64,000 nucleotides of DNA from Alteromonas sp. M12 (GTDB taxonomy: Bacteria > Pseudomonadota > Gammaproteobacteria > Enterobacterales > Alteromonadaceae), in NCBI RefSeq assembly GCF_037478005.1, contig NZ_CP144164.1:806001-870000 (forward strand), written 5' to 3'. Each line of letters begins with the position of its first letter. The first letter of the stretch is position 1. A program made the translations under genes and the position numbers. The notes beneath the pieces are model-generated. The model saw nothing but the letters and a program-made list of their open reading frames with translations, was not told the DNA's origin and made no database searches. This document shows, one piece after another, positions 1 to 64,000 of this stretch.

Positions 1-185
1 ATGGTTTTTGTGAGGTCATATGGTTGCGGATCGCTTGTTATAATGATGTTGCCTTATTGTTACAAAGCAATATACTCAATGAAAACCAATATATCAACCA
101 ATTGTTAACAATTATATTACCAAACGCGCAATTGATTGTATTACCAATTCAATTACCAATTTATCGGAGATGTTATAAAGAATAT

Positions 186-244
186 AAAATGGACATCCAT
201 AACGAATATAAAATGGACATCCATAATATAAAATGGACATCCAT
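186..244 (+). repeat. Three tandem left-end motifs
   Basis: AATATAAAATGGACATCCAT is present three times in a row (181-200, 205-224, 225-244), with a 4-base interruption (AACG) between the first two copies. The same motif immediately precedes the transposase copy at 362-380. ATGGA and TCCAT can pair across a two-base loop. This is most simply the left end of the RAYT element repeated outward. Confidence 0.75.
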
Positions 245-495
245 GATTATTTGGTAATTTTTTCTAGATGTTCTAAGCTTACAGTTACTCAGCAACCATG
301 GATGGTTAGTTATGCCTCAGTCACGAAAATCTCAAATTAGTCTTATTGATACACCTTATAGATATAAAATGGACATCCATGATTATTTGGTAATTTTTTC
401 TAGATGTTCTAGGCTTACAGTCACTCAGCAACCATGGATGGTTAGTTATGCCTCAGTCACGAAAATCTCAAATTAGTCTTATTGATACGCCCTAT
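226..495 (+). repeat. 134-bp direct duplication of the transposon left end
   Basis: Positions 226-359 and 362-495 are nearly identical, offset by exactly 136 bp, with about four base differences. Each copy carries the end motif, the transposase leader and the first 16 codons of the transposase. The downstream copy continues into the intact gene; the upstream copy breaks off at about 359 and runs straight into the second copy. Confidence 0.85.
312..359 (+). pseudogene. Truncated transposase start (first 16 codons)
   Basis: ATG at 312 starts the same peptide as the intact transposase (MPQSRKSQISLIDTPY) and is then cut off. The 136-bp offset is not a multiple of three, so translation from here would enter the second copy out of frame and stop near 478. 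It is a by-product of the left-end duplication and not a functional gene. Confidence 0.7.
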
Positions 496-1428
496 TACCA
501 TTGCGTCTCCCGTTGTGTTCGTCGCTCGTTTTTGTGCGGTGAAGATGAATTTACGGGGCAAAGTTATGAACATAGGCGAGGCTGGGTCGAGCAACGTTTA
601 CTCAATTTGAGTGCTGTTTTTGCTATTGATGTGTGTGCTTATGCTGTCATGAGTAATCACACACATATTGTAGTCTGTGTTGATAAAGAAGCAGCCGATA
701 ACTGGTCGTTAAAAGAAGTGGCTTATCGTTGGCATCAATTACATAAAGGCACATTACTTACCCAACGATTTTTGCGTGACGAATCACTGAGTCAAAGTGA
801 GCAAATCACATTGAATGAAACGATTAATATTTATCGTCAACGTTTGTACGACATTAGTTGGTTCATGCGCAGTCTGAATGAATACATAGCCCGCGAGGCG
901 AATAAAGAAGATGACTGCACAGGTCGATTTTGGGAGGGACGGTTTAAATCTCAAGCATTATTAGATGAGTCGGCCGTGCTAGCTTGCATGGCCTACGTGG
1001 ATTTAAATCCAATTCGAGCCAAAATCGAAAAAACGCCAGAAACCTCAAAACACACCAGTATCCAAAAGCGTATCCAGGCCTGTATTAAAGGAGAGCAACC
1101 CAAAAACTTGATGGGGTTTGTGGGTAACCATAGACAAGGTATGCCTAGAGGCATTGCCTTCTCTCTCATAGATTACTGTAAATTAGTCGATTGCACAGGC
1201 AGAAGTATTCGAGAAGATAAGGCCGGTTACATCGAACACCAGCATAGCCCTATTTTAGAACGCCTTGGCCTTAATTCAGAGCAATGGATAACGCTTACCA
1301 CAGAGTTTGAACAGCACTTTCATACAGCGGTAGGCAGTGAGCATATGATGCAACAATTTAAACAACATACCGGCCATCAACGAATACGAGGGATAACAAA
1401 GGCCAAAGCATTATTACAACAAGCCTAA
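448..1428 (+). CDS. REP-associated tyrosine transposase (IS200-like, Y1 family)
   Basis: The 326-residue protein belongs to the IS200-like/RAYT transposase family (COG1943). These enzymes nick single-stranded DNA through an HUH-type metal site and a single catalytic tyrosine. The HxH pair is at residues 71-73 (SNHTHIVV). A tyrosine at about 146 lies in RSLNEYIAREAN, the usual place for the nucleophile, and the family block GRFWEGRFKSQALL follows at about 159-172, then AYVDLNPIRA. The gene looks intact. The start is ATG 448, the same peptide start as the truncated copy at 312. The protein is longer than classical IS200 TnpA (about 150 residues), as is common for RAYTs. Confidence 0.85.
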   Translation: MPQSRKSQISLIDTPYYHCVSRCVRRSFLCGEDEFTGQSYEHRRGWVEQRLLNLSAVFAIDVCAYAVMSNHTHIVVCVDKEAADNWSLKEVAYRWHQLHKGTLLTQRFLRDESLSQSEQITLNETINIYRQRLYDISWFMRSLNEYIAREANKEDDCTGRFWEGRFKSQALLDESAVLACMAYVDLNPIRAKIEKTPETSKHTSIQKRIQACIKGEQPKNLMGFVGNHRQGMPRGIAFSLIDYCKLVDCTGRSIREDKAGYIEHQHSPILERLGLNSEQWITLTTEFEQHFHTAVGSEHMMQQFKQHTGHQRIRGITKAKALLQQA

Positions 1429-1526
1429 ACAATTTAGCAGCCAAATTTGTTTTAATCCTCCTACTCGATGGACGATTCTTGCTGTCTGTAATATGAATTA
1501 AATCAGAGATATAGCTACATAAAGCC

Positions 1527-1800
1527 ACAACAATTCCAAACTTCCCCCCACTTTCTTATCAAAGCCCAAAAGCGCCATATTCACATCACTTTTTCGCTCT
1601 GAATTGGTTTGAGAATGCTTGTTTTTAAAATGGATGTCTATTTAATGACTACAACAATTCCAAACTTCCCCCCACTTTCTTATCAAAGCCCAAAAGTGCC
1701 ATATTCACATCACTTTTTCGCTCTGAATTGGTTTGAGAATGCTTGTTTTTAAAATGGATGTCTATTTAATGATTTTTAAAATGGATGTCTATTTAATGAC
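1527..1800 (+). repeat. Duplicated right end of the transposon
   Basis: Positions 1527-1648 and 1651-1772 are near-identical 122-bp copies with a 124-bp pitch, differing at about one base (AGCGCC versus AGTGCC). Each ends in the right-end motif AAAATGGATGTCTATTTAAT. A third, short copy of only the terminal part follows at 1773-1800. The arrangement mirrors the left end, with full-length then truncated copies. No gene is present between 1429 and 1869. Confidence 0.85.
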
Positions 1801-1869
1801 TATGAGAATGCTTGTCTTGGAAATAGGAACAGCGAGGTAATTAGTTGCTTATCAGAAGTTTACCCGGTT

Positions 1870-2229
1870 TCATTTCGCTGCTTGCTGCTCAGGTGTAAAT
1901 ATGGCGAGGAAATCTTCCGGTAATCTTGGCTTTGGTAATGCTAGAATATAAACTACGCGATCTTTAATTGCGCCTTCCGCATGAAGTGCACCCTTAGGCA
2001 CAATAATTTTGTCACCTGCGCTGACAATAGTTCTTTTGTTGGTTTCGGCATCGAAAAAATCTGTTTCCCCTTCCATTATATAAGCATGTACTTCATCTTT
2101 ATGCCAATGTACTGGTGGACCATCGGTGGCACCCGATACAAAGGTGGTCGGCCAGGTATTATTTTTTTCTATGTCTGCTAAAACTTCAGTCTTTGATGCG
2201 AAAAATTGCTTATGAAACTTTAATCCCAT
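1870..2229 (-). CDS. Small single-domain cupin protein
   Basis: The 119-residue protein is a stand-alone cupin beta barrel. Cupin motif 1 is clear at about residues 38-55 (PPVHWHKDEVHAYIMEG, giving the HxH, Glu and Gly), and motif 2 has the P-K-G and H of PKGALHAEG near 77-85. It has no signal peptide, so it is probably cytoplasmic. Family members bind a metal and range from dioxygenases to small-molecule binding proteins, and the substrate cannot be read from the sequence. It is divergent from the LysR regulator at 2343, which suggests that the regulator controls it. Confidence 0.8.
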   Translation of the reverse strand: MGLKFHKQFFASKTEVLADIEKNNTWPTTFVSGATDGPPVHWHKDEVHAYIMEGETDFFDAETNKRTIVSAGDKIIVPKGALHAEGAIKDRVVYILALPKPRLPEDFLAIFTPEQQAAK

Positions 2230-2287
2230 TTGAAATACTCCATTTTCTTAGTTTTGATTTACTTTCAATTACAAAGGTTACAGTTAG

Positions 2288-2315
2288 TTACTTGCGCAGT
2301 AAACAGGTATATAAT
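2288..2315 (+). promoter_or_regulatory. Candidate sigma-70 promoter for the LysR gene
   Basis: A consensus -10 box TATAAT lies at 2310-2315, with TTACTT at 2288-2293 as a plausible -35 and a 16-base spacer. It is 28 bases upstream of the regulator's start. The intergenic region 2230-2342 also has to hold the promoter of the divergent cupin gene; no unambiguous LysR box was identified. Confidence 0.4.
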
Positions 2316-2342
2316 CATTACATTCATGTATGAGGTGCACGA

Positions 2343-3245
2343 ATGGATTTGAACAATATCCAACTATTTGTTGAAGTAATGAAACGAAAGAGTTTTGCTG
2401 AAGTAGCAAGAGTCCAAAATATTGATCCCTCTTCAGTATCGCGAGCTATTCGAAAATTAGAGGCTACATTAGGTTTCCGACTGTTCCAAAGGACCACTCG
2501 TAAGTTATCGGCAACAGAAGCTGGTAAATCATACTTTACTCAAGTCGAAGGTTTGGTTGGTACATTAATACAGGCAGGAGAGCGGGCTTTAGAACTTTCG
2601 AATGAGCCCATCGGCAAGCTCAGAGTGGCGGCTTGTACTTCTTTTGGACAAAAAAAGTTGGTTCCCTTACTACCTATAATGAGGAAAAAATATCCCAAAC
2701 TGGTAATTGAGCTAGTGTTGTCAGACAACCAAATAGATATTGTTGAACAACAAATTGATGCCGCGATTCGCTTTGGAAAAAAACCTACTGATGATTTTAT
2801 TTGTAAAGTATTAGCACCCAGAAAGTTTTTTGTTTGTGCTAGTCCAGCTTTTATTAAATCTAACACGATTACCGAAAATCCTTTTTGTTTAAGTGAATTA
2901 GAATGTCTAAGGTTTTCAATTCCTGGATATCGAGAAGCTTGGAAATTTCGTCAACCTAATCAAAAAGAGTTAGTCGTTCCAGTCGCTGGGCATTTGCTGA
3001 TCTCTCATGGCATGACTATGACTGCAAGTGCAGTTGCAGGCCTTGGAGTGGCGTTACTTCCTGATTGGTTATGTCGAGACGAATTGGCAAATGGTAGTTT
3101 GGTGAACTTATTCCCCGATTATGAATGTGCCGCCGCAGATTTTGATACCTCTGCATGGCTAGTTTATCCAAGCAGAGATTACATGCCATTAAAACTCAGT
3201 GCATTTATCGATTGTCTGAAAAATGAGATCCCTGAATTTGCCTAA
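2343..3245 (+). CDS. LysR-family transcriptional regulator
   Basis: The 300-residue length is typical of the LysR family. The N-terminal winged helix-turn-helix spans residues 1-60 (MDLNNIQLFVEVMKRKSFAE, then DPSSVSRAIRKLEATLGFRL and FQRTTRKLSATEAG). The rest is the periplasmic-binding-like effector domain, with the usual GVALLPDWL stretch near residue 240. A GAGGTG ribosome site sits just ahead of ATG 2343. It is divergent from the cupin gene at 1870-2229, the classical arrangement for a LysR regulator and its target. The effector is unknown. The protein resembles the CrgA/YafC-like subgroup, but this is a loose impression. Confidence 0.88.
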   Translation: MDLNNIQLFVEVMKRKSFAEVARVQNIDPSSVSRAIRKLEATLGFRLFQRTTRKLSATEAGKSYFTQVEGLVGTLIQAGERALELSNEPIGKLRVAACTSFGQKKLVPLLPIMRKKYPKLVIELVLSDNQIDIVEQQIDAAIRFGKKPTDDFICKVLAPRKFFVCASPAFIKSNTITENPFCLSELECLRFSIPGYREAWKFRQPNQKELVVPVAGHLLISHGMTMTASAVAGLGVALLPDWLCRDELANGSLVNLFPDYECAAADFDTSAWLVYPSRDYMPLKLSAFIDCLKNEIPEFA

Positions 3246-3333
3246 ATAAGGCTATTAACAACAGGTTAAAGTCAGGGGGAATGTGGCGTAAATACCGAAG
3301 AGGAAGAGCAATATTCGATTGGATATAAACTAC

Positions 3334-3361
3334 AACCCCAGACGATAGCATCGCTGGGGTT
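3334..3361. terminator. Hairpin between convergent genes
   Basis: AACCCCAG (3334-3341) pairs with CTGGGGTT (3354-3361), extended inside by CGAT/ATCG with one bulged base. It lies between the end of the LysR gene (3245) and the end of the convergent CotH gene (3388). The T-tract is weak on both strands, so termination efficiency is uncertain. Confidence 0.5.
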
Positions 3362-3387
3362 ATGTTGATAAAACAATAGGTTAGTGT

Positions 3388-4884
3388 TTATTGTGCATCC
3401 AAATATGTTTCAACCGCTTCAGCTCGATTTTCTGCGTGTTGATTCAGTTGTTGAATCGCATTGTAAAAGTCATTGCTACTTTCTAGATAGGAGTAGCCCG
3501 ATAATTCAGTTGTTGCATAAGGTTCAATAAGCGCTGAATAACTGTCGTAAGTGGCTTGGATGCTGCTGGTATCAAACGCGTCGCCTATTGCTTCCAATAG
3601 GTAATCGTTATAGCGAGTCCTGTAAACATCGTCTGCATATAGTTTAGCAATTAACGGCCAGCTATTAGAATCAAGGTCTGAGAAATCGAGGTTCAATGCT
3701 CCGCCTTGATTTCCTTCTTGCAGTGCTTCGTTATTATCCCAAGGAATCCATGTTAGCTTCGATGTTTCGGGGTCGTTATACAGATAGTAATTATGGGGCA
3801 TTCTGCCATACGTATCCCAATTTTGGATAATACCATTGACGGCTAAGTACTTTAAGAATCCATCAACGTCGAAAACAGCCTCAAGATTTTCTCTCCATGT
3901 TGCCGGAGCAGTGGTTGCTGTATCATCATGCAGTGCCGCAAACAAGGCGAGTATATCAGACCAATCTTCATCATCTTCGTTGGTCTTTTTCTCAAAGTTC
4001 TCTTCACTAAAAGAACCCTCAACAAAGCTTGCCCCGTCGTCTTCTGGTTTATATAAATTGCCATCATCGCTAGCAAATTGTGTATCGATAAGTGTATCGT
4101 CAACCTCTTCTACTAAGGTGTAAAGACCAAAATATTCTGGACCATTGCCATGATCGACATAGAGTGTATAAAACGCAGTATTAGACACCGCTAAGCCAGC
4201 TTTTTTGAATACGTCAGATGCCACTTTTTCACGTAAAAGTGATTCGTCGTTATAGTTGTTTTTCAAGCTGAGCTTTTTGAAGCCGTAAAAACGTTGATTA
4301 TCAATTTGCGGATAATCGTCTTCAAATTCATCGAAATCTAATTTGAAAGATAGTTTTAGAATACCCGCCTGCCAGCTGCTTTGTAGCGAAGAGTTGCCTT
4401 TGAATCGAATACCTACTCGATACCATTGAGTCCCTTGGTAATAAACGTCAGCGGGAACAAATATTGGGTTCTCATCTGTATCAATTAGACCGTTGCTTGA
4501 TGAGCGTTGACCAAATTCGCCATAGGTTGCCGTCATATCATCAAGCATGCTTTGCCAACGCTCTTCAGTGACTACAAAATCAAAACGTTTAACTTGGTTA
4601 TCTTCAAAAACTTCGTCGAAATTAGGATCAACATTCTTACTATGTGTTTCTTCTGTCCAGTCAGTGACTTCAAAATCTGTATCCGTAATGTCAGTTGATG
4701 TTTCTTCGGTATCATCTTCAACGACTTCTTCAACCACTTCATCAGTTACCTGATCATCTGTAGCTGTATTGCTGCCTCCACAGGCAACTAACCAAAGCAC
4801 TGATCCGAAGATGATGATAATAAGATTTAGTCTTACAATATATTTCAATGAGTTAGCAAAGCTTAAATGAGATTGTTTCAACAT
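3388..4884 (-). CDS. CotH-kinase family lipoprotein
   Basis: The 498-residue protein has an N-terminal hydrophobic segment and lipobox LVAC-G, so it is predicted to be a lipoprotein. A very acidic, threonine-rich linker follows (about residues 40-75). The rest resembles the CotH kinase domain (PF08757): the substrate region RFKGNSSLQSSW, then LREKVASDVFKKAGL, FGLYTLVEEVD and GNLYKPE, and the C-terminal block around HNYYLYN and WIPWDNNEAL. Spore CotH phosphorylates coat proteins in Bacillus; in Gram-negative marine bacteria such proteins are extracytoplasmic and their targets are unknown. The gene stands alone and is convergent with the LysR gene. Confidence 0.8.
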   Translation of the reverse strand: MLKQSHLSFANSLKYIVRLNLIIIIFGSVLWLVACGGSNTATDDQVTDEVVEEVVEDDTEETSTDITDTDFEVTDWTEETHSKNVDPNFDEVFEDNQVKRFDFVVTEERWQSMLDDMTATYGEFGQRSSSNGLIDTDENPIFVPADVYYQGTQWYRVGIRFKGNSSLQSSWQAGILKLSFKLDFDEFEDDYPQIDNQRFYGFKKLSLKNNYNDESLLREKVASDVFKKAGLAVSNTAFYTLYVDHGNGPEYFGLYTLVEEVDDTLIDTQFASDDGNLYKPEDDGASFVEGSFSEENFEKKTNEDDEDWSDILALFAALHDDTATTAPATWRENLEAVFDVDGFLKYLAVNGIIQNWDTYGRMPHNYYLYNDPETSKLTWIPWDNNEALQEGNQGGALNLDFSDLDSNSWPLIAKLYADDVYRTRYNDYLLEAIGDAFDTSSIQATYDSYSALIEPYATTELSGYSYLESSNDFYNAIQQLNQHAENRAEAVETYLDAQ

Positions 4885-5247
4885 TGATAGTCCTTTAGCT
4901 GTCTAAGCATCATCTTCAAATACTTTAAGATTGAATTAAGATGCTTTCTTTATTCAGATAGTAAAGGTACAAAACAAAAGTGCAGAAACTGTGCAATATA
5001 AGTGAAAACAATAAGGAAGCTGTGCGGGCTTAAGGATGTTGATAATTAATACTGCTTGACGCTGCATAAAAATATTAAACCCTCTGGCTCTGCTCAATCC
5101 CGCCAATGATGACAGCTAAAAAAGCGGCTTGAATGACAATAGGGGAGGTAGTCGTTGGACTTTCAGACCCTACAAGGTACTCTAGCATGCAAATAAAACG
5201 GGGTCGCAAAGCCGGATAATACGTCCACTATTAGTCAGAGAAAACCT
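4885..5247. other. Intergenic region, no gene seen
   Basis: This 363-bp gap lies between the divergent starts of the CotH-like lipoprotein and marC. It must hold both promoters. No convincing open frame, RNA gene or strong palindrome was seen. Confidence 0.5.
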
Positions 5248-5868
5248 ATGAATGACTTGTACACACAACTGCTAACTGTATTTATGGGCTTTTTCGCCAT
5301 CATGAATCCGATAGCTAACACAGCTGCCTTCGCTGGGTTGGCGGGCAATAAAAGTAATTCGGAACAATTTCGCATTGCGGCCAGAGCACTTATTATTACC
5401 TTTGTTGTAATTCTATTATTTTCGTTGCTCGGCAAGATGATTTTTCATTTGTTCGGCATTACCCTTCCTGCATTGCGGATAACGGGCGGTACTCTGGTGT
5501 TCGTGATTGGTTATCATATGCTCAATGGATCTGGTTCTAATCTGCATTCTGCTGAAAATAATGATACCTCTGATATTGCTGTCTCACCCTTAGCTGTTCC
5601 TCTCCTCGCTGGCCCAGGAACCATTGCGACCGCAATGAATTATTCTGCCTCTGGTGGGACAATGGGAATCGTGATTACGGTTTCTGTATTTGCAGTTATG
5701 TGTCTTATAACATTCCTATGCTTTGTTTTTAGTTCTAGGATTCTGGCTATTATAGGTCAAGGCGCTCTTGGTATTGTCACCCGATTAATGGGACTGATTT
5801 TAGCCGTTATCGGTGTACAAATGATAATTGCGGGGGTAACAGGGGCTTTCAATATTCCAATCGGCTAA
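5248..5868 (+). CDS. MarC-family inner-membrane protein
   Basis: The 206-residue polytopic membrane protein has about six hydrophobic segments. Family signatures (MarC/UPF0056) are FAIMNPIANTAAF near the N-terminus, LPALRITGG at about 73-81 and SPLAVPLLAGPGTI at about 113-126. MarC was once thought to be linked to multiple antibiotic resistance, but that link was not upheld and its substrate is unknown. It is monocistronic here. The ribosome site ahead of ATG 5248 is weak (AGAGAAAA). Confidence 0.85.
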   Translation: MNDLYTQLLTVFMGFFAIMNPIANTAAFAGLAGNKSNSEQFRIAARALIITFVVILLFSLLGKMIFHLFGITLPALRITGGTLVFVIGYHMLNGSGSNLHSAENNDTSDIAVSPLAVPLLAGPGTIATAMNYSASGGTMGIVITVSVFAVMCLITFLCFVFSSRILAIIGQGALGIVTRLMGLILAVIGVQMIIAGVTGAFNIPIG

Positions 5869-6592
5869 GAGCAACATTTATTGTCTAATTTTGATAATGA
5901 CTATCAATTTCCGAGCCTCAACTAGCAAGTATTCAATTGTTAATAATTTATAACAATCTTGTGGGCTACAAATTTAGCGATATTTGGTTGTCAAAAAGAA
6001 GCTGAAATTAACGATTTTTCTTCCCACTAATTGTACTGATTAGACACTGATCTATATTCAATTTTCACTTTGTTTTAGCTGCTTTATTGCTATTTTTTTA
6101 ACATTTCACCATTTATATAGAACTGCGAAATCCGGGTTTTTTGTCACTTTTCGATTTGCTAATTTAATTACCAAGTTGGTCCTTCAACGTTTTAGATTTA
6201 TTGGGCCAAACAAAATTTTGGAGTATCAAAAAGAGCTTTAATTGAATGAATTTTCGGTGAATATTTCTATCCTGCAATACGAATCAATGGGCGCTAGAAG
6301 TAACTTCCTATTAATGAACCATTTAAAGCACTTGTTCGAAATTTTTCTCTTCATACTCCGTGCAAATAGCTTTTGTATAGCGGCCTCTACTAACTATCCC
6401 GCTTTTTAAATATAAGACGTAGAGCACTCTGGATTATTGATATAATGATATTGCTTTAGGTTTTTGGTTGTGTAGTATGAATTTGATTATCGAGCAATGA
6501 TGATTGCCATATTCTAATAATTGGCTGTGTCTGAAATGCATTTAGCTAGCATCTTTAAAAATACAAACAAAAATTATAAAAGGTACAAAATA
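5869..6592. other. Long AT-rich intergenic region
   Basis: About 720 bp lie between marC and the CpeT-like gene. Short frames such as one of about 31 codons starting near 6314 have no recognisable features. I see no tRNA, no clear riboswitch and no strong terminator. The length would allow a small RNA or a distant regulatory region, but nothing in the sequence positively shows one. Confidence 0.4.
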
Positions 6593-7291
6593 ATGAAAAT
6601 AGTAAAAAGCTTGCTCATGACTTTAGTGGTTGCGGCTGGAATGTCTTTCTCTGTTCAGGCCGCTGGCTTTGAAAATGACGCAATGCTAAAGAAATTTGTC
6701 GAATGGCATTTAGGATTTACAACTAATATCGCGCAAAGGGACAAAGATCTAGCCGCTAAGGTCGAACCTCGTTGGGGATTAAGTGAATTGCGCTTTCAAC
6801 GTATTTGGCATGAACGTACGGACGGCTATTGGATTTATTATGAAACTAGCCAACCTGACGTAAGACCGGATAGAAATCAAATCTGGCGACTGTATCGCAA
6901 TGACTTTGGTAACCTTAAAGTCGATTTATACTCTTTCAAAAACATAGATGAAGGATTAACTTTGTGGGGAAAAGGCGACAATCCAAAGGCTTTTGAAAAT
7001 ATTAAAATGAGCGGTTTATCAACAGTACCTGGCTGCAACGCTACCTATCATTGGATTCCAGAGTTTGAACGTTTTTCTGGCGTCAATACTCACGGAGAAT
7101 GCTTCACTATCGGTAAGTCATATTTACTCCAACATGTGGAAATTTCTAAAACAGCAGACGGAACCTTAGTGCGCAACGATTGGCATTCATTTTATGACGA
7201 AAATGGTGTGGCTAAGCGTGGCGCTAAGTTTAAAAGAGGCGATCAAGGACCTACCACGCATGTGTACACAGAAACATATGACCTTAACTAA
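6593..7291 (+). CDS. Exported CpeT/CpcT-like (DUF1001) protein
   Basis: The 232-residue protein begins with a signal peptide (MKIVKSLLMTLVV then SVQA|AG). The body resembles the CpeT/CpcT family: a pattern of QIWRLYRN, then LYSFKN, LSTVPGCNATYHW and a distal FSGVNTHGECF, matching the conserved Pro-Gly-Cys and later Cys of that fold. In cyanobacteria CpcT is a phycobilin lyase; heterotrophic bacteria carry exported relatives of unknown role. ATG 6593 is chosen because it starts the signal peptide and has AAAGG ten bases upstream; a TTG at 6521 in the same frame would add 24 unlikely residues. Two hairpins follow the gene. Confidence 0.65.
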   Translation: MKIVKSLLMTLVVAAGMSFSVQAAGFENDAMLKKFVEWHLGFTTNIAQRDKDLAAKVEPRWGLSELRFQRIWHERTDGYWIYYETSQPDVRPDRNQIWRLYRNDFGNLKVDLYSFKNIDEGLTLWGKGDNPKAFENIKMSGLSTVPGCNATYHWIPEFERFSGVNTHGECFTIGKSYLLQHVEISKTADGTLVRNDWHSFYDENGVAKRGAKFKRGDQGPTTHVYTETYDLN

Positions 7292-7322
7292 TCGTACCCA
7301 GTAAAAATAACTTCTTTACTCA

Positions 7323-7354
7323 AAGCAGTCTGAAATATAAAAGACTGCTTTTCC
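7323..7354 (+). terminator. Rho-independent terminator after the CpeT-like gene
   Basis: AAGCAGTCT (7323-7331) pairs with AGACTGCTT (7342-7350) and is followed by a short T-run. It is 32 bases past the stop codon. Confidence 0.75.
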
Positions 7355-7356
7355 CT

Positions 7357-7381
7357 AAATGCGTTAATTTTTAACGCATTT
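7357..7381. terminator. Second hairpin, possibly bidirectional
   Basis: AAATGCGTTAA (7357-7367) pairs perfectly with TTAACGCATTT (7371-7381) across a three-base loop. It sits between the CpeT-like gene and the convergent GGDEF gene and could serve either. Confidence 0.55.
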
Positions 7382-7493
7382 TGTGCCCTGCTAATCCAAT
7401 GTTGACTATCACTACCGGACTCAGTTTACAGTGATTTGAAAAACCTGATTTCAGCATATGTATTGTTACTGACTGATCACAACTTATTGATAG

Positions 7494-9374
7494 CTAACTC
7501 GTTACAACAACTTGGTTTCGGCCTTTTTGTTTTGCATTGTAAAGGGCTGTGTCGGCACGTGCCATCGCGCTTTCTAAGGTTTCATCTGCTGATGCTACCG
7601 CTAGCCCTATACTGATGGTTAGTGAGTAGTCTTCATCGTTTTTTCGCAAAGGTGACTTTTCGATTTCCTTACGGATACGCTCGGCAATATCTAATGCTTG
7701 TTTGGAATCAGTGTCGGGCAGCAATACCATAAACTCTTCACCGCCAATTCGGCCAATTTTATCGAGTTGTCGTAAACAGCCAAGTGCCCTTTGGCTGACT
7801 AATGTAAGAGCATGATCACCAACTTCATGACCGAGGGTATCATTCACTCGTTTAAAATGATCGATATCAATAATCAATATCGAAAGTAACTTGTTGTGCA
7901 TTTTCGCTTCATTTAGCAACTTATAGCCAAGTTCAAAAATAGTTCTGCGATTAGCAATTTGCGTTAAGTAATCGATTTGTGCACGATGTTTAAAAAGACG
8001 TCGGGTTTTAATCAAATGCATAACAAACCCAAATAACGCCGCAAATATGACAACGCTCACAGCAATTAAAATTTGCGCGAGACGTTTTTGACTTTGTTCC
8101 TCTGCCAGTTGTAAACGATTAATTTCCAAGGTTTGTTGTAGCACCTTGTTGTCTAACTTGGTCAGACTGTCTTCAACTAATGTATTGGCTGCGTGTTGAT
8201 ATTGAGCAATAAAGGTTCGTCGTTTGTCGACTTCTGAGCTGTTTGCAGCAACCATCAAATGCATAGCTTCACTGTTGTTGCCCGCGTAATACAAATCGAT
8301 AGCCCTGATAGTCATCGGCCATGTGTTTTTATCTGGAGAGTCGATTAGAAGTTGATCCAAGGTAGAGCGCGCTTTGGAATCTATCCCTTGGTTAAAATAA
8401 GCAATGACCAGTGGATATAAAGATTGCACGATGAAATGATGTTCTTCGGTAGTATCACGAAGGGCCAATGCCTTTTCAAATTCGCTAACCGCCAGCGGGT
8501 ATTGCTGTTCAAAAAACGCTAATATACCTGCGTTATAATGGCTAAAAAATGTAAAGTCGCTGAATTGGGGCTGTTGTTTGGCAATCTCAAATAGTCTATC
8601 AACATGTTGACGAGCCGCAGTAAAATTCTGCATATCAATGGCTAACGCCACTAGTGTGTGTTGCATATTAAACATGTCAGAAAAATCATCGACTTTTGCC
8701 CAAGCATCATATGCCTTCTGAATATATTCATAGGCTTTGTCAAACAATTGGTTTTCCTGATATAAGTTGCCAGAGGCGTTATAAATCATGCCATAGGAAC
8801 TATTATCAAAATTATTTTTATCAGCGACGTCAATTGCTTCAACTAATAATGCGAGCCCTTGTTGCAGTTTTTCCGGTTTACCACCAAAACAAAATGCCGC
8901 TTGAACCAGTACCTTTACTAGCAATTCGGGGTCCGCTAATTGACGAGACAATTGCAGGGCTTTAAATCGGTCTTCGCAATAAATATTGGGATCATATGTT
9001 TGAATATATTTCATGTACGAACGTTCGACATAACTTCTAGGTAAAGTGTCAGTTAGCCTTAAGTTTTGCAGCTCGCTGATATTGATGGCGGTGCTGTAAG
9101 CATCAATGGCTGGTTGTGGCTGATTATCGTAATCGAAAGCTAAGCCTAATAAATACCAGTAGCGAGCTTGCTCTTCATAGGAGGCTTTTTCCACAAGCTG
9201 TTTTTGATCGTTCAAAAGACTGATTTGTTGGGCTGGAGTTAAAGAAGAAAGGGTGGTTTCTAAATTTTCCATTGTTTGCGCATTAAGCCCACATCCCCAA
9301 AATAACCAAAACACGCATATCACTGGGGTTCGCCATACTCCGCGAAGTACTAAAATGATGGTTGTTTGTTGCAT
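7494..9374 (-). CDS. TPR-repeat diguanylate cyclase (GGDEF)
   Basis: The 626-residue protein has an N-terminal signal or membrane segment, a periplasmic TPR-like helical repeat region (about 40-400), a coiled stretch, a transmembrane helix near 430-455 (LIAVSVVIFAALFGFVMHLI) and a C-terminal GGDEF domain. The active-site loop is GGEEF (RIGGEEFMVLLP), and RQLD five residues before it fits the RxxD inhibitory site for cyclic-di-GMP. It should therefore make cyclic-di-GMP under product feedback, with the periplasmic TPR domain as sensor; the ligand is unknown. No EAL domain is present. It appears to be transcribed alone. Confidence 0.9.
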   Translation of the reverse strand: MQQTTIILVLRGVWRTPVICVFWLFWGCGLNAQTMENLETTLSSLTPAQQISLLNDQKQLVEKASYEEQARYWYLLGLAFDYDNQPQPAIDAYSTAINISELQNLRLTDTLPRSYVERSYMKYIQTYDPNIYCEDRFKALQLSRQLADPELLVKVLVQAAFCFGGKPEKLQQGLALLVEAIDVADKNNFDNSSYGMIYNASGNLYQENQLFDKAYEYIQKAYDAWAKVDDFSDMFNMQHTLVALAIDMQNFTAARQHVDRLFEIAKQQPQFSDFTFFSHYNAGILAFFEQQYPLAVSEFEKALALRDTTEEHHFIVQSLYPLVIAYFNQGIDSKARSTLDQLLIDSPDKNTWPMTIRAIDLYYAGNNSEAMHLMVAANSSEVDKRRTFIAQYQHAANTLVEDSLTKLDNKVLQQTLEINRLQLAEEQSQKRLAQILIAVSVVIFAALFGFVMHLIKTRRLFKHRAQIDYLTQIANRRTIFELGYKLLNEAKMHNKLLSILIIDIDHFKRVNDTLGHEVGDHALTLVSQRALGCLRQLDKIGRIGGEEFMVLLPDTDSKQALDIAERIRKEIEKSPLRKNDEDYSLTISIGLAVASADETLESAMARADTALYNAKQKGRNQVVVTS

Positions 9375-9760
9375 TAATTATCCTAATCAATGGTTGCTAG
9401 AAAGCGCTTATACTGCGAAAAATTAGGAATCCAATATTCTTGTCGTTATCCGATGCCAAATTAATAGAATGAGTTAGATTTGTGCTTAATGTAATTAAGA
9501 TACTAGCAAATCAACAACCGCTTTGGTTAAAAAGTAGCTGCGAAAAACCAATTAAAACAAGTTTGCTACATCGTTGAATGAAAACAGTATTCTTTAAAGG
9601 CAACTTTAGGTGCAAACATTATTTAAAAGTGTATTGATTTCGGAATTTTGCAACGATTTTTATAATCTCTAGCGCTTATAATTAGCGTAGGGCTAAAGGT
9701 TAAATAAACCGTTTTGCGGACTTGCCACATCTGGTTCACGTCGTATTCTTATCTATATTT

Positions 9761-9778
9761 GTGTCATAAAAATGTCAA
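9761..9778 (+). promoter_or_regulatory. Candidate Pho box 1
   Basis: GTGTCAT-AAAA-ATGTCAA is two 7-base direct repeats separated by 4 bases. It agrees closely with the proteobacterial PhoB site CTGTCAT-N4-CTGTCAY, which was characterised in Escherichia coli. It is about 255 bases before the DUF3450 start. Function is inferred from similarity only. Confidence 0.5.
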
Positions 9779-9939
9779 AAATCCAACCGATTTTAGTCCG
9801 CTTTATTCTGTTACGTCATCCTGTCTAAGTTAATTCGTTGCTCACATAATGTATTTTTAATTCAATTAAAACAGTTGGTTATGAGTATTGTTTTACTAGT
9901 TATTTGATTCAATCACAGATATCTACATTCTGTTTGGTT

Positions 9940-9957
9940 TTGTAATAATACTGTCAC
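9940..9957 (+). promoter_or_regulatory. Candidate Pho box 2
   Basis: TTGTAAT-AATA-CTGTCAC has the same 7-4-7 layout, with the second half matching the PhoB consensus exactly and the first half deviating at two positions. It lies 77 bases upstream of ATG 10034, a usual distance for a PhoB site overlapping a -35 region. Confidence 0.5.
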
Positions 9958-10033
9958 ACTATGCCCCTATCCTTGCCCTCAGATTTTATTGTTGGTGGTA
10001 AACCAACTCGATTCCACTCTAGGGTTTGATTGT

Positions 10034-10801
10034 ATGAAACTTACAAAAACGTTGTCTGCAGCACTATTCGTTAGTCTGTTGGCAGGTCAAGCTGCTTTTG
10101 CGCAGCAAGACAAAGAATTGCAACCTGTGGTTGATGCTGCAACTAAAATTAACGAGTCTGCAGCGGATTCCCAATCAAAGATTAACAATATAACTGACCA
10201 AATCGGCAGTAAATTGCAACAATTCAAAACTATCAATAAAGAAATTGATGGTTTGTTGGTTTACAACGAGCAGTTAAGAAAACAAATTGCTAATCAGCAA
10301 CAAGAAATGTTGGATTTGAATAGCGCAATTGACGAAGTAAGTGTTATCGAACGTCAAATAACACCATTAATGATTCGAATGATTGATGGGTTAGCACAGT
10401 TTGTGGAACTTGATGTTCCATTTTTAGAAGAAGAACGTGCCAATCGCATTATTGATTTACGTAATATGATGGATCGCGCAGATGTTGCTCCTTCTGAGAA
10501 ATTCAGACGTGTAATGGAAGCTTACCAAGTCGAGATGGATTACGGGCGAACCTTAGAGGCTTACCCTGGATTGCACACTATTGATGGTCAGGAACGAAAT
10601 GTCGATTTCTTACGCATCGGTAGAACCGCACTTATATACCAAACTCGTGATGCAGGTATGCAAGGAATTTGGAATAAACAAACTCGTCAGTGGGAATCAC
10701 TTTCTTCTGACTACCGCACGCAAATTACCAAAGGTCTTAGAATGGCCAAGAAACAAATGGCACCTGATTTGTTGATGCTGCCAGTTGCGATCACGGATTA
10801 A
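10034..10801 (+). CDS. DUF3450 periplasmic coiled-coil protein of a TonB2 operon
   Basis: The 255-residue protein has a signal peptide (MKLTKTLSAALFVSL, cut after AAFA). The mature part is rich in Gln, Lys and Glu heptads (about 35-110), indicating a long coiled coil, followed by a conserved globular end containing WNKQTRQWESL. DUF3450 proteins occur as the first gene of TonB2-type operons in marine gammaproteobacteria. A role in assembling or coupling the system in the periplasm is inferred. ATG 10034 is chosen because it begins the signal peptide; upstream in-frame codons would add 15 residues. The next gene follows after 13 bases. Confidence 0.85.
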   Translation: MKLTKTLSAALFVSLLAGQAAFAQQDKELQPVVDAATKINESAADSQSKINNITDQIGSKLQQFKTINKEIDGLLVYNEQLRKQIANQQQEMLDLNSAIDEVSVIERQITPLMIRMIDGLAQFVELDVPFLEEERANRIIDLRNMMDRADVAPSEKFRRVMEAYQVEMDYGRTLEAYPGLHTIDGQERNVDFLRIGRTALIYQTRDAGMQGIWNKQTRQWESLSSDYRTQITKGLRMAKKQMAPDLLMLPVAITD

Positions 10802-10814
10802 GAGAGTAGAAACC

Positions 10815-12191
10815 ATGAGAAAATTAATTAGAAATACTGCTGTTCTTTTGGTTGCTACTTTTGCTGGAGCAGCTTTTGCTCAGGAAAGTAAACCACTAGA
10901 TTTGGATGCACTGCTTAAGCAATTAGAGCAAGGCCAATACCAACAAAATCAACAAAATACTCAGCGTGAAAAAGAGTTTGTACAAAAACGTGCTGAACAA
11001 GATCAAATGCTGCGTGATGTGACCTCACAACGTAATGCTCAGTTGAACACATCTGAAAAGCTGGAAACGCAATTTGAAGAGAATGAATTCAAATTAGCAG
11101 ATTTGAATGATGCTTTGGATAAACGCCTAGGTTCGTTAAAAGAACTATTCGGTGTGTTACAACAGGTTGCAGGTGACACCAAAAACAAATTTTACAACTC
11201 AACTGTTTCAGCGCAAATCTCTGGTCGTTCTGAATTTTTAGATGAAATGGCCCAGTCTATGGGGACGAGTTCTAAATTAGCTTCAATTGAAGAAATAGAG
11301 CGGGTGTGGTTTGAAATTCAACGCGAAATGACTGAGTCAGGCAAAGTCACTAAATTTACAACTGATGTTGTAGAAGCTGGTGGCGCTAAAGTCAATAAAG
11401 AAGTCGTTCGTGTAGGACCTTTTGCACTCGTGTCTGATGGCAAATACCTTAAGTACGAAGGCGAAACCGATACTGTTGCTGAATTGATTCGTCAACCTGC
11501 AGATCGTTACACAGACAGCGCCGCAAATTTACAGAGCTCTGATGGTGAATTGGTTTCATTTGGATTAGACCCAACGGGCGGAACTATTCTTGGATTGTTA
11601 GTTCAAGCGCCAAGTCTTGAAGAGCGTATTCACCAAGGTGACCTTGTGGGATATATCATTATTGCGGTTGGTGCAGTTGGTATTTTGGTCGCGTTCTGGC
11701 GTTTTGTGGTACTTACGCTTGTTGGCGCCAAAGTAAATGCACAACTTAAGTCGAGTAAAATATCTGAGGGGAATCCTTTGGGTCGCGTGCTTAAAGTGAA
11801 AGATGCTCATCCAAATGCTGACACCGAATCCTTGGAATTGCATTTAACCGAAGCCATTTTAGCTGAAGTGCCTAAATTAGGACGTTTCTTAACACTAGTA
11901 AAAATGATTTCAGTGGTTGCTCCCCTTGGTGGGTTACTTGGTACCGTTACCGGTATGATTGTGACCTTCCAACAAATTACCTTGTTTGGTACAGGTGACC
12001 CGAAAATTATGGCTGGCGGTATCTCATCGGCATTGATTACCACTGTTCTTGGTTTGGTTGTGGCCATTCCTACTACTCTGCTTTATGCATTGCTCAGTAC
12101 GCAAAGCAAAAATATTGTAGCGATATTGCAAGAACAAGCAGCGGGTGTCATTGCTGAACGAGCTGAAACTCAGTCTGGCACTAAGGCATAA
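10815..12191 (+). CDS. TtpC-like MotA/TolQ/ExbB family protein
   Basis: The 458-residue protein has a signal peptide (ends AAFA), a periplasmic coiled-coil region to about residue 270, a transmembrane helix near 278-300 (GYIIIAVGAVGILVAFWRFV) and a C-terminal MotA/TolQ/ExbB proton-channel domain with VVAPLGGLLGTVTGMIVTFQ. This matches TtpC of Vibrio TonB2 systems, which works with ExbB2-ExbD2-TonB2 to energise outer-membrane receptors. ATG 10815 is chosen for its AGAGAG ribosome site and signal peptide. It is four bases from the next gene. Confidence 0.88.
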   Translation: MRKLIRNTAVLLVATFAGAAFAQESKPLDLDALLKQLEQGQYQQNQQNTQREKEFVQKRAEQDQMLRDVTSQRNAQLNTSEKLETQFEENEFKLADLNDALDKRLGSLKELFGVLQQVAGDTKNKFYNSTVSAQISGRSEFLDEMAQSMGTSSKLASIEEIERVWFEIQREMTESGKVTKFTTDVVEAGGAKVNKEVVRVGPFALVSDGKYLKYEGETDTVAELIRQPADRYTDSAANLQSSDGELVSFGLDPTGGTILGLLVQAPSLEERIHQGDLVGYIIIAVGAVGILVAFWRFVVLTLVGAKVNAQLKSSKISEGNPLGRVLKVKDAHPNADTESLELHLTEAILAEVPKLGRFLTLVKMISVVAPLGGLLGTVTGMIVTFQQITLFGTGDPKIMAGGISSALITTVLGLVVAIPTTLLYALLSTQSKNIVAILQEQAAGVIAERAETQSGTKA

Positions 12192-12195
12192 GACG

Positions 12196-12717
12196 ATGTT
12201 TGTAGAGATCTTTGAATCAATCCGAGACTTCACCGAAACCGGTGGGATTATCCTGCTGATAATAGGTGCCTTGATATTCGTGATGTGGATTTTGATACTC
12301 GAACGTATTTTCTATGTGACTTATGGTCATAAGCAATTTAAGAAACAGACCATTTCCACTTGGCAAGCACGTAGCGATCGAAATTCATGGAATGCGCATC
12401 AGATTAGACAAGCAATGATTTCTAGAGTCAGTCTTAAATTACGCTTCAGTCTTCCCATTATTCAGGCGTTAGTCGCGCTATGCCCTCTATTGGGTTTGAT
12501 GGGAACGGTAACAGGTATGATTGTGGTATTTGATGTAATGGCCATGTCTGGTGGCGGTAACGCCCGGTCAATGGCCGCAGGGGTTTCACAAGCTACTATA
12601 CCCACAATGGCTGGCATGGTGGGTGCGTTATCCGGCGTATTCGCGTCTACATGGTTAACGCGCACAGCAAAAACCGAACGTTTACATCTAGAAGATGCAT
12701 TGGAGATTCAACGTTAG
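12196..12717 (+). CDS. exbB: ExbB-type proton channel subunit
   Basis: The 173-residue protein has three predicted membrane helices, with the first at about 18-38 (IILLIIGALIFVMWILILER). The family core is CPLLGLMGTVTGMIVVFDVM. With ExbD it forms the proton channel that drives TonB. The start at ATG 12196 is four bases past the ttpC stop; a longer upstream frame would overlap ttpC by about 47 bases and lacks a ribosome site. It is the short ExbB2 type, paired with the long TtpC paralogue before it. Confidence 0.9.
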   Translation: MFVEIFESIRDFTETGGIILLIIGALIFVMWILILERIFYVTYGHKQFKKQTISTWQARSDRNSWNAHQIRQAMISRVSLKLRFSLPIIQALVALCPLLGLMGTVTGMIVVFDVMAMSGGGNARSMAAGVSQATIPTMAGMVGALSGVFASTWLTRTAKTERLHLEDALEIQR

Positions 12718-12747
12718 AGCCTAGGCCTGCGTGAATAAAGAGTAATT

Positions 12748-13149
12748 ATGAGAAAAATTCAGAATTTAGTCGAAGAAGAAGAAGCAACAATCGATATGAC
12801 GCCGATGTTGGACGTTGTATTTATCATGTTGATTTTCTTTATCGTTACCGCTTCATTTGTAAAAGAATCGGGGATCGACGTAAACCGACCTGAAGCTGCC
12901 ACAGCAGTGAAGAAAGATCGTGCAAATATCTTAGTTGCCATAAGCGACAAAGGTGAAATTTGGATTAATAAACGCAGAGTAGACGTACGTGCAGTTCAAG
13001 CCAACATTGAACGTTTAAAAGCCGAAAACCCACAGGGTACGGTTGTTATTCAAGCAGACCGTAAAGCGACTACTGAAACGCTTATTAAAGTCATGGATGC
13101 ATCGCGAGCAGCGGGTGTCTACGATGTTTCTATCGCAGCACAAGAGTAA
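12748..13149 (+). CDS. exbD: ExbD-type TonB-system protein
   Basis: The 133-residue protein has one membrane anchor at about 22-42 (MLDVVFIMLIFFIVTASFV), preceded by the conserved DMTPMLDVVF, where the aspartate is the proton-carrying residue of the family. The C-terminal periplasmic domain ends with the usual VMDASRAAGV pattern. It works in a complex with ExbB and TonB. It is six bases from tonB and belongs to the same operon. Confidence 0.92.
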   Translation: MRKIQNLVEEEEATIDMTPMLDVVFIMLIFFIVTASFVKESGIDVNRPEAATAVKKDRANILVAISDKGEIWINKRRVDVRAVQANIERLKAENPQGTVVIQADRKATTETLIKVMDASRAAGVYDVSIAAQE

Positions 13150-13155
13150 AATATA

Positions 13156-13764
13156 ATGGCAAGACTCCTTCTGGCAGTTGTATTAGCGTTTTTCATCACG
13201 ATTAGTTTGTTCTTTTTGATGCAAGCTCTTATCGCTAGTGGTGATCAAACGTTAGATGATCCCAAGCCCGGTGCGGTGCTCGATTTCGTACGCTTGAAGA
13301 AAGAAGAAACGGTTGAACAAAAAGATCGTAAGCCGAGAAAGCCACCACCACCTAAAGAGCCGCCACCGCAAATGGAACAGCCGCAAATGGATTCACCTAC
13401 GCCTGATGCTGATGGCAGTGGTATGGCGTTTGAAGCCGATGTCGGTGGTGATATCGCCCTTGGTGGTGGATTGGCCCTAGAATCAGGTGATGGCGAATAT
13501 TTGCCAATCGTTAAGGTTGCTCCGGTTTATCCACGACGAGCTTTATCTCGCGGAATAGAAGGCTTTGTAATCGTTGAATTTACTGTATCTAAATTAGGCG
13601 CAGTAAAAGATATTCGCGTAGTACAAGCAACTCCACCGGATATATTTAATCAGGCTGCGATGGATGCTGCACTGAAATTTAAATATAAACCCAGAGTTGT
13701 GAACGGTGAACCTGCAGAAGTGTCTGGTGTGCAAAACCGCATTACTTTCCAGATCGATGGTTAA
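13156..13764 (+). CDS. tonB: TonB energy-transducing protein (TonB2 type)
   Basis: The 202-residue protein has an N-terminal membrane anchor (LLLAVVLAFFITISLFFLM), a proline-rich periplasmic stretch (KPRKPPPPKEPPPQ, about 57-72) and a C-terminal TonB domain with PVYPRRALSRGIEGFVIVEF and a terminal GVQNRITFQIDG. It contacts the TonB box of outer-membrane receptors and transmits proton-motive force. It is shorter than Escherichia coli TonB (239), as usual for TonB2. The receptors at 47283 and past 63101 are possible partners. Confidence 0.92.
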   Translation: MARLLLAVVLAFFITISLFFLMQALIASGDQTLDDPKPGAVLDFVRLKKEETVEQKDRKPRKPPPPKEPPPQMEQPQMDSPTPDADGSGMAFEADVGGDIALGGGLALESGDGEYLPIVKVAPVYPRRALSRGIEGFVIVEFTVSKLGAVKDIRVVQATPPDIFNQAAMDAALKFKYKPRVVNGEPAEVSGVQNRITFQIDG

Positions 13765-13777
13765 CTAAGAGGCAAGC

Positions 13778-15091
13778 ATGAAAATAACACAGTGCATTTT
13801 AGCCATCTTATTGGCAAGCTCATTCACACTTATATCGTCTGTAGTAACGGCACCTACAGCTAGTGCACAAGATAATAGTGCCAGTGAAAGAAAGACCCGC
13901 AGAACACCGGCTCTGCGTACGCGAGTATACGACCAATTGGCTCGCGCTCAGAAAGTTGCCGACGAAGGTAATACTGCTGAAGCATTAGCAATATTGGATG
14001 TCGTTAAATCCAAAGAAAGCTCTATGAATAGCTACGAGCTGGCGATGTTGCATAACTTCTACGGTTTTATTTATTACAACGTCGAAGATTATGATAAAGC
14101 TATCGAATCATTTGAGAGCGTAGTAGAACAGCAACCCATTCCTGAGTCATTTGAACAAAGTACTTTGTTTAGTTTGGCACAATTGCAAATGATGCGCGGT
14201 AATTACGATAAGACTATCGAGTACTTGGAACGTTGGGAAGCATTGCAGCCAGGTAAGTTACCGGTTAAAAATTTAGTGCTCAAGGCCCAAGCTATGTATC
14301 AGAAGAAAGATTATCAGGCTGCTTCTGAATACATCAATGAAGCTATTTTACAGCAAGAAAATAGTGAAGAAGGCTACAAAGTCGATGAGAATTGGTACGT
14401 GCTTCAACGAGCTATATACTACGAGTTGAAACAAACTGAGCAAGTGACCAAAGTGCTTGAAAAAATGGTTAAATTATTTGACCGTCCTGAGTATTGGGTG
14501 CAGCTTGCAGGTATGTATGGCGAGTTGGGTGAAGAAAAGAAACAGTTAGCGATTCTCGAAGCGGCTTACCAAAGTGATTACATTACAAAAGCCTCGGATA
14601 TTTTCAACTTAGCTCAGCTGTATTATTACCATCAAGTACCATATAAAGGCGCCAGGTTGATGGAGCAAGCAATGCAAGATGGCGTACTTGAAAAAAACCT
14701 CAGGAACTTAAAGTTTTTAGCGCAAACTTGGTCCCTTGCCAAAGAACACGAAAAAGCCGTACCTGTTATGCGTTCTGCAGCTGCCTTGTCTGAAGACGGT
14801 GAATTAGATGCACAGTTAGCGCAAATTTTGCTGAACATGGATAAGTTTGACGAAGCCATTGAAAGTGCGCTCAAAGCGCTGGACAAAGGTGGTTTACGAA
14901 ATGAAGGAACCACACATTTAGTCTTGGGAATGTCGTATTTCAATCAAAAACGCTATGTTGATGCACTAAATCAATTGGCTGAAGCTGAAAAACATCCTAC
15001 TAGTCGTGGTATGGCACAACAATGGCGTAAGTTTGTACAGTCTGAAAAATCTACCACAGAGCAACTACAAGCCGAATTAAGCGCTTCTTAA
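13778..15091 (+). CDS. TPR-repeat periplasmic protein of the TonB2 operon
   Basis: The 437-residue protein has a signal peptide (cut near ASAQD at residue 30) followed by tetratricopeptide repeats over most of its length, for example LAMLHNFYGFIYYNVEDYDK and THLVLGMSYFNQKRYVDALN. It is the last gene of the operon, 13 bases after tonB, with a good AAGAGG ribosome site. TPR proteins of this kind commonly close TonB2 operons in Alteromonadales, Shewanella and Vibrio and presumably scaffold the complex; the precise role is not known. A hairpin follows at 15116. Confidence 0.85.
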   Translation: MKITQCILAILLASSFTLISSVVTAPTASAQDNSASERKTRRTPALRTRVYDQLARAQKVADEGNTAEALAILDVVKSKESSMNSYELAMLHNFYGFIYYNVEDYDKAIESFESVVEQQPIPESFEQSTLFSLAQLQMMRGNYDKTIEYLERWEALQPGKLPVKNLVLKAQAMYQKKDYQAASEYINEAILQQENSEEGYKVDENWYVLQRAIYYELKQTEQVTKVLEKMVKLFDRPEYWVQLAGMYGELGEEKKQLAILEAAYQSDYITKASDIFNLAQLYYYHQVPYKGARLMEQAMQDGVLEKNLRNLKFLAQTWSLAKEHEKAVPVMRSAAALSEDGELDAQLAQILLNMDKFDEAIESALKALDKGGLRNEGTTHLVLGMSYFNQKRYVDALNQLAEAEKHPTSRGMAQQWRKFVQSEKSTTEQLQAELSAS

Positions 15092-15115
15092 ACGCTACCT
15101 CAATATTATGCATTA

Positions 15116-15152
15116 ACAATCCGTATCGCAGTTTTATCGGCGTGCGGATTGT
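15116..15152 (+). terminator. Hairpin at the end of the TonB2 operon
   Basis: ACAATCCG (15116-15123) pairs with CGGATTGT (15145-15152) and is followed by CTTCCTTGG, so there is no strong T-tract. It lies 25 bases after the TPR gene. Confidence 0.5.
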
Positions 15153-15284
15153 CTTCCTTGGCGAAACTCAACTAAACTTGTTATCGATCTTAGTGTCATA
15201 CAAAGTGATCAATTTTTACCACCGCAGGGTATTAAAGGGTTAATTGTGTAATGATCTTAAAGTTGACTACGTAAAGGAATTCCT

Positions 15285-15857
15285 ATGTTTTACCAATTTA
15301 GTCATTTTTCAGCCAAGTTTAGCCAGATCATGGCTATGTGTATTGGACTTACTTTCCTTAGTGCATGTAGTTCTAACAATATTGTGATGGACACCGATCA
15401 AAATACCAATTTTGGCGCGTTTAAAAGTTATTCGGTGATCTCTAGAAACGTCGAAGATAGCTTGAGTGCTAATCGTATTATTACTCAAGTTTCACAGTTT
15501 TTAGAGGCTAATAATAAACTTATTGGTGACCTTGGTTACACTGATGCCGTTGTAGAGCTCGATCACTACATTGATTATCGCGATAACGACAGTAGTTTTT
15601 CAATTGGCCTAGGTACTGGTTCTTACGGACGCTCAGGCGGTGTGAGTGTGGGTGGCGGGGTTAGTTTACCCATAGGTTCAGATCAAATCCCAGTCGCAGT
15701 AGTGAGCATGAAAGTACTAGTCAACGATAGGCTAGTGTGGTCAGCTACCAATAGCCATGATTTCAAAACAGACAACAGTGCAAGTTTAGCAAAAGCACAG
15801 CGTGTGGTTGTAAAGGAATTGCTTGAACGTTTTCCATTAACTCGCACGGGTTCTTAG
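15285..15857 (+). CDS. DUF4136 lipoprotein
   Basis: The 190-residue protein has a long N-terminal hydrophobic segment and lipobox LSAC-S near residue 28, so it is predicted to be lipid-anchored. The body fits DUF4136: NFGAFKSYSV, a repeated-helix region, then a Gly/Ser-rich strand (SIGLGTGSYGRSGGVSVGGG) and VSMKVLVNDRLVWSA. Function is unknown; members are usually outer-membrane or periplasmic lipoproteins. AAGGA six bases before ATG 15285 supports this start although the n-region is long; an internal Met at residue 16 would give a more compact signal peptide. Confidence 0.7.
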   Translation: MFYQFSHFSAKFSQIMAMCIGLTFLSACSSNNIVMDTDQNTNFGAFKSYSVISRNVEDSLSANRIITQVSQFLEANNKLIGDLGYTDAVVELDHYIDYRDNDSSFSIGLGTGSYGRSGGVSVGGGVSLPIGSDQIPVAVVSMKVLVNDRLVWSATNSHDFKTDNSASLAKAQRVVVKELLERFPLTRTGS

Positions 15858-15953
15858 ACTCGTTTTAGCAATTCACCATTTAATTTCACTGGTAAATTTT
15901 GTAACTAGTCGTATTATCTGTTGTTAACCAAAAAAAATAGGGACATTTATCCA

Positions 15954-18113
15954 ATGCGTTTAGCACTCTCATTACTAGTACCCGTATTAATTTTATCTGC
16001 TTGTTCAAAAGACAAAGAACCCGAAATGCAAACTTACCCCAGATTAAAACAACTCAGCGTTGCCGCCCCAGTTGCCGCAAAGCAAGATTACACAGCTAAA
16101 TACCACGGTAAAGAGTTAAATGATCCTTACCACTGGCTTAGAGATTCTGGATATCCGGAAGTGAATGACAAGCCCATTATTGACTATTTAACTGCAGAAA
16201 ATGCTTACTTCGACCAGTTTTTAGCACCTAATAAGTCCCTTATCGACACGGTTTTCGAAGAAGTTAAAGGGCGTACAAACGAACAAGAAGAATCGGTTCC
16301 TTGGATTGACAATGGTTACGAATATCGTTGGTATTACCGCGAAGGCGAAGAGTATCGAACACGTAGCCGCAAAAATCTGACTACTGGTGAAGAAGAGGTT
16401 TTTCTTGATGAAACTAAGCTAGCCAAAGATTTCGATTATTTTACTTTAGGCGGCTGGGATATAAGTCCTGATAACCGCTTGCTGGTGTATTCCTTCAACA
16501 CCGATGGCGCTGAACGTTATACAGTTCGAATTGTTGACTTGCAAAGTGGTGAATACTTAGAAGATGAAATAACCGAGGTAAATGGCGAAATCGCCTTTGG
16601 CGCAGACAGCAAAACGGTTATTTATGGTCAGTTGGAAAAAGATAAATGGCGTACAGCTAGCGTTAATGTGCATAAAATTGGTAGTCAGCAGTCTGACGAT
16701 AAAATTATTCTGAGTGAAGCAGACGATGGCTTTTTCTTAGGCTTCCATTTCACCAGTGACGATAAGTACTTGGTAGTAAGCAGTGGGCAAAGAGAAGTAT
16801 CTGAACTTAGTGTTATTCCAGGCGACGATTTGTTTTCTGAACCTAAGTTATTGATATCAAGGGAGATGAAATTTTCTGCTTCAATAGATCACGCTAATGG
16901 TAAATTCTATATTTTAGCCAACGATACCCACAAAAATTCAAGATTTGTTAGTGTTGATGACAGCCAACCAAGTTACGACAATTGGCAAACACTGATTGAA
17001 GGCTCTGACGATCTTTATTTATTGGGAATGCAGACATTCAAAGGTTTCATTGCCTTACAGGCTCGAGAAAAGGGAATTGATAAAATTCGAATTCGCGACT
17101 ATCAAGGAAACTCCCATGACGTTGCCTTTCCTGAACCGGTTTATTCTGCTTCTTTAGGCAATAGTTCAGAGTTTGATCAAGACTTTGTTCGGGTTGACTA
17201 TGAATCGATGGTTACCCCTGACACTGTATTTGATTATCAAGTTAACGATAAAAAGCTGGAAACCAGAAAGGTCACTACAATTCCATCTGGTTACGATAAA
17301 TCTCAATATGTTACTGAGCGTCTAATGGCACCTTCAAGAGATGGTGTAGAGGTTCCGATTTCAGTGGTATATAAAAAAGGTTTCAAAAAGAACGGCAAAC
17401 AGCCTATGCATTTGTACGGCTATGGGGCTTATGGGATAACCGTTCCCCCTGGATTTTCAGAACTCAGACTCAGTTTATTAGATAGAGGTTTTGCTTTCGC
17501 TATCGCACATGTTCGTGGCAGTGACATGCTGGGGTATCAATGGTATTTGGATGGTAAACTTGAAAAACGAACCAATGCCTTTAATGATTTTGTTGATGCA
17601 GCACAGTATCTAATTAAAGAAAATTATGTGTCTGAAGGCAATATTTCAATTTCGGGTCGCAGCGCTGGCGGTGAATTAATGGGAGCGGTTACCATTCAGG
17701 CTCCACAATTATGGCGCTCAGTGACCCTTGGAGTGCCGTTTGTCGATGTACTCAATACTATGCTTGACGCTACGCTTCCACTGACGCCACCTGAGTGGAC
17801 AGAGTGGGGCAATCCACTAGAAGATTCGGCAGCTTACGATCTCATCGCAAGTTATTCTCCATACGACAACATTGAAGCTAAGGAATATCCTCCTATGTTG
17901 GTCAGTGGTGGAATAAATGATCCCCGCGTAACCTATTGGGAGCCCGCTAAGTGGACCGCTAAAATGCGTGAAATGAAGACCGATGACAATCTACTAATCA
18001 TGCGAATTAATATGGGGGCAGGGCATTTTGCCAATAGTGGCCGCTATGGCAGACTACGTGATTATGCTGAAGAGCTTGTATTTATGCTCAAAAGTCACGG
18101 AATTGATAAATAA
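15954..18113 (+). CDS. S9A prolyl-oligopeptidase family peptidase (oligopeptidase B-like)
   Basis: The 719-residue protein starts with a lipoprotein signal (MRLALSLLVPVLILSAC-S). An N-terminal seven-bladed propeller (about 60-430) covers a C-terminal alpha/beta-hydrolase. The catalytic triad is inferred as Ser570 (GRSAGGELMGAV), Asp656 (GINDPRVTYWEPAKW) and His691 (GAGHFANSGRY). The spacings match oligopeptidase B almost exactly, as does VPFVDVLNTMLD. Oligopeptidase B cuts short peptides after Arg or Lys. An exported, lipid-anchored form suggests periplasmic peptide trimming. ATG 15954 (AGGGA upstream) is preferred to TTG/GTG codons further up. A strong terminator follows. Confidence 0.9.
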   Translation: MRLALSLLVPVLILSACSKDKEPEMQTYPRLKQLSVAAPVAAKQDYTAKYHGKELNDPYHWLRDSGYPEVNDKPIIDYLTAENAYFDQFLAPNKSLIDTVFEEVKGRTNEQEESVPWIDNGYEYRWYYREGEEYRTRSRKNLTTGEEEVFLDETKLAKDFDYFTLGGWDISPDNRLLVYSFNTDGAERYTVRIVDLQSGEYLEDEITEVNGEIAFGADSKTVIYGQLEKDKWRTASVNVHKIGSQQSDDKIILSEADDGFFLGFHFTSDDKYLVVSSGQREVSELSVIPGDDLFSEPKLLISREMKFSASIDHANGKFYILANDTHKNSRFVSVDDSQPSYDNWQTLIEGSDDLYLLGMQTFKGFIALQAREKGIDKIRIRDYQGNSHDVAFPEPVYSASLGNSSEFDQDFVRVDYESMVTPDTVFDYQVNDKKLETRKVTTIPSGYDKSQYVTERLMAPSRDGVEVPISVVYKKGFKKNGKQPMHLYGYGAYGITVPPGFSELRLSLLDRGFAFAIAHVRGSDMLGYQWYLDGKLEKRTNAFNDFVDAAQYLIKENYVSEGNISISGRSAGGELMGAVTIQAPQLWRSVTLGVPFVDVLNTMLDATLPLTPPEWTEWGNPLEDSAAYDLIASYSPYDNIEAKEYPPMLVSGGINDPRVTYWEPAKWTAKMREMKTDDNLLIMRINMGAGHFANSGRYGRLRDYAEELVFMLKSHGIDK

Positions 18114-18132
18114 ATAGCCATGCTGAAGAATA

Positions 18133-18159
18133 AAGCCCGATGAATTTCGGGCTTTTTTA
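18133..18159 (+). terminator. Rho-independent terminator
   Basis: AAGCCCGA (18133-18140) pairs with TCGGGCTT (18147-18154) and is followed by a T-tract. It ends the oligopeptidase transcript. Confidence 0.9.
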
Positions 18160-18282
18160 TGGCTGGCTGATCGCGGATAACCACTCCCTCTGTTCTGCAG
18201 AAAACTTGACCTATCACAAAGCAACACTTGTTACACCGCATATCTTTTCGTTAAACTGTGCAAAAATATCTTGGAAGCAACC

Positions 18283-19269
18283 TTGCATTCACTTAAATCT
18301 CTGCACACCTTTGGATTTTCTACACACAGTAAAAAATTGATATCCATCGACAATGACTTCGCAGCCCTAAAGGATGTTGAAACGCCTTTGTGGGTTCTCG
18401 GCGAAGGTAGCAATTGTGTTTTTTTGGAAGATTTTGATGGCACGGTTATCAAATTAGAATCTAAAGGTAAGACCGTTAAAGAGTTTGATGACTATTATCA
18501 ACTGACGGTTAGTGCGGGAGAAAACTGGCATCAACTCGTCTGCTTTTGCATGCAAAATAATATTTTTGGATTAGAAAATCTCGCGTTGATTCCTGGCTCA
18601 GTGGGAGCTGCGCCCATACAAAATATAGGTGCATATGGGGTTGAGTTAAATCAATTTGTAAAACAGGTGATGTTCACGGAAATTGCCACAGCAAAACAAC
18701 ATAGCTTGACAAATGAAGAGTGTCAGTTTGGTTATCGAGACAGTATTTTTAAGCGACATCTAGCCGGTAAGGTGATCATCACGCAAGTTGTTCTTCACAT
18801 TCCTAAACGTTGGCAAGCGTGCAATCACTACGGTGAACTAGCCAATCTAAAACAACCCAATGCAGAGCAAATTTTTAATAAAGTCATTGCTATCCGCCAA
18901 GAGAAGCTGCCTGATCCTAACGAAATTGGTAACGCTGGTAGCTTTTTCAAAAATCCGTTGGTAAGCAATAAGCATTTCGCAAGTTTGCAGTGTGACTGGC
19001 CTGATTTACCCTGTTATTCGGTGGATCACAACAGCGTCAAAGTTCCTGCAGCTTGGTTAATTGACCATCTTGGTTTTAAAGGCAAACAATTAGGCGGGAT
19101 TCAATGCCATCCTAACCAGCCTTTGGTACTGACAAACAACGGTCATGGAAATGGGGCTGAGTTATTAGAATTGGCGCGGGAAATTCAAACCAAAGTGGAG
19201 AATACTTTTTCTATCCATTTAGAAAATGAAGTACGTTTAATTGGTAACAAGGGGCTGGTATCACTGTGA
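18283..19269 (+). CDS. murB: UDP-N-acetylenolpyruvoylglucosamine reductase MurB
   Basis: The enzyme reduces UDP-GlcNAc-enolpyruvate to UDP-MurNAc with NADPH and FAD in peptidoglycan precursor synthesis. Type I MurB features are seen: LGEGSNCVFLEDFDGTVIK (FAD-binding), IPGSVGAAPIQNIGAYGVEL, CQFGYRDSIFK and GNAGSFFKNP with the catalytic serine. The end is AREIQTKVENTF and LENEVRLIG. No ATG fits the N-terminus. TTG 18283 is preferred because GGAAG lies five bases ahead and the product then begins like Escherichia coli MurB (HSLK..HTFG); TTG 18271 is the alternative. The stop overlaps birA by four bases. Confidence 0.93.
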   Translation: MHSLKSLHTFGFSTHSKKLISIDNDFAALKDVETPLWVLGEGSNCVFLEDFDGTVIKLESKGKTVKEFDDYYQLTVSAGENWHQLVCFCMQNNIFGLENLALIPGSVGAAPIQNIGAYGVELNQFVKQVMFTEIATAKQHSLTNEECQFGYRDSIFKRHLAGKVIITQVVLHIPKRWQACNHYGELANLKQPNAEQIFNKVIAIRQEKLPDPNEIGNAGSFFKNPLVSNKHFASLQCDWPDLPCYSVDHNSVKVPAAWLIDHLGFKGKQLGGIQCHPNQPLVLTNNGHGNGAELLELAREIQTKVENTFSIHLENEVRLIGNKGLVSL

Positions 19270-20234
19270 GTTTTAATTTTTCTCGTACTCTTATTCTGCA
19301 ACGCTTGGCCGATGGACAGTTCCATTCAGGTGAAGTGTTAGGCCAAGAGCTTGGACTCAGTCGCGCAGCCGTGTCGAAACACATTAAAGGCTTGTGTGAG
19401 TTAGGTTTAGATATCTTTAGAGTAACGGGAAAGGGCTATCGTTTAGCGAAATCCTTAACTTTATTAGAACACCGCAAAATTGCCCAGTTATTGCCCCAGG
19501 TGATGCAATCGCAGATAAACGTGCAAAACGTAATAGATTCAACAAATCAGTTCATCAGAGACATGAATGTGAAACCAAGTAATGGTTACGTGTGTTTAGC
19601 TGAGGCGCAAACTGCTGGACGAGGACGCAGAGGACGGACTTGGGTATCTCCTTATGGTTCGAGTATTTATATGTCGATGTTCTGGTCGTTTGCTGGTGGA
19701 TATCAAGCTATTAATGGTTTGAGTTTGGTAATAGGTATTGCGGTGGTAAAGGCATTGCAGACACTTTCAGTGAAAGGAGCAATGCTTAAATGGCCAAATG
19801 ATGTTTACCTGCAAGATAAAAAGCTTGCGGGTATCTTGGTTGAAGTTGAAGGGCAAATGGGCGCTGCTTGTGATTGTATTTTAGGCATAGGTTTGAATAT
19901 CGATTTACCTAAAAAGGCGCTAAACATTGACCAACCTTGGACGGATTTAGTGCAAGCTACTGGCCTAACTATTGATAGAAATGTGCTTGCGGCCACCTTA
20001 ATTGACGAGCTAACTAAAGCCCTTACGATTTTTGAAACCCAAGGCTTAAGGCCTTTCATTAGCCAGTGGGCTGAATTAGATTACTTTTACGACAAACCCG
20101 TAAAACTAATGATTGGTAATCAGTGTGTATATGGCAAAGTGAAAGGGATTGATAACGATGGGGCTCTTTTATTAGAAAAAGACGGCAAAATCGAAACATT
20201 TCATGGAGGTGAAATCAGTGTCAGGCCTGCATGA
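19266..20234 (+). CDS. birA: Biotin-protein ligase / biotin operon repressor BirA
   Basis: The 322-residue protein is the bifunctional form. The N-terminal winged helix (about 5-65, LSRAAVSKHIKGLCELGLDI) binds the bio operator, and the catalytic domain has the biotinyl-AMP loop GRGRRGRTWVSPYGSS (about 119-134) and KWPNDVYLQDKKLAGILVE. It attaches biotin to acetyl-CoA carboxylase and, loaded with biotinyl-AMP, represses biotin synthesis genes. It starts with GTG in a GTGA overlap with murB, which indicates translational coupling. The product extends to the small C-terminal SH3-like domain. Confidence 0.95.
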   Translation: MSFNFSRTLILQRLADGQFHSGEVLGQELGLSRAAVSKHIKGLCELGLDIFRVTGKGYRLAKSLTLLEHRKIAQLLPQVMQSQINVQNVIDSTNQFIRDMNVKPSNGYVCLAEAQTAGRGRRGRTWVSPYGSSIYMSMFWSFAGGYQAINGLSLVIGIAVVKALQTLSVKGAMLKWPNDVYLQDKKLAGILVEVEGQMGAACDCILGIGLNIDLPKKALNIDQPWTDLVQATGLTIDRNVLAATLIDELTKALTIFETQGLRPFISQWAELDYFYDKPVKLMIGNQCVYGKVKGIDNDGALLLEKDGKIETFHGGEISVRPA

Positions 20235-20946
20235 CATTTTACTGATAGATGTTGGCAATAGCCGTATTAAGTACGCACAAATTGCCAGCGCAGATTCAAA
20301 AGTCGTGACTCAAGTCTGTGATTCTATCGAAGATTTACAGCATCAAATTAGCAGCGCCCAATGTGTCATAGCCGCCAGCGTACAAAATGATCAGGTAACA
20401 CTCAAAATTAAACAGCTATGTCACTTGCACAATATCCCGTTTCAACAAGTCGTGACTCAGGCTACAGCATTTGGTATTAGTTGTGCTTATCAGCAATTCC
20501 AGACCTTAGGCGTTGACCGTTGGCTTGCAGTATTAGGCGCACGACTGCATACCCAATTGCCGGTAGCAATCTTAGATTTGGGCACAGCAGCTACCTGTGA
20601 CGTTCTTGTCGGGGAACAACACTTAGGTGGATGGATAGCCCCAGGCTTTCAATTAATGCGCAAGGCAGTCACTAGCCAAACCTCAAAAGTGTTTGCAGAT
20701 CAACAAACCCCAGATGCATTGTCACTCGGAAAAAGTACACCTGATTGTGTCAATATGGGCGGCTTGGCAATGTTAGAAGGTTTTTTATACAGCGCTAGAA
20801 AGCGCATTAGTGGTTATTCTGATGACTACAGAATATTTTTGTGTGGTGGCGATAGTGGATTACTCAAAAATATTATTGATGAAAAAGTACAATTTAAACC
20901 AGATTTAGTATTACAAGGCTTAAGTCGTTTTATTCCTAGCAAATAA
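20218..20946 (+). CDS. coaX: Type III pantothenate kinase CoaX
   Basis: The enzyme phosphorylates pantothenate, the first step of coenzyme A synthesis. The 242-residue protein shows the ASKHA-fold signatures of CoaX: DVGNSRIKYA at the N-terminus, TLGVDRWLAVLGA, LDLGTAATCDVL and GGWIAPGFQLMRKAV, with GGLAMLEGF near the end. GTG 20218 is preferred because GGAGGT lies seven bases upstream; an ATG at 20203 in the same frame would place that ribosome site inside the gene. The start overlaps birA by 17 bases. The birA-coaX order just upstream of the tRNA-tuf cluster is widespread in gammaproteobacteria. Confidence 0.93.
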   Translation: MSGLHDILLIDVGNSRIKYAQIASADSKVVTQVCDSIEDLQHQISSAQCVIAASVQNDQVTLKIKQLCHLHNIPFQQVVTQATAFGISCAYQQFQTLGVDRWLAVLGARLHTQLPVAILDLGTAATCDVLVGEQHLGGWIAPGFQLMRKAVTSQTSKVFADQQTPDALSLGKSTPDCVNMGGLAMLEGFLYSARKRISGYSDDYRIFLCGGDSGLLKNIIDEKVQFKPDLVLQGLSRFIPSK

Positions 20947-21087
20947 ATTTAAAAATCATTTTTAATAAATTGCTGTAAAAACGCACAATTATTTTTGTCA
21001 ATTTGTTGGTTCCGTAGGTTTTTTAGGCAACTAAACGATTAATTTAAATAAATCCGCATTTTTTCATGTTTTTTTGAGAATATACTC

Positions 21088-21116
21088 TTGCACCCTTAGG
21101 ATCATTACTCTAGAAT
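21088..21116 (+). promoter_or_regulatory. Promoter of the tRNA-tuf operon
   Basis: TTGCAC (21088-21093) and TAGAAT (21111-21116) are separated by exactly 17 bases. The discriminator that follows is G+C-rich (GCGCACCC), as in stringently controlled stable-RNA promoters. It is 20 bases ahead of the first tRNA. Confidence 0.75.
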
Positions 21117-21136
21117 GCGCACCCACTTGATGCAGT

Positions 21137-21212
<76 letters not shown>

Positions 21213-21220
21213 TCAATCCT

Positions 21221-21305
21221 GGAGGGGTACCCAAGCGGTCAACGGGAGCAGACTGTAAATCTGCCGGCTCAGCCTTCGCAGGTTCGAATCCTGCCCCCTC
21301 CACCA
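21221..21305 (+). tRNA. tRNA-Tyr (anticodon GTA)
   Basis: This is an 85-nt class II tRNA with a long variable arm. The acceptor stem GGAGGGG pairs with CCCCTCC, the anticodon loop is CTGTAAA between GCAGA and TCTGC, and CCA is encoded. Confidence 0.95.
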
Positions 21306-21397
21306 TTTTTACTGTGCACCTGCAGTTTAATCAGGTGTATGGTGTGACGCAATGTGTCACGCCACCACTTTCAACGAGGTGGATAGAGAATAGGTTT

Positions 21398-21472
<75 letters not shown>

Positions 21473-21480
21473 TATTTAGT

Positions 21481-21556
21481 GCTGATATGGCTCAGTTGGT
21501 AGAGCGCACCCTTGGTAAGGGTGAGGTCGGCAGTTCGAATCTGCCTATCAGCACCA
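21481..21556 (+). tRNA. tRNA-Thr (anticodon GGT)
   Basis: This is a 76-nt cloverleaf with encoded CCA. The acceptor stem GCTGATA pairs with TATCAGC and the anticodon arm is CACCC-TTGGTAA-GGGTG. It is 8 bases from tRNA-Gly and about 60 bases before tuf, so it is probably processed from the same transcript. Confidence 0.95.
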
Positions 21557-21615
21557 GTTCTCCCCCAACTCTTTGATTAGGTTTTTTTTAATTACTTTGC
21601 TAGGAAAAATTTAAG

Positions 21616-22800
21616 ATGGCAAAAGAAAAGTTTGAACGTACGAAACCCCACGTAAACGTCGGTACAATTGGCCACGTTGACCATGGTAAAACGACGCTAA
21701 CAGCGGCAATCACTACAGTTCTAGCAAAGACCTATGGTGGTGCTGCATCAGCGTTTGATCAAATCGATAACGCTCCAGAAGAGCGTGAGCGTGGTATCAC
21801 AATCTCAACTTCACACGTTGAGTATGACACGCCTAAGCGTCACTATGCACACGTAGATTGCCCAGGGCACGCGGATTATGTTAAGAACATGATCACTGGT
21901 GCTGCGCAAATGGACGGCGGAATCTTGGTTGTTGCGGCAACTGACGGTCCTATGCCTCAAACACGTGAGCACATCTTGTTGGGTCGCCAAGTTGGTATCC
22001 CTTACATGATCGTATTCATGAACAAATGTGACATGGTTGACGACGAAGAGTTGTTGGAACTAGTAGAAATGGAAGTACGTGAACTTCTAACAGAATACGA
22101 ATTCCCAGGCGACGACTTGCCAGTAATTCAAGGTTCAGCGCTTAAAGCGTTGGAAGGTGATGCAGCATGGGAAGCAAAAATCATAGAGCTTGCAGAAGCA
22201 CTAGATAGCTATATCCCAGAGCCAGAGCGTGCAATTGATAAGCCGTTCATTTTGCCAATTGAAGATGTATTCTCAATCTCAGGTCGTGGAACAGTAGTAA
22301 CCGGTCGTGTAGAGCAAGGTATCATCAAAGTAGGTGAAGAAGTTGAGATTGTTGGTATCAAAGATACGACGAAAACAACTTGTACTGGTGTAGAGATGTT
22401 CCGTAAGTTGCTTGACGAAGGTCGTGCAGGTGAAAACGTTGGTGTACTACTACGTGGTACTAAACGTGATGACGTAGAGCGTGGTCAAGTATTGGCTAAG
22501 CCTGGTTCAATCACTCCACACACCCAGTTTGAAGCTGAAGTGTATGTATTGTCTAAAGATGAAGGTGGTCGTCATACTCCATTCTTCAAAGGCTATCGTC
22601 CACAGTTTTACTTCCGTACAACGGACATCACTGGTGCAGTAGAATTACCAGAAGGTGTAGAAATGGTAATGCCTGGCGACAACTTGAAATTCAAAGTTGA
22701 GCTAATCAACCCAATCGCGATGGACGAAGGTTTACGCTTCGCAATCCGTGAAGGTGGCCGTACTGTTGGTGCTGGTGTTGTAGCAAAAATCATCGCTTAA
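21616..22800 (+). CDS. tuf: Translation elongation factor Tu
   Basis: The 394-residue GTPase delivers aminoacyl-tRNA to the ribosome. The P-loop GHVDHGKT is at residues 19-26, the switch region has RGITI, and the G3 DCPGHADY and G4 NKCD motifs follow. The C-terminus is [11 protein letters not shown]. Codon choice differs from its neighbours, as expected for a very highly expressed gene. AGGAAAA precedes ATG 21616. In most gammaproteobacteria secE-nusG follow this tuf copy; here a terminator and repeats follow instead. Confidence 0.98.
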
Positions 22801-22823
22801 TAGCGAGATAAGATACGAATTAA

Positions 22824-22850
22824 AAAGCCGCTCTTAGAGCGGTTTTTTTT
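22824..22850 (+). terminator. Rho-independent terminator after tuf
   Basis: CCGCTC (22828-22833) pairs with GAGCGG (22837-22842), with A's upstream and eight T's downstream. It begins 24 bases after the tuf stop codon. Confidence 0.92.
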
Positions 22851-22878
22851 GTGCCTGCGATTTGTATTTACAATATTT

Positions 22879-23203
22879 GTAGCATGGCCTTCACGCCATG
22901 GCGTGGGGCAACATATCGCGGGGTTAAAACACCCGCCTACAAGCCATGGAAAGGTTCAACAAGGCGCGGTTTGTAGCATGGCCTTCAGGCCATGGAATCC
23001 TTGCAAAATGCTGCGGGGCTAAAGCACCCGCCTACAGGGTAGGGGGGATTATCTTTGTAGGATGGTCTTCAGACCATGGAATCCTTGCAAAACGCTACGG
23101 GGCTAAAGCACCCGCCTACAGGGTAGGGGAGATTATCTTTGTTGCATGGTCTTTAGGCCATGGAATCCATGAAAAACGCTGCGGGGCTAAAGTACCCGCC
23201 TAC
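22879..23203. repeat. Four REP/BIME-type palindromic units
   Basis: Four related units of 62-63 bp lie at 22879-22940, 22973-23035, 23057-23119 and 23141-23203; the last three have an exact 84-bp pitch. Each starts with GTAG (GTTG in the last) and a first palindrome such as CATGGCCTTCAGGCCATG. Each ends with a second palindrome, GCGGG..CCCGC, then CCTAC, which is GTAG on the other strand. Two inverted GTAG-headed hairpins make this a BIME-like pair. The same family builds the array at 38.4 kb. It fills the gap between tuf and def and ends three bases before the def stop codon. Confidence 0.85.
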
Positions 23204-23206
23204 AGA

Positions 23207-23725
23207 TTAAGCGTATTTATTCTGCCAAACTTCGTTTGCCATGACATCATCTGCTGATTCGATGTGGTCTAACCAAGTCTTTCCAATCAGGTGATCGTAT
23301 TCGTGTTGGAATATACGTGCCAGAAAGCCTTCAAACAGTCGCTTCTCGATGTCACCATTTTCCGCTAAGTACTCAATTTCAATCCATGTAAAACGTTTTA
23401 CGTTGCCCCGTAGTCCAGGAACTGACAAGCATCCTTCCCAATCTTTATTTTGTGTCTCACTACTTGCCAATACTTTTGGATTTATCAGAATTAAAGGTTC
23501 CATGTGCGGGGCATCGGGATATCGAGCATTGGGTCTTGAAGCTATGATCATTATCGCTCGGGGATCGAATACTTGAGGAGCCGCAATACCAATACCGTTG
23601 GCATCCAACATGGTTTGTTTCAAAGCTAGTAAAAACTGAGTCAATTCATTGGTTAACAAATCAGCCGGCGAAACTGCAACAGCTGGTGTTTTTAAAATTG
23701 TCTCTCCAACTTGGGCTATTTTCAT
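23207..23725 (-). CDS. def: Peptide deformylase
   Basis: The enzyme removes the formyl group from nascent N-terminal methionine. The 172-residue length is normal. All three family motifs are present: GIGIAAPQV (44-52), EGCLSVPG (97-104) and HEYDH (141-145). Metal ligands are Cys99, His141 and His145, with Glu142 as catalytic base. It overlaps the upstream DUF1456 gene by four bases (ATGA). The usual partner fmt is absent, so this may be a second def copy. It lacks the extended C-terminal tail of some type 1 enzymes. Confidence 0.95.
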   Translation of the reverse strand: MKIAQVGETILKTPAVAVSPADLLTNELTQFLLALKQTMLDANGIGIAAPQVFDPRAIMIIASRPNARYPDAPHMEPLILINPKVLASSETQNKDWEGCLSVPGLRGNVKRFTWIEIEYLAENGDIEKRLFEGFLARIFQHEYDHLIGKTWLDHIESADDVMANEVWQNKYA

Positions 23726-24336
23726 TTAGGATCAACCTTACCCCAAACCGAATTGGTTTCTTCAGGCGCAGGTTTGGCTTTGTCTTTTTGACTAGTTGCC
23801 TGTCGAGGTTTATTTGGTTTTTGCGGTTTATGAGTTTTAACAACGGGGGTTGTGGCGGTTTTTACTGCATCTGGACGGTATTTAACTACCATTCCTTTAA
23901 GTAAGTTGCGCACTACCTGATCACCACTTTCTTTATAATTTCGATGATCTGCCTTTCTGAACATAGCGTTAAGTTCGCCTTTACTTAAACGAAAATTGGC
24001 TAACTTCAATATAGCTAACATATCTTCGTCTCTATAGCTCATGGCAATACGGATTTTACGTAAAATGTCGTTGTTTGATAGTCGTTCACTGCCTTTTAGA
24101 ACAACAGGTTCAACACCTTCTTGTTTGCCACGTCTTTGAATAATCAAACCGTCTAGAAACAGACTGAGTATCTTATCTCGACAGAGCATAAACCCCGGCT
24201 CGTCTTCTTTTTTCATGAGCATTGATAAGTAGTCTTTTTCCATTTCATAGTTAGCTAAACTAAAAATAGCGATAGTCGCGGTGTCATCTAGTCTGAGCGC
24301 ATAGCGAAGACGGCGTAAAATATCGTTGTGAATCAT
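23722..24336 (-). CDS. DUF1456 (YehS-like) protein
   Basis: The 204-residue protein contains two DUF1456 repeats of about 65 residues. The first begins NDILRRLRYALRLDD and the second NNDILRKIRIAMSYRDED, each followed by a LAN.E/LANFRLSK motif. Function is unknown. A basic, low-complexity tail (about 160-204, rich in Lys, Pro and Thr) is extra relative to Escherichia coli YehS (156 residues). ATG at 24334-24336 is chosen because it matches the YehS start (M.NDILR); a TTG twelve bases further up is possible. It is translationally coupled to def by an ATGA overlap. Confidence 0.82.
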   Translation of the reverse strand: MIHNDILRRLRYALRLDDTATIAIFSLANYEMEKDYLSMLMKKEDEPGFMLCRDKILSLFLDGLIIQRRGKQEGVEPVVLKGSERLSNNDILRKIRIAMSYRDEDMLAILKLANFRLSKGELNAMFRKADHRNYKESGDQVVRNLLKGMVVKYRPDAVKTATTPVVKTHKPQKPNKPRQATSQKDKAKPAPEETNSVWGKVDPK

Positions 24337-24592
24337 AAATAAGGCCAAATTTTGTTGATTAAGGTTATTCTACCTGAAACCGAAAAATAAACATCCTATC
24401 GACTGTAATTCGATTAATGCTGATGGATGAAGGTGCGTCGACCAATAACTTTAATGGAATATGTGGAGTTATTCGAGGGAGCAATACAAAAAGCCCTAAT
24501 CCGAGCTGGGTTGGGGCGACAAAAATTAAATTGCACATTTTTTGTCAGCTAAAGTATAGTAAATTAACTATCTGAATTATAAGGCTTTGATT

Positions 24593-25072
24593 ATGAGTGA
24601 GAATAGCCAAACTGAGTTTCGGTTTTTAGCAGAACCGACAGACGTTAATTTTGGTGGGAAAGTACACGGTGGAATGGTGATGAAATGGATCGACCAAGCT
24701 TCTTATGCTTGTGCGGCGCAATGGAGTAAACATTATTGTGTGACAGTATCTGCCAATGCTATTCGCTTTATTAAGCCAATTTTGGTTGGTCAAATGGTAA
24801 CGGTCAGTGTGCGCATTGTTCACACGGGAAAAACCAGTATGCACCTTTATGTGGTGGTTCGTGCCTCGGATCCAAAAGAGGAAGAAGTCACAGTTACTAA
24901 TCGTTGTTTCATTACCTTTATGGCCATCGATGAGTCTGGTTCCCCAGTGGAAGTGCCGCATTTCACGCCGCAAAGTGAAGAAGAAATCTTGCTTGAGCAA
25001 GTCGCTATTAGTGGTAAAGATTTCGCTAAAAAGTTAGACAAGCATTTTGAAGAAATGCTGGGCTGGAAATAG
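24593..25072 (+). CDS. Acyl-CoA thioesterase, hotdog fold (YciA-like)
   Basis: The 159-residue protein belongs to the cytoplasmic acyl-CoA hydrolase family (YciA/BACH type). The N-terminus has DVNFGGKVHGGMVMKWIDQA, where the Asn and the helix HGG..M.W.D carry the active site. A second block, NRCFITFMAIDESGSPVEVP, is conserved in this family. It hydrolyses acyl-CoA to free acid and CoA. ATG 24593 is used, with AAGG nine bases upstream; a TTG two codons earlier is less likely. It is monocistronic and followed by a terminator. Confidence 0.88.
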   Translation: MSENSQTEFRFLAEPTDVNFGGKVHGGMVMKWIDQASYACAAQWSKHYCVTVSANAIRFIKPILVGQMVTVSVRIVHTGKTSMHLYVVVRASDPKEEEVTVTNRCFITFMAIDESGSPVEVPHFTPQSEEEILLEQVAISGKDFAKKLDKHFEEMLGWK

Positions 25073-25073
25073 T

Positions 25074-25101
25074 AATAGTGGCTTAAAAAAGCCACTATTT
25101 T
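25074..25101. terminator. Bidirectional terminator
   Basis: AATAGTGGC (25074-25082) pairs with GCCACTATT (25091-25099), with T's after it and an A-rich loop. It lies between the convergent thioesterase and porin genes. Confidence 0.85.
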
Positions 25102-25172
25102 AGACTGACACTTAGGGGATAGCGTTAAACAACTACTGGTGAAGTCACACCCATGCTCCCCTTTTTGAGACG

Positions 25173-26336
25173 TTAGAACGCGTATTTCGCTGAAAACTGT
25201 AGGCGGCTCATATCGCCGTCAGCGCCAGTTTCAAGTTCACGTTTTGCATAGGCGTACTCTGCTCCAAAGGTAAGCTCTTTGCTTGGAGAGTAGAGTATAT
25301 TTGCACGAGCGCTATAAGTCTGCTTGGTGGTGGATGTCCCTGTTAACGCGGTATCATTGTCTGCGCTAAAAATGGAATAGGTAAAGTTACTTCTCCACTG
25401 CGGATCCCAAATATGTCTGTAGGCAATACTAAAACCGCTTGAATCAATTGCTTCTAATTCATTATCAGCATTCAAAACTGCACCATTAACAGCATTTAGT
25501 GCTAAATAACGCCCCAAACCTTGACCATAATTGGCTGCGATTCGAATGTCGTCTTGGCCAAGATTGAACTTGGCGGTCAAACTAATACCTGCACTGGTTG
25601 TTGAGGTATCAATATCATTTTCGCCTTGTTTGTTGACGTAGGATAACTGGCGTAATAGCCCTGCAATTGCAAAGTGCCCCCAATCTCCTTTAAAAGTATA
25701 TCGTGCTGCCAAATCTGGTACAGGGTTATCGTCAGTGACAATACGAGTACCACCACCTAAAGGTGAAACTGTGGTTTCAGGGTTTTCCAACGAAACTTCA
25801 AAGTTTCCCGTTGAGTATTTAACCATGACTTGTCGAACAAATATTGTACCGTCCGTAGAACCGATGAAATCGAGGGTTTCAGGAAGTGCTTTGACATCCA
25901 TAAAGGTGGTCCATGTCTGCCCAATTAACCAATCGTTATATTTAATAAAAGCGTGTCGTATTCTTGGTTCATAAGAATTACTTACACGTTCATTTCCATC
26001 TGGTGTTACTTGGAAGTCAAACTCTAGAACGCCGACAACTTTGTCGCCACTATCCAGATCGGTATTAGTGGTGAACCTAAAACGCGACTGTTTAATATGG
26101 GCATCAAATTGAGTCGACTCTTCTTCGCCGCCTACAGGTGTAAGGCTCGGAAGATAGAAGTCTCTACCAATACTACCAGAAGCTAGAGTGCCATCACTAT
26201 AGCTACTGAACATGGCATCGGCTTTTAAATAGCCGCTAAATTGAACATTTGTTTTGTCTAATAGGTTGGCATTGGTTGCAGTACCATACAAAGTGCCAAG
26301 TGCTAGCGTAATTGCTGCTGTAATTTTAGTTTTCAT
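25173..26336 (-). CDS. DcaP-like outer-membrane porin
   Basis: The 387-residue protein has a signal peptide (MKTKITAAITLALG, cut near TNA|N). The mature chain is built of alternating beta strands and ends in phenylalanine (LQFSAKYAF), the outer-membrane assembly signal. The pattern VQFSGYLKADAMFSSY, FDAHIKQSRFRF and IGQTWTTFMD fits the DcaP family of trimeric porins, which in Acinetobacter pass dicarboxylates and other negatively charged solutes. It is divergent from acs across a region with candidate CrbR sites, so it may serve uptake of acetate or another short-chain acid. Confidence 0.82.
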   Translation of the reverse strand: MKTKITAAITLALGTLYGTATNANLLDKTNVQFSGYLKADAMFSSYSDGTLASGSIGRDFYLPSLTPVGGEEESTQFDAHIKQSRFRFTTNTDLDSGDKVVGVLEFDFQVTPDGNERVSNSYEPRIRHAFIKYNDWLIGQTWTTFMDVKALPETLDFIGSTDGTIFVRQVMVKYSTGNFEVSLENPETTVSPLGGGTRIVTDDNPVPDLAARYTFKGDWGHFAIAGLLRQLSYVNKQGENDIDTSTTSAGISLTAKFNLGQDDIRIAANYGQGLGRYLALNAVNGAVLNADNELEAIDSSGFSIAYRHIWDPQWRSNFTYSIFSADNDTALTGTSTTKQTYSARANILYSPSKELTFGAEYAYAKRELETGADGDMSRLQFSAKYAF

Positions 26337-26404
26337 GACTTTTCCTAGTGCAGTTTAATGCTCAGTAAACTTTGCACTAAGATTCACTTTTTACATATAA
26401 GCGG

Positions 26405-26425
26405 ATGGTCTATCAGACCATAGTC
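26405..26425. promoter_or_regulatory. Palindrome plus candidate CrbR site
   Basis: ATGGTCT (26405-26411) and AGACCAT (26415-26421) form an inverted repeat. Its right half runs into GACCATAGTC (26416-26425). That motif recurs with one W substitution at 26482, 26503 and 33601. It is 80 bases upstream of the porin start and about 150 upstream of acs. Confidence 0.5.
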
Positions 26426-26481
26426 GTATAGTCTAGAAACTGAATTTTGAATGAATAAAGTGGTAGTTTTTAATTAAGTAA

Positions 26482-26512
26482 GACCAAAGTCAGCTTCGGT
26501 AAGACCAAAGTC
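26482..26512. promoter_or_regulatory. Two candidate CrbR sites, 21 bp apart
   Basis: GACCAAAGTC occurs at 26482-26491 and again at 26503-26512, inside a 13-base direct repeat TAAGACCAAAGTC. The 21-base spacing is two helical turns, so both sites face the same side of the DNA. They end 66 bases before the acs start, a suitable place for an activator. GAC..GTC gives the motif weak dyad symmetry. Confidence 0.6.
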
Positions 26513-26578
26513 GCATTCCACTCTTTAATATTAACGTTACAGTATGTGCAGTTGCTAAAAATTGTGTTGGAGAACCCT

Positions 26579-28519
26579 ATGACAGATACACTTTATCCGG
26601 TCCCTGAGACCGCCAAGCTTAATACCCATTTAACCCCTGAATTGCATGCGCAGATGTATCAGCAATCAATAGAATCTCCGGATCAATTTTGGAAGGAGCA
26701 AGCGGCAAACTTAGATTGGTTTACTTTTCCAACTAAAATAAAAAATACTTCTTTTGCCAAAGATGACGTTAGCATTAAGTGGTTTGAAGACGGCGAGCTT
26801 AACGTCAGCTATAACTGCATAGACCGACATTTACCAGCAAAGGCTAATGATATTGCTATTGTTTGGGAAGGCGATTCGCCAGATACCGACAGCAAAGTTA
26901 CTTATCAAGAATTACATGACCAAGTGTGTCGTCTTGCCAATGGTATGAAAAAGCTAGGCATTCAAAAAGGTGACCGTGTTGCGCTTTATATGCCAATGGT
27001 ACCTGAAGCCGCTGTTGCCATGCTGGCATGTACCCGCATTGGTGCTATCCATTCAATTATATTCGGTGGTTTCTCACCTAACGCAATCGCCGATCGAATT
27101 AATGATTCAGATGCCAAATTAGTTATTACCGCTGATGAAGGTCGCCGAGGTGGTAACTGTGTACCACTTAAAGTGAATGTAGACGATGCCCTTAAAGATA
27201 ATCGTTGTCCGAGCATCGAGAACGTTATTGTATTTAAAAATACTGGTAACGATGTTGCTATAGGCGAGAAAGACATTTGGTGGCACGAGTTAACCGCTAA
27301 ATGTGACGCTCAGTGTGAACCTACTGCAATGAATGCAGAGGACCCTTTATTCATTCTTTATACCTCAGGCTCTACTGGCACTCCTAAAGGCGTTGTGCAC
27401 ACTACAGGTGGTTATTTAGTGTATGCAGCAATGACCCACAAATACGTATTTGACTACCAAGATGGAGAGGTCTATTGGTGTGCGGCTGATGTGGGTTGGA
27501 TTACTGGACATACTTATATTGTCTATGGACCCCTTGCTAATGGTGCTACAACGTTAATTTTTGAAGGCGTACCAACTTACCCAGATGTGCGTCGAATTTG
27601 TCAAATTGTTGATAAGCATGACGTTAACATTCTGTATACTGCGCCCACAGCGATACGTGCGCTCATGGCCCAGGGGCAATTTGCTGCTGAAGGCACTACC
27701 GGTGACTCTTTACGATTATTAGGCTCAGTAGGTGAGCCAATTAATCCAGAAGCTTGGACATGGTATTACGAAACCATTGGCCGCAGTCGTTGCCAGATCG
27801 TCGACACTTGGTGGCAAACTGAGACGGGAGGCATCATGATGACTCCTTTACCCAGTATTACTGCCCTTAAGCCTGGTGCAGCTTCTATTCCATTCTTTGG
27901 CGTTCAACCGGCCTTAGTTGATGGTGAAGGAAATGAACTTAGCGGCGCCACTGAAGGCAATCTGATCATTAAAGACAGTTGGCCTGCCCAAGCAAGAACG
28001 GTTTATGGCGATCATCAACGCTTCGTGCAAACTTATTTTAGTACTTATGACAATGCGTACTTTACCGGTGACGGCTGTCGCCGTGATGAAGATGGTTATT
28101 ATTGGATTACCGGTCGTGTTGACGATGTACTAAATGTATCAGGACACCGTCTTGGTACGGCAGAGATTGAAAGTGCCCTTGTATCTCACGATGCCATCGC
28201 TGAAGCTGCAGTAGTAGGTTATCCTCACGATATTAAAGGTCAGGCAATTTATGTGTATGTTACACCGGTAGCGGGTGTAGAAGTAACGGATGAATTAACG
28301 GCTGAAATACGTAAGTGGGTACGCACAGAATTGAGTCCTATCGCGGTTCCCGATTTGGTTCAGTGGACCAATGGATTACCTAAGACCCGCTCAGGTAAAA
28401 TTATGCGCAGAATACTACGTAAAATAGCCGCTAATGAGTATGAGCAACTTGGGGATACATCAACATTAGCTGATCCCAGTGTGGTTGATAGCCTAATTGA
28501 ACTAAGGTTAAATCGTTAA
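26579..28519 (+). CDS. acs: Acetyl-CoA synthetase
   Basis: The enzyme converts acetate, ATP and CoA to acetyl-CoA via acetyl-AMP. The 646-residue length is close to Escherichia coli Acs (652). Family motifs are [20 protein letters not shown] (AMP-binding), [30 protein letters not shown] and the C-terminal [14 protein letters not shown], whose lysine is the site of regulatory acetylation. ATG 26579 is chosen for GGAG eight bases upstream. It is followed by a strong terminator and then crbR, and is divergent from the porin. Confidence 0.97.
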
Positions 28520-28526
28520 ACTAGTC

Positions 28527-28557
28527 AATAAAGGGGCAATATTTGCCCCTTTATTAC
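28527..28557 (+). terminator. Terminator after acs
   Basis: The 13-base arm AATAAAGGGGCAA (28527-28539) pairs perfectly with TTGCCCCTTTATT (28543-28555) across a TAT loop. The A/T ends double as a weak tract. It separates acs from crbR. Confidence 0.8.
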
Positions 28558-28636
28558 GTTAGTTCGAGATTTTTTGTTGATTTAAGCGTATTGTCCTGAT
28601 TCAATTGGATCACTTTTTAGACACGCTGATAACACT

Positions 28637-29296
28637 ATGTTCACATTGCTGATTGCTGACGATCATCCTCTCTATCGCGATGCATTGCGTATTGCGTTAA
28701 ATCTATCTGAACATCAATTAACTATTTTAGAAGCCAGTGACTTAACTCAGACCCTTGATATCATCCAAAATAATGATGTCGATTTGTTGCTATTGGATTT
28801 GCATATGCCCGGTAGTAATGATCTATTTGGTTTGATTCACATTCGCAAACTATATCCTGACCTGCCTGTTGCTGTGGTATCCGGACTTGAAGATAAAAAC
28901 ATAGTATCCAAAGTGATTAATACTGGTGCGATGGGCTTCATTCCCAAAACAACGGGTTCAGAAGATATTGCCAATGCTGTTGAAACCATACTTGATGGTG
29001 ATACTTGGATTCCTAAATCACTGGTCAACGAAATTGATGAAATTGATAGCGAATTTGCCGCTTTAGCCGACAAGGTATCCAGTTTAACCAATGCCCAATA
29101 CAAGGTACTGTGTTTTATGCGAGACGGTTTATTAAATAAACAAATTGGCTTTGAATTGGATATTGCCGAGGCCACGGTGAAGGCCCACGTGACCGCTTTA
29201 TTCAAAAAACTTGGCATCAACAATCGTACTCAAGCAGTATTAATTGCATCGCAACTTGAGCTTACGCCTCCGGCTCCTGATCTGTGTCATAAATAA
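28637..29296 (+). CDS. crbR: LuxR/NarL-type response regulator, CrbR-like
   Basis: The 219-residue protein has a receiver domain (acidic pair Asp8-Asp9, phosphoacceptor Asp54 in LLLLDLHMPG, Ser in VVSG, Lys in FIPK) and a C-terminal LuxR helix-turn-helix (about 150-205, NKQIGFELDIAEATVKAHVT and ALFKKLGINNRTQAV). The neighbours acs, the crbS-like kinase and the acetate symporter identify it as CrbR, which activates acs in Vibrio cholerae and Pseudomonas. It probably binds GACCAWAGTC in the flanking promoters, which is an inference. The symbol rests on context plus domain layout. Confidence 0.85.
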   Translation: MFTLLIADDHPLYRDALRIALNLSEHQLTILEASDLTQTLDIIQNNDVDLLLLDLHMPGSNDLFGLIHIRKLYPDLPVAVVSGLEDKNIVSKVINTGAMGFIPKTTGSEDIANAVETILDGDTWIPKSLVNEIDEIDSEFAALADKVSSLTNAQYKVLCFMRDGLLNKQIGFELDIAEATVKAHVTALFKKLGINNRTQAVLIASQLELTPPAPDLCHK

Positions 29297-29417
29297 AGTA
29301 TTCTTTTTCAGTGCCGGAGTGATTCAAAATTGCGTCACACTTTTTATGGAAAAGGATTAATCGCGAAATTTTAGCTAAATGCTACTACAATAGACCGACT
29401 TACTGTTTTTGAGTGTA

Positions 29418-30131
29418 ATGATGTCTGCTAAACCTGTTTCAAAACGCATTTATACTGTTGATTTAATGCGCTTTTTTGCCATTGTCTTGATGGTTATCTT
29501 CCACTTTATCTATGATCTTAAATTCTTTGGTTGGGTACCTTCAACTATCCCTGATGGCCACGGCTGGCGTGAATTTCGTTATGTCATATTGACCTTGTTT
29601 TTCTTATGTGTGGGCTTTTCTTTAGCGGCTGTGCATGGTTCTGGTTTTAAACAGAAGCACTTTATTAAGCGATTTATCCAGCTACTTCTAGCTTCTGCTG
29701 CAGTTACTATCTCATCGTTAATAATGGCACCAAATAATTGGATCTTTTTTGGTGTGTTACATTTCATCGCCATAGCCAGTGTAATCTGCGTACCTCTTGC
29801 TCGGTTTCCCTACGCCGCTCTTTTCGCTGGAGTCATCATAATAGCGGCATTCAACTTAGGTTGGGTAAGCAGTATTTGGCCATTTCAGCCGATACGTCAC
29901 TTACTGCCGGGCTACACGAACGACTACGTAGGATTGTTCCCTTGGACGGGCGTGGTGTTTATTGGTATTTGGTTATGTTATCAACAGTGGTTCTTAAACG
30001 ATCCTGCGCACAGATTTGCGCGCAGTAAAATCGTCTTATTTGCCAGTAAACACAGCCTCATTATCTACCTTATTCATCAGCCAATTATGTTTGCAATATT
30101 TGGCCTTATTGGGGTGTTCTGGCAAGCCTAA
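29418..30131 (+). CDS. DUF1624 multi-pass membrane protein (acyltransferase-like)
   Basis: The 237-residue membrane protein has about seven hydrophobic segments. It opens with RIYTVDLMRFFAIVLMVIFH and FIYDLKFFGW, the signature of the DUF1624/heparan-alpha-glucosaminide acetyltransferase catalytic domain (PF07786), and ends with SLIIYLIHQP. Such proteins are thought to move acyl groups across the membrane; the substrate here is unknown. ATG 29418 or the adjacent ATG 29421 may be used. Its last 26 bases overlap the tail of the convergent crbS gene. Confidence 0.75.
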   Translation: MMSAKPVSKRIYTVDLMRFFAIVLMVIFHFIYDLKFFGWVPSTIPDGHGWREFRYVILTLFFLCVGFSLAAVHGSGFKQKHFIKRFIQLLLASAAVTISSLIMAPNNWIFFGVLHFIAIASVICVPLARFPYAALFAGVIIIAAFNLGWVSSIWPFQPIRHLLPGYTNDYVGLFPWTGVVFIGIWLCYQQWFLNDPAHRFARSKIVLFASKHSLIIYLIHQPIMFAIFGLIGVFWQA

Positions 30132-33100
30132 AGCTATTCAATAAAGCCCGTAATTTCGCAGGTTTAACGGGTTTACTTAAATAACTAATATTTTGTTTTT
30201 TACATAAATCTATTATTTCCGTCTGTTGATTTGCGGTCACTAGTACAGCATGCAAATTCTCTCCGTATTGGCTACGAAGTGCGGCAATAACATCGATACC
30301 ATTTGCATTATTTGCTAAGTGATAATCAACCAGTATGACATCTGGTATACGCGAGTTTAAGTGGGTTATCGCTTGTGTAAGATCTAATGCCGTGATGACA
30401 TTTACTTGCCATTTGTTCAATACGGTTTGCATGGCATCTAGGTTTTCGTCTTTATCATCAATGCACAAGACTTGCATATCCTTCAAACCCGTATTGTTGG
30501 TCGACGTGTTTTCCGGTTGTTGTGAATGTGATTGACCTTGCGGAATATCAAAGCTAAAACAACTTCCCTTATTCGGTGTAGAACGAACACTTACATCAAT
30601 GGCCAATTTACTGGACATTCTGGATACCACCCCTAAACCTAAGCCAACGCCGTGCTGAGGGCTTCCATCGACCCGATAAAAGTCGTTAAAAATTCTATTT
30701 TGTTCTGACGCAGAAATGCCAATTCCGGTATCCCAAACTTGAATTAAAATACGTCCATTTCGTTTTCTGGCACTTAACAGTACTTTGCCTTTTTTAGTAT
30801 ATTTCACTGCATTTGAAAGCAAGTTTTGTACAATTCGATACAGGTGAGTTTTATCAGTATTGACCCAATAGGGTGGAATTTGAGTGCGCAGTTGCAACCC
30901 TTTTTGCTCGGCCTTCATGGCGAACTCGTCTATCAATGAACTCAATAACTTAGGCAGTAGTACATCTTCTAGGGTTAATTTCATTTCACCTTGATCGAGC
31001 CTAGCTATATCTAACAAAGTAGCAATTAGGGTTTCGCTGGAGTTCACACTATCACTAAGTTTTTGCAAAATTTCTTTGGCTTCAATGTCCACATCAATTT
31101 CACCCAAGGCTGACAAATATAACTTCGCGGCGTTTAAGGGTTGCAATACATCATGGCTAGCCAAGGCGAGAAAACGGGTTTTACTAGCATTGGCATCTTC
31201 TGCTGCTTTTCGCGCTTGTACTAAATCCTCTTCTAATTGCGCTCTTCGTTCTATTTCACTGCGCAGTTCGGCATTAATTGCTTGGACTTCTTCGCCTCTT
31301 TTCTCAATTCGACGCTCTAAGTTTATTTTTGATTCTTCCAACGCTTTTTGAATCTCAATATGGGCGGTAATATCGTTGAAACTGGTAACAAATCCGCCGC
31401 CAGGAAGAGGGTTTCCCACCATTTCAATCATTCTACCGTCGCTGCGTTGACGAATAAATTTATGAGGATGACCAGCTTTTAAGTGAGCTACTCGCTTTTG
31501 CACTAGTGCATCAACTTCACCTACTCCGCATTCACCTCGCTGCGCGTTATAACGCACTAAATCTTCGATGGGGGTGCCAACATTGACAAGGTCCGCGGGG
31601 TAATTAAATAGTTCAAGATAGCGCCGATTCCAAGCAACCATATTGAGATTTTTATCGATAACACTTATACCTTGATCCAAACTTTCAATTGAGGTGAATA
31701 AAGCGGTGGTGTTGAATTGAATTGCTTGGGTTGTGTCATCGAAAAAATTAACCACTTCTTCAAAATCTAACTTTTTACCGCCCAGGGCACTATCGATGAG
31801 GGCTTTGGCACTTGATGCACCTAAGGCACCACCAAGTGCTCGTTCACAATATTCTAGAAATTCATGATCTGGAGATTGGTGGTCTTGTAGCTTTATTTTG
31901 GAACGATTCTCAAAATCCTCCATTAAGATTTCTACTCTGGACTCACCAAGAAAAGTCGACAATAAAGTGGACAGGTCACCAATAGTGGCGGTTTTGCGCT
32001 GTTTTTTGGTCTCTTCAATGATTTCTTCTCTGGGGGAAACAAAGGCTTGCGATTGAATTCGATCGACCAATCTATCTTGAGCGAAGTGAGAAAACAGCAA
32101 ATAACAACTTGTGTTGGCTAACAAACTGACCATCGCTGCCACACTAATCACTTCTGATTGCAGTTGGGTGGTGTTGACTTCGTTTAACATGGGGAACATA
32201 AGCCACATTACCCAAGTTATAAAACCGGCCAGCAAACCGGCGTAAACGCCATGGGCGTGACCTTTTTTCCAGTACAGTCCACCTAAAATAGCGGGTAATA
32301 GTTGCACGACTAATGAGAACGCCACTAAGCCAATTGAGAGGAGTGAACGGCTCCCGGTCATTTGTTGATGGTAAAAGTAGGCAAGGCCGATCAAGGTTGC
32401 GATCACTAACCGTCTGACTAATAAGATGGTCTTAGCGTAATTAAACTGTGGCGCGTTGTGGTTTTGGCGAGACAGCATTTTAGGCAAAATTACGTCATTG
32501 GTCACCATAGTACTTAACGTCAAAGTGGCAATAATGATCATTGCCATTGCGGCGGATAATCCACCTGTGAAGACCAGAATTTTAACCAATAAAGAGTCCG
32601 ACAATATGGCTAAACTTAATACATAAGTATCGGGTTCTTGTGCTCCTATGAGGGTTTGTCCTGCTGCTGCAATGATAGGGATAACAGCCGCGGTTAAGGC
32701 TAAGTACAGTGGGAATAAAACTCGTGCGGTTTTAAGGTGCGATAACTTTAAATTGTCCACTACTGCCACATGAAATTGTCTGGGTAAACAAATAATGGCG
32801 GCGGCAGACATGAGTGTTTGAGCAAAAAATGGCAGGGTATAGAACTGCGCGGTGGAGTTAAATTTTGACAGTGCGTCACCAAATTCTTGGGGTTTGTCGG
32901 CGACCGCCCAGAAATAAGCCAAAGAAGCCACCACGATTAATGCGATGAGTTTAACACTGGATTCGAAAGCAATCGCTAGCATTAAGCCCCGTCGATACTC
33001 AGTCACATCAGAGTGTTGAGTTCCAAAATAAATTGCAAAAAATGCAATGAAAACAGAGGCAATTAACACAATCACTTCACTGTGTTCTTGTTCGGTAATT

Positions 33101-33528
33101 AATTGAAACGCAGAGCCAATGGCTTTGAGTTGTAAAGCCATATAGGGAATGGTTGCTAAAAGCGCGATAAAGGTGACTAACAAGGCGACAGTTTGACGCT
33201 TGCCGTAACGGGAGGAAATAAAGTCAGCAATGGTCGTAATATTTTGTCTTTTACTAACCAAAATTAACTTATAAATAAAGCGATAACCAAAAAGATAAAC
33301 CAGTATTGGTCCTAGCAAAATCGCAATATATTGCCATTGATTACGAGATGCTTCTCCCACCATGCCAAAGAATGTCCAAGCTGAACAATAAATTGCCAAA
33401 GCCAAAGAATACACTATTGGATGCGAAGTGATCGCTCGGGCCAAAGGTGTGTTTCTATCTCCCCAACGAGCTATCCAAAATAACCCAGTTAGATAAATTA
33501 AGGCTAATAAAACCCAACCCAATGTCAT
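30106..33528 (-). CDS. crbS: Hybrid sensor kinase with SSS transporter domain, CrbS-like
   Basis: The 1140-residue protein has, in order, a sodium:solute symporter-type membrane domain of about 13 helices (1-480), a linker, a PAS domain (about 610-715, SLDQGISVIDKNLNMVAWNR), a coiled coil, a HisKA domain with His792 (LALASHDVLQPLNAAKL), an HATPase domain (NLLSNAVKYTKKG, WDTGIGI, VGLGLGVV) and a C-terminal receiver domain with Asp1068 (VILVDYHL). This is the CrbS layout; CrbS with CrbR turns on acs. The transporter domain is presumed to sense or carry the signal molecule. It is divergent from the DUF4212-symporter pair. Confidence 0.92.
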   Translation of the reverse strand: MTLGWVLLALIYLTGLFWIARWGDRNTPLARAITSHPIVYSLALAIYCSAWTFFGMVGEASRNQWQYIAILLGPILVYLFGYRFIYKLILVSKRQNITTIADFISSRYGKRQTVALLVTFIALLATIPYMALQLKAIGSAFQLITEQEHSEVIVLIASVFIAFFAIYFGTQHSDVTEYRRGLMLAIAFESSVKLIALIVVASLAYFWAVADKPQEFGDALSKFNSTAQFYTLPFFAQTLMSAAAIICLPRQFHVAVVDNLKLSHLKTARVLFPLYLALTAAVIPIIAAAGQTLIGAQEPDTYVLSLAILSDSLLVKILVFTGGLSAAMAMIIIATLTLSTMVTNDVILPKMLSRQNHNAPQFNYAKTILLVRRLVIATLIGLAYFYHQQMTGSRSLLSIGLVAFSLVVQLLPAILGGLYWKKGHAHGVYAGLLAGFITWVMWLMFPMLNEVNTTQLQSEVISVAAMVSLLANTSCYLLFSHFAQDRLVDRIQSQAFVSPREEIIEETKKQRKTATIGDLSTLLSTFLGESRVEILMEDFENRSKIKLQDHQSPDHEFLEYCERALGGALGASSAKALIDSALGGKKLDFEEVVNFFDDTTQAIQFNTTALFTSIESLDQGISVIDKNLNMVAWNRRYLELFNYPADLVNVGTPIEDLVRYNAQRGECGVGEVDALVQKRVAHLKAGHPHKFIRQRSDGRMIEMVGNPLPGGGFVTSFNDITAHIEIQKALEESKINLERRIEKRGEEVQAINAELRSEIERRAQLEEDLVQARKAAEDANASKTRFLALASHDVLQPLNAAKLYLSALGEIDVDIEAKEILQKLSDSVNSSETLIATLLDIARLDQGEMKLTLEDVLLPKLLSSLIDEFAMKAEQKGLQLRTQIPPYWVNTDKTHLYRIVQNLLSNAVKYTKKGKVLLSARKRNGRILIQVWDTGIGISASEQNRIFNDFYRVDGSPQHGVGLGLGVVSRMSSKLAIDVSVRSTPNKGSCFSFDIPQGQSHSQQPENTSTNNTGLKDMQVLCIDDKDENLDAMQTVLNKWQVNVITALDLTQAITHLNSRIPDVILVDYHLANNANGIDVIAALRSQYGENLHAVLVTANQQTEIIDLCKKQNISYLSKPVKPAKLRALLNSFRLARTPQ

Positions 33529-33600
33529 TTAATTCTGTACCTAAAACACTATCGATATTAGTAATTTAGCACACTTTTGAAAAATTAATTGTTGTACTAC

Positions 33601-33610
33601 GACCATAGTC
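33601..33610. promoter_or_regulatory. Candidate CrbR site upstream of the symporter genes
   Basis: GACCATAGTC is identical to the site at 26416-26425 and is followed by TCAT, compared with GTAT and GCAT at two of the acs sites. It lies in the 235-bp region between the divergent crbS and DUF4212 genes. A half-match in the other orientation (TTTGGTC) is at about 33690. Confidence 0.55.
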
Positions 33611-33763
33611 TCATTTCACTACTAGTAATACATGGATAGATTAGAAAACGTTCGGAATGGCAGTCATTCTGATTTAAAAAATTCAAGGCTTTGGTCGGCA
33701 CCAGTTTTTGCGTATGTGCCATTCCAAGGTTAATTGCCAGACTAAAAGCATGAGGAAACGAGC

Positions 33764-34030
33764 ATGGCGTTTAAAACAGAAGAAGATAAAAAAGCCTATT
33801 GGCGAGATAACCTCTCGTTAATGTTAAAACTGCTGATTGTATGGTTTGTTGTATCGTTTGGATTCGGCATTCTGCTAGTTGATGTACTAAATGAAGTGAG
33901 ATTTTTCGGCTTCAAACTTGGTTTCTGGTTCGCACAGCAAGGTGCTATTTACGTATTTGTGGCGTTGATTTTTGTCTACGTTCGTCAAATGAATATTTTA
34001 GATAAACGCTACGGCGTAGACGAAGAGTAG
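33764..34030 (+). CDS. DUF4212 small subunit of a sodium/solute symporter
   Basis: The 88-residue protein has two membrane helices (about 21-41 and 61-80) and matches the DUF4212 family: YWRDNLSLMLKLLIVWF, the middle FGFKLGFWFAQQGA and FVYVRQMNILD. Such proteins are encoded directly before a large SSS-family acetate symporter and are taken to be its small subunit. GAGG precedes the ATG. The stop is ten bases before the large subunit, so the two are co-transcribed. Confidence 0.9.
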   Translation: MAFKTEEDKKAYWRDNLSLMLKLLIVWFVVSFGFGILLVDVLNEVRFFGFKLGFWFAQQGAIYVFVALIFVYVRQMNILDKRYGVDEE

Positions 34031-34040
34031 GAGAGCTCAG

Positions 34041-35747
34041 ATGGACGTACAAATTTTAACTTTTATCATAGTCGGTGCTTCATTTTTACTTTATATCGGC
34101 ATCGCAGTATGGGCTAGAGCTGGCTCAACCAATGAATTTTATGTTGCTGGAGGCGGGGTACATCCCATTGCTAACGGTATGGCTACAGCCGCCGATTGGA
34201 TGTCAGCCGCTTCGTTTATATCAATGGCCGGTTTGATCTCATTTATGGGATATGACGGTGCAGTTTACTTACTCGGGTGGACTGGTGGTTACGTACTACT
34301 TGCCCTTTGTCTTGCACCCTATTTGCGTAAGTTCGGCAAATTTACGGTGCCAGATTTTATCGGAGACAGATACTACTCTCAAACGGCTAGAACGGTAGCG
34401 GTAATCTGTGCCATCTTTGTTTGTTTCACTTACGTAGCTGGACAGATGCGTGGTGTTGGGGTGGTATTCAGTCGCTTCCTTGAAGTGGATATTGTTTCTG
34501 GTGTAATTATTGGAATGGCAATCGTATTCTTCTATACCGTATTAGGTGGTATGAAAGGCATTACCTATACTCAAGTCGCACAGTATTGTGTACTCATCTT
34601 TGCATATCTTGTACCTACCATCTTTATTTCAATGATAGTAACAGGTCACATTTTACCGCAAACAGGATTTGGAGCGACACTCGCTGATGGTTCGGGGGTG
34701 TATATGCTAGACAAACTCGATGGACTCTCCCTAGAGTTAGGGTTCAACGAGTATACATCGGGTACCAAAAGTATGATTGATGTATTCTGTATCACTGCCG
34801 CGTTAATGGTCGGTACAGCTGGATTACCGCACGTTATTGTTCGTTTCTTTACCGTTCCTAAAGTTCGTGATGCTCGTTACAGTGCTGGTTGGGCATTGGC
34901 TTTTATCGCAATTCTTTATACTACCGCTCCTTCTTTAGCATCCTTTGGTCGAGTCAATATGATCGAAACCATTAACGGTACTGATCAAATGGGCACTAAC
35001 TATAGTGAAGCCCCTAGTTGGATTACTAACTGGGAAAAAACGGGTTTGATAGTTTGGGATGATAAAAACAACGACGGTAAAATGTTTTACTCAGGTGATG
35101 AACGCAATGAAATGGACGTGGACCGTGACATCATGGTTATGGCTAATCCAGAAATTGCAAACCTTCCTGCATGGGTAATTGCTTTGGTTGCCGCAGGTGG
35201 TGTAGCCGCAGCACTTTCGACTTCAGCAGGTCTGCTTTTGGTAATCTCGACCTCAGTTTCCCATGATTTATTGAAACGAAACTTGATGCCGGATATTACC
35301 GATAGAAAAGAACTGTTTTATGCACGCTTAGCAGCAGGTGTAGCCATATGTATTGCTGGATACTTCGGGATTAACCCACCCGGATTCGTAGCACAGGTGG
35401 TCGCCTTCGCGTTCGGTCTTGCAGCTTCGTCCTTCTTCCCTGCTATTATTATGGGAATATTCATGAAGCGAATGAACGACAAGGGCGCAATTGCAGGTAT
35501 GTTGGCAGGTATCACATTCACTACTGCTTACATTATCTACTTTAAATTTGTAAACCCAGCGGCAAATGTACCTGAGAATTGGTTATTTAAAATCTCACCA
35601 GAAGGAATCGGTACTATAGGTATGTTAGTTAACTTCGCTGTGGCATTAGTTGTATTGAAATTCACTGGCGATTCGCCAGAAGAGATTCAGCAACTAGTAG
35701 AAGATATTCGTTATCCGAAAGGATCAGGAGAAGCTTCTGCTCACTAA
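34041..35747 (+). CDS. Sodium:solute symporter, acetate permease type
   Basis: The 568-residue protein has about 13 membrane helices and belongs to the SSS family. Typical segments are EFYVAGGGVHPIANGMATAA, ADWMSAASFISMAG, GTAGLPHVIVRFFTV and the later AAALSTSAGLLLVISTSVSH with the sodium-site residues. A hydrophilic insert near 315-360 (DDKNNDGKMFYSGDERN) is characteristic of this DUF4212-linked subfamily and absent from Escherichia coli ActP. Transport of acetate is inferred from its position next to crbS and acs. AGGAGA lies ahead of ATG 34041. Confidence 0.9.
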   Translation: MDVQILTFIIVGASFLLYIGIAVWARAGSTNEFYVAGGGVHPIANGMATAADWMSAASFISMAGLISFMGYDGAVYLLGWTGGYVLLALCLAPYLRKFGKFTVPDFIGDRYYSQTARTVAVICAIFVCFTYVAGQMRGVGVVFSRFLEVDIVSGVIIGMAIVFFYTVLGGMKGITYTQVAQYCVLIFAYLVPTIFISMIVTGHILPQTGFGATLADGSGVYMLDKLDGLSLELGFNEYTSGTKSMIDVFCITAALMVGTAGLPHVIVRFFTVPKVRDARYSAGWALAFIAILYTTAPSLASFGRVNMIETINGTDQMGTNYSEAPSWITNWEKTGLIVWDDKNNDGKMFYSGDERNEMDVDRDIMVMANPEIANLPAWVIALVAAGGVAAALSTSAGLLLVISTSVSHDLLKRNLMPDITDRKELFYARLAAGVAICIAGYFGINPPGFVAQVVAFAFGLAASSFFPAIIMGIFMKRMNDKGAIAGMLAGITFTTAYIIYFKFVNPAANVPENWLFKISPEGIGTIGMLVNFAVALVVLKFTGDSPEEIQQLVEDIRYPKGSGEASAH

Positions 35748-35775
35748 GTGAGACGGGTAAAACTCAAGATGAATT

Positions 35776-35804
35776 AAGCCCGATTGAAATCGGGCTTTTT
35801 TATT
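35776..35804 (+). terminator. Terminator after the symporter
   Basis: AAGCCCGATT (35776-35785) pairs with AATCGGGCTT (35788-35797), followed by a T-tract. The next gene starts only about 40 bases later, so partial read-through is possible. Confidence 0.88.
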
Positions 35805-35845
35805 TTAAATTTAACAGTAAATTAAACCTAAAATTGGAGAGTAAA

Positions 35846-37675
35846 GTGACTAGCATTCCTCAACAATCGCTGGACTTCTTAAAAGCTTCTGCTCCTTTTG
35901 ACCAGCTACCCGCTGAGAAGATCACTGCATTGGCAAAGCATATTACCGTTGCTTATTTGACCCAGGAAAATGCCAAGCAAATATTGACGGACAGAGATAA
36001 TAATCTGTTTTTAATTAGTAGCGGCCAATTTACCGTTAAAGACTCCAACGAGGTTGAGCAAAATTTAAGTGAAGGTGACTTTTTTGGGGTTGGGAATTTA
36101 CTTAATAAGTTGCACCATGCTATTGATATCAAAGTTGATAGTGCGGGTTTACTTTACTGCTTTCCGGCCGAACAGTTTGATATTTTATGTAATGAAAATC
36201 CGGCGGTGGCTAAGTTCTTTGAAACTTATCATTCAGACCAACTTTATAATGATGCCGTGTCAGATTCTAAATCTATGTGGTTGTATAAACCTATTAGCGA
36301 AGTCATCTCTGAGCGCGTAATCAGTAGTGATACAGATACCTCTATTTTAATTGCGACGCAACAAATGTCTGAAGCCAGTATTTCTTCATTATTGATCACC
36401 GAGGGTGACAAGTTAGTTGGCATTTTAACTGATAGAGACATTAGGAATAGGGTTGTTTCAAAGGAGGTAAGTGTTCACTTACCAGTGTCTGAGGTTATGA
36501 CTAAAGAGCCTTTCAAGATCACTGAAAACAGAACTCTTTTTGATGCTTTATGCATGATGACTGAGCACAATATTCATCATCTTCCGGTTGTTGATAGGAT
36601 AACTCACATTCCGTTAGGAATGTTAACTTCCAGCGATATGATTCGTCATCAACGAGGCAACATCTTATTTTTAATTGATGAATTGGCAAAGGCCAAAAAT
36701 CTCTACGAACTCACTCGTCTTAGTTGGCAATTGCCGCATTATTTTGCCAAACATGCTAAACGCTTAGGTGATTTTGATGTGGCTGGCAAAGTGCTGTCTC
36801 AAGCCACTGATATTATGACTCGAAAGTTACTGACCTTTTACCAACAACAAAATGGTAACCCGCCATTTGATTTTTGCTGGCTGGTTTATGGCTCTCAAGC
36901 TCGTGAAGACCAAAATATGGGGTCAGATCAAGACAATGGGTTATTGTTGGAGCGACGACCTAATCCTCAGGAAGATGAGTACTTTGCGCAGATGTCACAA
37001 TATGTGTGTGAAGGTTTAGGCAAATGTGGCATTAAACTCTGCGATGGTAACATTATGGCATCTAATTCAGAGTTGCGGATGAGTGTCGAAGATGCCGTGA
37101 TAGAATCTGAAAAGTGGGTGAATCAACCTACTTTAGAGGCCATTTTACATTTTAATATCTTTTTAGATGTGCGCGCTGTTGCGGGCAATAAAGACTTGTT
37201 TGCAGCGCTTCAAGCGGCCCGAAAACCCTTGTTAAAACAGCCATTATTTCTGTCTGCTTTGGCGCGACATGCAGCAGAAGTTGCTGTGCCCTTATCCGTG
37301 TTTCAAAAATTTGTGTTCCAAAAAGGTCATCAACCTGAAGATTGCATAGACTTAAAAGTGCATGCCATTGCTATCATTAATAACCTAGTGCGAATCTATG
37401 CGTTAGCAAAAGGATTAGAAATGCCATCCACTTTAGGAAGGCTAGATAACCTAAAAGAAGGTTCGCAACTCACTGAAAGTGATGGCAATGACTTACGAGA
37501 TATTTGGTTGTTTCTGAATCGGTTGCGATGGCGTCACCAGTTACAAAATAGCGTGACGAATAATTATGTCTCCATAAGTGACTTATCATCTATTCAACGT
37601 CACCAATTAAAAGCCGCGTTTAAAACCATTAAGAGAAGTCAGCAAGGTGTTTCAATGAAATTTGCTGGTGGTTAA
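35846..37675 (+). CDS. cNMP-binding, CBS and DUF294 nucleotidyltransferase-like protein
   Basis: The 609-residue protein has an N-terminal cyclic-nucleotide-binding-like domain (about 10-135), two CBS domains (about 160-275, SSLLITEGDKLVGILTDRDI and THIPLGMLTSSDMIR) and a DUF294 nucleotidyltransferase domain with GSQAREDQNMGSDQDNGLLL (about 350-370), then a DUF294 C-terminal helical domain. It resembles GlnD/GlnE-type signal-transducing enzymes, but the target is unknown. It often accompanies acetate symporter genes. GTG 35846 is preferred (GGAG six bases upstream); a TTG four codons earlier would lie on the ribosome site. Confidence 0.88.
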   Translation: MTSIPQQSLDFLKASAPFDQLPAEKITALAKHITVAYLTQENAKQILTDRDNNLFLISSGQFTVKDSNEVEQNLSEGDFFGVGNLLNKLHHAIDIKVDSAGLLYCFPAEQFDILCNENPAVAKFFETYHSDQLYNDAVSDSKSMWLYKPISEVISERVISSDTDTSILIATQQMSEASISSLLITEGDKLVGILTDRDIRNRVVSKEVSVHLPVSEVMTKEPFKITENRTLFDALCMMTEHNIHHLPVVDRITHIPLGMLTSSDMIRHQRGNILFLIDELAKAKNLYELTRLSWQLPHYFAKHAKRLGDFDVAGKVLSQATDIMTRKLLTFYQQQNGNPPFDFCWLVYGSQAREDQNMGSDQDNGLLLERRPNPQEDEYFAQMSQYVCEGLGKCGIKLCDGNIMASNSELRMSVEDAVIESEKWVNQPTLEAILHFNIFLDVRAVAGNKDLFAALQAARKPLLKQPLFLSALARHAAEVAVPLSVFQKFVFQKGHQPEDCIDLKVHAIAIINNLVRIYALAKGLEMPSTLGRLDNLKEGSQLTESDGNDLRDIWLFLNRLRWRHQLQNSVTNNYVSISDLSSIQRHQLKAAFKTIKRSQQGVSMKFAGG

Positions 37676-37770
37676 TGGACACGCTGCGGTTTAGGTTAAA
37701 GAAAAGCGTTGAATAATAAAAAATACTGTTGAGCATGGCTAAACAGTCGACAAAATAGGATTAGTAATCA

Positions 37771-38457
37771 ATGTGGCAAACACTGAAAAATTGGTTCGTA
37801 CCCAAATCAACTATTCCAGAACATTTTCGACATGTGCCTTGGCAACAAATTCCATTTTTGTCGATTGATTTAGAGCTCACCTCACTTGACGCAAAAGAGT
37901 CCAATATATTGTCGGTTGGCTGGGTGGAAGGGAAAAAAAGTAGCATTGCATTACGCAGTTGTTATTACAAAGTGATTGCCACAAAAGCTTCTTTGAATCA
38001 AAGTCCTGTTATTCATGGTTTGTTGGATGAACATATTGCCCAAGGTGAGCCAGTAAAAGTTGTACTTGAGAAACTAAAACATTATGCCCAATCCCATGTG
38101 TGGGTGTTTCATAATACTAATTTAGATATGTCAGTGCTGAACAAGGTTTTTGCAAAACTAGGAATCCCGTTACCGGCAATCGTTACCTTGGATACATTGC
38201 AAATAGCCCTCTATCAAATACGTAAATCCAATCACGTGCCAGCGCCTAATGCTGCGACACTGACATCATGTCGACAGCGGCATAATTTACCTTTAGCTCC
38301 GGCGCATAATGCGTTAGATGATGCAGTGGCGACCATGGAATTGTTGTTTGCACAGTTAAGTCAGCTAGATCGTAAAGGCAAAGAACCCTTATCAGCCCTA
38401 ACCGGAACAGGTGCTTTGAAAGTGTTTAAAGCGACCTCATCCACAGCGCGGGGCTAA
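37771..38457 (+). CDS. DnaQ-like DEDDh 3'-5' exonuclease
   Basis: The 228-residue protein shows the DEDDh exonuclease motifs: ExoI SIDLELTSLD (Asp and Glu at about 31 and 33), ExoII HNTNLDMSVLNKVF (Asp) and ExoIII HNALDDAV (His and Asp). It is likely to be a stand-alone epsilon-like nuclease acting on DNA or RNA 3' ends; it is not dnaQ itself. In relatives it is paired with the DUF294/CBS gene, as here. The final codons and TAA stop lie inside the first REP repeat (GCGGGGCTAAAG), so the native C-terminus may have been altered. Confidence 0.85.
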   Translation: MWQTLKNWFVPKSTIPEHFRHVPWQQIPFLSIDLELTSLDAKESNILSVGWVEGKKSSIALRSCYYKVIATKASLNQSPVIHGLLDEHIAQGEPVKVVLEKLKHYAQSHVWVFHNTNLDMSVLNKVFAKLGIPLPAIVTLDTLQIALYQIRKSNHVPAPNAATLTSCRQRHNLPLAPAHNALDDAVATMELLFAQLSQLDRKGKEPLSALTGTGALKVFKATSSTARG

Positions 38458-39220
38458 AGCACCCGCCTACAAATCCAACAACGTAGCATGGCCTTTAGGC
38501 CATGAAATATCTCATACACATTGCAGGGCTAAAGCAGCCGCCTACAAATCCAACAACGTAGCATGGCCTTTAGGCCATGGAATATCTCAAACACATTGCG
38601 GGGCTAAAGCACCCGCCTACAAATCCAATAACGTAGCATGGCCTTTAGGCCATGGAATATCTCATACACATTGCAGGGCTAAAGCAGCCACCTACAAATC
38701 CAATAACGTAGCATGGCCTTTAGGCCATGGAATATCTCAAGCACATTACGAGGCTAAAACAGCCGCCTACAAATCCAATAACGTAGCATTGCCTTTAGGC
38801 CATGGAATATCTCAAGCACATTGCATGGCTAAAGCACCCGCCTACAAATCCAACAACGTAGCATGGCCTTTAGGCCATGGAATATCTCAAACACATTGCG
38901 GGGCTAAAGCAGCCGCCTACAAATCCAACAACGTAGCATTGCCTTTAGGCCATGGAATATCTCAAACACATTGCGGGGCTAAAGCACCCGCCTACAAATC
39001 CAATAACGTAGCATGGCCTTTAGGCCATGGAATATCTCAAGCACATTGCGGGGCTAAAGCACCCGCCTACAAATCCAACAACGTAGCATGGCCTTTAGGC
39101 CATGGAATATCTCAAACACATTACGAGGCTAAAACAGCCGCCTACAAATCCAATAACGTAGCATTGCCTTTAGGCCATGGAATATCTCAAGCACATTGCG
39201 AGGCTAAAGCAGCCGCCTAC
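38446..39220. repeat. 75-bp BIME/REP tandem array, ten full units
   Basis: Ten GTAG-headed units start at 38483 and recur every 75 bases exactly, at 38558, 38633, 38708, 38783, 38858, 38933, 39008, 39083 and 39158; a partial unit leads at 38446-38482. Each unit has a first palindrome CATGGCC-TTTA-GGCCATG (variant CATTGCC in three units), a central AATATCTCAAACACATT, a second palindrome GCGGGGCTAAAGCACCCGC, CCTAC, and a 12-base spacer AAATCCAAYAAC. Units 4-5 and 9-10 share the same variants, which points to duplication of multi-unit blocks. Because 75 is a multiple of three, open frames run through it; they are not genes. Confidence 0.93.
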
Positions 39221-40443
39221 AGGGCTTTTTTGGTGGGCATGACGACGTTGGCAAAAATTAATCCTGCCACTAACGACATTAAAATTAAAAATGTTTCCTG
39301 ACCGATATGATCTGCCTTAATAAAGTCCTGTCCGGAAATAAAGGAGTTCAAACCTATATACGTTTTTGAACCAGGTACCAACACAATCAAACCATGCATA
39401 GCAACAATAGTCGAAGGCGCATTCATGACTCTGGAAAATAAGTTTGAAAAGACCCCTAAAGCAAATGCGCCGACGAATGCACCTAATCCATTCTCTAAAT
39501 AGGCAGAGCTCCATGTGGAAGCGCCGTATGCGATAAACGTCGATACAATAGCCCAAGGTACATGCTTCAAGCGGGTGCGAAATATCGCTACCAGACCTAT
39601 GCTTAGCAGCAGCACCCCTAACCAGTTAACCCAAAAGGGTAAGGTATCGGCAACTTGCAATTCTTGTTGACCAAAGAGCTGGTAACCAAGGGTGATACCG
39701 ATAAATGCGCCGAAATACAATTTGAATAATTGCATAATCGCATCCATCACTCTTGCGGTCCCAGAAACTAAGTTACGCGAGGATAATTCTGCAAGTCCAA
39801 TAGTTAAGGACAGTCCTGGAACTAAAATAATCAGCGACGACAAAATTATCAGCCATATATTGAACCCTGACTCAAAATAATAATTAATTGCACAGGCGGA
39901 AAAACCAACCGTAAAAGACGCCACTGACTCTAACATTAGGTTGACGCGTTTTGAGCGTAGTGCCCAAAGTGTCCAGAAATAGACAATCACACCCAATACA
40001 CCAGACCATAAAATTTCCGGCCAACCAGCCCCCATTAGCATAGCAAAGGCACTGGTTGAAGTACCAAAAGCTACCCCTGTAAGCGTTTTGTTGTAGGGGC
40101 TTTGCATAGTATCAATTTGATCCAAACGTTTGTCCGCATCTTGCAGGTTAATTTCACCTTTTAATAATTGATAAGCTAGTTCATCTGTCAGTGATAACGA
40201 ATTCATATCCAATTCACCGGGATCAATTCGCGCGGCGTGGTTATATTCTTCTTCGTGTCGGTCGCTCCACAACACTATTGACAATGAAGTCGGGGTAGAT
40301 ATAAACGAAGCGTTTACACCTAAGTGCGCAGCAACTTCACTCAAATACGCTTCAAGTCGAAACGAAGGCGAGCCATATTTATGCAACATTTTGCCTAATT
40401 TGAGTATAAATCTGCGTATCTGGATAAATTCCGACTTGTCCAC
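39217..40443 (-). CDS. ThrE-family threonine/serine exporter
   Basis: The 408-residue protein combines the two halves of the ThrE family: an N-terminal DUF1212 domain (KLGKMLHKYGSPSFRLEAYL, then FISTPTSLSIVLW) and a hydrophobic C-terminal half with about ten membrane helices. Members export threonine and serine in Corynebacterium. It starts with GTG. The stop codon (CTA at 39217-39219 on the plus strand) lies within the terminal GTAG of the last REP unit, so the repeat supplies the end of the gene. Confidence 0.85.
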   Translation of the reverse strand: MDKSEFIQIRRFILKLGKMLHKYGSPSFRLEAYLSEVAAHLGVNASFISTPTSLSIVLWSDRHEEEYNHAARIDPGELDMNSLSLTDELAYQLLKGEINLQDADKRLDQIDTMQSPYNKTLTGVAFGTSTSAFAMLMGAGWPEILWSGVLGVIVYFWTLWALRSKRVNLMLESVASFTVGFSACAINYYFESGFNIWLIILSSLIILVPGLSLTIGLAELSSRNLVSGTARVMDAIMQLFKLYFGAFIGITLGYQLFGQQELQVADTLPFWVNWLGVLLLSIGLVAIFRTRLKHVPWAIVSTFIAYGASTWSSAYLENGLGAFVGAFALGVFSNLFSRVMNAPSTIVAMHGLIVLVPGSKTYIGLNSFISGQDFIKADHIGQETFLILMSLVAGLIFANVVMPTKKAL

Positions 40444-40632
40444 TGCTTTGCCACTTAAACCTTTAGGTTACGAGTATTCTAAAAATACTCAATTGAATCA
40501 ATATCATAACTAACTTTTGTTAGGCTATGCTTAACTAATTCGCAAATTGTAGAGCCTACAAAGTTCCAACGCAATGGACATTTATTGTACTCTTCGGATA
40601 AAAAAAACTAATGCATAACTAGTCAACTTAGC

Positions 40633-41613
40633 TTACAGGATAGGTAGGCAAATTAAGATCAAGCTGGCAATCCAAATGGTTTCCATTATGAGTAATAAGA
40701 TAGGTTTAGTTCCTACTTCAACTAATTGTTTTAAATTGGATTTCATTCCAATTGCAGCGATAGAAACGACTAATGCAAAGCGTGAAATATGAGACGCCGA
40801 TTCTGTGACAGCAGAGGGGATTGAAAACACGCTATTGATGATCATCAGTACAACAAAAATAATCAGAAAACCGGGAATTCCAGGTGCTTTATTGGTACCA
40901 ACACGTTTAAGTCTTAATTTTAAAACCAGCAGAATAGCAATTACCACAGGCATCAAAAATGCGACTCGTACTAGTTTTGTTAGCGTGGCCAGGTCACCGC
41001 TTTGTTCAGACACCGAATATCCCGCTCCAACTACCTGGGCCACATCATGAATGGTAGCGCCTAAAAAAATACCGGTTTGTATCTGATCTAAATTAAATTG
41101 CGAGGCAATAATAGGGTAGAGAATCATCGAAAGTGTAGACAGCGCAGTGACACCAATTATGGTCAATAAAGTATCACGATCTTTGTGTTTGCTGTCTGGT
41201 AGTACAGCGGCGATGGCCATGGCTGCTGACGCACCACAAATACCTACGGCACCGCCTGTTAACACTCCAAAACGTTTTTGCATACCCAATAATCGGGCTA
41301 AAACCGTGCCGATTAAAATGGTCGTTACAATCGCGACAATTAACAATAACGCAGTTTTCCAGCCTAATGCCACTAGATCGCCAAAAGCGATGCGAAACCC
41401 AAGCATAGCGACGCCAAATCGCAATATATGGGTGGCAGTAAACTCAATGCCTGCTTTGCATTGAGATTCCTCATATAGGAATGACAATGCAATCCCTAAC
41501 AGCAACGCAAATAACATTGAGGGGGCACCATAATGTTCGCTTAAAAATAGTGCGGCTAAACCAACTATTGTGGCCAGCATCACACCTGGTATCAAGGCTT
41601 TTAGTTTGTACAT
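40633..41613 (-). CDS. YeiH/UPF0324 family permease
   Basis: The 326-residue membrane protein has about ten helices. Signatures of the YeiH family (PF03601, putative sulfate exporter) are ATHILRFGVAMLGFRIAFGD, GGAVGICGASAAMAIAAVLP and GATIHDVAQVVGAGYSVS. No substrate has been firmly established; it is often linked to sulfur metabolism. No regulator is adjacent here. A 190-bp gap separates it from the ThrE-like gene. Confidence 0.85.
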   Translation of the reverse strand: MYKLKALIPGVMLATIVGLAALFLSEHYGAPSMLFALLLGIALSFLYEESQCKAGIEFTATHILRFGVAMLGFRIAFGDLVALGWKTALLLIVAIVTTILIGTVLARLLGMQKRFGVLTGGAVGICGASAAMAIAAVLPDSKHKDRDTLLTIIGVTALSTLSMILYPIIASQFNLDQIQTGIFLGATIHDVAQVVGAGYSVSEQSGDLATLTKLVRVAFLMPVVIAILLVLKLRLKRVGTNKAPGIPGFLIIFVVLMIINSVFSIPSAVTESASHISRFALVVSIAAIGMKSNLKQLVEVGTKPILLLIMETIWIASLILICLPIL

Positions 41614-41897
41614 AAGAAGGGGGTTAGTTGGTTATTTGAGATCAAAATAAACTACTTCTAATTAGTGAGAGTTGCGACTAACGATTAGCACCATAAGATA
41701 GCATTTTTTGGACGTTTAAAGCCATCGAATTGTAGTAATAGCGTATCGATAGGTTCACATTTTGGATGTTAAGAATATCTATGAAAAGTTGTTTTTTGGG
41801 CATGTTAGGGTGGGGTGAATGGCCATTTATTGGGGATGAAAAATGTGGCTAAAATCGATTTTTGTACTATGGTTAAAGTAAGTTTTTGGAGTTATTT

Positions 41898-43064
41898 ATG
41901 AAACTTTTTTTAATATTATGTACCACATTAATTGTTATGACTGGTTGTCAAACTACCACCAATCAGATGGTTATCGAGTCTCGCCATTTATTGAATGATA
42001 ATGCGTTTCCAGATTATCAAGAAATAAAAATTGAAAGTGAAGAGGAGATTTTTGCACTAGACAAAGAGGCCAAAGATTTTATTCAAAAGCAGGTTGCAAT
42101 TGTTAAAGATCCTGTTGATAGAATGGAAACCTTGGTGCGCCTGATATTTGACCGCTCAGAGTTTAATTTGTTGTATATGGGAAGTGCCAATACCGTGGCC
42201 AAAGAAACCTTCCAGCGCCGCGCTGCTAATTGTCTTTCGATGTCTATTATGACTTATGCATTAGCAAAAGAAGCTGGGTTCTCGGTACGTTTTCAAGATG
42301 TTCAAATTCCAGAATATTGGACCAGAAGAGCTGGGTATAGCTTACTAAATGGCCACATTAACTTAATGATCATGCCTCGTGAACCTGGCGTAATTCATCT
42401 AATTAATACCGGCCTACAAGTGGATTTTGACCCGCAAAATCCACAAAAAAGTTTTCCGAAACAGGTAGTCACTAAACAATCTGTGACTTCGATGTTTTAC
42501 AACAATAAAGGCGCAGATGCGTTGCTTTCCGAATCTTATACAAAAGCATATGCGTATTTCAAAAAAGCCGCCATTTTATCTCCCAACTTTATATCTACAT
42601 GGATAAACCTTGGTATTCTCTATCGTCTAGTGGGCGATTATGAATCTGCCGAGAGCGTTTATCTGTATGCTCTTCAATTAGATGAAGACAACCTAACTGG
42701 TTGGGAAAATTTAGCCTTTTTATATGAAGTTACCGGCCGCTCGGAAAAAGCGTCTGCAATTGTGAATCGCATCGAAAGAGTGAGAAGTGATAATCCTTTT
42801 CATCATTTTATTCAAGGTGAACAATCATTTGAAAATGGTGAATTTGAGTTGGCTTTAAAACATTATAGAGATGCCTTGAGATTAGATAGAAGTAAACACG
42901 AAATTTATTTCGGATTGGCAAAAGCCTATTATGAACTAGGGGATGTACGTCGCAGTCAATTGTATTTTAAAAAAGCTAAAGACCGCGCACGTAGTCATCA
43001 AGACCAAGAACGTTACCAAGGGAAATTGGATTTACTCAGCCGTGATGATAGTAAAAAACACTAA
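41898..43064 (+). CDS. TPR lipoprotein with transglutaminase-like domain
   Basis: The 388-residue protein has a lipoprotein signal (MKLFLILCTTLIVMTGC-Q). An N-terminal transglutaminase-like region (about 80-160) has RRAANCLSMSIMTYALAKEA, where Cys would be the nucleophile, and GHINLMIM with a candidate His. The C-terminal half (about 200-370) is TPR repeats: TWINLGILYRLVGDYESAE, ALKHYRDALRLDRSKHEIYF. Function is unknown. ATG 41898 has GGAG eight bases ahead; TTG 41886 is less likely. Its end overlaps the next gene by 20 bases. Confidence 0.78.
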   Translation: MKLFLILCTTLIVMTGCQTTTNQMVIESRHLLNDNAFPDYQEIKIESEEEIFALDKEAKDFIQKQVAIVKDPVDRMETLVRLIFDRSEFNLLYMGSANTVAKETFQRRAANCLSMSIMTYALAKEAGFSVRFQDVQIPEYWTRRAGYSLLNGHINLMIMPREPGVIHLINTGLQVDFDPQNPQKSFPKQVVTKQSVTSMFYNNKGADALLSESYTKAYAYFKKAAILSPNFISTWINLGILYRLVGDYESAESVYLYALQLDEDNLTGWENLAFLYEVTGRSEKASAIVNRIERVRSDNPFHHFIQGEQSFENGEFELALKHYRDALRLDRSKHEIYFGLAKAYYELGDVRRSQLYFKKAKDRARSHQDQERYQGKLDLLSRDDSKKH

Positions 43065-43995
43065 GTTAATTGCAAGCTTGAGCTTGCTATGGCCATTGAT
43101 TAGTTACGCAGATTGCAACCAATTTGAGTTAACCCATAATATCGATGGCGAGCGTTTATGGAAGGACTTTAGCTACTTAGCATCAGATGAAATGCAAGGA
43201 CGTAAAAATCAGTCCTCTGGTTCTAAACTCGCTCAACAGTTTTTAGTCAATCGATTCTCTGAAATAGGATTGAAATCTTTTTCAGAGGATCAAAAATATC
43301 GACTGCCTTTTCGCTATGAAACAACTTTCTCACACATTGATGGTGTGAATATCGGCGGCTACCTTATGGGCAGAACTCATCCGCAACAATTCATTGTCAT
43401 AAGTGCGCATTATGATCACATTGGAACGCGCGGCACAAAAGTTTTTAATGGTGCTGATGACAACGCTTCTGGCGTTTCGGCAATGTTGGCGATAGCAGAC
43501 AAAATTGCTAAGCAAGGATCTGAATATTCGATCATTTTTCTGGCCACCGATGCCGAAGAAAAAGGCCTATATGGCTCTAAAGCATTCGTACAAAATCCGC
43601 CCGTTGAACTGCGCCAAATTAAGTACAACCTTAATTTAGATATGCTCTCGCAGAATCAAGGCAAAAATCGATTGTACGTTTCTGGTGCACGATATCATTC
43701 ACCATTTAAGAAGGTTGTAGCCCAAGCAATTGATGAGGCAGGGTTGTGCTTAGTTAATCAACACAGAAGAAACCAACGAGGCTATTCAATGGCAATGGGT
43801 TCAGATTGGCGCAAAGCCAGCGACCATGCTTCGTTTGGTAAAGTAGACATTCCCTATTTGTTCGTAGGTGTGAGCGAGCACGCTTTTTATCATACTGAAA
43901 AAGACACGGTAGAAACCGTTGATCCTGAATTTTTTCAAGCTGCTGTAGAGACGAGTTTTAACATCTTGAGGTTAATGGATAAATTACCAGAATAG
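43045..43995 (+). CDS. M28-family exported zinc peptidase
   Basis: The 316-residue protein has a signal peptide (MIVKNTKLIASLSLLWPLIS then YA|DC). The M28 metal ligands are seen in SAHYDHIG (His), NGADDNASG (bridging Asp), ATDAEEKGLYG (Glu-Glu), LNLDMLSQ (Asp) and AFYHTEKDTVE (His). Such enzymes are co-catalytic di-zinc aminopeptidases, probably periplasmic or secreted here. ATG 43045 begins the signal sequence; upstream codons in the same frame lie inside the TPR gene. The 20-base overlap suggests coupled translation. Confidence 0.87.
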   Translation: MIVKNTKLIASLSLLWPLISYADCNQFELTHNIDGERLWKDFSYLASDEMQGRKNQSSGSKLAQQFLVNRFSEIGLKSFSEDQKYRLPFRYETTFSHIDGVNIGGYLMGRTHPQQFIVISAHYDHIGTRGTKVFNGADDNASGVSAMLAIADKIAKQGSEYSIIFLATDAEEKGLYGSKAFVQNPPVELRQIKYNLNLDMLSQNQGKNRLYVSGARYHSPFKKVVAQAIDEAGLCLVNQHRRNQRGYSMAMGSDWRKASDHASFGKVDIPYLFVGVSEHAFYHTEKDTVETVDPEFFQAAVETSFNILRLMDKLPE

Positions 43996-44005
43996 AAAAC
44001 GGCGC

Positions 44006-44040
44006 AAAAAAAGGCACTTAACCTGAAAAGAAAAAGTGCC
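44006..44040 (-). terminator. Terminator for the minus-strand udk-nupC-oxygenase group
   Basis: GGCACTT (44013-44019) and AAGTGCC (44034-44040) form the stem. Read on the minus strand it is followed by seven T's (A's at 44006-44012). The loop is longish, 14 bases. Confidence 0.65.
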
Positions 44041-44078
44041 GATATTTAGCTGCTTCGCGACAGACTATGAAATTTATT

Positions 44079-44918
44079 TTAGGCTACGCCAAGCTCACGT
44101 AAACGTTCTTTCAAATAGCTATCCGCGGTGTGACGTTCTGATAAAACCACATCGGGACGAGGGTGTAAAAATAGTGGCAAAGAGATACGAGATTTAGTCA
44201 TATCTGCGCCCGCAGGGTTAACTACTCTGTGGGTAGTAGAAGGAAAATAACCACCAGAGGCTTCTTGCAACATATCGCCAATGTTGATGATCAGGTTGCC
44301 AAAATCACTGGGCACATCAATCCATTCATCGCCAGTGCCTTTCACTTGTAAACCCGGCTCATTCGCAGCAGGCAAAATGGTCAATAGATTAATGTCTTCA
44401 TGGGCAGCTGCGCGGATAGCATCGGCTTCTTCGTCACCTGTAAGTGGCGGATAATGTAAAATTCTAAGTAAGGTTTGCTCACTGTCTTTTATCATATTGC
44501 TAAGTGGTTGACTGTATAGTTTTGCTACATCAGCAGGAGAGTATTTTTCAACCCAAGTGAGTAATTCAGCTGCTAAATTCATGGCTGCCTGATAATAGGC
44601 CGCTGCTTCTTGTTTTAATTCCGCAGGGCATTTTCCCCAAGGGTAATAATGGAAATACTCTTTAATATCTTTTTTCTTAAACCCTTTAGCTGTTTCAGAT
44701 ACGCTGGTAGGGAAAAAACCATCTTGAGTTTCTTTATCGAACAAAAAGCTCTGTTTATCTTCGGAATCAAACCATGCTTGCCAATTTTTGTAAATCGACG
44801 ACACCGATGATTTCGATATTGGATGATTTTTTAAGACTCCGAATCCCGTTTTATGTAACGACTCGACAAATAATTTATCTGCCCCTGGCGTTGTATAATC
44901 TACTGCTTCTAATTTCAT
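44079..44918 (-). CDS. 2-oxoglutarate/Fe(II) dioxygenase, isopenicillin N synthase-like
   Basis: The 279-residue protein has the double-stranded beta-helix fold of the IPNS/2OG-Fe(II) family. Iron ligands are His and Asp in AAHEDINLLTIL and the distal His in STTHRVVNP; SRISLPLFLHP supplies the Arg-x-Ser that binds 2-oxoglutarate. The N-terminal DIOX_N-like part contains TGFGVLKNHPIS. The substrate is unknown. It lies 74 bases downstream of nupC on the same strand and may share its transcript, which would hint at a nucleoside or related compound. Confidence 0.85.
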   Translation of the reverse strand: MKLEAVDYTTPGADKLFVESLHKTGFGVLKNHPISKSSVSSIYKNWQAWFDSEDKQSFLFDKETQDGFFPTSVSETAKGFKKKDIKEYFHYYPWGKCPAELKQEAAAYYQAAMNLAAELLTWVEKYSPADVAKLYSQPLSNMIKDSEQTLLRILHYPPLTGDEEADAIRAAAHEDINLLTILPAANEPGLQVKGTGDEWIDVPSDFGNLIINIGDMLQEASGGYFPSTTHRVVNPAGADMTKSRISLPLFLHPRPDVVLSERHTADSYLKERLRELGVA

Positions 44919-44992
44919 AATATTTCCTGTGAATTACAGCAAAATCAATGTATTGCTGCAAATTTTGTATATTGTACTGGCGAGCAATTTAC

Positions 44993-46201
44993 CTATAAAG
45001 TAACAAACAGACCTGCTAACGCGGCACTCATTAAGTTAGATAAGGTTGCCGCTATCACTGCTTTTAATCCTAAACGCGCAATTTCTTTACGTCGTGTAGG
45101 AGCAAGTGCTCCTATGCCACCCATTAATATAGCAATGGAAGAAAAATTGGCGAATCCACAAAGCGCAAAGGTAATAATCGCTTGAGATTTCACTGATAAC
45201 TCTGCTTGATATTTAATGAAGTCCAAATAGGCAATGAATTCATTTACTACCATTTTTTGACCAATAAAACTGCCTGCCAAATTGGCTTCATCCCATGGCA
45301 CACCTAATACCCATGCTAAGGGTTGGAATAAATATCCTAATATCACTTGTAAGCTTAGCTCACCTTGTCCAAACCAGCCGCCGATGCCACCAATTAAACC
45401 ATTTAAGATGGCAATCAAGGCAATGAAGGCCAACAACATCGCCCCAACGTTTAAGGCCAACTGCAGACCTGAAGCGGCCCCCGTTGCGGCTGCATCAAAA
45501 ACATTGGCGTAGCTGTCGTCATCTTTTTGCAATTCATCTAATTCATTTTTGTAGGTTTCTGTTTCTGGCAAAATAATTTTCGCCATCAGTAAACCACCGG
45601 GCGCGGCCATAAAGCTTGCCGCTAACAAAAACTTAATATCTACACCTAACTGGGCATAACCTACCATTACCGCACCGGCAATGGACGCCAAACCACCAAC
45701 CATAATTGCGAACAGTTCTGAACTGGTCATTTGTGGAATAAAAGGTTTTACCACAAGAGGGGCTTCTGTCTGACCGACAAAAATATTAGCCGCTGCGGAC
45801 ATAGATTCTGGGCGACTGGTTTTTAAGAAGAACTGTAAAAATCCACCTATTAACCGAATAACCCATTGCATTACACCGATGTAATACAGAACCGCGATCA
45901 ACGAAGAAAAGAACACAATTGCAGGTAATACGTTAAAGGCAAAAATAAATCCTAGTGACTTATTACCCAAAGGACCAAATATAAAATCAATACCTGCTTG
46001 ACCCATATCCAAAACCCACTGCACGCCGGCAGACATTTTGAGCAGCGCGTCTTTGCCCGCAGGAACGTAAAGAATCAAAGCCCCTACAGTTGCTTGTATA
46101 AAAAAAGCTCCGCCAACTGTTCGCCAGTTGATGCTTTTACGGTGGGCTGACAAGCCATACGCTATGGCTATTAGCACCACAATTCCAAGTAAACCGATCA
46201 T
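44993..46201 (-). CDS. nupC: NupC-type concentrative nucleoside transporter
   Basis: The 402-residue membrane protein of the CNT family imports nucleosides with a cation. Signatures are [40 protein letters not shown] and the later [15 protein letters not shown] with [11 protein letters not shown]. Glutamates in the GQTEAP and VVNEF motifs bind the substrate in the family. AGGAAA precedes the start. It follows udk by 37 bases, so uptake and phosphorylation of uridine are encoded together. Confidence 0.9.
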
Positions 46202-46238
46202 GGGATTTCCTTTTTATTATTATTTTTTTAGTTGATTT

Positions 46239-46868
46239 TTATTCATTAAGTAAAGCTTGTTGAATATGTGATTTAATCACATCCAACGCAATATAGTTTT
46301 CACCACCTTGGGTGACAATCACATCAGCGGTAAATCTACTTGGTGCAATAAACTGATGATACATTGGCTTCACGGTACTTTCGTACTGGTGAGCTACTGA
46401 TTCTAAAGTTCTGCCCCGTTCTGCAATGTCGCGTTTTATTCTGCGTAAAAGGCAAATATCCAGTGGCGTATCAACAAAGATCTTCACATTGTATAAAGGT
46501 TCTAAGTCAGGGCTTGCCAATAACATGATGCCTTCAACAATAATTACCGGCGCAGACTCCAAAACTTCTCGCTGTTTAAGTCGAGTATGGGTTTTGTAGC
46601 AGTAAGTTGGGTATTCAATGGGTTTGCCTTCTTTCAAGTCCTTTAAGTGCTTAACCAACAATTCATGCTCGAATGCTTTTGGATGATCGTAATTGTTTTT
46701 TTCACGTTCATGCATAGGCAAATGATCTTGGGCACGATAATAGTGATCTTCGCGCAAAATTTGCACAGGTCGGCCCTGTTGAGCAAATTCATTTAGTAGA
46801 TTTTCTGTAAACAAAGATTTACCAGAACCTGAAGCACCAGCAATCGCGATAATAAGTGGAGAAGCCAT
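46239..46868 (-). CDS. udk: Uridine kinase
   Basis: The enzyme phosphorylates uridine and cytidine with ATP or GTP in pyrimidine salvage. The 209-residue length fits Escherichia coli Udk (213). The P-loop is GASGSGKS (10-17). Further family segments are REDHYYRAQDHLPMHERE and NYDHPKAFEHELLVKHLK, and the phosphate-binding RIKRDIAERGR. It is the first gene of a minus-strand group with nupC. Confidence 0.93.
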   Translation of the reverse strand: MASPLIIAIAGASGSGKSLFTENLLNEFAQQGRPVQILREDHYYRAQDHLPMHEREKNNYDHPKAFEHELLVKHLKDLKEGKPIEYPTYCYKTHTRLKQREVLESAPVIIVEGIMLLASPDLEPLYNVKIFVDTPLDICLLRRIKRDIAERGRTLESVAHQYESTVKPMYHQFIAPSRFTADVIVTQGGENYIALDVIKSHIQQALLNE

Positions 46869-46981
46869 TTCGACCCTGAATCAATAAAAAACTTGGCAAA
46901 AGATACCAGTCATCGCAAAAAAAGTCAGTCTGAATAAAAAAAATTATACTAATTTGTTCAAAAATTAAGTATAAATTAGTC

Positions 46982-47023
46982 CTAGACTAAACGGTCTGAT
47001 TTGTATGTGACTGTTTAGTCTAG
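46982..47023. promoter_or_regulatory. Long hairpin upstream of the Oar-like receptor
   Basis: CTAGACTAAAC (46982-46992) pairs perfectly with GTTTAGTCTAG (47013-47023) over a 20-base loop. On the plus strand it is followed by a T-rich stretch. No plus-strand gene lies upstream, so it is not an obvious gene-end terminator. It could be a leader attenuator, the end of an unannotated small RNA or a protein-binding site. Confidence 0.45.
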
Positions 47024-47051
47024 ATTTTATTGTTTTTTACTAAAAATTGAA

Positions 47052-47067
47052 TTGACCAAGTGGTCAA
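47052..47067. promoter_or_regulatory. Perfect palindrome, possible operator
   Basis: TTGACCA-AG-TGGTCAA is a 16-base inverted repeat, 215 bases before the receptor start. The layout is typical of sites for dimeric repressors such as the TetR or GntR families. No regulator gene is adjacent. Confidence 0.45.
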
Positions 47068-47139
47068 GAAAGTAAATGAAAGGTTATAACGGTGTGGCTT
47101 TGGGGTTAATTTTAGAATTAAATTTTATTGCTGACACCT

Positions 47140-47157
47140 TAGTCATAAAAGTGTAAT
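47140..47157 (+). promoter_or_regulatory. Candidate Pho box upstream of the Oar-like receptor
   Basis: TAGTCAT-AAAA-GTGTAAT is a 7-4-7 direct repeat resembling the PhoB site CTGTCAT-N4-CTGTCAY, with the same AAAA centre as the site at 9761. It lies 125 bases upstream of the receptor start. The match is weaker than at 9761. Confidence 0.4.
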
Positions 47158-47282
47158 AATTGACCTGATACAATACGCCCGATTTGAAACTTAAGCATCT
47201 AAAGTTTCATGACGCAGCGCAACAAGACTGTGAATGAAAACTGGATGGGCAGAAAAGAACACACACTACTTAGGAAAACACA

Positions 47283-50200
47283 ATGTTTAAAAAAACCAAA
47301 CTGAATCGTATTGCGATTGCAGTGGCTATGTCTGTTGGCATGTCAACAGCAGCAATGGCTCAAGTTACCTCTTCAGGTATGAATGGGCAAATTGTAGGGC
47401 CAAATGGCAATCCTGCTGAAGGGACGGTAATTAAGGTTACTCACGTACCTACAGGTGCAGTTAAAACAACAACTGTTAACGCTGCAGGTACTTTCAACCT
47501 AGACGGCCTTAGAGTTGGTGGTCCATACACGATTGAAGTTGATTCAGATACTTACTCTGATCAAACCATCAATGATGTTTACTTGAACTTGGGTGAAACT
47601 GCATCAATCTATCGCGAGTTAGCTTCTGCAGGAAGCGTAGAGCGTATTGCAGTAACCGCTTCGCAAGTTAGCAGTCTATCTTTTGGTAAAATTGGCCCCG
47701 GCGCTAATTTCGACCTTTCTACTTTAGAAAATGCACCAGCTATAAACCGTGACATCACTGATATCGTTCGTATTGACCCTCGAGTTTATGTAGACGAAGG
47801 CGGTAACGGTGGAATTCAGTGTGTGGGTAAAAGCCCTCGCTTTAACAGTTTGACTGTTGACGGTGTTCGCATGAATGACTTGTTTGGTCTTAACTCCAAC
47901 GGTTACCCAACTGAAAGAATGCCTTTCTCTTACGATGCCATTGAAGGTGTTGCAGTAGAAATTGCTCCTTTTGATGTAATCTATGGTGGTTTCTCAGCGT
48001 GTAATATTAGTGCTGTAAGTAAAACAGGTACTAACGAAGTTCACGGTACGGCTTTCTACGATTATGGAAGCAACGACCTAAGAGGCGACTCTTTAGAAGG
48101 TGAAGACGTTAATATCGGTGATTACTCAGAAAAACGTTACGGATTTAGCATCGGTGCTCCACTAATCAAAGATACCTTATTCATCTTTGCTGCATATGAG
48201 AAACTAGAAGGTGCTAACTTATTCGACCGTGGTGTTATCGATTCAGGTGCTATCAACGAAGTTAATCTAACACAAACTCAACTAGATGAAATCATTCGCA
48301 TTTCCAATGATTTATATCAGTTTGATCCAGGCGCTGTTCCTTCAAGTCTTGCTAATGAAGATGAAAAAATCCTAATTAAATTAGACTGGAATATTAACGA
48401 ACAACACCGTGCTTCATTCACTTATAATTACAATGATGGTAATAACTTCTCTGAATCTGATGGCGATTCTGATGAGTTCGAACTAACAAGTCACTTGTAT
48501 GAGCGTGGCGCTGAAATGACATCTTACTCAGGTGTGCTTTATTCAGATTGGACAGATAACTTCACAACTGAAGTACGTGTTTCTTATACAGATTTAGATA
48601 ATCGTCAAAACTCACTTACCGGTGACGGTACTTTGTACGGAAACGATTTTGGTGAAGTTAAACTTTTCTTAGATGACGTTACTGTTTACCTAGGTTCTGA
48701 TGATAGTCGCCAAGCCAATGATTTGGATTGGGATGCGTTGAGCCTTATGTTCCGTGGTAATTACTACTTCGATAATGGTCACACGCTAACTTTCGGTTAT
48801 GAAAGCGACAAGTTAGATGTATTTAACATCTTCGTTCAACACGCAGAAACTTCACTTTCCTTCGATAGCATTGAAGACTTTGAAAATGGTTACGCAAGTG
48901 ATGTTGAATATGGTGGTGCTTTCTCTGGTAATTTTGACGACCGCGCTGCAAGCTGGGGATACACTGCCCACAGTACTTACATTCAAGACGAGTTTTACTT
49001 AACAGATGATTTGAAAGTAATTGCTGGTTTACGTTATGACTGGATCACTTCTTCTGATCACCCTGAAGAGAATGCTGACTTTCTTGCTCAAAATGGTTAC
49101 AGTAACTCTGCTAACCTAGATGGCGTAAGTCTTTTACAACCTCGTATTGGCCTTAACTACACGCTAAATGACAGCACTGAAATACGTGGTGGTGTTGGCT
49201 TGTTCTCTGGTGGTAACCCGAACGTTTGGATGTCAAATAACTACTCAGGTACTAACGTAGCTGGTGGTGAAGTTGACGGCGGTGACTTCGGTTACGACGA
49301 TGGTTCTCGTAGCTTGTTCGACGATGACGTTGTTTGGGTTAATGTTGAAGATGGCGCTCCTGTAGGCCCTGGTTACGGCGTTCCGTCTGAACTAGATGCG
49401 TTGGTGGATAGTGGTGTTGCTTCTAACTTCGAGTCTAACAACCTAGACCCAGATTTTGACATGCCAAGTGAGTGGAAATTATCTGCTGGTGTAACACACG
49501 TGACTGAATCTGACTATATTCTAAATGCAGATTTATTAGTGTCGTTTACTCAAGACCAAGCGATGATCAAATACGTAGGTATTGAAGAAGTAGGTTTTAC
49601 TGACGAAGGTTATGTTGATTATGACCGCAATGGATATGGTTCACTTGAATTAACTAATTCTGGCGAAGTATCAACTTCTTACTCACTAACCACTACACTA
49701 CAAAAGTCGTGGGATAATGGTATGCGTTTGGTAGCTGGTTATTCTTATAACCATGCCGAAGATGTACAACCAATGACTAGTTCGGTTGCTTTCTCTAACT
49801 ATCAATATAGAGCGTTCACTAATCCTAATGAAGACGTTTCTTCATTATCAGATTGGAACATTGAGCACCGTCTTACTGCAGACTTTAGTTATGTTGTTGA
49901 ACTAATCCCTGGACTAGATACACGCTTTAACGTTTATGCGTTAACTCAATCTGGTCGTCCTTATAGCTTTGCCCGTACTGATGGTAATAGCGTATTTGGA
50001 TACACTCCATACCTAGATAGCGACAGTGTGTTGCCAATTGGTGTTGAGCGTAATAGCGAAGAAAGTAGCTGGTGGACTAAAGTTGATATTGCTGTAAGAC
50101 AAGAAATACCTGCTTTCTCTGAAGATCACAGTGCTTCAGTAAGTATCACTATCGATAACTTTACCAATATGTTAAATGATGATTGGGGTATCTTAGAAGA

Positions 50201-50303
50201 AGTTAACTATAACACTGCTCGACTAGGTGATACTTCACCAGAAAGTCGTCAAGGTGATGCTTCTTTATGGGAAATGCGCTTAGGTATTAGCTACAAATTC
50301 TAA
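47283..50303 (+). CDS. Oar-like TonB-dependent outer-membrane receptor
   Basis: The 1006-residue protein has a signal peptide (ending AMAQ), an N-terminal carboxypeptidase-regulatory-like beta-sandwich (about 30-115, MNGQIVGPNGNPAEGTVIKV), then VERIAVTASQ, a plug domain (about 135-240, RDITDIVRIDPRVYVDEGG) and a large barrel that ends WEMRLGISYKF, with terminal Phe. This order is that of Oar/OmpA-related TonB receptors of marine proteobacteria, as opposed to siderophore receptors. The ligand is unknown; a nearby candidate Pho box suggests phosphate-related use. A strong terminator follows. Confidence 0.88.
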   Translation: MFKKTKLNRIAIAVAMSVGMSTAAMAQVTSSGMNGQIVGPNGNPAEGTVIKVTHVPTGAVKTTTVNAAGTFNLDGLRVGGPYTIEVDSDTYSDQTINDVYLNLGETASIYRELASAGSVERIAVTASQVSSLSFGKIGPGANFDLSTLENAPAINRDITDIVRIDPRVYVDEGGNGGIQCVGKSPRFNSLTVDGVRMNDLFGLNSNGYPTERMPFSYDAIEGVAVEIAPFDVIYGGFSACNISAVSKTGTNEVHGTAFYDYGSNDLRGDSLEGEDVNIGDYSEKRYGFSIGAPLIKDTLFIFAAYEKLEGANLFDRGVIDSGAINEVNLTQTQLDEIIRISNDLYQFDPGAVPSSLANEDEKILIKLDWNINEQHRASFTYNYNDGNNFSESDGDSDEFELTSHLYERGAEMTSYSGVLYSDWTDNFTTEVRVSYTDLDNRQNSLTGDGTLYGNDFGEVKLFLDDVTVYLGSDDSRQANDLDWDALSLMFRGNYYFDNGHTLTFGYESDKLDVFNIFVQHAETSLSFDSIEDFENGYASDVEYGGAFSGNFDDRAASWGYTAHSTYIQDEFYLTDDLKVIAGLRYDWITSSDHPEENADFLAQNGYSNSANLDGVSLLQPRIGLNYTLNDSTEIRGGVGLFSGGNPNVWMSNNYSGTNVAGGEVDGGDFGYDDGSRSLFDDDVVWVNVEDGAPVGPGYGVPSELDALVDSGVASNFESNNLDPDFDMPSEWKLSAGVTHVTESDYILNADLLVSFTQDQAMIKYVGIEEVGFTDEGYVDYDRNGYGSLELTNSGEVSTSYSLTTTLQKSWDNGMRLVAGYSYNHAEDVQPMTSSVAFSNYQYRAFTNPNEDVSSLSDWNIEHRLTADFSYVVELIPGLDTRFNVYALTQSGRPYSFARTDGNSVFGYTPYLDSDSVLPIGVERNSEESSWWTKVDIAVRQEIPAFSEDHSASVSITIDNFTNMLNDDWGILEEVNYNTARLGDTSPESRQGDASLWEMRLGISYKF

Positions 50304-50323
50304 TTTGTAAGTTAAACCAATGT

Positions 50324-50353
50324 AAAAGCCGGTCTTTATGACCGGCTTTTTTG
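50324..50353 (+). terminator. Terminator after the Oar-like receptor
   Basis: AAAAGCCGGTC (50324-50334) pairs with GACCGGCTTTT (50340-50350), followed by T's. It begins 21 bases after the stop codon. Confidence 0.92.
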
Positions 50354-50412
50354 TGTTTGAAGGTAAGATATACTAATAGATTCGAGGTATTTAATATGCG
50401 GGTTGATAAAAA

Positions 50413-51603
50413 ATGAAGTTCTTTTCGATAATCTTAGGAGTGCTAATCGCAATGCAATTAGTTAGCTGTGCTAATTCTCAACCAACAATTCGAGTGGCGA
50501 CCTTTAATGTGAGTATGGAAGCGGACAATTATCGAGGGACAGAAGCGCAGCAAAACCAGCATGATCCGACTTTGTTGTTTAAGCATTTAGCCACAGGCGA
50601 TAACCAACAGATAAAAAATATTGCACAGATTATTCAACGAATTCGGCCTGATATTATTCTGCTAAATGAGTTTGATTACAGCAGCGATCCGTCGTTGGGT
50701 CCTGACGCTTTTATCAACAATTATTTGCAGGTTTCACAGCAAGGGCAGCGGGCTATTGATTACCCATATTTTTACTATGCACCGGTCAACACAGGGGTTG
50801 CTAGCGGTGTTGACTTAAATAACGACGATAAAATAGAAAACTCAGGTAGTGATGCTTTTGGTTTTGGTCGTTATCCTGGACAGTATGGGATGTTGCTATT
50901 GAGCCGCTATCCCATTGATTTGCAGGGCGCTCGAACTTTCCAAAAGTTCTTGTGGAAAGACATGCCTCACAACACTTTAGGGAAAATTAAGAACACCGAT
51001 GGTAGTGCTTGGTATTCACCTGAGGCGATTCAAATCTTACGCTTATCGTCTAAATCCCATTGGGATATTCCGATTAACATAGAAGGTAAGACGGTACATG
51101 TTCTTGCGAGTCATCCAACTCCTCCGGTATTTGATGGGCCGGAAAATCGTAATGGTTTGCGAAATCATGATGAAATTCAATTTTGGAATGATTATTTAGA
51201 CGCCGGTTCAAAAGCTGACTATATCTATGATGATAAGGGCAACAGAGGCGGCTTCAGTGGCGAGCGTTTTGTTATATTAGGGGATTTGAATGCATCTGCA
51301 AATGAAGGCGATGGAGAACGCACTATGATGGCTGATTTACTTGCTCATCCCCGTGTTGCTCAACACGAATTACCCAAAAGTGCTGGTGCGAAAGAGTCAA
51401 ACTTGAATAACCCTAATGCCAAATATCATACCGCAAAGTGGGGCTTAACTGTTGACTATGTGCTGCCATCTAAAGCTGGCCTTTCAATACTCGACTCAGG
51501 GGTATTCTGGCCCAGTAAAAGTGAGCCAGGTAGTGAATTAGTTGAAGAACGACAAGCATCATCTGATCATCGCCTAGTGTGGCGCGAAGTTGAGTTGAAA
51601 TAA
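50413..51603 (+). CDS. Lipid-anchored endonuclease/exonuclease/phosphatase-fold protein
   Basis: The 396-residue protein has a lipoprotein signal (lipobox LVSC-A at about 16-20). The EEP-fold active-site landmarks are ATFNVSMEADN (Asn), IILLNEFDY (metal-binding Glu), GDLNASANEGDG (Asp/Asn) and SSDHRLVW (final Asp-His). Members hydrolyse phosphodiesters or phosphomonoesters of nucleic acids, lipids or small molecules. The extracytoplasmic location, next to an Oar-like receptor with a candidate Pho box, suggests release of phosphate from organic sources, but this is inference. No clear ribosome site precedes ATG 50413. Confidence 0.82.
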   Translation: MKFFSIILGVLIAMQLVSCANSQPTIRVATFNVSMEADNYRGTEAQQNQHDPTLLFKHLATGDNQQIKNIAQIIQRIRPDIILLNEFDYSSDPSLGPDAFINNYLQVSQQGQRAIDYPYFYYAPVNTGVASGVDLNNDDKIENSGSDAFGFGRYPGQYGMLLLSRYPIDLQGARTFQKFLWKDMPHNTLGKIKNTDGSAWYSPEAIQILRLSSKSHWDIPINIEGKTVHVLASHPTPPVFDGPENRNGLRNHDEIQFWNDYLDAGSKADYIYDDKGNRGGFSGERFVILGDLNASANEGDGERTMMADLLAHPRVAQHELPKSAGAKESNLNNPNAKYHTAKWGLTVDYVLPSKAGLSILDSGVFWPSKSEPGSELVEERQASSDHRLVWREVELK

Positions 51604-51631
51604 CCTACATATTGTAGGTTAACCCTTGCGA

Positions 51632-53023
51632 CTATCCAGCCTGCAATTCTTTGTGCTGGGCAAAGATTGGCAAGCGTTCATCTTCACGATGGCTAACCAT
51701 GAGAATGGTTGCCAACTGTTTTTTAGCAATAGTCGTAATCACATCTAGTACCAAGCGCCGATTAATTTCATCTAAACCTTGTGTGGGCTCGTCTAACACT
51801 AAAAGTGATGGGAACTTAACTAAGGCTCGCGCGATCAATAACAAACGCTGTTCACCAAAACTAAGCTGTTTGAAGCTACTGTTGGCCAGTGGCCTAAGAC
51901 CAATCAAATCTAGCCATGCTAATGCTTGTTGTTTCTGGCTAGAAGTGACGTCTTTATACAAACCAATGGAGTCCATGAATCCTGACAGGACCACGGTTAA
52001 TGCATTGCAGCTTACTCGATACGAACGGTGGATATCAGGGGAAACTATCCCTAGGTGTTTTTTGATATCCCAGATGGTTTCACCGGTACCGCGCCTATAG
52101 CCCATAACAGTGACATCATTGCTGAAACATTGTGGACAGTCACCGGTAACCAATTGCAGTAATGTTGATTTGCCGGATCCATTGGGTCCGGTAATGATTG
52201 TGTGCTGGAACGTATCAATACTTAAATTGGCGGCTTTGAGTGCATGATTTTCGGTATAAATAACATTTGCGTTATTGATGCGCACTAGCGGTTTTTTATT
52301 GTGGCTATGTTTATCGGATATCATCCGCTCAAGTAATGATTTATCTAGTGCATCAAAAGCAAATATGGTGTCGATAGTGGCTTGCGCATCACTTACTGAT
52401 AATCCACTCAAATCATGCAAACTATTATTTTCTACCAGCGCGAATGTTGTGATCCAGTCTGGGATGTCTTGACGATTACTGAGTAATATAATCAAGGTGA
52501 TATCTTGGTGTTTTAGCTGACTTAACACCTGACTTAATTGCGCCCTTGATGATGGATCTAAATCATCAAATGGGTTATCCAAAATAATATAGGTAGCGCC
52601 AGATAATATCGCTTTTAAGATTAACAGCTTGCGCGACTCGCCAGTACTGAGCTGTCGAAAACCGGTATCAAGGCGATGTTCTAAGTGGAAGCTGGCAATA
52701 AATGGGTGGTCAAGTTTGTCTTGGGGTAAAAAGTCTTTTGCCGGAGTGCCAAAATCAATTTCATCGGTGATATCGGTTTCATCAATCTTTAATTCGTTTT
52801 CATATACGGCCTGCAAGGTTTCAAAAGACACCAGTGCAACTAAATCCCTTGCGGGTAAATTTAAGCTGCTGTATTCGGCATTATTTAATTTTCCTAACAG
52901 AAGTTGGTCGACAAATTGTTTCCCTGAACCATTTTTGCCTAACACCGCTACGGCGCTATGTTTACAAATTCGCCAAGATTTTACGGCTAATTTAGGATGA
53001 TGAAAATGCTCGATAGTTATCAT
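51632..53023 (-). CDS. modF: ModF-like twin ABC ATPase
   Basis: The 463-residue protein has two ABC ATPase domains. The second is canonical (GPNGSGKSTLLQLVTGD, signature LSFGEQRLLLIARALV, Walker B LLVLDEPTQGLD). The first is degenerate: GKNGSGKQ lacks the Ser/Thr, although STGESRKLLILKAIL and IILDNPFDDLD remain. GETIWDIKKHLGIVS and the overall layout match Escherichia coli ModF (PhrA), linked to molybdate, but no modABC genes are nearby. ATG 53023 is used because the N-terminus then aligns with ModF; a GTG five codons earlier is possible. Confidence 0.85.
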   Translation of the reverse strand: MITIEHFHHPKLAVKSWRICKHSAVAVLGKNGSGKQFVDQLLLGKLNNAEYSSLNLPARDLVALVSFETLQAVYENELKIDETDITDEIDFGTPAKDFLPQDKLDHPFIASFHLEHRLDTGFRQLSTGESRKLLILKAILSGATYIILDNPFDDLDPSSRAQLSQVLSQLKHQDITLIILLSNRQDIPDWITTFALVENNSLHDLSGLSVSDAQATIDTIFAFDALDKSLLERMISDKHSHNKKPLVRINNANVIYTENHALKAANLSIDTFQHTIITGPNGSGKSTLLQLVTGDCPQCFSNDVTVMGYRRGTGETIWDIKKHLGIVSPDIHRSYRVSCNALTVVLSGFMDSIGLYKDVTSSQKQQALAWLDLIGLRPLANSSFKQLSFGEQRLLLIARALVKFPSLLVLDEPTQGLDEINRRLVLDVITTIAKKQLATILMVSHREDERLPIFAQHKELQAG

Positions 53024-53126
53024 TGCTAAACAACTCACAATTATACGAAAGGATCTCTAAAGGGTAATGTCACGTTTTAATTTATAGTTGAAACGGGTAG
53101 CTGCCTATTTGTTAGAGTGAAAATCG

Positions 53127-53591
53127 TTAAACATTCTCAAATAGGGCTTCAACTTTTTTACGGGTTTCTTCAATATTGCTGATGTCAGCAGGTGCGATAA
53201 AAATCGTATCGTCTCCAGCAATAGTGCCTAATACACCATCCTTTTGACTAAGGGAGTCCAATAAGCGCGCGATGAGTTGAGCTGCACCTGGACTGGTACG
53301 AATGATTACCATGACATTGTTGTGCACAATATCTAATACTAATTGACGCAATGGGCTTTTTGCCGTGGGCATTCCCATCTCTGGTGGCAAACAGTAAACC
53401 ATGTCACCGCGCGCATTGCGGGTGCGTACCGCGCCAAATTTACTTAGCATACGGGAAACCTTGGATTGACTAATACTGCCAAAGCCTTGTTCCGTTAGTG
53501 CATCAACAATTTCACCTTGAGAGCCAAAGCTTTCCGTTTTTAAAATATCTTTAAATGCTTTGACCAATTCTTCTTGTTTTGTATTAGACAT
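53127..53591 (-). CDS. argR: Arginine repressor ArgR
   Basis: The 154-residue protein is a hexameric, arginine-dependent regulator of arginine synthesis and breakdown. The N-terminal winged helix contains [20 protein letters not shown] and [20 protein letters not shown]. The C-terminal arginine-binding domain contains [15 protein letters not shown] and [13 protein letters not shown]. The start is ATG with GAGGG six bases upstream, giving a length like Escherichia coli ArgR (156); a longer frame upstream is not supported. It is divergent from mdh, as in many gammaproteobacteria. Confidence 0.95.
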
Positions 53592-53896
53592 GCCACCCTC
53601 GCTATTAACTGCTATAGTTTGACACAATCTAAACAGGGTAGGTAGCCTTGTTTACAAGCAGCAAAATACTTTGCATTAATATCATATAGTTAAAGTGTCT
53701 GTTTTGAGTTACTACTAAGTATTGAATTCGTAGCATCTAACCCATATATTCTGTTAAGCCTTAAAAACTAACTGAATGTTAGGCTAAAAGAGTTATATTG
53801 CAAAACAGATAGTGAACATTCACCACAATAAATTGTTTTTTCATGCGGCTTACTCTATGGTTTGCCGTCAATTTAATAGTCCCACAGGAGACAACT
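53592..53896. other. argR-mdh intergenic region
   Basis: The 305 bases hold the divergent promoters of argR and mdh. A short palindrome GTGAA-CA-TTCAC is at 53812-53823, but it is too compact for the ArgR box consensus. No gene or RNA was recognised. Confidence 0.5.
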
Positions 53897-54832
53897 ATGA
53901 AAGTAGCGGTATTAGGTGCTGCAGGCGGTATCGGTCAGGCCCTTTCTCTTTTATTGAAAACCCAGTTACCAGCTGGTTCCGAGTTAGCTTTATATGATGT
54001 TGCACCTGTTGTGCCAGGAGTGGCAGTTGATTTGAGCCACATCCCTACAGACGTAAAAGTTGAAGGTTTTGGTAAAGATGATTTAGCAACTGCGTTACAA
54101 GGTTGTGATATTGTTTTGATCCCAGCAGGGGTACCTCGTAAACCAGGTATGGATCGTTCTGATTTGTTCAATATCAATGCGGGTATCGTTAAGAACCTAG
54201 TTGAAGGTATTGCGGATAACTGTCCTGATGCATGTACATGTATTATTACCAACCCAGTTAACACTACTGTTGCGATTGCAGCAGAAACGTTAAAAGCTAA
54301 GGGTGTTTACAACAAAAACAAATTGTTCGGTGTAACTACTCTTGATGTTATCCGTTCTGAAACTTTTGTAGCTGAATTGAAAGGTTTGAGCTCTACTAGT
54401 GTGCACGTTCCTGTTATTGGTGGTCACTCTGGTACAACTATTTTACCTCTACTTTCACAAGTTGAAGGTGTGACATTTAGCGATGATGAAATAGCAAGTT
54501 TAACTACTCGCATTCAAAACGCTGGTACTGAAGTTGTTGAAGCAAAAGCCGGTGGCGGATCTGCTACTTTGTCAATGGGTCAAGCTGCGGCAAGATTCTG
54601 TTTGTCTCTAGTAGCTGCTATGAAAGGCGACAACGTGGTTGAATATACTTATGTTGAAACCAACTCAGACGACGCAGTATTCTTCTCTCACCCTGTAAGA
54701 CTAGGTCCTAACGGTGTAGAAGAAATTCTACCCTACGGTGAGTTGAGTGAATTTGAACAAAACGCAAAAGATTCAATGCTTGACGGTTTGCGTGGCGATA
54801 TTGAGTTAGGTGTTAAATTCGTAAAAGGTTAA
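53897..54832 (+). CDS. mdh: Malate dehydrogenase
   Basis: The NAD-dependent enzyme of the TCA cycle oxidises malate to oxaloacetate. The 311-residue length is nearly that of Escherichia coli Mdh (312). Seen are the dinucleotide-binding [40 protein letters not shown] with substrate arginines, [29 protein letters not shown] and the catalytic His in [17 protein letters not shown] lies six bases ahead of ATG 53897; an upstream in-frame start would add 18 residues not found in the family. Confidence 0.97.
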
Positions 54833-54861
54833 GCATTTAACCTATTACCGAACCTAACAAA

Positions 54862-54896
54862 AAGCCCCTTGTAGTTAACTACAAGGGGCTTTTTTA
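54862..54896. terminator. Bidirectional terminator between mdh and ppc
   Basis: AAGCCCCTTGTAGTT and AACTACAAGGGGCTT form a perfect 30-base palindrome (54862-54891) with A's before and T's after it. It terminates both convergent genes. Confidence 0.93.
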
Positions 54897-54917
54897 TGCA
54901 GGCTAGTTCAGCCAGAA

Positions 54918-57542
54918 TTAACCTGTATTACGCATGCCCACAGCAATACCTGCGATGGTTACCATCATTGCTCTTTCCAATAACGCATCGTGTTGACTGT
55001 CATCTAATTTTCTTATTCTAGATAACAATTCAATTTGCAAGAAGTGCAAAGGTTGCAAGTAACCCGCTCTAATACTCATGGATTCTTTTCCTCGCGGATC
55101 CGTTTCCATTACAGTCTCTTGGCCTAATAATTTGAGCAAAGATTCAATGCTTTCATCTAGCTCGGTTCTCAATGCTTCACCAAAATACTGCAATTCAGCC
55201 GGTACAAGACGATCATCATATTCTTTGCTTATTCTGGTGTCTGCTTTATTAAACACCATATCAAGCATCGATAAGCGGGAATGGAAGAATGGCCAATTTT
55301 CCAACATATCATCAATGATCTGCTGCTGACCTGATTGGTAGTAATCGGTCACTGCTTTCATTGAACCTAACCAAGACGGTAAAACCAACCGCGTTTGCGC
55401 CCATGCGAAAATCCATGGGATTGCTCTGAGACTCTCAATACCACCTGTTGGTTTGCGTTTTGCTGGACGACTACCTAAGGGTAATTTGCCGAGCTCTTGT
55501 TCGGGAGTTGCCACTCTAAAGTAGGGCACAAAGTTTTCATCATGACGTACTATTTTACGATAGTTATCACGACCTTCGTTGGCCATAGAGGTAATCGCTT
55601 CTCGCCACTTTTGTTTTGGCTTAGGTGGTGGAAACAATATCGCTTCTAGAATCGCACTGGCGTATAAGCCTAGGCTTCCTTTCGCAAGTTCCGGCATACC
55701 AAATTTATAACGTATGGTTTCACCTTGCTCAGTAACCCTAAAACCACCGGTGAGAGAACCTGGAGGTTGTGAATGGATAGCAGCATGTGCAGGTAGACCT
55801 CCACGTCCGATTGTACCTCCGCGACCATGAAACAAGGTCAACTTGGTTTCAAATTCATCGGCTAATTTAACCAATGCTTCTTGAGACTCGTATTGGGCCC
55901 ACCCAGCGGCCAACGCACCGGCGTCTTTTGCTGAGTCAGAATAACCAATCATTACGTACTGTTTACCTTGAATATAACCTCGATACCAATCGATACTGAG
56001 CAATTGTTTCATCACAATTGCAGCGTTATTCAAATCATCCAAGGTTTCGAACAGTGGTGCTACTGGCATTGGCCATTTAACACCTGTGTCTTTAAGCAGT
56101 AACTGCACAGCAAGCACATCTGAGGGCAGACTTGCCATTGAAATAATATAAATCCCAAAACCTTGTTGGCTGTTTTTAGCAATAATGCGGCAGGTATCTA
56201 AAACCTCTTGGACTTCTGCCGAAGGTTCCCAGTTTTCCGGAATAAGTGGACGTTTAGATCCCAATTCTTTTAACAAGAACGCTTGTTTGTCTTCTTCGCT
56301 CCAATGCATGTAATCACCCATGCCAAAGTAGCGTGTTAACTCGCCAAATACTTGAGCATGGCGTTCTGAATCTTGTCGAATATCTAATTTAAGTAAGTGC
56401 ACACCAAAACAATGTACACGTCTAATGGTGTCTAATAGTTTGCCGTCGGCGATAACTTGCATTCCACAAGCATGCAATGACTGATAGCAGGTTAACAAAG
56501 GTGCCAGTATGTCATCTTGACAAGTCACCCAATTACTATCATCAACTTGATGACCAGCTAAATAATTGTCGATACCTTCTTGCGTCTTTGCAAGTCTATG
56601 ATAAAGGGGGCGTAACAATGCACGGTAGGGTTCTAGTTGGTCTTCACCGACTATATCTTTAAGCGCTTGATCGCAGTCACCCATAGAGAGTTCTACTTGC
56701 AGAGCATCAATATCTTTGGCAAACAGTTTCGCTGCACGTTTTCTGGCAAGCAACAACACCTCTTGGGTAATTTTAGAGGTTACATTTGGGTTGCCGTCAC
56801 GATCACCACCCATCCAAGAACTAAATTGCACTGGTGAAGCGTCTATTGGTAATGAAATACCAAACTTGCTGTTAACCTTTTTATCCAATGAGCGGATAAA
56901 CGCAGGAACCGCATCCCATAATGAGTTCTCAATAACTGAGAATCCCCAACGCGCTTCATCTACTGGAGTCGGGCGAACAGAGCGTATTTCTTCGGTATGC
57001 CAAGCTTGACTAATCAAGTCGGCAATGCGCGTTTCTATTTCGCTACGTTCTTCGTCTGAAAGCATGCTTTGGTGCATTTCACGTAAACAGCGAGCCAGCT
57101 CACCGTGTTTGTGAATTAATGTACGACGGGTAACTTCTGTTGGGTGTGCGGTAAGTACCAAATCGATCTTAAGTTGCTCAAATGCATCAGCAAAGTCACT
57201 TTGATCGATTTTTGCTTCATCTAAATGTTCGAATAACTTTTCAACAGGATCATCTGTTATCGAAATACTATTGAATTCCTGTTCGGCTATATTGGCTAAA
57301 TTAAGGAATTGTGAAAACGCTCTGCCAACGGTCAGAAGATCTTCATTATTGAGTTCAGCAAATAGATCTTTTAATTGCTGAGTTGAGTCTTTATCGCCTA
57401 AATGGGATTTCCGTCCGCCGATACGCACTGATTCTATTCGTTCAAGCCACTCTTCACCAAGCTGAGCACGAATTGTGTCTCCGAGAGTCGCTCCTAGAAA
57501 TCGTACAGATTCCTTCAATTGAACTGCTAGTTGCTCTTTCAC
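54918..57542 (-). CDS. ppc: Phosphoenolpyruvate carboxylase
   Basis: The enzyme makes oxaloacetate from PEP and bicarbonate to refill the TCA cycle. The 874-residue length is close to Escherichia coli Ppc (883). Active-site segments are LVLTAHPTEVTRRTLIHKHG, SWMGGDRDGNPNVT, MIGYSDSAKDAGALAAGWAQ and FHGRGGTIGRGGLPAHAAI; the C-terminus is GIAVGMRNTG. GTG 57542 is chosen because GGAGG lies four bases upstream and the product then aligns with the Escherichia coli start (MNEQ.. versus VKEQ..). It is convergent with mdh, so two oxaloacetate enzymes sit side by side. Confidence 0.96.
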   Translation of the reverse strand: MKEQLAVQLKESVRFLGATLGDTIRAQLGEEWLERIESVRIGGRKSHLGDKDSTQQLKDLFAELNNEDLLTVGRAFSQFLNLANIAEQEFNSISITDDPVEKLFEHLDEAKIDQSDFADAFEQLKIDLVLTAHPTEVTRRTLIHKHGELARCLREMHQSMLSDEERSEIETRIADLISQAWHTEEIRSVRPTPVDEARWGFSVIENSLWDAVPAFIRSLDKKVNSKFGISLPIDASPVQFSSWMGGDRDGNPNVTSKITQEVLLLARKRAAKLFAKDIDALQVELSMGDCDQALKDIVGEDQLEPYRALLRPLYHRLAKTQEGIDNYLAGHQVDDSNWVTCQDDILAPLLTCYQSLHACGMQVIADGKLLDTIRRVHCFGVHLLKLDIRQDSERHAQVFGELTRYFGMGDYMHWSEEDKQAFLLKELGSKRPLIPENWEPSAEVQEVLDTCRIIAKNSQQGFGIYIISMASLPSDVLAVQLLLKDTGVKWPMPVAPLFETLDDLNNAAIVMKQLLSIDWYRGYIQGKQYVMIGYSDSAKDAGALAAGWAQYESQEALVKLADEFETKLTLFHGRGGTIGRGGLPAHAAIHSQPPGSLTGGFRVTEQGETIRYKFGMPELAKGSLGLYASAILEAILFPPPKPKQKWREAITSMANEGRDNYRKIVRHDENFVPYFRVATPEQELGKLPLGSRPAKRKPTGGIESLRAIPWIFAWAQTRLVLPSWLGSMKAVTDYYQSGQQQIIDDMLENWPFFHSRLSMLDMVFNKADTRISKEYDDRLVPAELQYFGEALRTELDESIESLLKLLGQETVMETDPRGKESMSIRAGYLQPLHFLQIELLSRIRKLDDSQHDALLERAMMVTIAGIAVGMRNTG

Positions 57543-57795
57543 ACATCCTCCAAACTGAATATACAAATTAGAATTTTTGAGTTAATAAAATATGTTTTAG
57601 TTCGGGTACAAAGTTAAATCATACTTAATCTTAAGGTCATTTAGATGAGCTTTTATTATTATTTTGCAGCTTATTCTATGACTTTTATTATTTTACTAAT
57701 TTTGTATCTAACCAATTAGCTTTTGGGGTACAAGGCAACACGTTAACTATGATACCATTCACTTTTTATCTTTCCCAATCAAAACAGGATATAAC

Positions 57796-58416
57796 GTGTC
57801 AGAAAAATATAACAGTGTTGAGCTTCAAGCAAGCTATGGTATTGGTTACCAAATGGGCGAACAATTAGTATCTAACCCATTTGAAGGTCTTGATATTGAA
57901 GCAGTAAAAGCTGGTCTAGCAGACGCTTTTGCTAAGCAAACCCCACAAGTTGATAATCAAACTTTGGGAGCTGCATTTAACGAAATTCACCAACGTATGC
58001 AAGCTGCAAAAGCAGATCAGCATAAAGGTGCAATCGAAGAAGGCGCAGCTTACTTAGCAGAAAATGCTAAACGTTCTGAAATTACAGTGACACCTTCTGG
58101 CTTGCAGTATGAAGTATTGACTGCTGGTGAAGGCGAAAAACCTACTGCTACTTCTAAAGTACGTACACATTACCACGGTACTTTAATTAACGGTAATGTA
58201 TTTGATAGCTCTTATGAGCGTGGCGAACCTGCAGAGTTTCCAGTAAATGGCGTGATCAAAGGATGGACAGAAGCATTACAAATGATGCCTGTTGGATCTA
58301 AATGGCGTTTGCACGTTCCACATGATTTAGCATACGGTGAACAAGGCGCTGGCGGCGCAATTGGTCCTTTCAGTACTCTAGTATTCGATGTGGAACTATT
58401 AGATATCGTTGCTTAG
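57796..58416 (+). CDS. fklB: FKBP-type peptidyl-prolyl isomerase FklB
   Basis: The 206-residue length is the same as Escherichia coli FklB. An N-terminal helical dimerisation domain (1-95, YGIGYQMGEQLVSNPFEGLD) precedes the FKBP domain (about 100-206), with VRTHYHGTLINGNVFDSSYE, VIKGWTEALQMMPVGSKWRL and VPHDLAYGEQGAGGAIGP. It catalyses proline isomerisation during folding; no signal peptide is present, so it is cytoplasmic. The start is GTG with AGGA seven bases upstream. Confidence 0.94.
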   Translation: MSEKYNSVELQASYGIGYQMGEQLVSNPFEGLDIEAVKAGLADAFAKQTPQVDNQTLGAAFNEIHQRMQAAKADQHKGAIEEGAAYLAENAKRSEITVTPSGLQYEVLTAGEGEKPTATSKVRTHYHGTLINGNVFDSSYERGEPAEFPVNGVIKGWTEALQMMPVGSKWRLHVPHDLAYGEQGAGGAIGPFSTLVFDVELLDIVA

Positions 58417-58436
58417 TATTTGCAAATATCGTATTT

Positions 58437-58464
58437 AAAGGTCGGATTTATCCGGCCTTTTTTT
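58437..58464 (+). terminator. Terminator after fklB
   Basis: AAAGGTCGGA (58437-58446) pairs with TCCGGCCTTT (58451-58460), with one G-U pair, and is followed by T's. Confidence 0.88.
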
Positions 58465-58562
58465 GTGTCTTTTAACAAACCGTTAAAAGATCTAAACCTG
58501 CTTAGCTGCTAAAATGAACGATTGAATAATTTAATTAATAAAATAAAAATTTGGGGTAGTAA

Positions 58563-60128
58563 ATGATTGACCTGATAACCAACCGTGACAGTAACGTCAA
58601 AAATGACGTGCTATCAGGAATAACCGTTGCATTGGCATTGGTTCCTGAAGCGGTTGCATTTGCCTTTGTTGCTGGCGTTGAACCTATGGTGGGGTTATAC
58701 GCTGCATTTATGATGGGCCTAATAACATCTGCAATTGGTGGCAGACCGGGAATGATTTCTGGCGCAACGGGCGCGATGGCGGTGGTCATGGTTGCCTTGG
58801 TCGCTCAGCATGGCATCCAATACTTATTTGCCGCGGTTATTTTAGCTGGAATATTACAGATTTTAGCGGGCATATTCCGACTAGGAAAGTTCATCAGGCT
58901 TGTTCCCTATCCGGTAATGTTAGGCTTCGTAAATGGTTTGGCTATCGTCATTTTCCTTGCCCAATTAGGGCAATTCAAAATAGTCAATGAGTTTGGTGTT
59001 CAAGAATGGATGCAAGGCAGCATGCTTTATTGGATGCTTGGTCTGGTTGCATTGACTATGGCAATTATCTATTTTTTACCTAAGCTAACTACCGCTGTAC
59101 CCGCTTCCCTTGTGGCTATTGTAACCGTAACGCTGTTAGTGCATGGCTTAGATCTAGAAGCTCGCACCGTGATTGATTTTGTACGCGGCATGTTACCTGA
59201 AGATCAAAAGGCCACAGCAACTTTAGCCGGTGAATTACCTAGCTTCAGTGTACCTATGGTGCCGTTGAACATGGAAACCTTGTATATCATTTTACCTACT
59301 TCAGTCATTCTCTGTTTAGTTGGTTTGATTGAATCATTGTTAACCTTGTCTTTAATCGATGAAATGACTGACACTCGCGGTCGTGGTAACAAAGAATGTG
59401 TAGGTCAAGGTGTTGCTAATACCGTCAATGGTTTCTTTGGTGGCATGGGTGGTTGTGCCATGATTGGTCAGAGCATGATTAACATCAACTCCGGTGGACG
59501 TGGTCGTCTTTCTGGTATTACCGCTGCACTGGTATTGTTAGGATTCATTTTATTCGCTGCACCGCTGATTGAAATGATTCCATTGGCCGCATTGGTGGGG
59601 GTGATGTTTATCGTAGTCATAGGTACCTTTGAATGGGCTTCGTTTCGCATTGTGCGTGGTGTAAACAAAGAAGATGCATTTGTGTTGTTCTTGGTCACGG
59701 GGATTACCGTTGCAGCCGATTTAGCGATAGCAGTGGTAGTAGGGGTCATTGTATCTGCGCTGGTTTTCGCATGGAAACACGCCACCCATATTAGTGCGAA
59801 AACCCATACAGATGAAGACGGTTGGAAAGTTTACGAACTTGACGGCCCCTTGTTTTTTGGTTCAGTTTTACACTTCAGAGATTTATTCGATCCGCAAAAT
59901 GACCCACAGGACGTGGTCATTGATTTTAAAGATTCACGTATTTGGGATTCATCAGGCTTAGATGCAATTGATGGTTTGGCTGATAAGTACAAAATTCAAG
60001 GCAAGAAGCTACATATTCGGCATATTAGCCCTGAGTGTACTAACCTGTTAACCAAGGCTCAAGGCTACGTGGAAATGAATGTAAATGAAGATCCTCGTTA
60101 TCGCATTGCCTCCGATAAATTGGGATAA
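58563..60128 (+). CDS. SulP-family anion transporter with STAS domain
   Basis: The 521-residue protein has a membrane domain of about 12-14 helices (1-400) and a C-terminal STAS domain (about 410-515, [20 protein letters not shown]). SulP signatures are [40 protein letters not shown] and [16 protein letters not shown]. Substrates in the family include sulfate, bicarbonate and C4-dicarboxylates, and the actual one cannot be told. A palindromic repeat and the IS10-like element directly follow the gene. Confidence 0.9.
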
Positions 60129-60138
60129 ATATATCCTC

Positions 60139-60182
60139 GGACTGAAGCCCGATCTACAGATTTTGTAGGCTGGGCTTTAGTC
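60139..60182. repeat. REP-like hairpin split by the IS10-like element
   Basis: GGACTGAAGCCC (60139-60150) and GGGCTTTAGTC (60172-60182) are complementary arms, extended inside by CTACA (60154-60158) and TGTAG (60164-60168). The final base of the right arm lies on the far side of the insertion (GGCTTTAGTCC at 61470-61480), so the intact hairpin was interrupted near its end. It probably also acted as the terminator of the SulP gene. Confidence 0.75.
60173..60182. repeat. Target-site duplication of the IS10-like element, left copy
   Basis: GGCTTTAGTC here is repeated at 61470-61479 on the other side of the element. IS10-type transposases make a 9-bp duplication; the tenth base is shared with the element's terminal C/G. 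Confidence 0.75.
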
Positions 60183-61470
60183 TGAGGGATCCCCACAGCG
60201 GCATCAACATTTTGCATCCTCCACTAGGGCTTCGATGGATGCTTTGAGCATGTTCTCATTTAGATAAAACCGAGAATGCTTGAGCAGTCTCAGAGCTAAA
60301 TACCCGTAAGATAGTACGCGCCGGCTCGTGATGGTGTTTGCTTGGAAATGGCGGTGATAGCCCTGGGCTTCTGCCGCTTTACCCACACAGTATAGATAGA
60401 ATTGTACCATCATGGCTAAGAGTAAAATGACTTGCAGACGTTTTTCACAGCGACTTAAACTACGGGATAATCCCAGTCCATAGTATTCATTTTTACAATC
60501 TCTAAACGATTCTTCAATGGCCATTCTACGTGAATATAAATGGACAAGCTTATTCGCTCCGAATTGATTTTGCGGAAGGTTGGAGACTAAGAACCAAGGC
60601 TCTTTGGCGGACTTGCTATGACGCTTATTAATATTGTCTTTGGTCACCACCCCTTTTCTATTTACATTATGTCGTTGTTTGTTTTTCCCTTTGAATAAAA
60701 CGCCTCGACACGAATACTGACTTCTTTTCGATAAAGTACAAATGGGAAGCTCCATGGCCTTAGAAGAGGCTCGAGTATGATAATCACTTACGTAGCGCCA
60801 TTGATTTTCCGTCGCCAATTTACATTTCACACTGCCGCGGGTTCTTGCCAACCAATACCAGTTGAGTCGGCTCACTTCCTTAAACCAAGGTATTTTAAAC
60901 CCGGCATCTGTGCAAATAATCGGTTGGCAGTCACTCGGTAAGAGTTTAGCTAACCTAGCTAAAAAACGTTTCTGAATCATCGGCTGAGCATGTTGCTCCT
61001 CAGGATGCACCTCTTCATACAACGTAATCGCCCGACCTTTAATGGAGATAGCTGCTCTTAACATCACAAAGTTGTAGTTGTACACCGTTGACCAGTCAAT
61101 ATGAATTAACGGATGTTTTTCCGTGATAAACAAGTTTTGTATGATTTGATAATAGCGAGGAATAACCCGGTGTAGTCGAGGATTTCCCAACAGTCGGTCA
61201 ATCCGTTTAATACTGTGCTTTTCAATGCCACCAGTGTCACAAGCCGCATTTCTTCCCATCGCTGTTAAGGTTAATTCAGAGCCATTTATGAGGCTTTTAG
61301 CAGCGGTAAACAGTGAGGTGGTAATACGCGGATCTAAAACGTTTGAATCTAAGGTAAATAAATCTGATAATAGCTTCATAGTGCTTGAGTTTGGTTATTT
61401 TTGTTTTGTGGTGAAATATATAATACCAAATTTCAAGCACTTACTTCTTTTTACTGTGGGGATTCTTCAG
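60182..61470 (-). mobile_element. IS4-family insertion sequence, IS10-like
   Basis: The element is about 1289 bp with inverted ends CTGAGGGATCCCCACAG (60182-60198) and, on the other strand, CTGAAGAATCCCCACAG (61454-61470), which differ at two positions. The ends resemble those of IS10 (CTGAGAGATCCCC). GGCTTTAGTC occurs on both sides (60173-60182 and 61470-61479), so the target duplication is 9 bp with one base ambiguous. The single transposase gene is intact, suggesting a fairly recent insertion. Confidence 0.9.
60204..61379 (-). CDS. IS10-like IS4-family transposase
   Basis: The 391-residue DDE transposase has Asp95 (HIDWSTVY), Asp158 (ICTDAGFKIPW) and Glu289 in YSRRMAIEESFRDCK. That last block gives the exact IS4-family Y-(2)-R-(3)-E-(6)-K signature (Tyr282, Arg285, Glu289, Lys296). 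RNAACDTGGIEKHSIKRIDR near the N-terminus and HFQANTITSRRVLS near the C-terminus are strongly IS10-like. No frameshift or stop interrupts it, so it is probably active. Confidence 0.95.
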   Translation of the reverse strand: MKLLSDLFTLDSNVLDPRITTSLFTAAKSLINGSELTLTAMGRNAACDTGGIEKHSIKRIDRLLGNPRLHRVIPRYYQIIQNLFITEKHPLIHIDWSTVYNYNFVMLRAAISIKGRAITLYEEVHPEEQHAQPMIQKRFLARLAKLLPSDCQPIICTDAGFKIPWFKEVSRLNWYWLARTRGSVKCKLATENQWRYVSDYHTRASSKAMELPICTLSKRSQYSCRGVLFKGKNKQRHNVNRKGVVTKDNINKRHSKSAKEPWFLVSNLPQNQFGANKLVHLYSRRMAIEESFRDCKNEYYGLGLSRSLSRCEKRLQVILLLAMMVQFYLYCVGKAAEAQGYHRHFQANTITSRRVLSYGYLALRLLKHSRFYLNENMLKASIEALVEDAKC

Positions 61471-61591
61471 GCTTTAGTCCAGTGAAAGATTTAGGAACCT
61501 TGGTTGTGAGCAAGAATTTCATCTAACTAAATTACTAGCTAGTGAAACTGGACTGAAACATCATTCAGGTTGTTTATTTAGAAGGGTACAA

Positions 61592-61622
61592 AAAAGCCGG
61601 ATGATATCCGGCTTTTCAAATG
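61592..61622 (-). terminator. Terminator after dsbA
   Basis: AAAAGCCGGAT (61592-61602) pairs with ATCCGGCTTTT (61606-61616) over a three-base loop. On the minus strand the stem is followed by a short T-run. Confidence 0.85.
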
Positions 61623-61648
61623 GACTTGAGGTTCTATCAAAGGTTGAT

Positions 61649-62269
61649 TTATTTTTGGGTAGTTAACCAGGTAATTAACTCAACAAATTCATTCGGCGTC
61701 ATTTTTGAACCGAAAATTGCCTGATATTTATCATTTACGATAAAGGTGGGTACGCTACGAACACCTAAAGTCAATTTATCGTTTTTGCGCACGGCACCGC
61801 GGATTCCATAACTATTGGCCAGTTTTTTCAACTTATCACTGTCACCGCCAGCTTCTGCATACACCTTTAAAATGTCTTCCATGGAGGCAATATTTTTGCG
61901 ATCTTTATGAATAGCTGTAAATAAAGCGGTGTTAAATTCGTCAGCTTTACCTAATTGGCGTGCTGCTAACATAGCTTTGGTCGCTGCATTCTGAGTATCT
62001 TTTTCAGCACCTCCCATAAAGTTCACGTGGGCTTTGGTAAAGGTCACGTCACTTGGCAGTTTACTTTTTAAATCTTTGGCAATGCTCTCGAATGTGAAAC
62101 AGTGTGGACACCAAAATGAAAATACTTCGCGCACCTGTTTGGTTTCACTTGGTATCTCTTTTAATACCGTGTAGTGCTCACCTTCTTCCCACTTAGATTG
62201 GGCCATTGCAAGAGTTGGAACTGCGCATACAAATGCTACTAAAAGATTGCGCGTTAATTTAAAAATCAT
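61649..62269 (-). CDS. dsbA: Periplasmic thiol:disulfide oxidoreductase DsbA
   Basis: The 206-residue protein has a signal peptide (cut at about 23, LAMA|Q) and a thioredoxin fold with active site Cys54-Pro-His-Cys57 (FSFWCPHCFTFE) and the cis-proline strand SVPTFIVN. It introduces disulfide bonds into exported proteins. It lies 30 bases downstream of a lipoprotein paralogue on the same strand, and the two are probably co-transcribed. Confidence 0.92.
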   Translation of the reverse strand: MIFKLTRNLLVAFVCAVPTLAMAQSKWEEGEHYTVLKEIPSETKQVREVFSFWCPHCFTFESIAKDLKSKLPSDVTFTKAHVNFMGGAEKDTQNAATKAMLAARQLGKADEFNTALFTAIHKDRKNIASMEDILKVYAEAGGDSDKLKKLANSYGIRGAVRKNDKLTLGVRSVPTFIVNDKYQAIFGSKMTPNEFVELITWLTTQK

Positions 62270-62299
62270 ATAAATAAAATCCTGTAAAAAATAAGGTTA

Positions 62300-62953
62300 T
62301 TAACGTTGTTTAGATAACCAAACAACTAAATCCGCAATATCATCCCTTGTCATACCTTCTACAATTTGGGCTTGATACTTTCCGTTAATAATGAAATTTG
62401 GTACACCGCTCAAATGTTCACGATAGGTCTCTATAATTTGATTATTCTGCTTGAGTAGGTTGTTAATTTGGAAGCTAGATTCCACTTTATCAAACTCGGC
62501 AGTATCAACGCCTTTGGCTAGGAAAATATTTCTTAACTCAGGTGTGCCTGTAATAGGTTGACGCTGTAAATGAATATAACTAAAAATAGCACTATTCATT
62601 TCTTCTTCTTTGTCCATAGTTCTGCCTATTAACAAGGCTTTTGTTGCGGCATCTTGTATTTGTGTGCTGGTAAAACGCATAAAGTTAACATGCACCTTTT
62701 TAAATGTGACATCTTTATCTAACTTTAGTTTTATCTGTTCAACAATAGGTTCGAAGTTATAACAGTGAGGACACCAGAACGAAAAGAACTCTAGTACTTC
62801 AGGCTTTTCAGAAACCTCATCATTAATCACTAGGTAATGTTTACCTTCTTTCCATTTAGATGGAATTTCGGCTTGTTCTGATGAGCTCTCTTTGGAGCAG
62901 GCTTGCAGAGATAATAGTAAAAATAACGCTAATACAGTTGATAGTTTTTTCAT
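62300..62953 (-). CDS. DsbA-like lipoprotein
   Basis: The 217-residue paralogue of the next gene has a lipoprotein signal (MKKLSTVLALFLLLSLQAC-S, lipidated Cys19), active site Cys61-Pro-His-Cys64 (FSFWCPHCYNFE) and cis-proline strand GVPNFIIN. The CPHC motif is that of a strong oxidant. Lipid anchoring of a DsbA is known from Neisseria. ATG 62953 starts the signal, with AAGGA about ten bases upstream. It is probably a membrane-tethered partner of the soluble DsbA at 61649. Confidence 0.87.
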   Translation of the reverse strand: MKKLSTVLALFLLLSLQACSKESSSEQAEIPSKWKEGKHYLVINDEVSEKPEVLEFFSFWCPHCYNFEPIVEQIKLKLDKDVTFKKVHVNFMRFTSTQIQDAATKALLIGRTMDKEEEMNSAIFSYIHLQRQPITGTPELRNIFLAKGVDTAEFDKVESSFQINNLLKQNNQIIETYREHLSGVPNFIINGKYQAQIVEGMTRDDIADLVVWLSKQR

Positions 62954-63054
62954 ATCAATCAATTCCTTCAAAAATTTATCAAAGGTTATCATAGCTAGTA
63001 AAAGATTAGGTATAGTTAATCAGTCAGATGAATACAATCTGTGGATGAAATGCA

Positions 63055-63084
63055 TAAAAAAACCGCTTCTCGAAGCGGTTTTTT
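63055..63084. terminator. Terminator after the BtuB-like receptor
   Basis: AACCGCTTC (63061-63069) pairs with GAAGCGGTT (63072-63080), flanked by A's and T's on both sides. It works in either direction and ends the receptor transcript on the minus strand. Confidence 0.88.
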
Positions 63085-63100
63085 GTATCTTGCATTATTT

Positions 63101-64000
63101 CTACAAGCTAATCGTCGTTGCGACAAAAAAGTTTTGGCCTGCGGTATTGAAGCCATTTACTTCTTGATAGTTCTCATCAAAAAGGTTGTTTACACCCGCT
63201 TTGATGCTGACTGATTCAACTATTTGCCAACGGGCAGTTAGGTTCGTAAGTTGATAGTCATCTATTTCCACGCCACCAATATCTACCGCATTTCTGACAC
63301 TTCTATAGGTCAATTCAGCACTGAGTTTGTCATCTAACCAAGCTTGTCTAATACCTAGGTTGAATTTATTTTTAGGCCTTCTCAAACGAACTTCACCGTC
63401 ACTGTCTTGTGCATCATTGTAGGTATAATTAGCCCAGACTTTTAATCCGTTAGCGAATACTTGTTCAACGCTTGTTTCAACCCCTTTAGATTCACTTTCA
63501 CCGAAAGACTGCAAATATCCTTGGTAAGCAGCTAAATCAAATACGATTTCGTTTTCGATGGATTGTTTGAAAAATACCATTTCAGCGCTCAATCCATTAT
63601 GAGTATCGATGACGAAACCCAGATCCAAACCTTCACTATTTTCTTCGGCCAATTGCAAGCCTGCAGCTTCACCGTATGCATAAGGGCCATCGTTATAACT
63701 TTGCTCATACAAACTTGGCGCCCGGAAGCCGGTTCCGTATGTCGTTTTAAATTTTACATCCGCAAAATCAAATGAAACTACTTTGACTGCACCTAAGCGG
63801 ACGCTATTGTGTTTACCGAAGGTGTCATTGTCGTCGTATCTGTAGCCTAGATTAAACGCCAATTGATTTGAAAACTGACCTAACCACTCAACAAATAGAC
63901 TTTTCTGACTTCTGTCTAAATCACTGCTTTCGATTTCTTGGGTTTCTTTTTCAAGACCAAATACAAGATCGTGCTGTTTCCAGTTTACACTTCCAATGTA
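63101..64000 (-). CDS. TonB-dependent receptor, BtuB-like (C-terminal part)
   Basis: The gene runs off the right edge; 299 residues of the barrel are visible, with the reading frame open to base 64000. The strands and the end (VNNLFDENYQEVNGFNTAGQ, then TTISL) resemble the C-terminus of BtuB-type cobalamin receptors. TYGTGFRAPSLYEQSY is the conserved receptor motif before the last third. The plug and TonB box lie outside the window, so the ligand cannot be assigned firmly. It may be energised by the TonB2 operon at 10-15 kb. Confidence 0.8.
   Translation of the reverse strand, partial: YIGSVNWKQHDLVFGLEKETQEIESSDLDRSQKSLFVEWLGQFSNQLAFNLGYRYDDNDTFGKHNSVRLGAVKVVSFDFADVKFKTTYGTGFRAPSLYEQSYNDGPYAYGEAAGLQLAEENSEGLDLGFVIDTHNGLSAEMVFFKQSIENEIVFDLAAYQGYLQSFGESESKGVETSVEQVFANGLKVWANYTYNDAQDSDGEVRLRRPKNKFNLGIRQAWLDDKLSAELTYRSVRNAVDIGGVEIDDYQLTNLTARWQIVESVSIKAGVNNLFDENYQEVNGFNTAGQNFFVATTISL

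Follow-up and report, generated by a model that had tools for sequence, protein, structure and literature searches.

A tandem array of short palindromes separates two convergent genes in the 64,000-nucleotide stretch of the Alteromonas sp. M12 chromosome that was analysed as a whole (the window). The gene on its left encodes a DnaQ-like 3'-5' exonuclease and the one on its right a ThrE-like threonine/serine exporter (Table 1), and the array fills the junction between them from stop to stop. The stop codon of the exonuclease gene (TAA, 38455-38457) falls inside the first type-A REP, and the TAG stop of the ThrE-like gene is part of the GTAG head of the last REP. The product of the latter gene lies below the cut-off of the NCBIfam ThrE model and is 100% identical to the ThrE-like protein of Aliiglaciecola lipolytica D2R05.

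Table 1. Features of the exonuclease/ThrE junction and a second array of the window, in window coordinates
Feature	Coordinates	Strand	Basis
DnaQ-like 3'-5' exonuclease gene	37771..38457	+	Pfam RNase_T PF00929 over cut-off
Array, very probably a modular BIME: ten 75-bp units and a 23-bp partial unit, 21 REPs	38448..39220	.	Tandem Repeats Finder, ungapped units, REP search
First type-A REP	38448..38470	-	GTAG head at right end, 38467-38470
First of ten 12-bp spacers, AAATCCAACAAC or AAATCCAATAAC	38471..38482	.	Between facing GTAG heads
First type-B REP, GTAGCATGGCCTTTAGGCCATG	38483..38504	+	REP search
First of ten 18-bp spacers	38505..38522	.	GTAG-outside side
Last REP, type A, partial eleventh unit	39198..39220	-	CTAC at 39217-39220
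ThrE-like threonine/serine exporter gene	39217..40443	-	Pfam PF06738 and PF12821 over cut-off
Second array: 8 REPs of the same types, other spacers, tandem part with an 84-bp unit	22879..23203	.	Tandem Repeats Finder, REP search

Tandem Repeats Finder places the repeat at 38448-39221, with a period of 75, 10.3 copies, 93% matches, 0% indels and a score of 1324. An ungapped split from 38448 gives ten full units, each with 0-7 differences from the consensus, and a partial eleventh unit that comprises REP A only and ends at 39220. From left to right, every unit opens with a type-A REP on the minus strand; after a 12-bp spacer it continues with a type-B REP on the plus strand, and an 18-bp spacer closes it. 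The 21 REPs alternate strictly between A(-) and B(+). The facing GTAG heads (CTAC...GTAG) stand 12 bp apart in all ten units, and the spacer on the other side, where GTAG lies outside, is 18 bp long in all ten as well. REP detection returned 29 REPs in the real window and 0 in five mononucleotide shuffles. Each REP has the GTAG head adjoining an imperfect palindrome of ~20-40 bp that characterizes GTAG REPs, and the head-to-tail repetition of a module with two or more inverted REPs and two segments between them is that of a modular BIME. The array is very probably a modular, BIME-2-like element built of two GTAG REP types. The initial annotation had described ten 75-bp units with opposed GTAG hairpins in a tandem BIME and a conserved 12-base spacer; both descriptions are borne out, with the array proper running from 38448 to 39220 and not from 38446. 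A CRISPR array was considered as well and rejected, because the spacers are near-identical between units.

The units are related to each other in a mosaic manner. When the array is compared with itself, shifts by multiples of 75 give an identity of 0.888-0.960, and the other shifts between 5 and 399 no more than 0.35. The highest value, 0.960, belongs to the five-unit shift (0.888-0.944 for other unit shifts), which also gives the longest identical run, of 99 bp. Since this shift fits best and units 5 and 10 are identical, each with 7 differences from the consensus, copying of a block of some five units within the array is probable. Block copying had been proposed at the outset from variants shared by units 4-5 and 9-10; the five-unit shift supports the copying, but units 4 and 9 differ at 5 positions, so that the units named are close to the observed pattern without matching it exactly.

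Variation in the hairpins themselves is of two kinds. The REP B variant CATTGCC, present in units 5, 7 and 10, breaks one stem pair without compensation. Among 274 REP B copies with an exact GTAG and a TTYA loop, which comprise 37 distinct stems, compensatory changes are found at pair 6 in 7 stems (2.0 expected), at pair 3 in 4 (0.9) and at pair 7 in 1 (0.1), the expectations coming from a shuffling that ignores relatedness. The remaining four of the seven stem pairs show 0 changes on both sides. These counts are indicative of a REP B palindrome kept through compensatory changes.

The array belongs to an abundant family. A BLAST search with the 75-bp unit, of the kind the initial annotation had called for, gave 257 matches in the 5.01-Mb, single-contig genome. 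REPs were read in the window, in 20 stretches selected because they held matches (195 kb) and in 20 others spread over the chromosome (400 kb). At up to 4 mismatches, these 41 stretches, 20 of them chosen for matches, contain 43 clusters of 4-22 REPs; 27 of the clusters hold at least 10 REPs, and the spread sample contributes three, with 5, 15 and 6 REPs. Types A and B lie on opposite strands in 43/43 clusters and both occur in 41/43, while strict A/B alternation is restricted to 14/43. The repeats are of high copy number, as the 257 unit matches show, and extragenic, with a called ORF spanning the whole array in 0 of 41 arrays. The expectation that REPs occur singly or in short BIMEs, which would make a ten-unit block unusual, is not true of this genome. 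Singleton REPs may exist elsewhere in it, since the spread sample yields one isolated hairpin at up to 6 mismatches and there are exact matches outside the stretches read. The second array of the window, like the first, sits between convergent ORFs.

One protein of the genome exceeds the cut-off of the RAYT model NCBIfam NF047646, with 151 bits against 80. Its gene (11763-12209 of stretch L053) lies between arrays of 13 and 21 A/B REPs, its stop codon is the TAG of a REP A, and an asparagine-synthase-like gene, named by eye, adjoins it. The RAYT flanked by GTAG hairpins for which a search had been suggested is thus present. Thirteen further NF047646 matches in the genome are below the cut-off and lie mostly in open frames of ~315-345 aa. 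Another element of the window, at 178-1799, encodes a 326-aa Y1-transposase-like protein (448-1428) with NF047646 and Pfam Y1_Tnp matches below cut-off. The gene lies between tandemly duplicated flanks (226-495 and 1527-1772) that carry inverted ATAAAATGGACATCCAT-like repeats; the ATAAAATGGACATCCAT motif has 9 genome matches at up to 2 mismatches, 7 of them in the window. By analogy, this element looks like the TIR-associated tyrosine transposase elements described in the available portion of PMC3733652.

Of nine Aliiglaciecola genomes, with that of M12 counted among them, four have a close RAYT: M12 itself (G000), the same-species genome (G002, 98%), A. lipolytica E3 (G001, 94%) and G006 (85%). 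The exact B core occurs in the same four of the nine, with 229 matches in G000, 137 in G002, 3 in G001 and 201 in G006. G005 has only a weak, 28%-identical RAYT match and no B core, and the other four genomes, one of them only 59% complete, show neither a close RAYT nor the B core. As far as these nine sequences go, the presence of a RAYT is not predictive of REP abundance, since A. lipolytica E3 combines a 94%-identical RAYT with 3 exact B cores.

REPs are concentrated around the RAYT gene. Of the 142 exact CATGGCCTTTAGGCCATG cores, 45 fall within 85 kb (314,600-399,300, or 1.7% of the chromosome) around the RAYT at ~356.8 kb, as counted by hand among 100 of the 142 sites, namely all those up to 3.57 Mb. 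The stretch 0-1 Mb holds 63 of the cores; 18 lie in 1-3 Mb, 19 in 3-3.57 Mb and, by difference, 42 in the rest. REPs are also sparse far from dnaA, whose domain is located at 1.2-1.4 kb. Of the 23 clusters formed by exact A sites, 18 lie in the half of the chromosome nearer to dnaA (p = 0.005); when the RAYT region with its eight clusters is set aside, 10/15 do. There is no strand bias in the B core, whose 201 core matches are split 109/92, arrays of both orientations occur on both chromosome arms (by eye), and array orientation relative to gene direction is mixed in all neighbour classes. A coding minisatellite of a different kind was seen at 5353-7437 of stretch L066, where an efflux-adaptor-like ORF, named by eye, contains many copies of a His/Met-rich repeat.

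The arrays are placed close to the 3' ends of genes. The neighbours of 41 arrays, that is, of the 43 clusters except two without a called neighbour, are convergent in 15 cases, co-directional in 22 and divergent in 4, a count that uses ORFs called from their length alone and arrays of which many had been selected for similarity. The median distance from array to gene is 19 bp for 3' ends (n=52) and 134.5 bp for 5' ends (n=30; Mann-Whitney p = 6e-8). At 12 of the 52 3' ends, gene and array share just the four bases of GTAG, so that TAG is the stop codon. TAG stop codons supplied by REPs are also reported in the accessible text of PMC3733652, as are conv-REPs no more than 20 bp from either 3' end. 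As 3'-end siting is common to most arrays examined, with 41/52 ends within 60 bp, it looks like a general placement rule and not like a local adaptation of the exonuclease/ThrE junction.

The two spacers of the window array differ in their distribution. For the 12-bp inside spacer, the arrays compared contain no counterpart of at least 70% identity; the most common GTAG-inside spacers of other arrays range from 4 to 63 bp, with 76 in one array that has a single value. The same form of the 18-bp spacer prevails here and in an array at 4.458 Mb (L051 4075), and the commonest spacers of two further arrays are similar to it, by 94% at 4.464 Mb and by 78% at 4.030 Mb. A GTAG-outside spacer common to other loci, next to a 12-bp spacer without a partner, suggests that the B-18-A pair was the piece that moved to the window locus and that the 12 bp are local. 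A rule of thumb given in the consulted part of PMC3733652 is that GTAG-inside dimers have variable spacers and GTAG-outside dimers conserved ones. When the commonest spacer of each array is compared and spacers under 9 bp are omitted, pairs at least 70% alike amount to 10/595 for inside and 18/820 for outside spacers, with 0 in letter-shuffled controls. Judged from these comparisons, a REPIN-like moving unit is supported for the window array and not for the genome at large, because outside spacers are hardly more often common to arrays than inside ones.

In related genomes the junction is seldom seen complete. Among 35 loci with a ThrE relative, the exonuclease was found in 2 (L012, of A. lipolytica D2R05, and L013), while several of the other 33, such as L045 and L027, end soon after thrE. 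One of the two, in Aliiglaciecola sp. 3_MG-2023 (L013, genome G006), contains three A/B pairs at the junction with different spacers. A. lipolytica E3 (L045) has GTAG REPs with other stems after thrE, which reach the contig end. In the same-species genome, the window array is represented by at least 8 units with a run of 16 N inside it, and at both ends of the array the sequence is the same as in M12.

At arrays other than that of the exonuclease/ThrE junction, length differs between the two genomes of the species. The same-species assembly is a draft, in which 19 array rows were found in 16 stretches and 8 are cleanly comparable. Rows were left out for N inside the array (L091, L093) or beside it (the first of L103), a contig edge (L095, L105), one or both flanks unmatched (L102, L106), a flank identity of 81-94% (both of L097, and L098) or a span over two arrays of M12 (L104). 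All 8 comparable arrays differ in both REP number and span, although their flanks are 97-99.9% identical. The REP numbers in M12 and the relative are 15/9, 4/7, 5/4, 14/9, 9/10, 15/9, 11/6 and 6/4, so that six of the relative's arrays are shorter and two longer. L098, one of the rows left out, has equal REP numbers, 7 and 7, and different spans. Collapse in a short-read draft could shorten the relative's arrays, yet 2 of the 8 are longer in the draft. In the arrays viewed, the differences between the genomes consist of whole modules. For E. coli, a passage of PMC8049555 describes a mutation-accumulation line that lost five of six tandem REPINs.

A different set of hairpins characterizes A. lipolytica E3. 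Its RAYT gene lies beside the asparagine-synthase-like gene as in M12 and is flanked by A and B REPs. When up to 2 mismatches are allowed, the E3 stem GTAGGCTGGAATTTATTCCAGC is matched 13 times each in G001 and G006, and the remaining seven genomes, M12 included, have 0 matches. A stem-agnostic search of 369 kb of the E3 genome, partly chosen for hits, revealed 24 perfect 7-bp GTAG hairpins of 12 stem-loop types, against 0 in shuffles, and 11 of the 12 types occur at one stretch only. In the window and the array stretches of M12, the CATGGCC stem accounts for 153/170 perfect GTAG hairpins. A change in the REP class associated with a RAYT is termed an 'orthoswitch' in the available pages of PMC3686654. 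It can be imagined that GTAG REPs in this genus exist almost only as self-renewing tandem arrays at 3' ends, seeded by the RAYT preferentially near its own gene, and that the arrays homogenise themselves while stems are swapped in place between species and the RAYT is inherited, an in-situ 'orthoswitch'. Such a general scheme is quite improbable. If it were true, E3 would show the process under way, with an orthologous RAYT, three exact B cores of the old type and a set of 12 stem-loop types.

For the window array itself, a history in two stages can be proposed, which as a whole appears likely. A REPIN-like pair, consisting of a B REP, the 18-bp spacer and an A REP with GTAG outside, would have been placed at the 3'-3' junction of the exonuclease and ThrE-like genes by the RAYT of the genome, acting on single-stranded REP hairpins. 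Duplications and deletions of whole units, one of them the copying of some five units, would then have amplified the pair and the local 12-bp stretch on the spot, through slippage or unequal recombination with or without the RAYT. In this view, the GTAG hairpins probably owe their spread to a small transposase-like enzyme resident in the genome and their number at this site to multiplication between the two genes. From the sequence patterns we infer that the RAYT mobilises A and B REPs, that B-18-A is the moving piece, and how the tandem copies arose.

The second stage might also stand alone, with the array as a neutral minisatellite that arose through replication slippage or unequal recombination and in which the RAYT had no part. 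The strict 75-bp register, the mosaic variants and the best fit of the five-unit shift are what slippage or unequal crossing-over would produce, and the whole-module differences between the same-species genomes, in the arrays viewed, fit as well. Slippage alone, however, leaves unexplained why the same two REP types recur in 43 clusters with mostly different spacers and why the REPs co-occur with the RAYT, which makes this explanation rather unlikely; slippage or unequal recombination may instead be the expansion step inside the two-stage history. The initial annotation had allowed for an assembly artefact, tandem repeats being a common assembly hazard, and the same-species draft indeed has its N run inside this very array. 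However, the M12 genome is a single contig, the units are not identical to each other, and the same-species assembly, which is independent, agrees with M12 at both ends of the array and contains at least 8 units, so that an artefact is very improbable. Still less credible is a gene for a repeat-containing protein. The 75-bp unit is equivalent to 25 codons, and one frame of the plus strand runs open through every unit, giving a TTG-started ORF of 170 aa (38789-39301), and two other arrays have open frames (L053, 4898-5320 and 7883-8341). The ORF, however, starts at TTG in the middle of the array, with no earlier start in frame in the ORF list, the other five frames of the array contain repeated stops, and the L053 arrays read the same hairpins in other frames, which is ill-suited to a common protein repeat. 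The ORF is probably spurious, a product of the unit length of 25 codons and of the one frame open through the array.

Regarding function, the favoured view is of a mobile repeat whose presence at 3' ends is tolerated and whose influence on mRNA ends is mild at most. The array contains no intrinsic terminator (1 in 37700-39800 against 2.7 expected) and no promoter-like site. The motif WATCAANNNNTTR, the IHF core consensus, has 146 matches with at most one mismatch in the window and 0 in 38448-39220, and no Rfam family was found in 37500-40000 at E values up to 1. RNA of three units is predicted to fold strongly (z = -6.14), as expected from palindromes. These negative results, and folding no different from that of palindromes, are the reason for preferring a tolerated repeat. 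They also lend no support to the terminator and the IHF sites proposed in the initial annotation; as to the phase-variable length locus that it proposed, phase variation of expression is unlikely because the array is 3' of both genes. The effect on the host is likely to be small and limited to hairpins in the 3' ends of two convergent transcripts, where they could possibly shield mRNA ends or help Rho-dependent attenuation.

A functional array kept by selection, and not mostly selfish, would be a terminator, an insulator or a gyrase or IHF site between the convergent genes. Its stop-to-stop position, the strong folding and the array of other GTAG REPs directly behind thrE in A. lipolytica E3 would agree with such a role, and the accessible text of PMC2817692 and PMC3686654 reports that E. 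coli BIMEs bind gyrase and IHF and that REPs aid Rho-dependent termination. The lack of an intrinsic terminator and of an IHF-core match within one mismatch in the array, together with a 3'-end siting that is the general rule for these arrays, makes selection for function unlikely, and a tolerated mobile repeat is retained as the favoured reading.

Several known systems bear similarity to the array. DNA gyrase binds and cuts the BIME-2 elements of E. coli, while BIME-1 elements possess an IHF site between their REPs; 38448-39220 holds no WATCAANNNNTTR match with up to one mismatch. The alternation of two REP types in tandem is a feature of E. coli BIME-2 too, according to the available text of PMC2817692 and PMC3686654, but the REP sequences are different here. 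The GTAG REP super-family, as the main text of PMC3733652 describes it, shares the GTAG head, a stem of 6-9 bp, a short loop and opposed heterodimers with the present repeats, as well as tandem clusters that include flanking DNA, 3'-end and convergent placement and TAG stops; the likeness lies in these described features, and the paper figures 24 families. That main text, in the form available, has 0 mentions of Alteromonas, Glaciecola, Aliiglaciecola, Alteromonadales or Pseudoalteromonas. REPtron Mb of Marinomonas (PMC8266576, in part) also has a GTAG head and a TTTA loop, but its 5-bp stem begins 2 bases off GTAG, whereas the 7-bp stem of REP B directly follows it.

In Pseudomonas fluorescens SBW25, tandem copies likewise include flanking sequence, clusters are found beside RAYT genes, and REPs from two groups form tandem arrays with as many as 12 members (PMC3116915, excerpts). 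Most SBW25 REPINs are, however, singlets, and the largest ordered cluster in those excerpts has four REPINs and one REP, while in M12 clusters of at least 10 REPs are common (27 of the 43 read). The modular BIMEs of Stenotrophomonas maltophilia also repeat at least two inverted GTAG REPs and two segments head to tail, with inter-REP segments mostly unlike between arrays and a RAYT that is flanked by REPs and in one case joined directly to a BIME (PMC2817692, in the sections available). Compared with these, the M12 arrays have other stems in another host, no cluster below 4 REPs among 43, and some spacers common to several arrays. Modular arrays, RAYT-adjacent BIMEs and tandem copying with flanking DNA are thus already in print, as far as these partial sources extend. 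Literature searches for palindromic repeats of Alteromonas or Aliiglaciecola gave no REP description for the genus, the Alteromonas match being a paper on tea-soil bacteria and the Aliiglaciecola match a CRISPR reference only. The window array is ordinary in kind, and its genome is rich in such arrays. As a textbook BIME in a genus for which those searches found no REP description, the single locus adds little; the genome is a useful model, since it combines a single RAYT above the cut-off with two REP types and dozens of long arrays, and since some relatives have these and others lack them. It would allow testing where RAYTs place REPs and what makes arrays grow.
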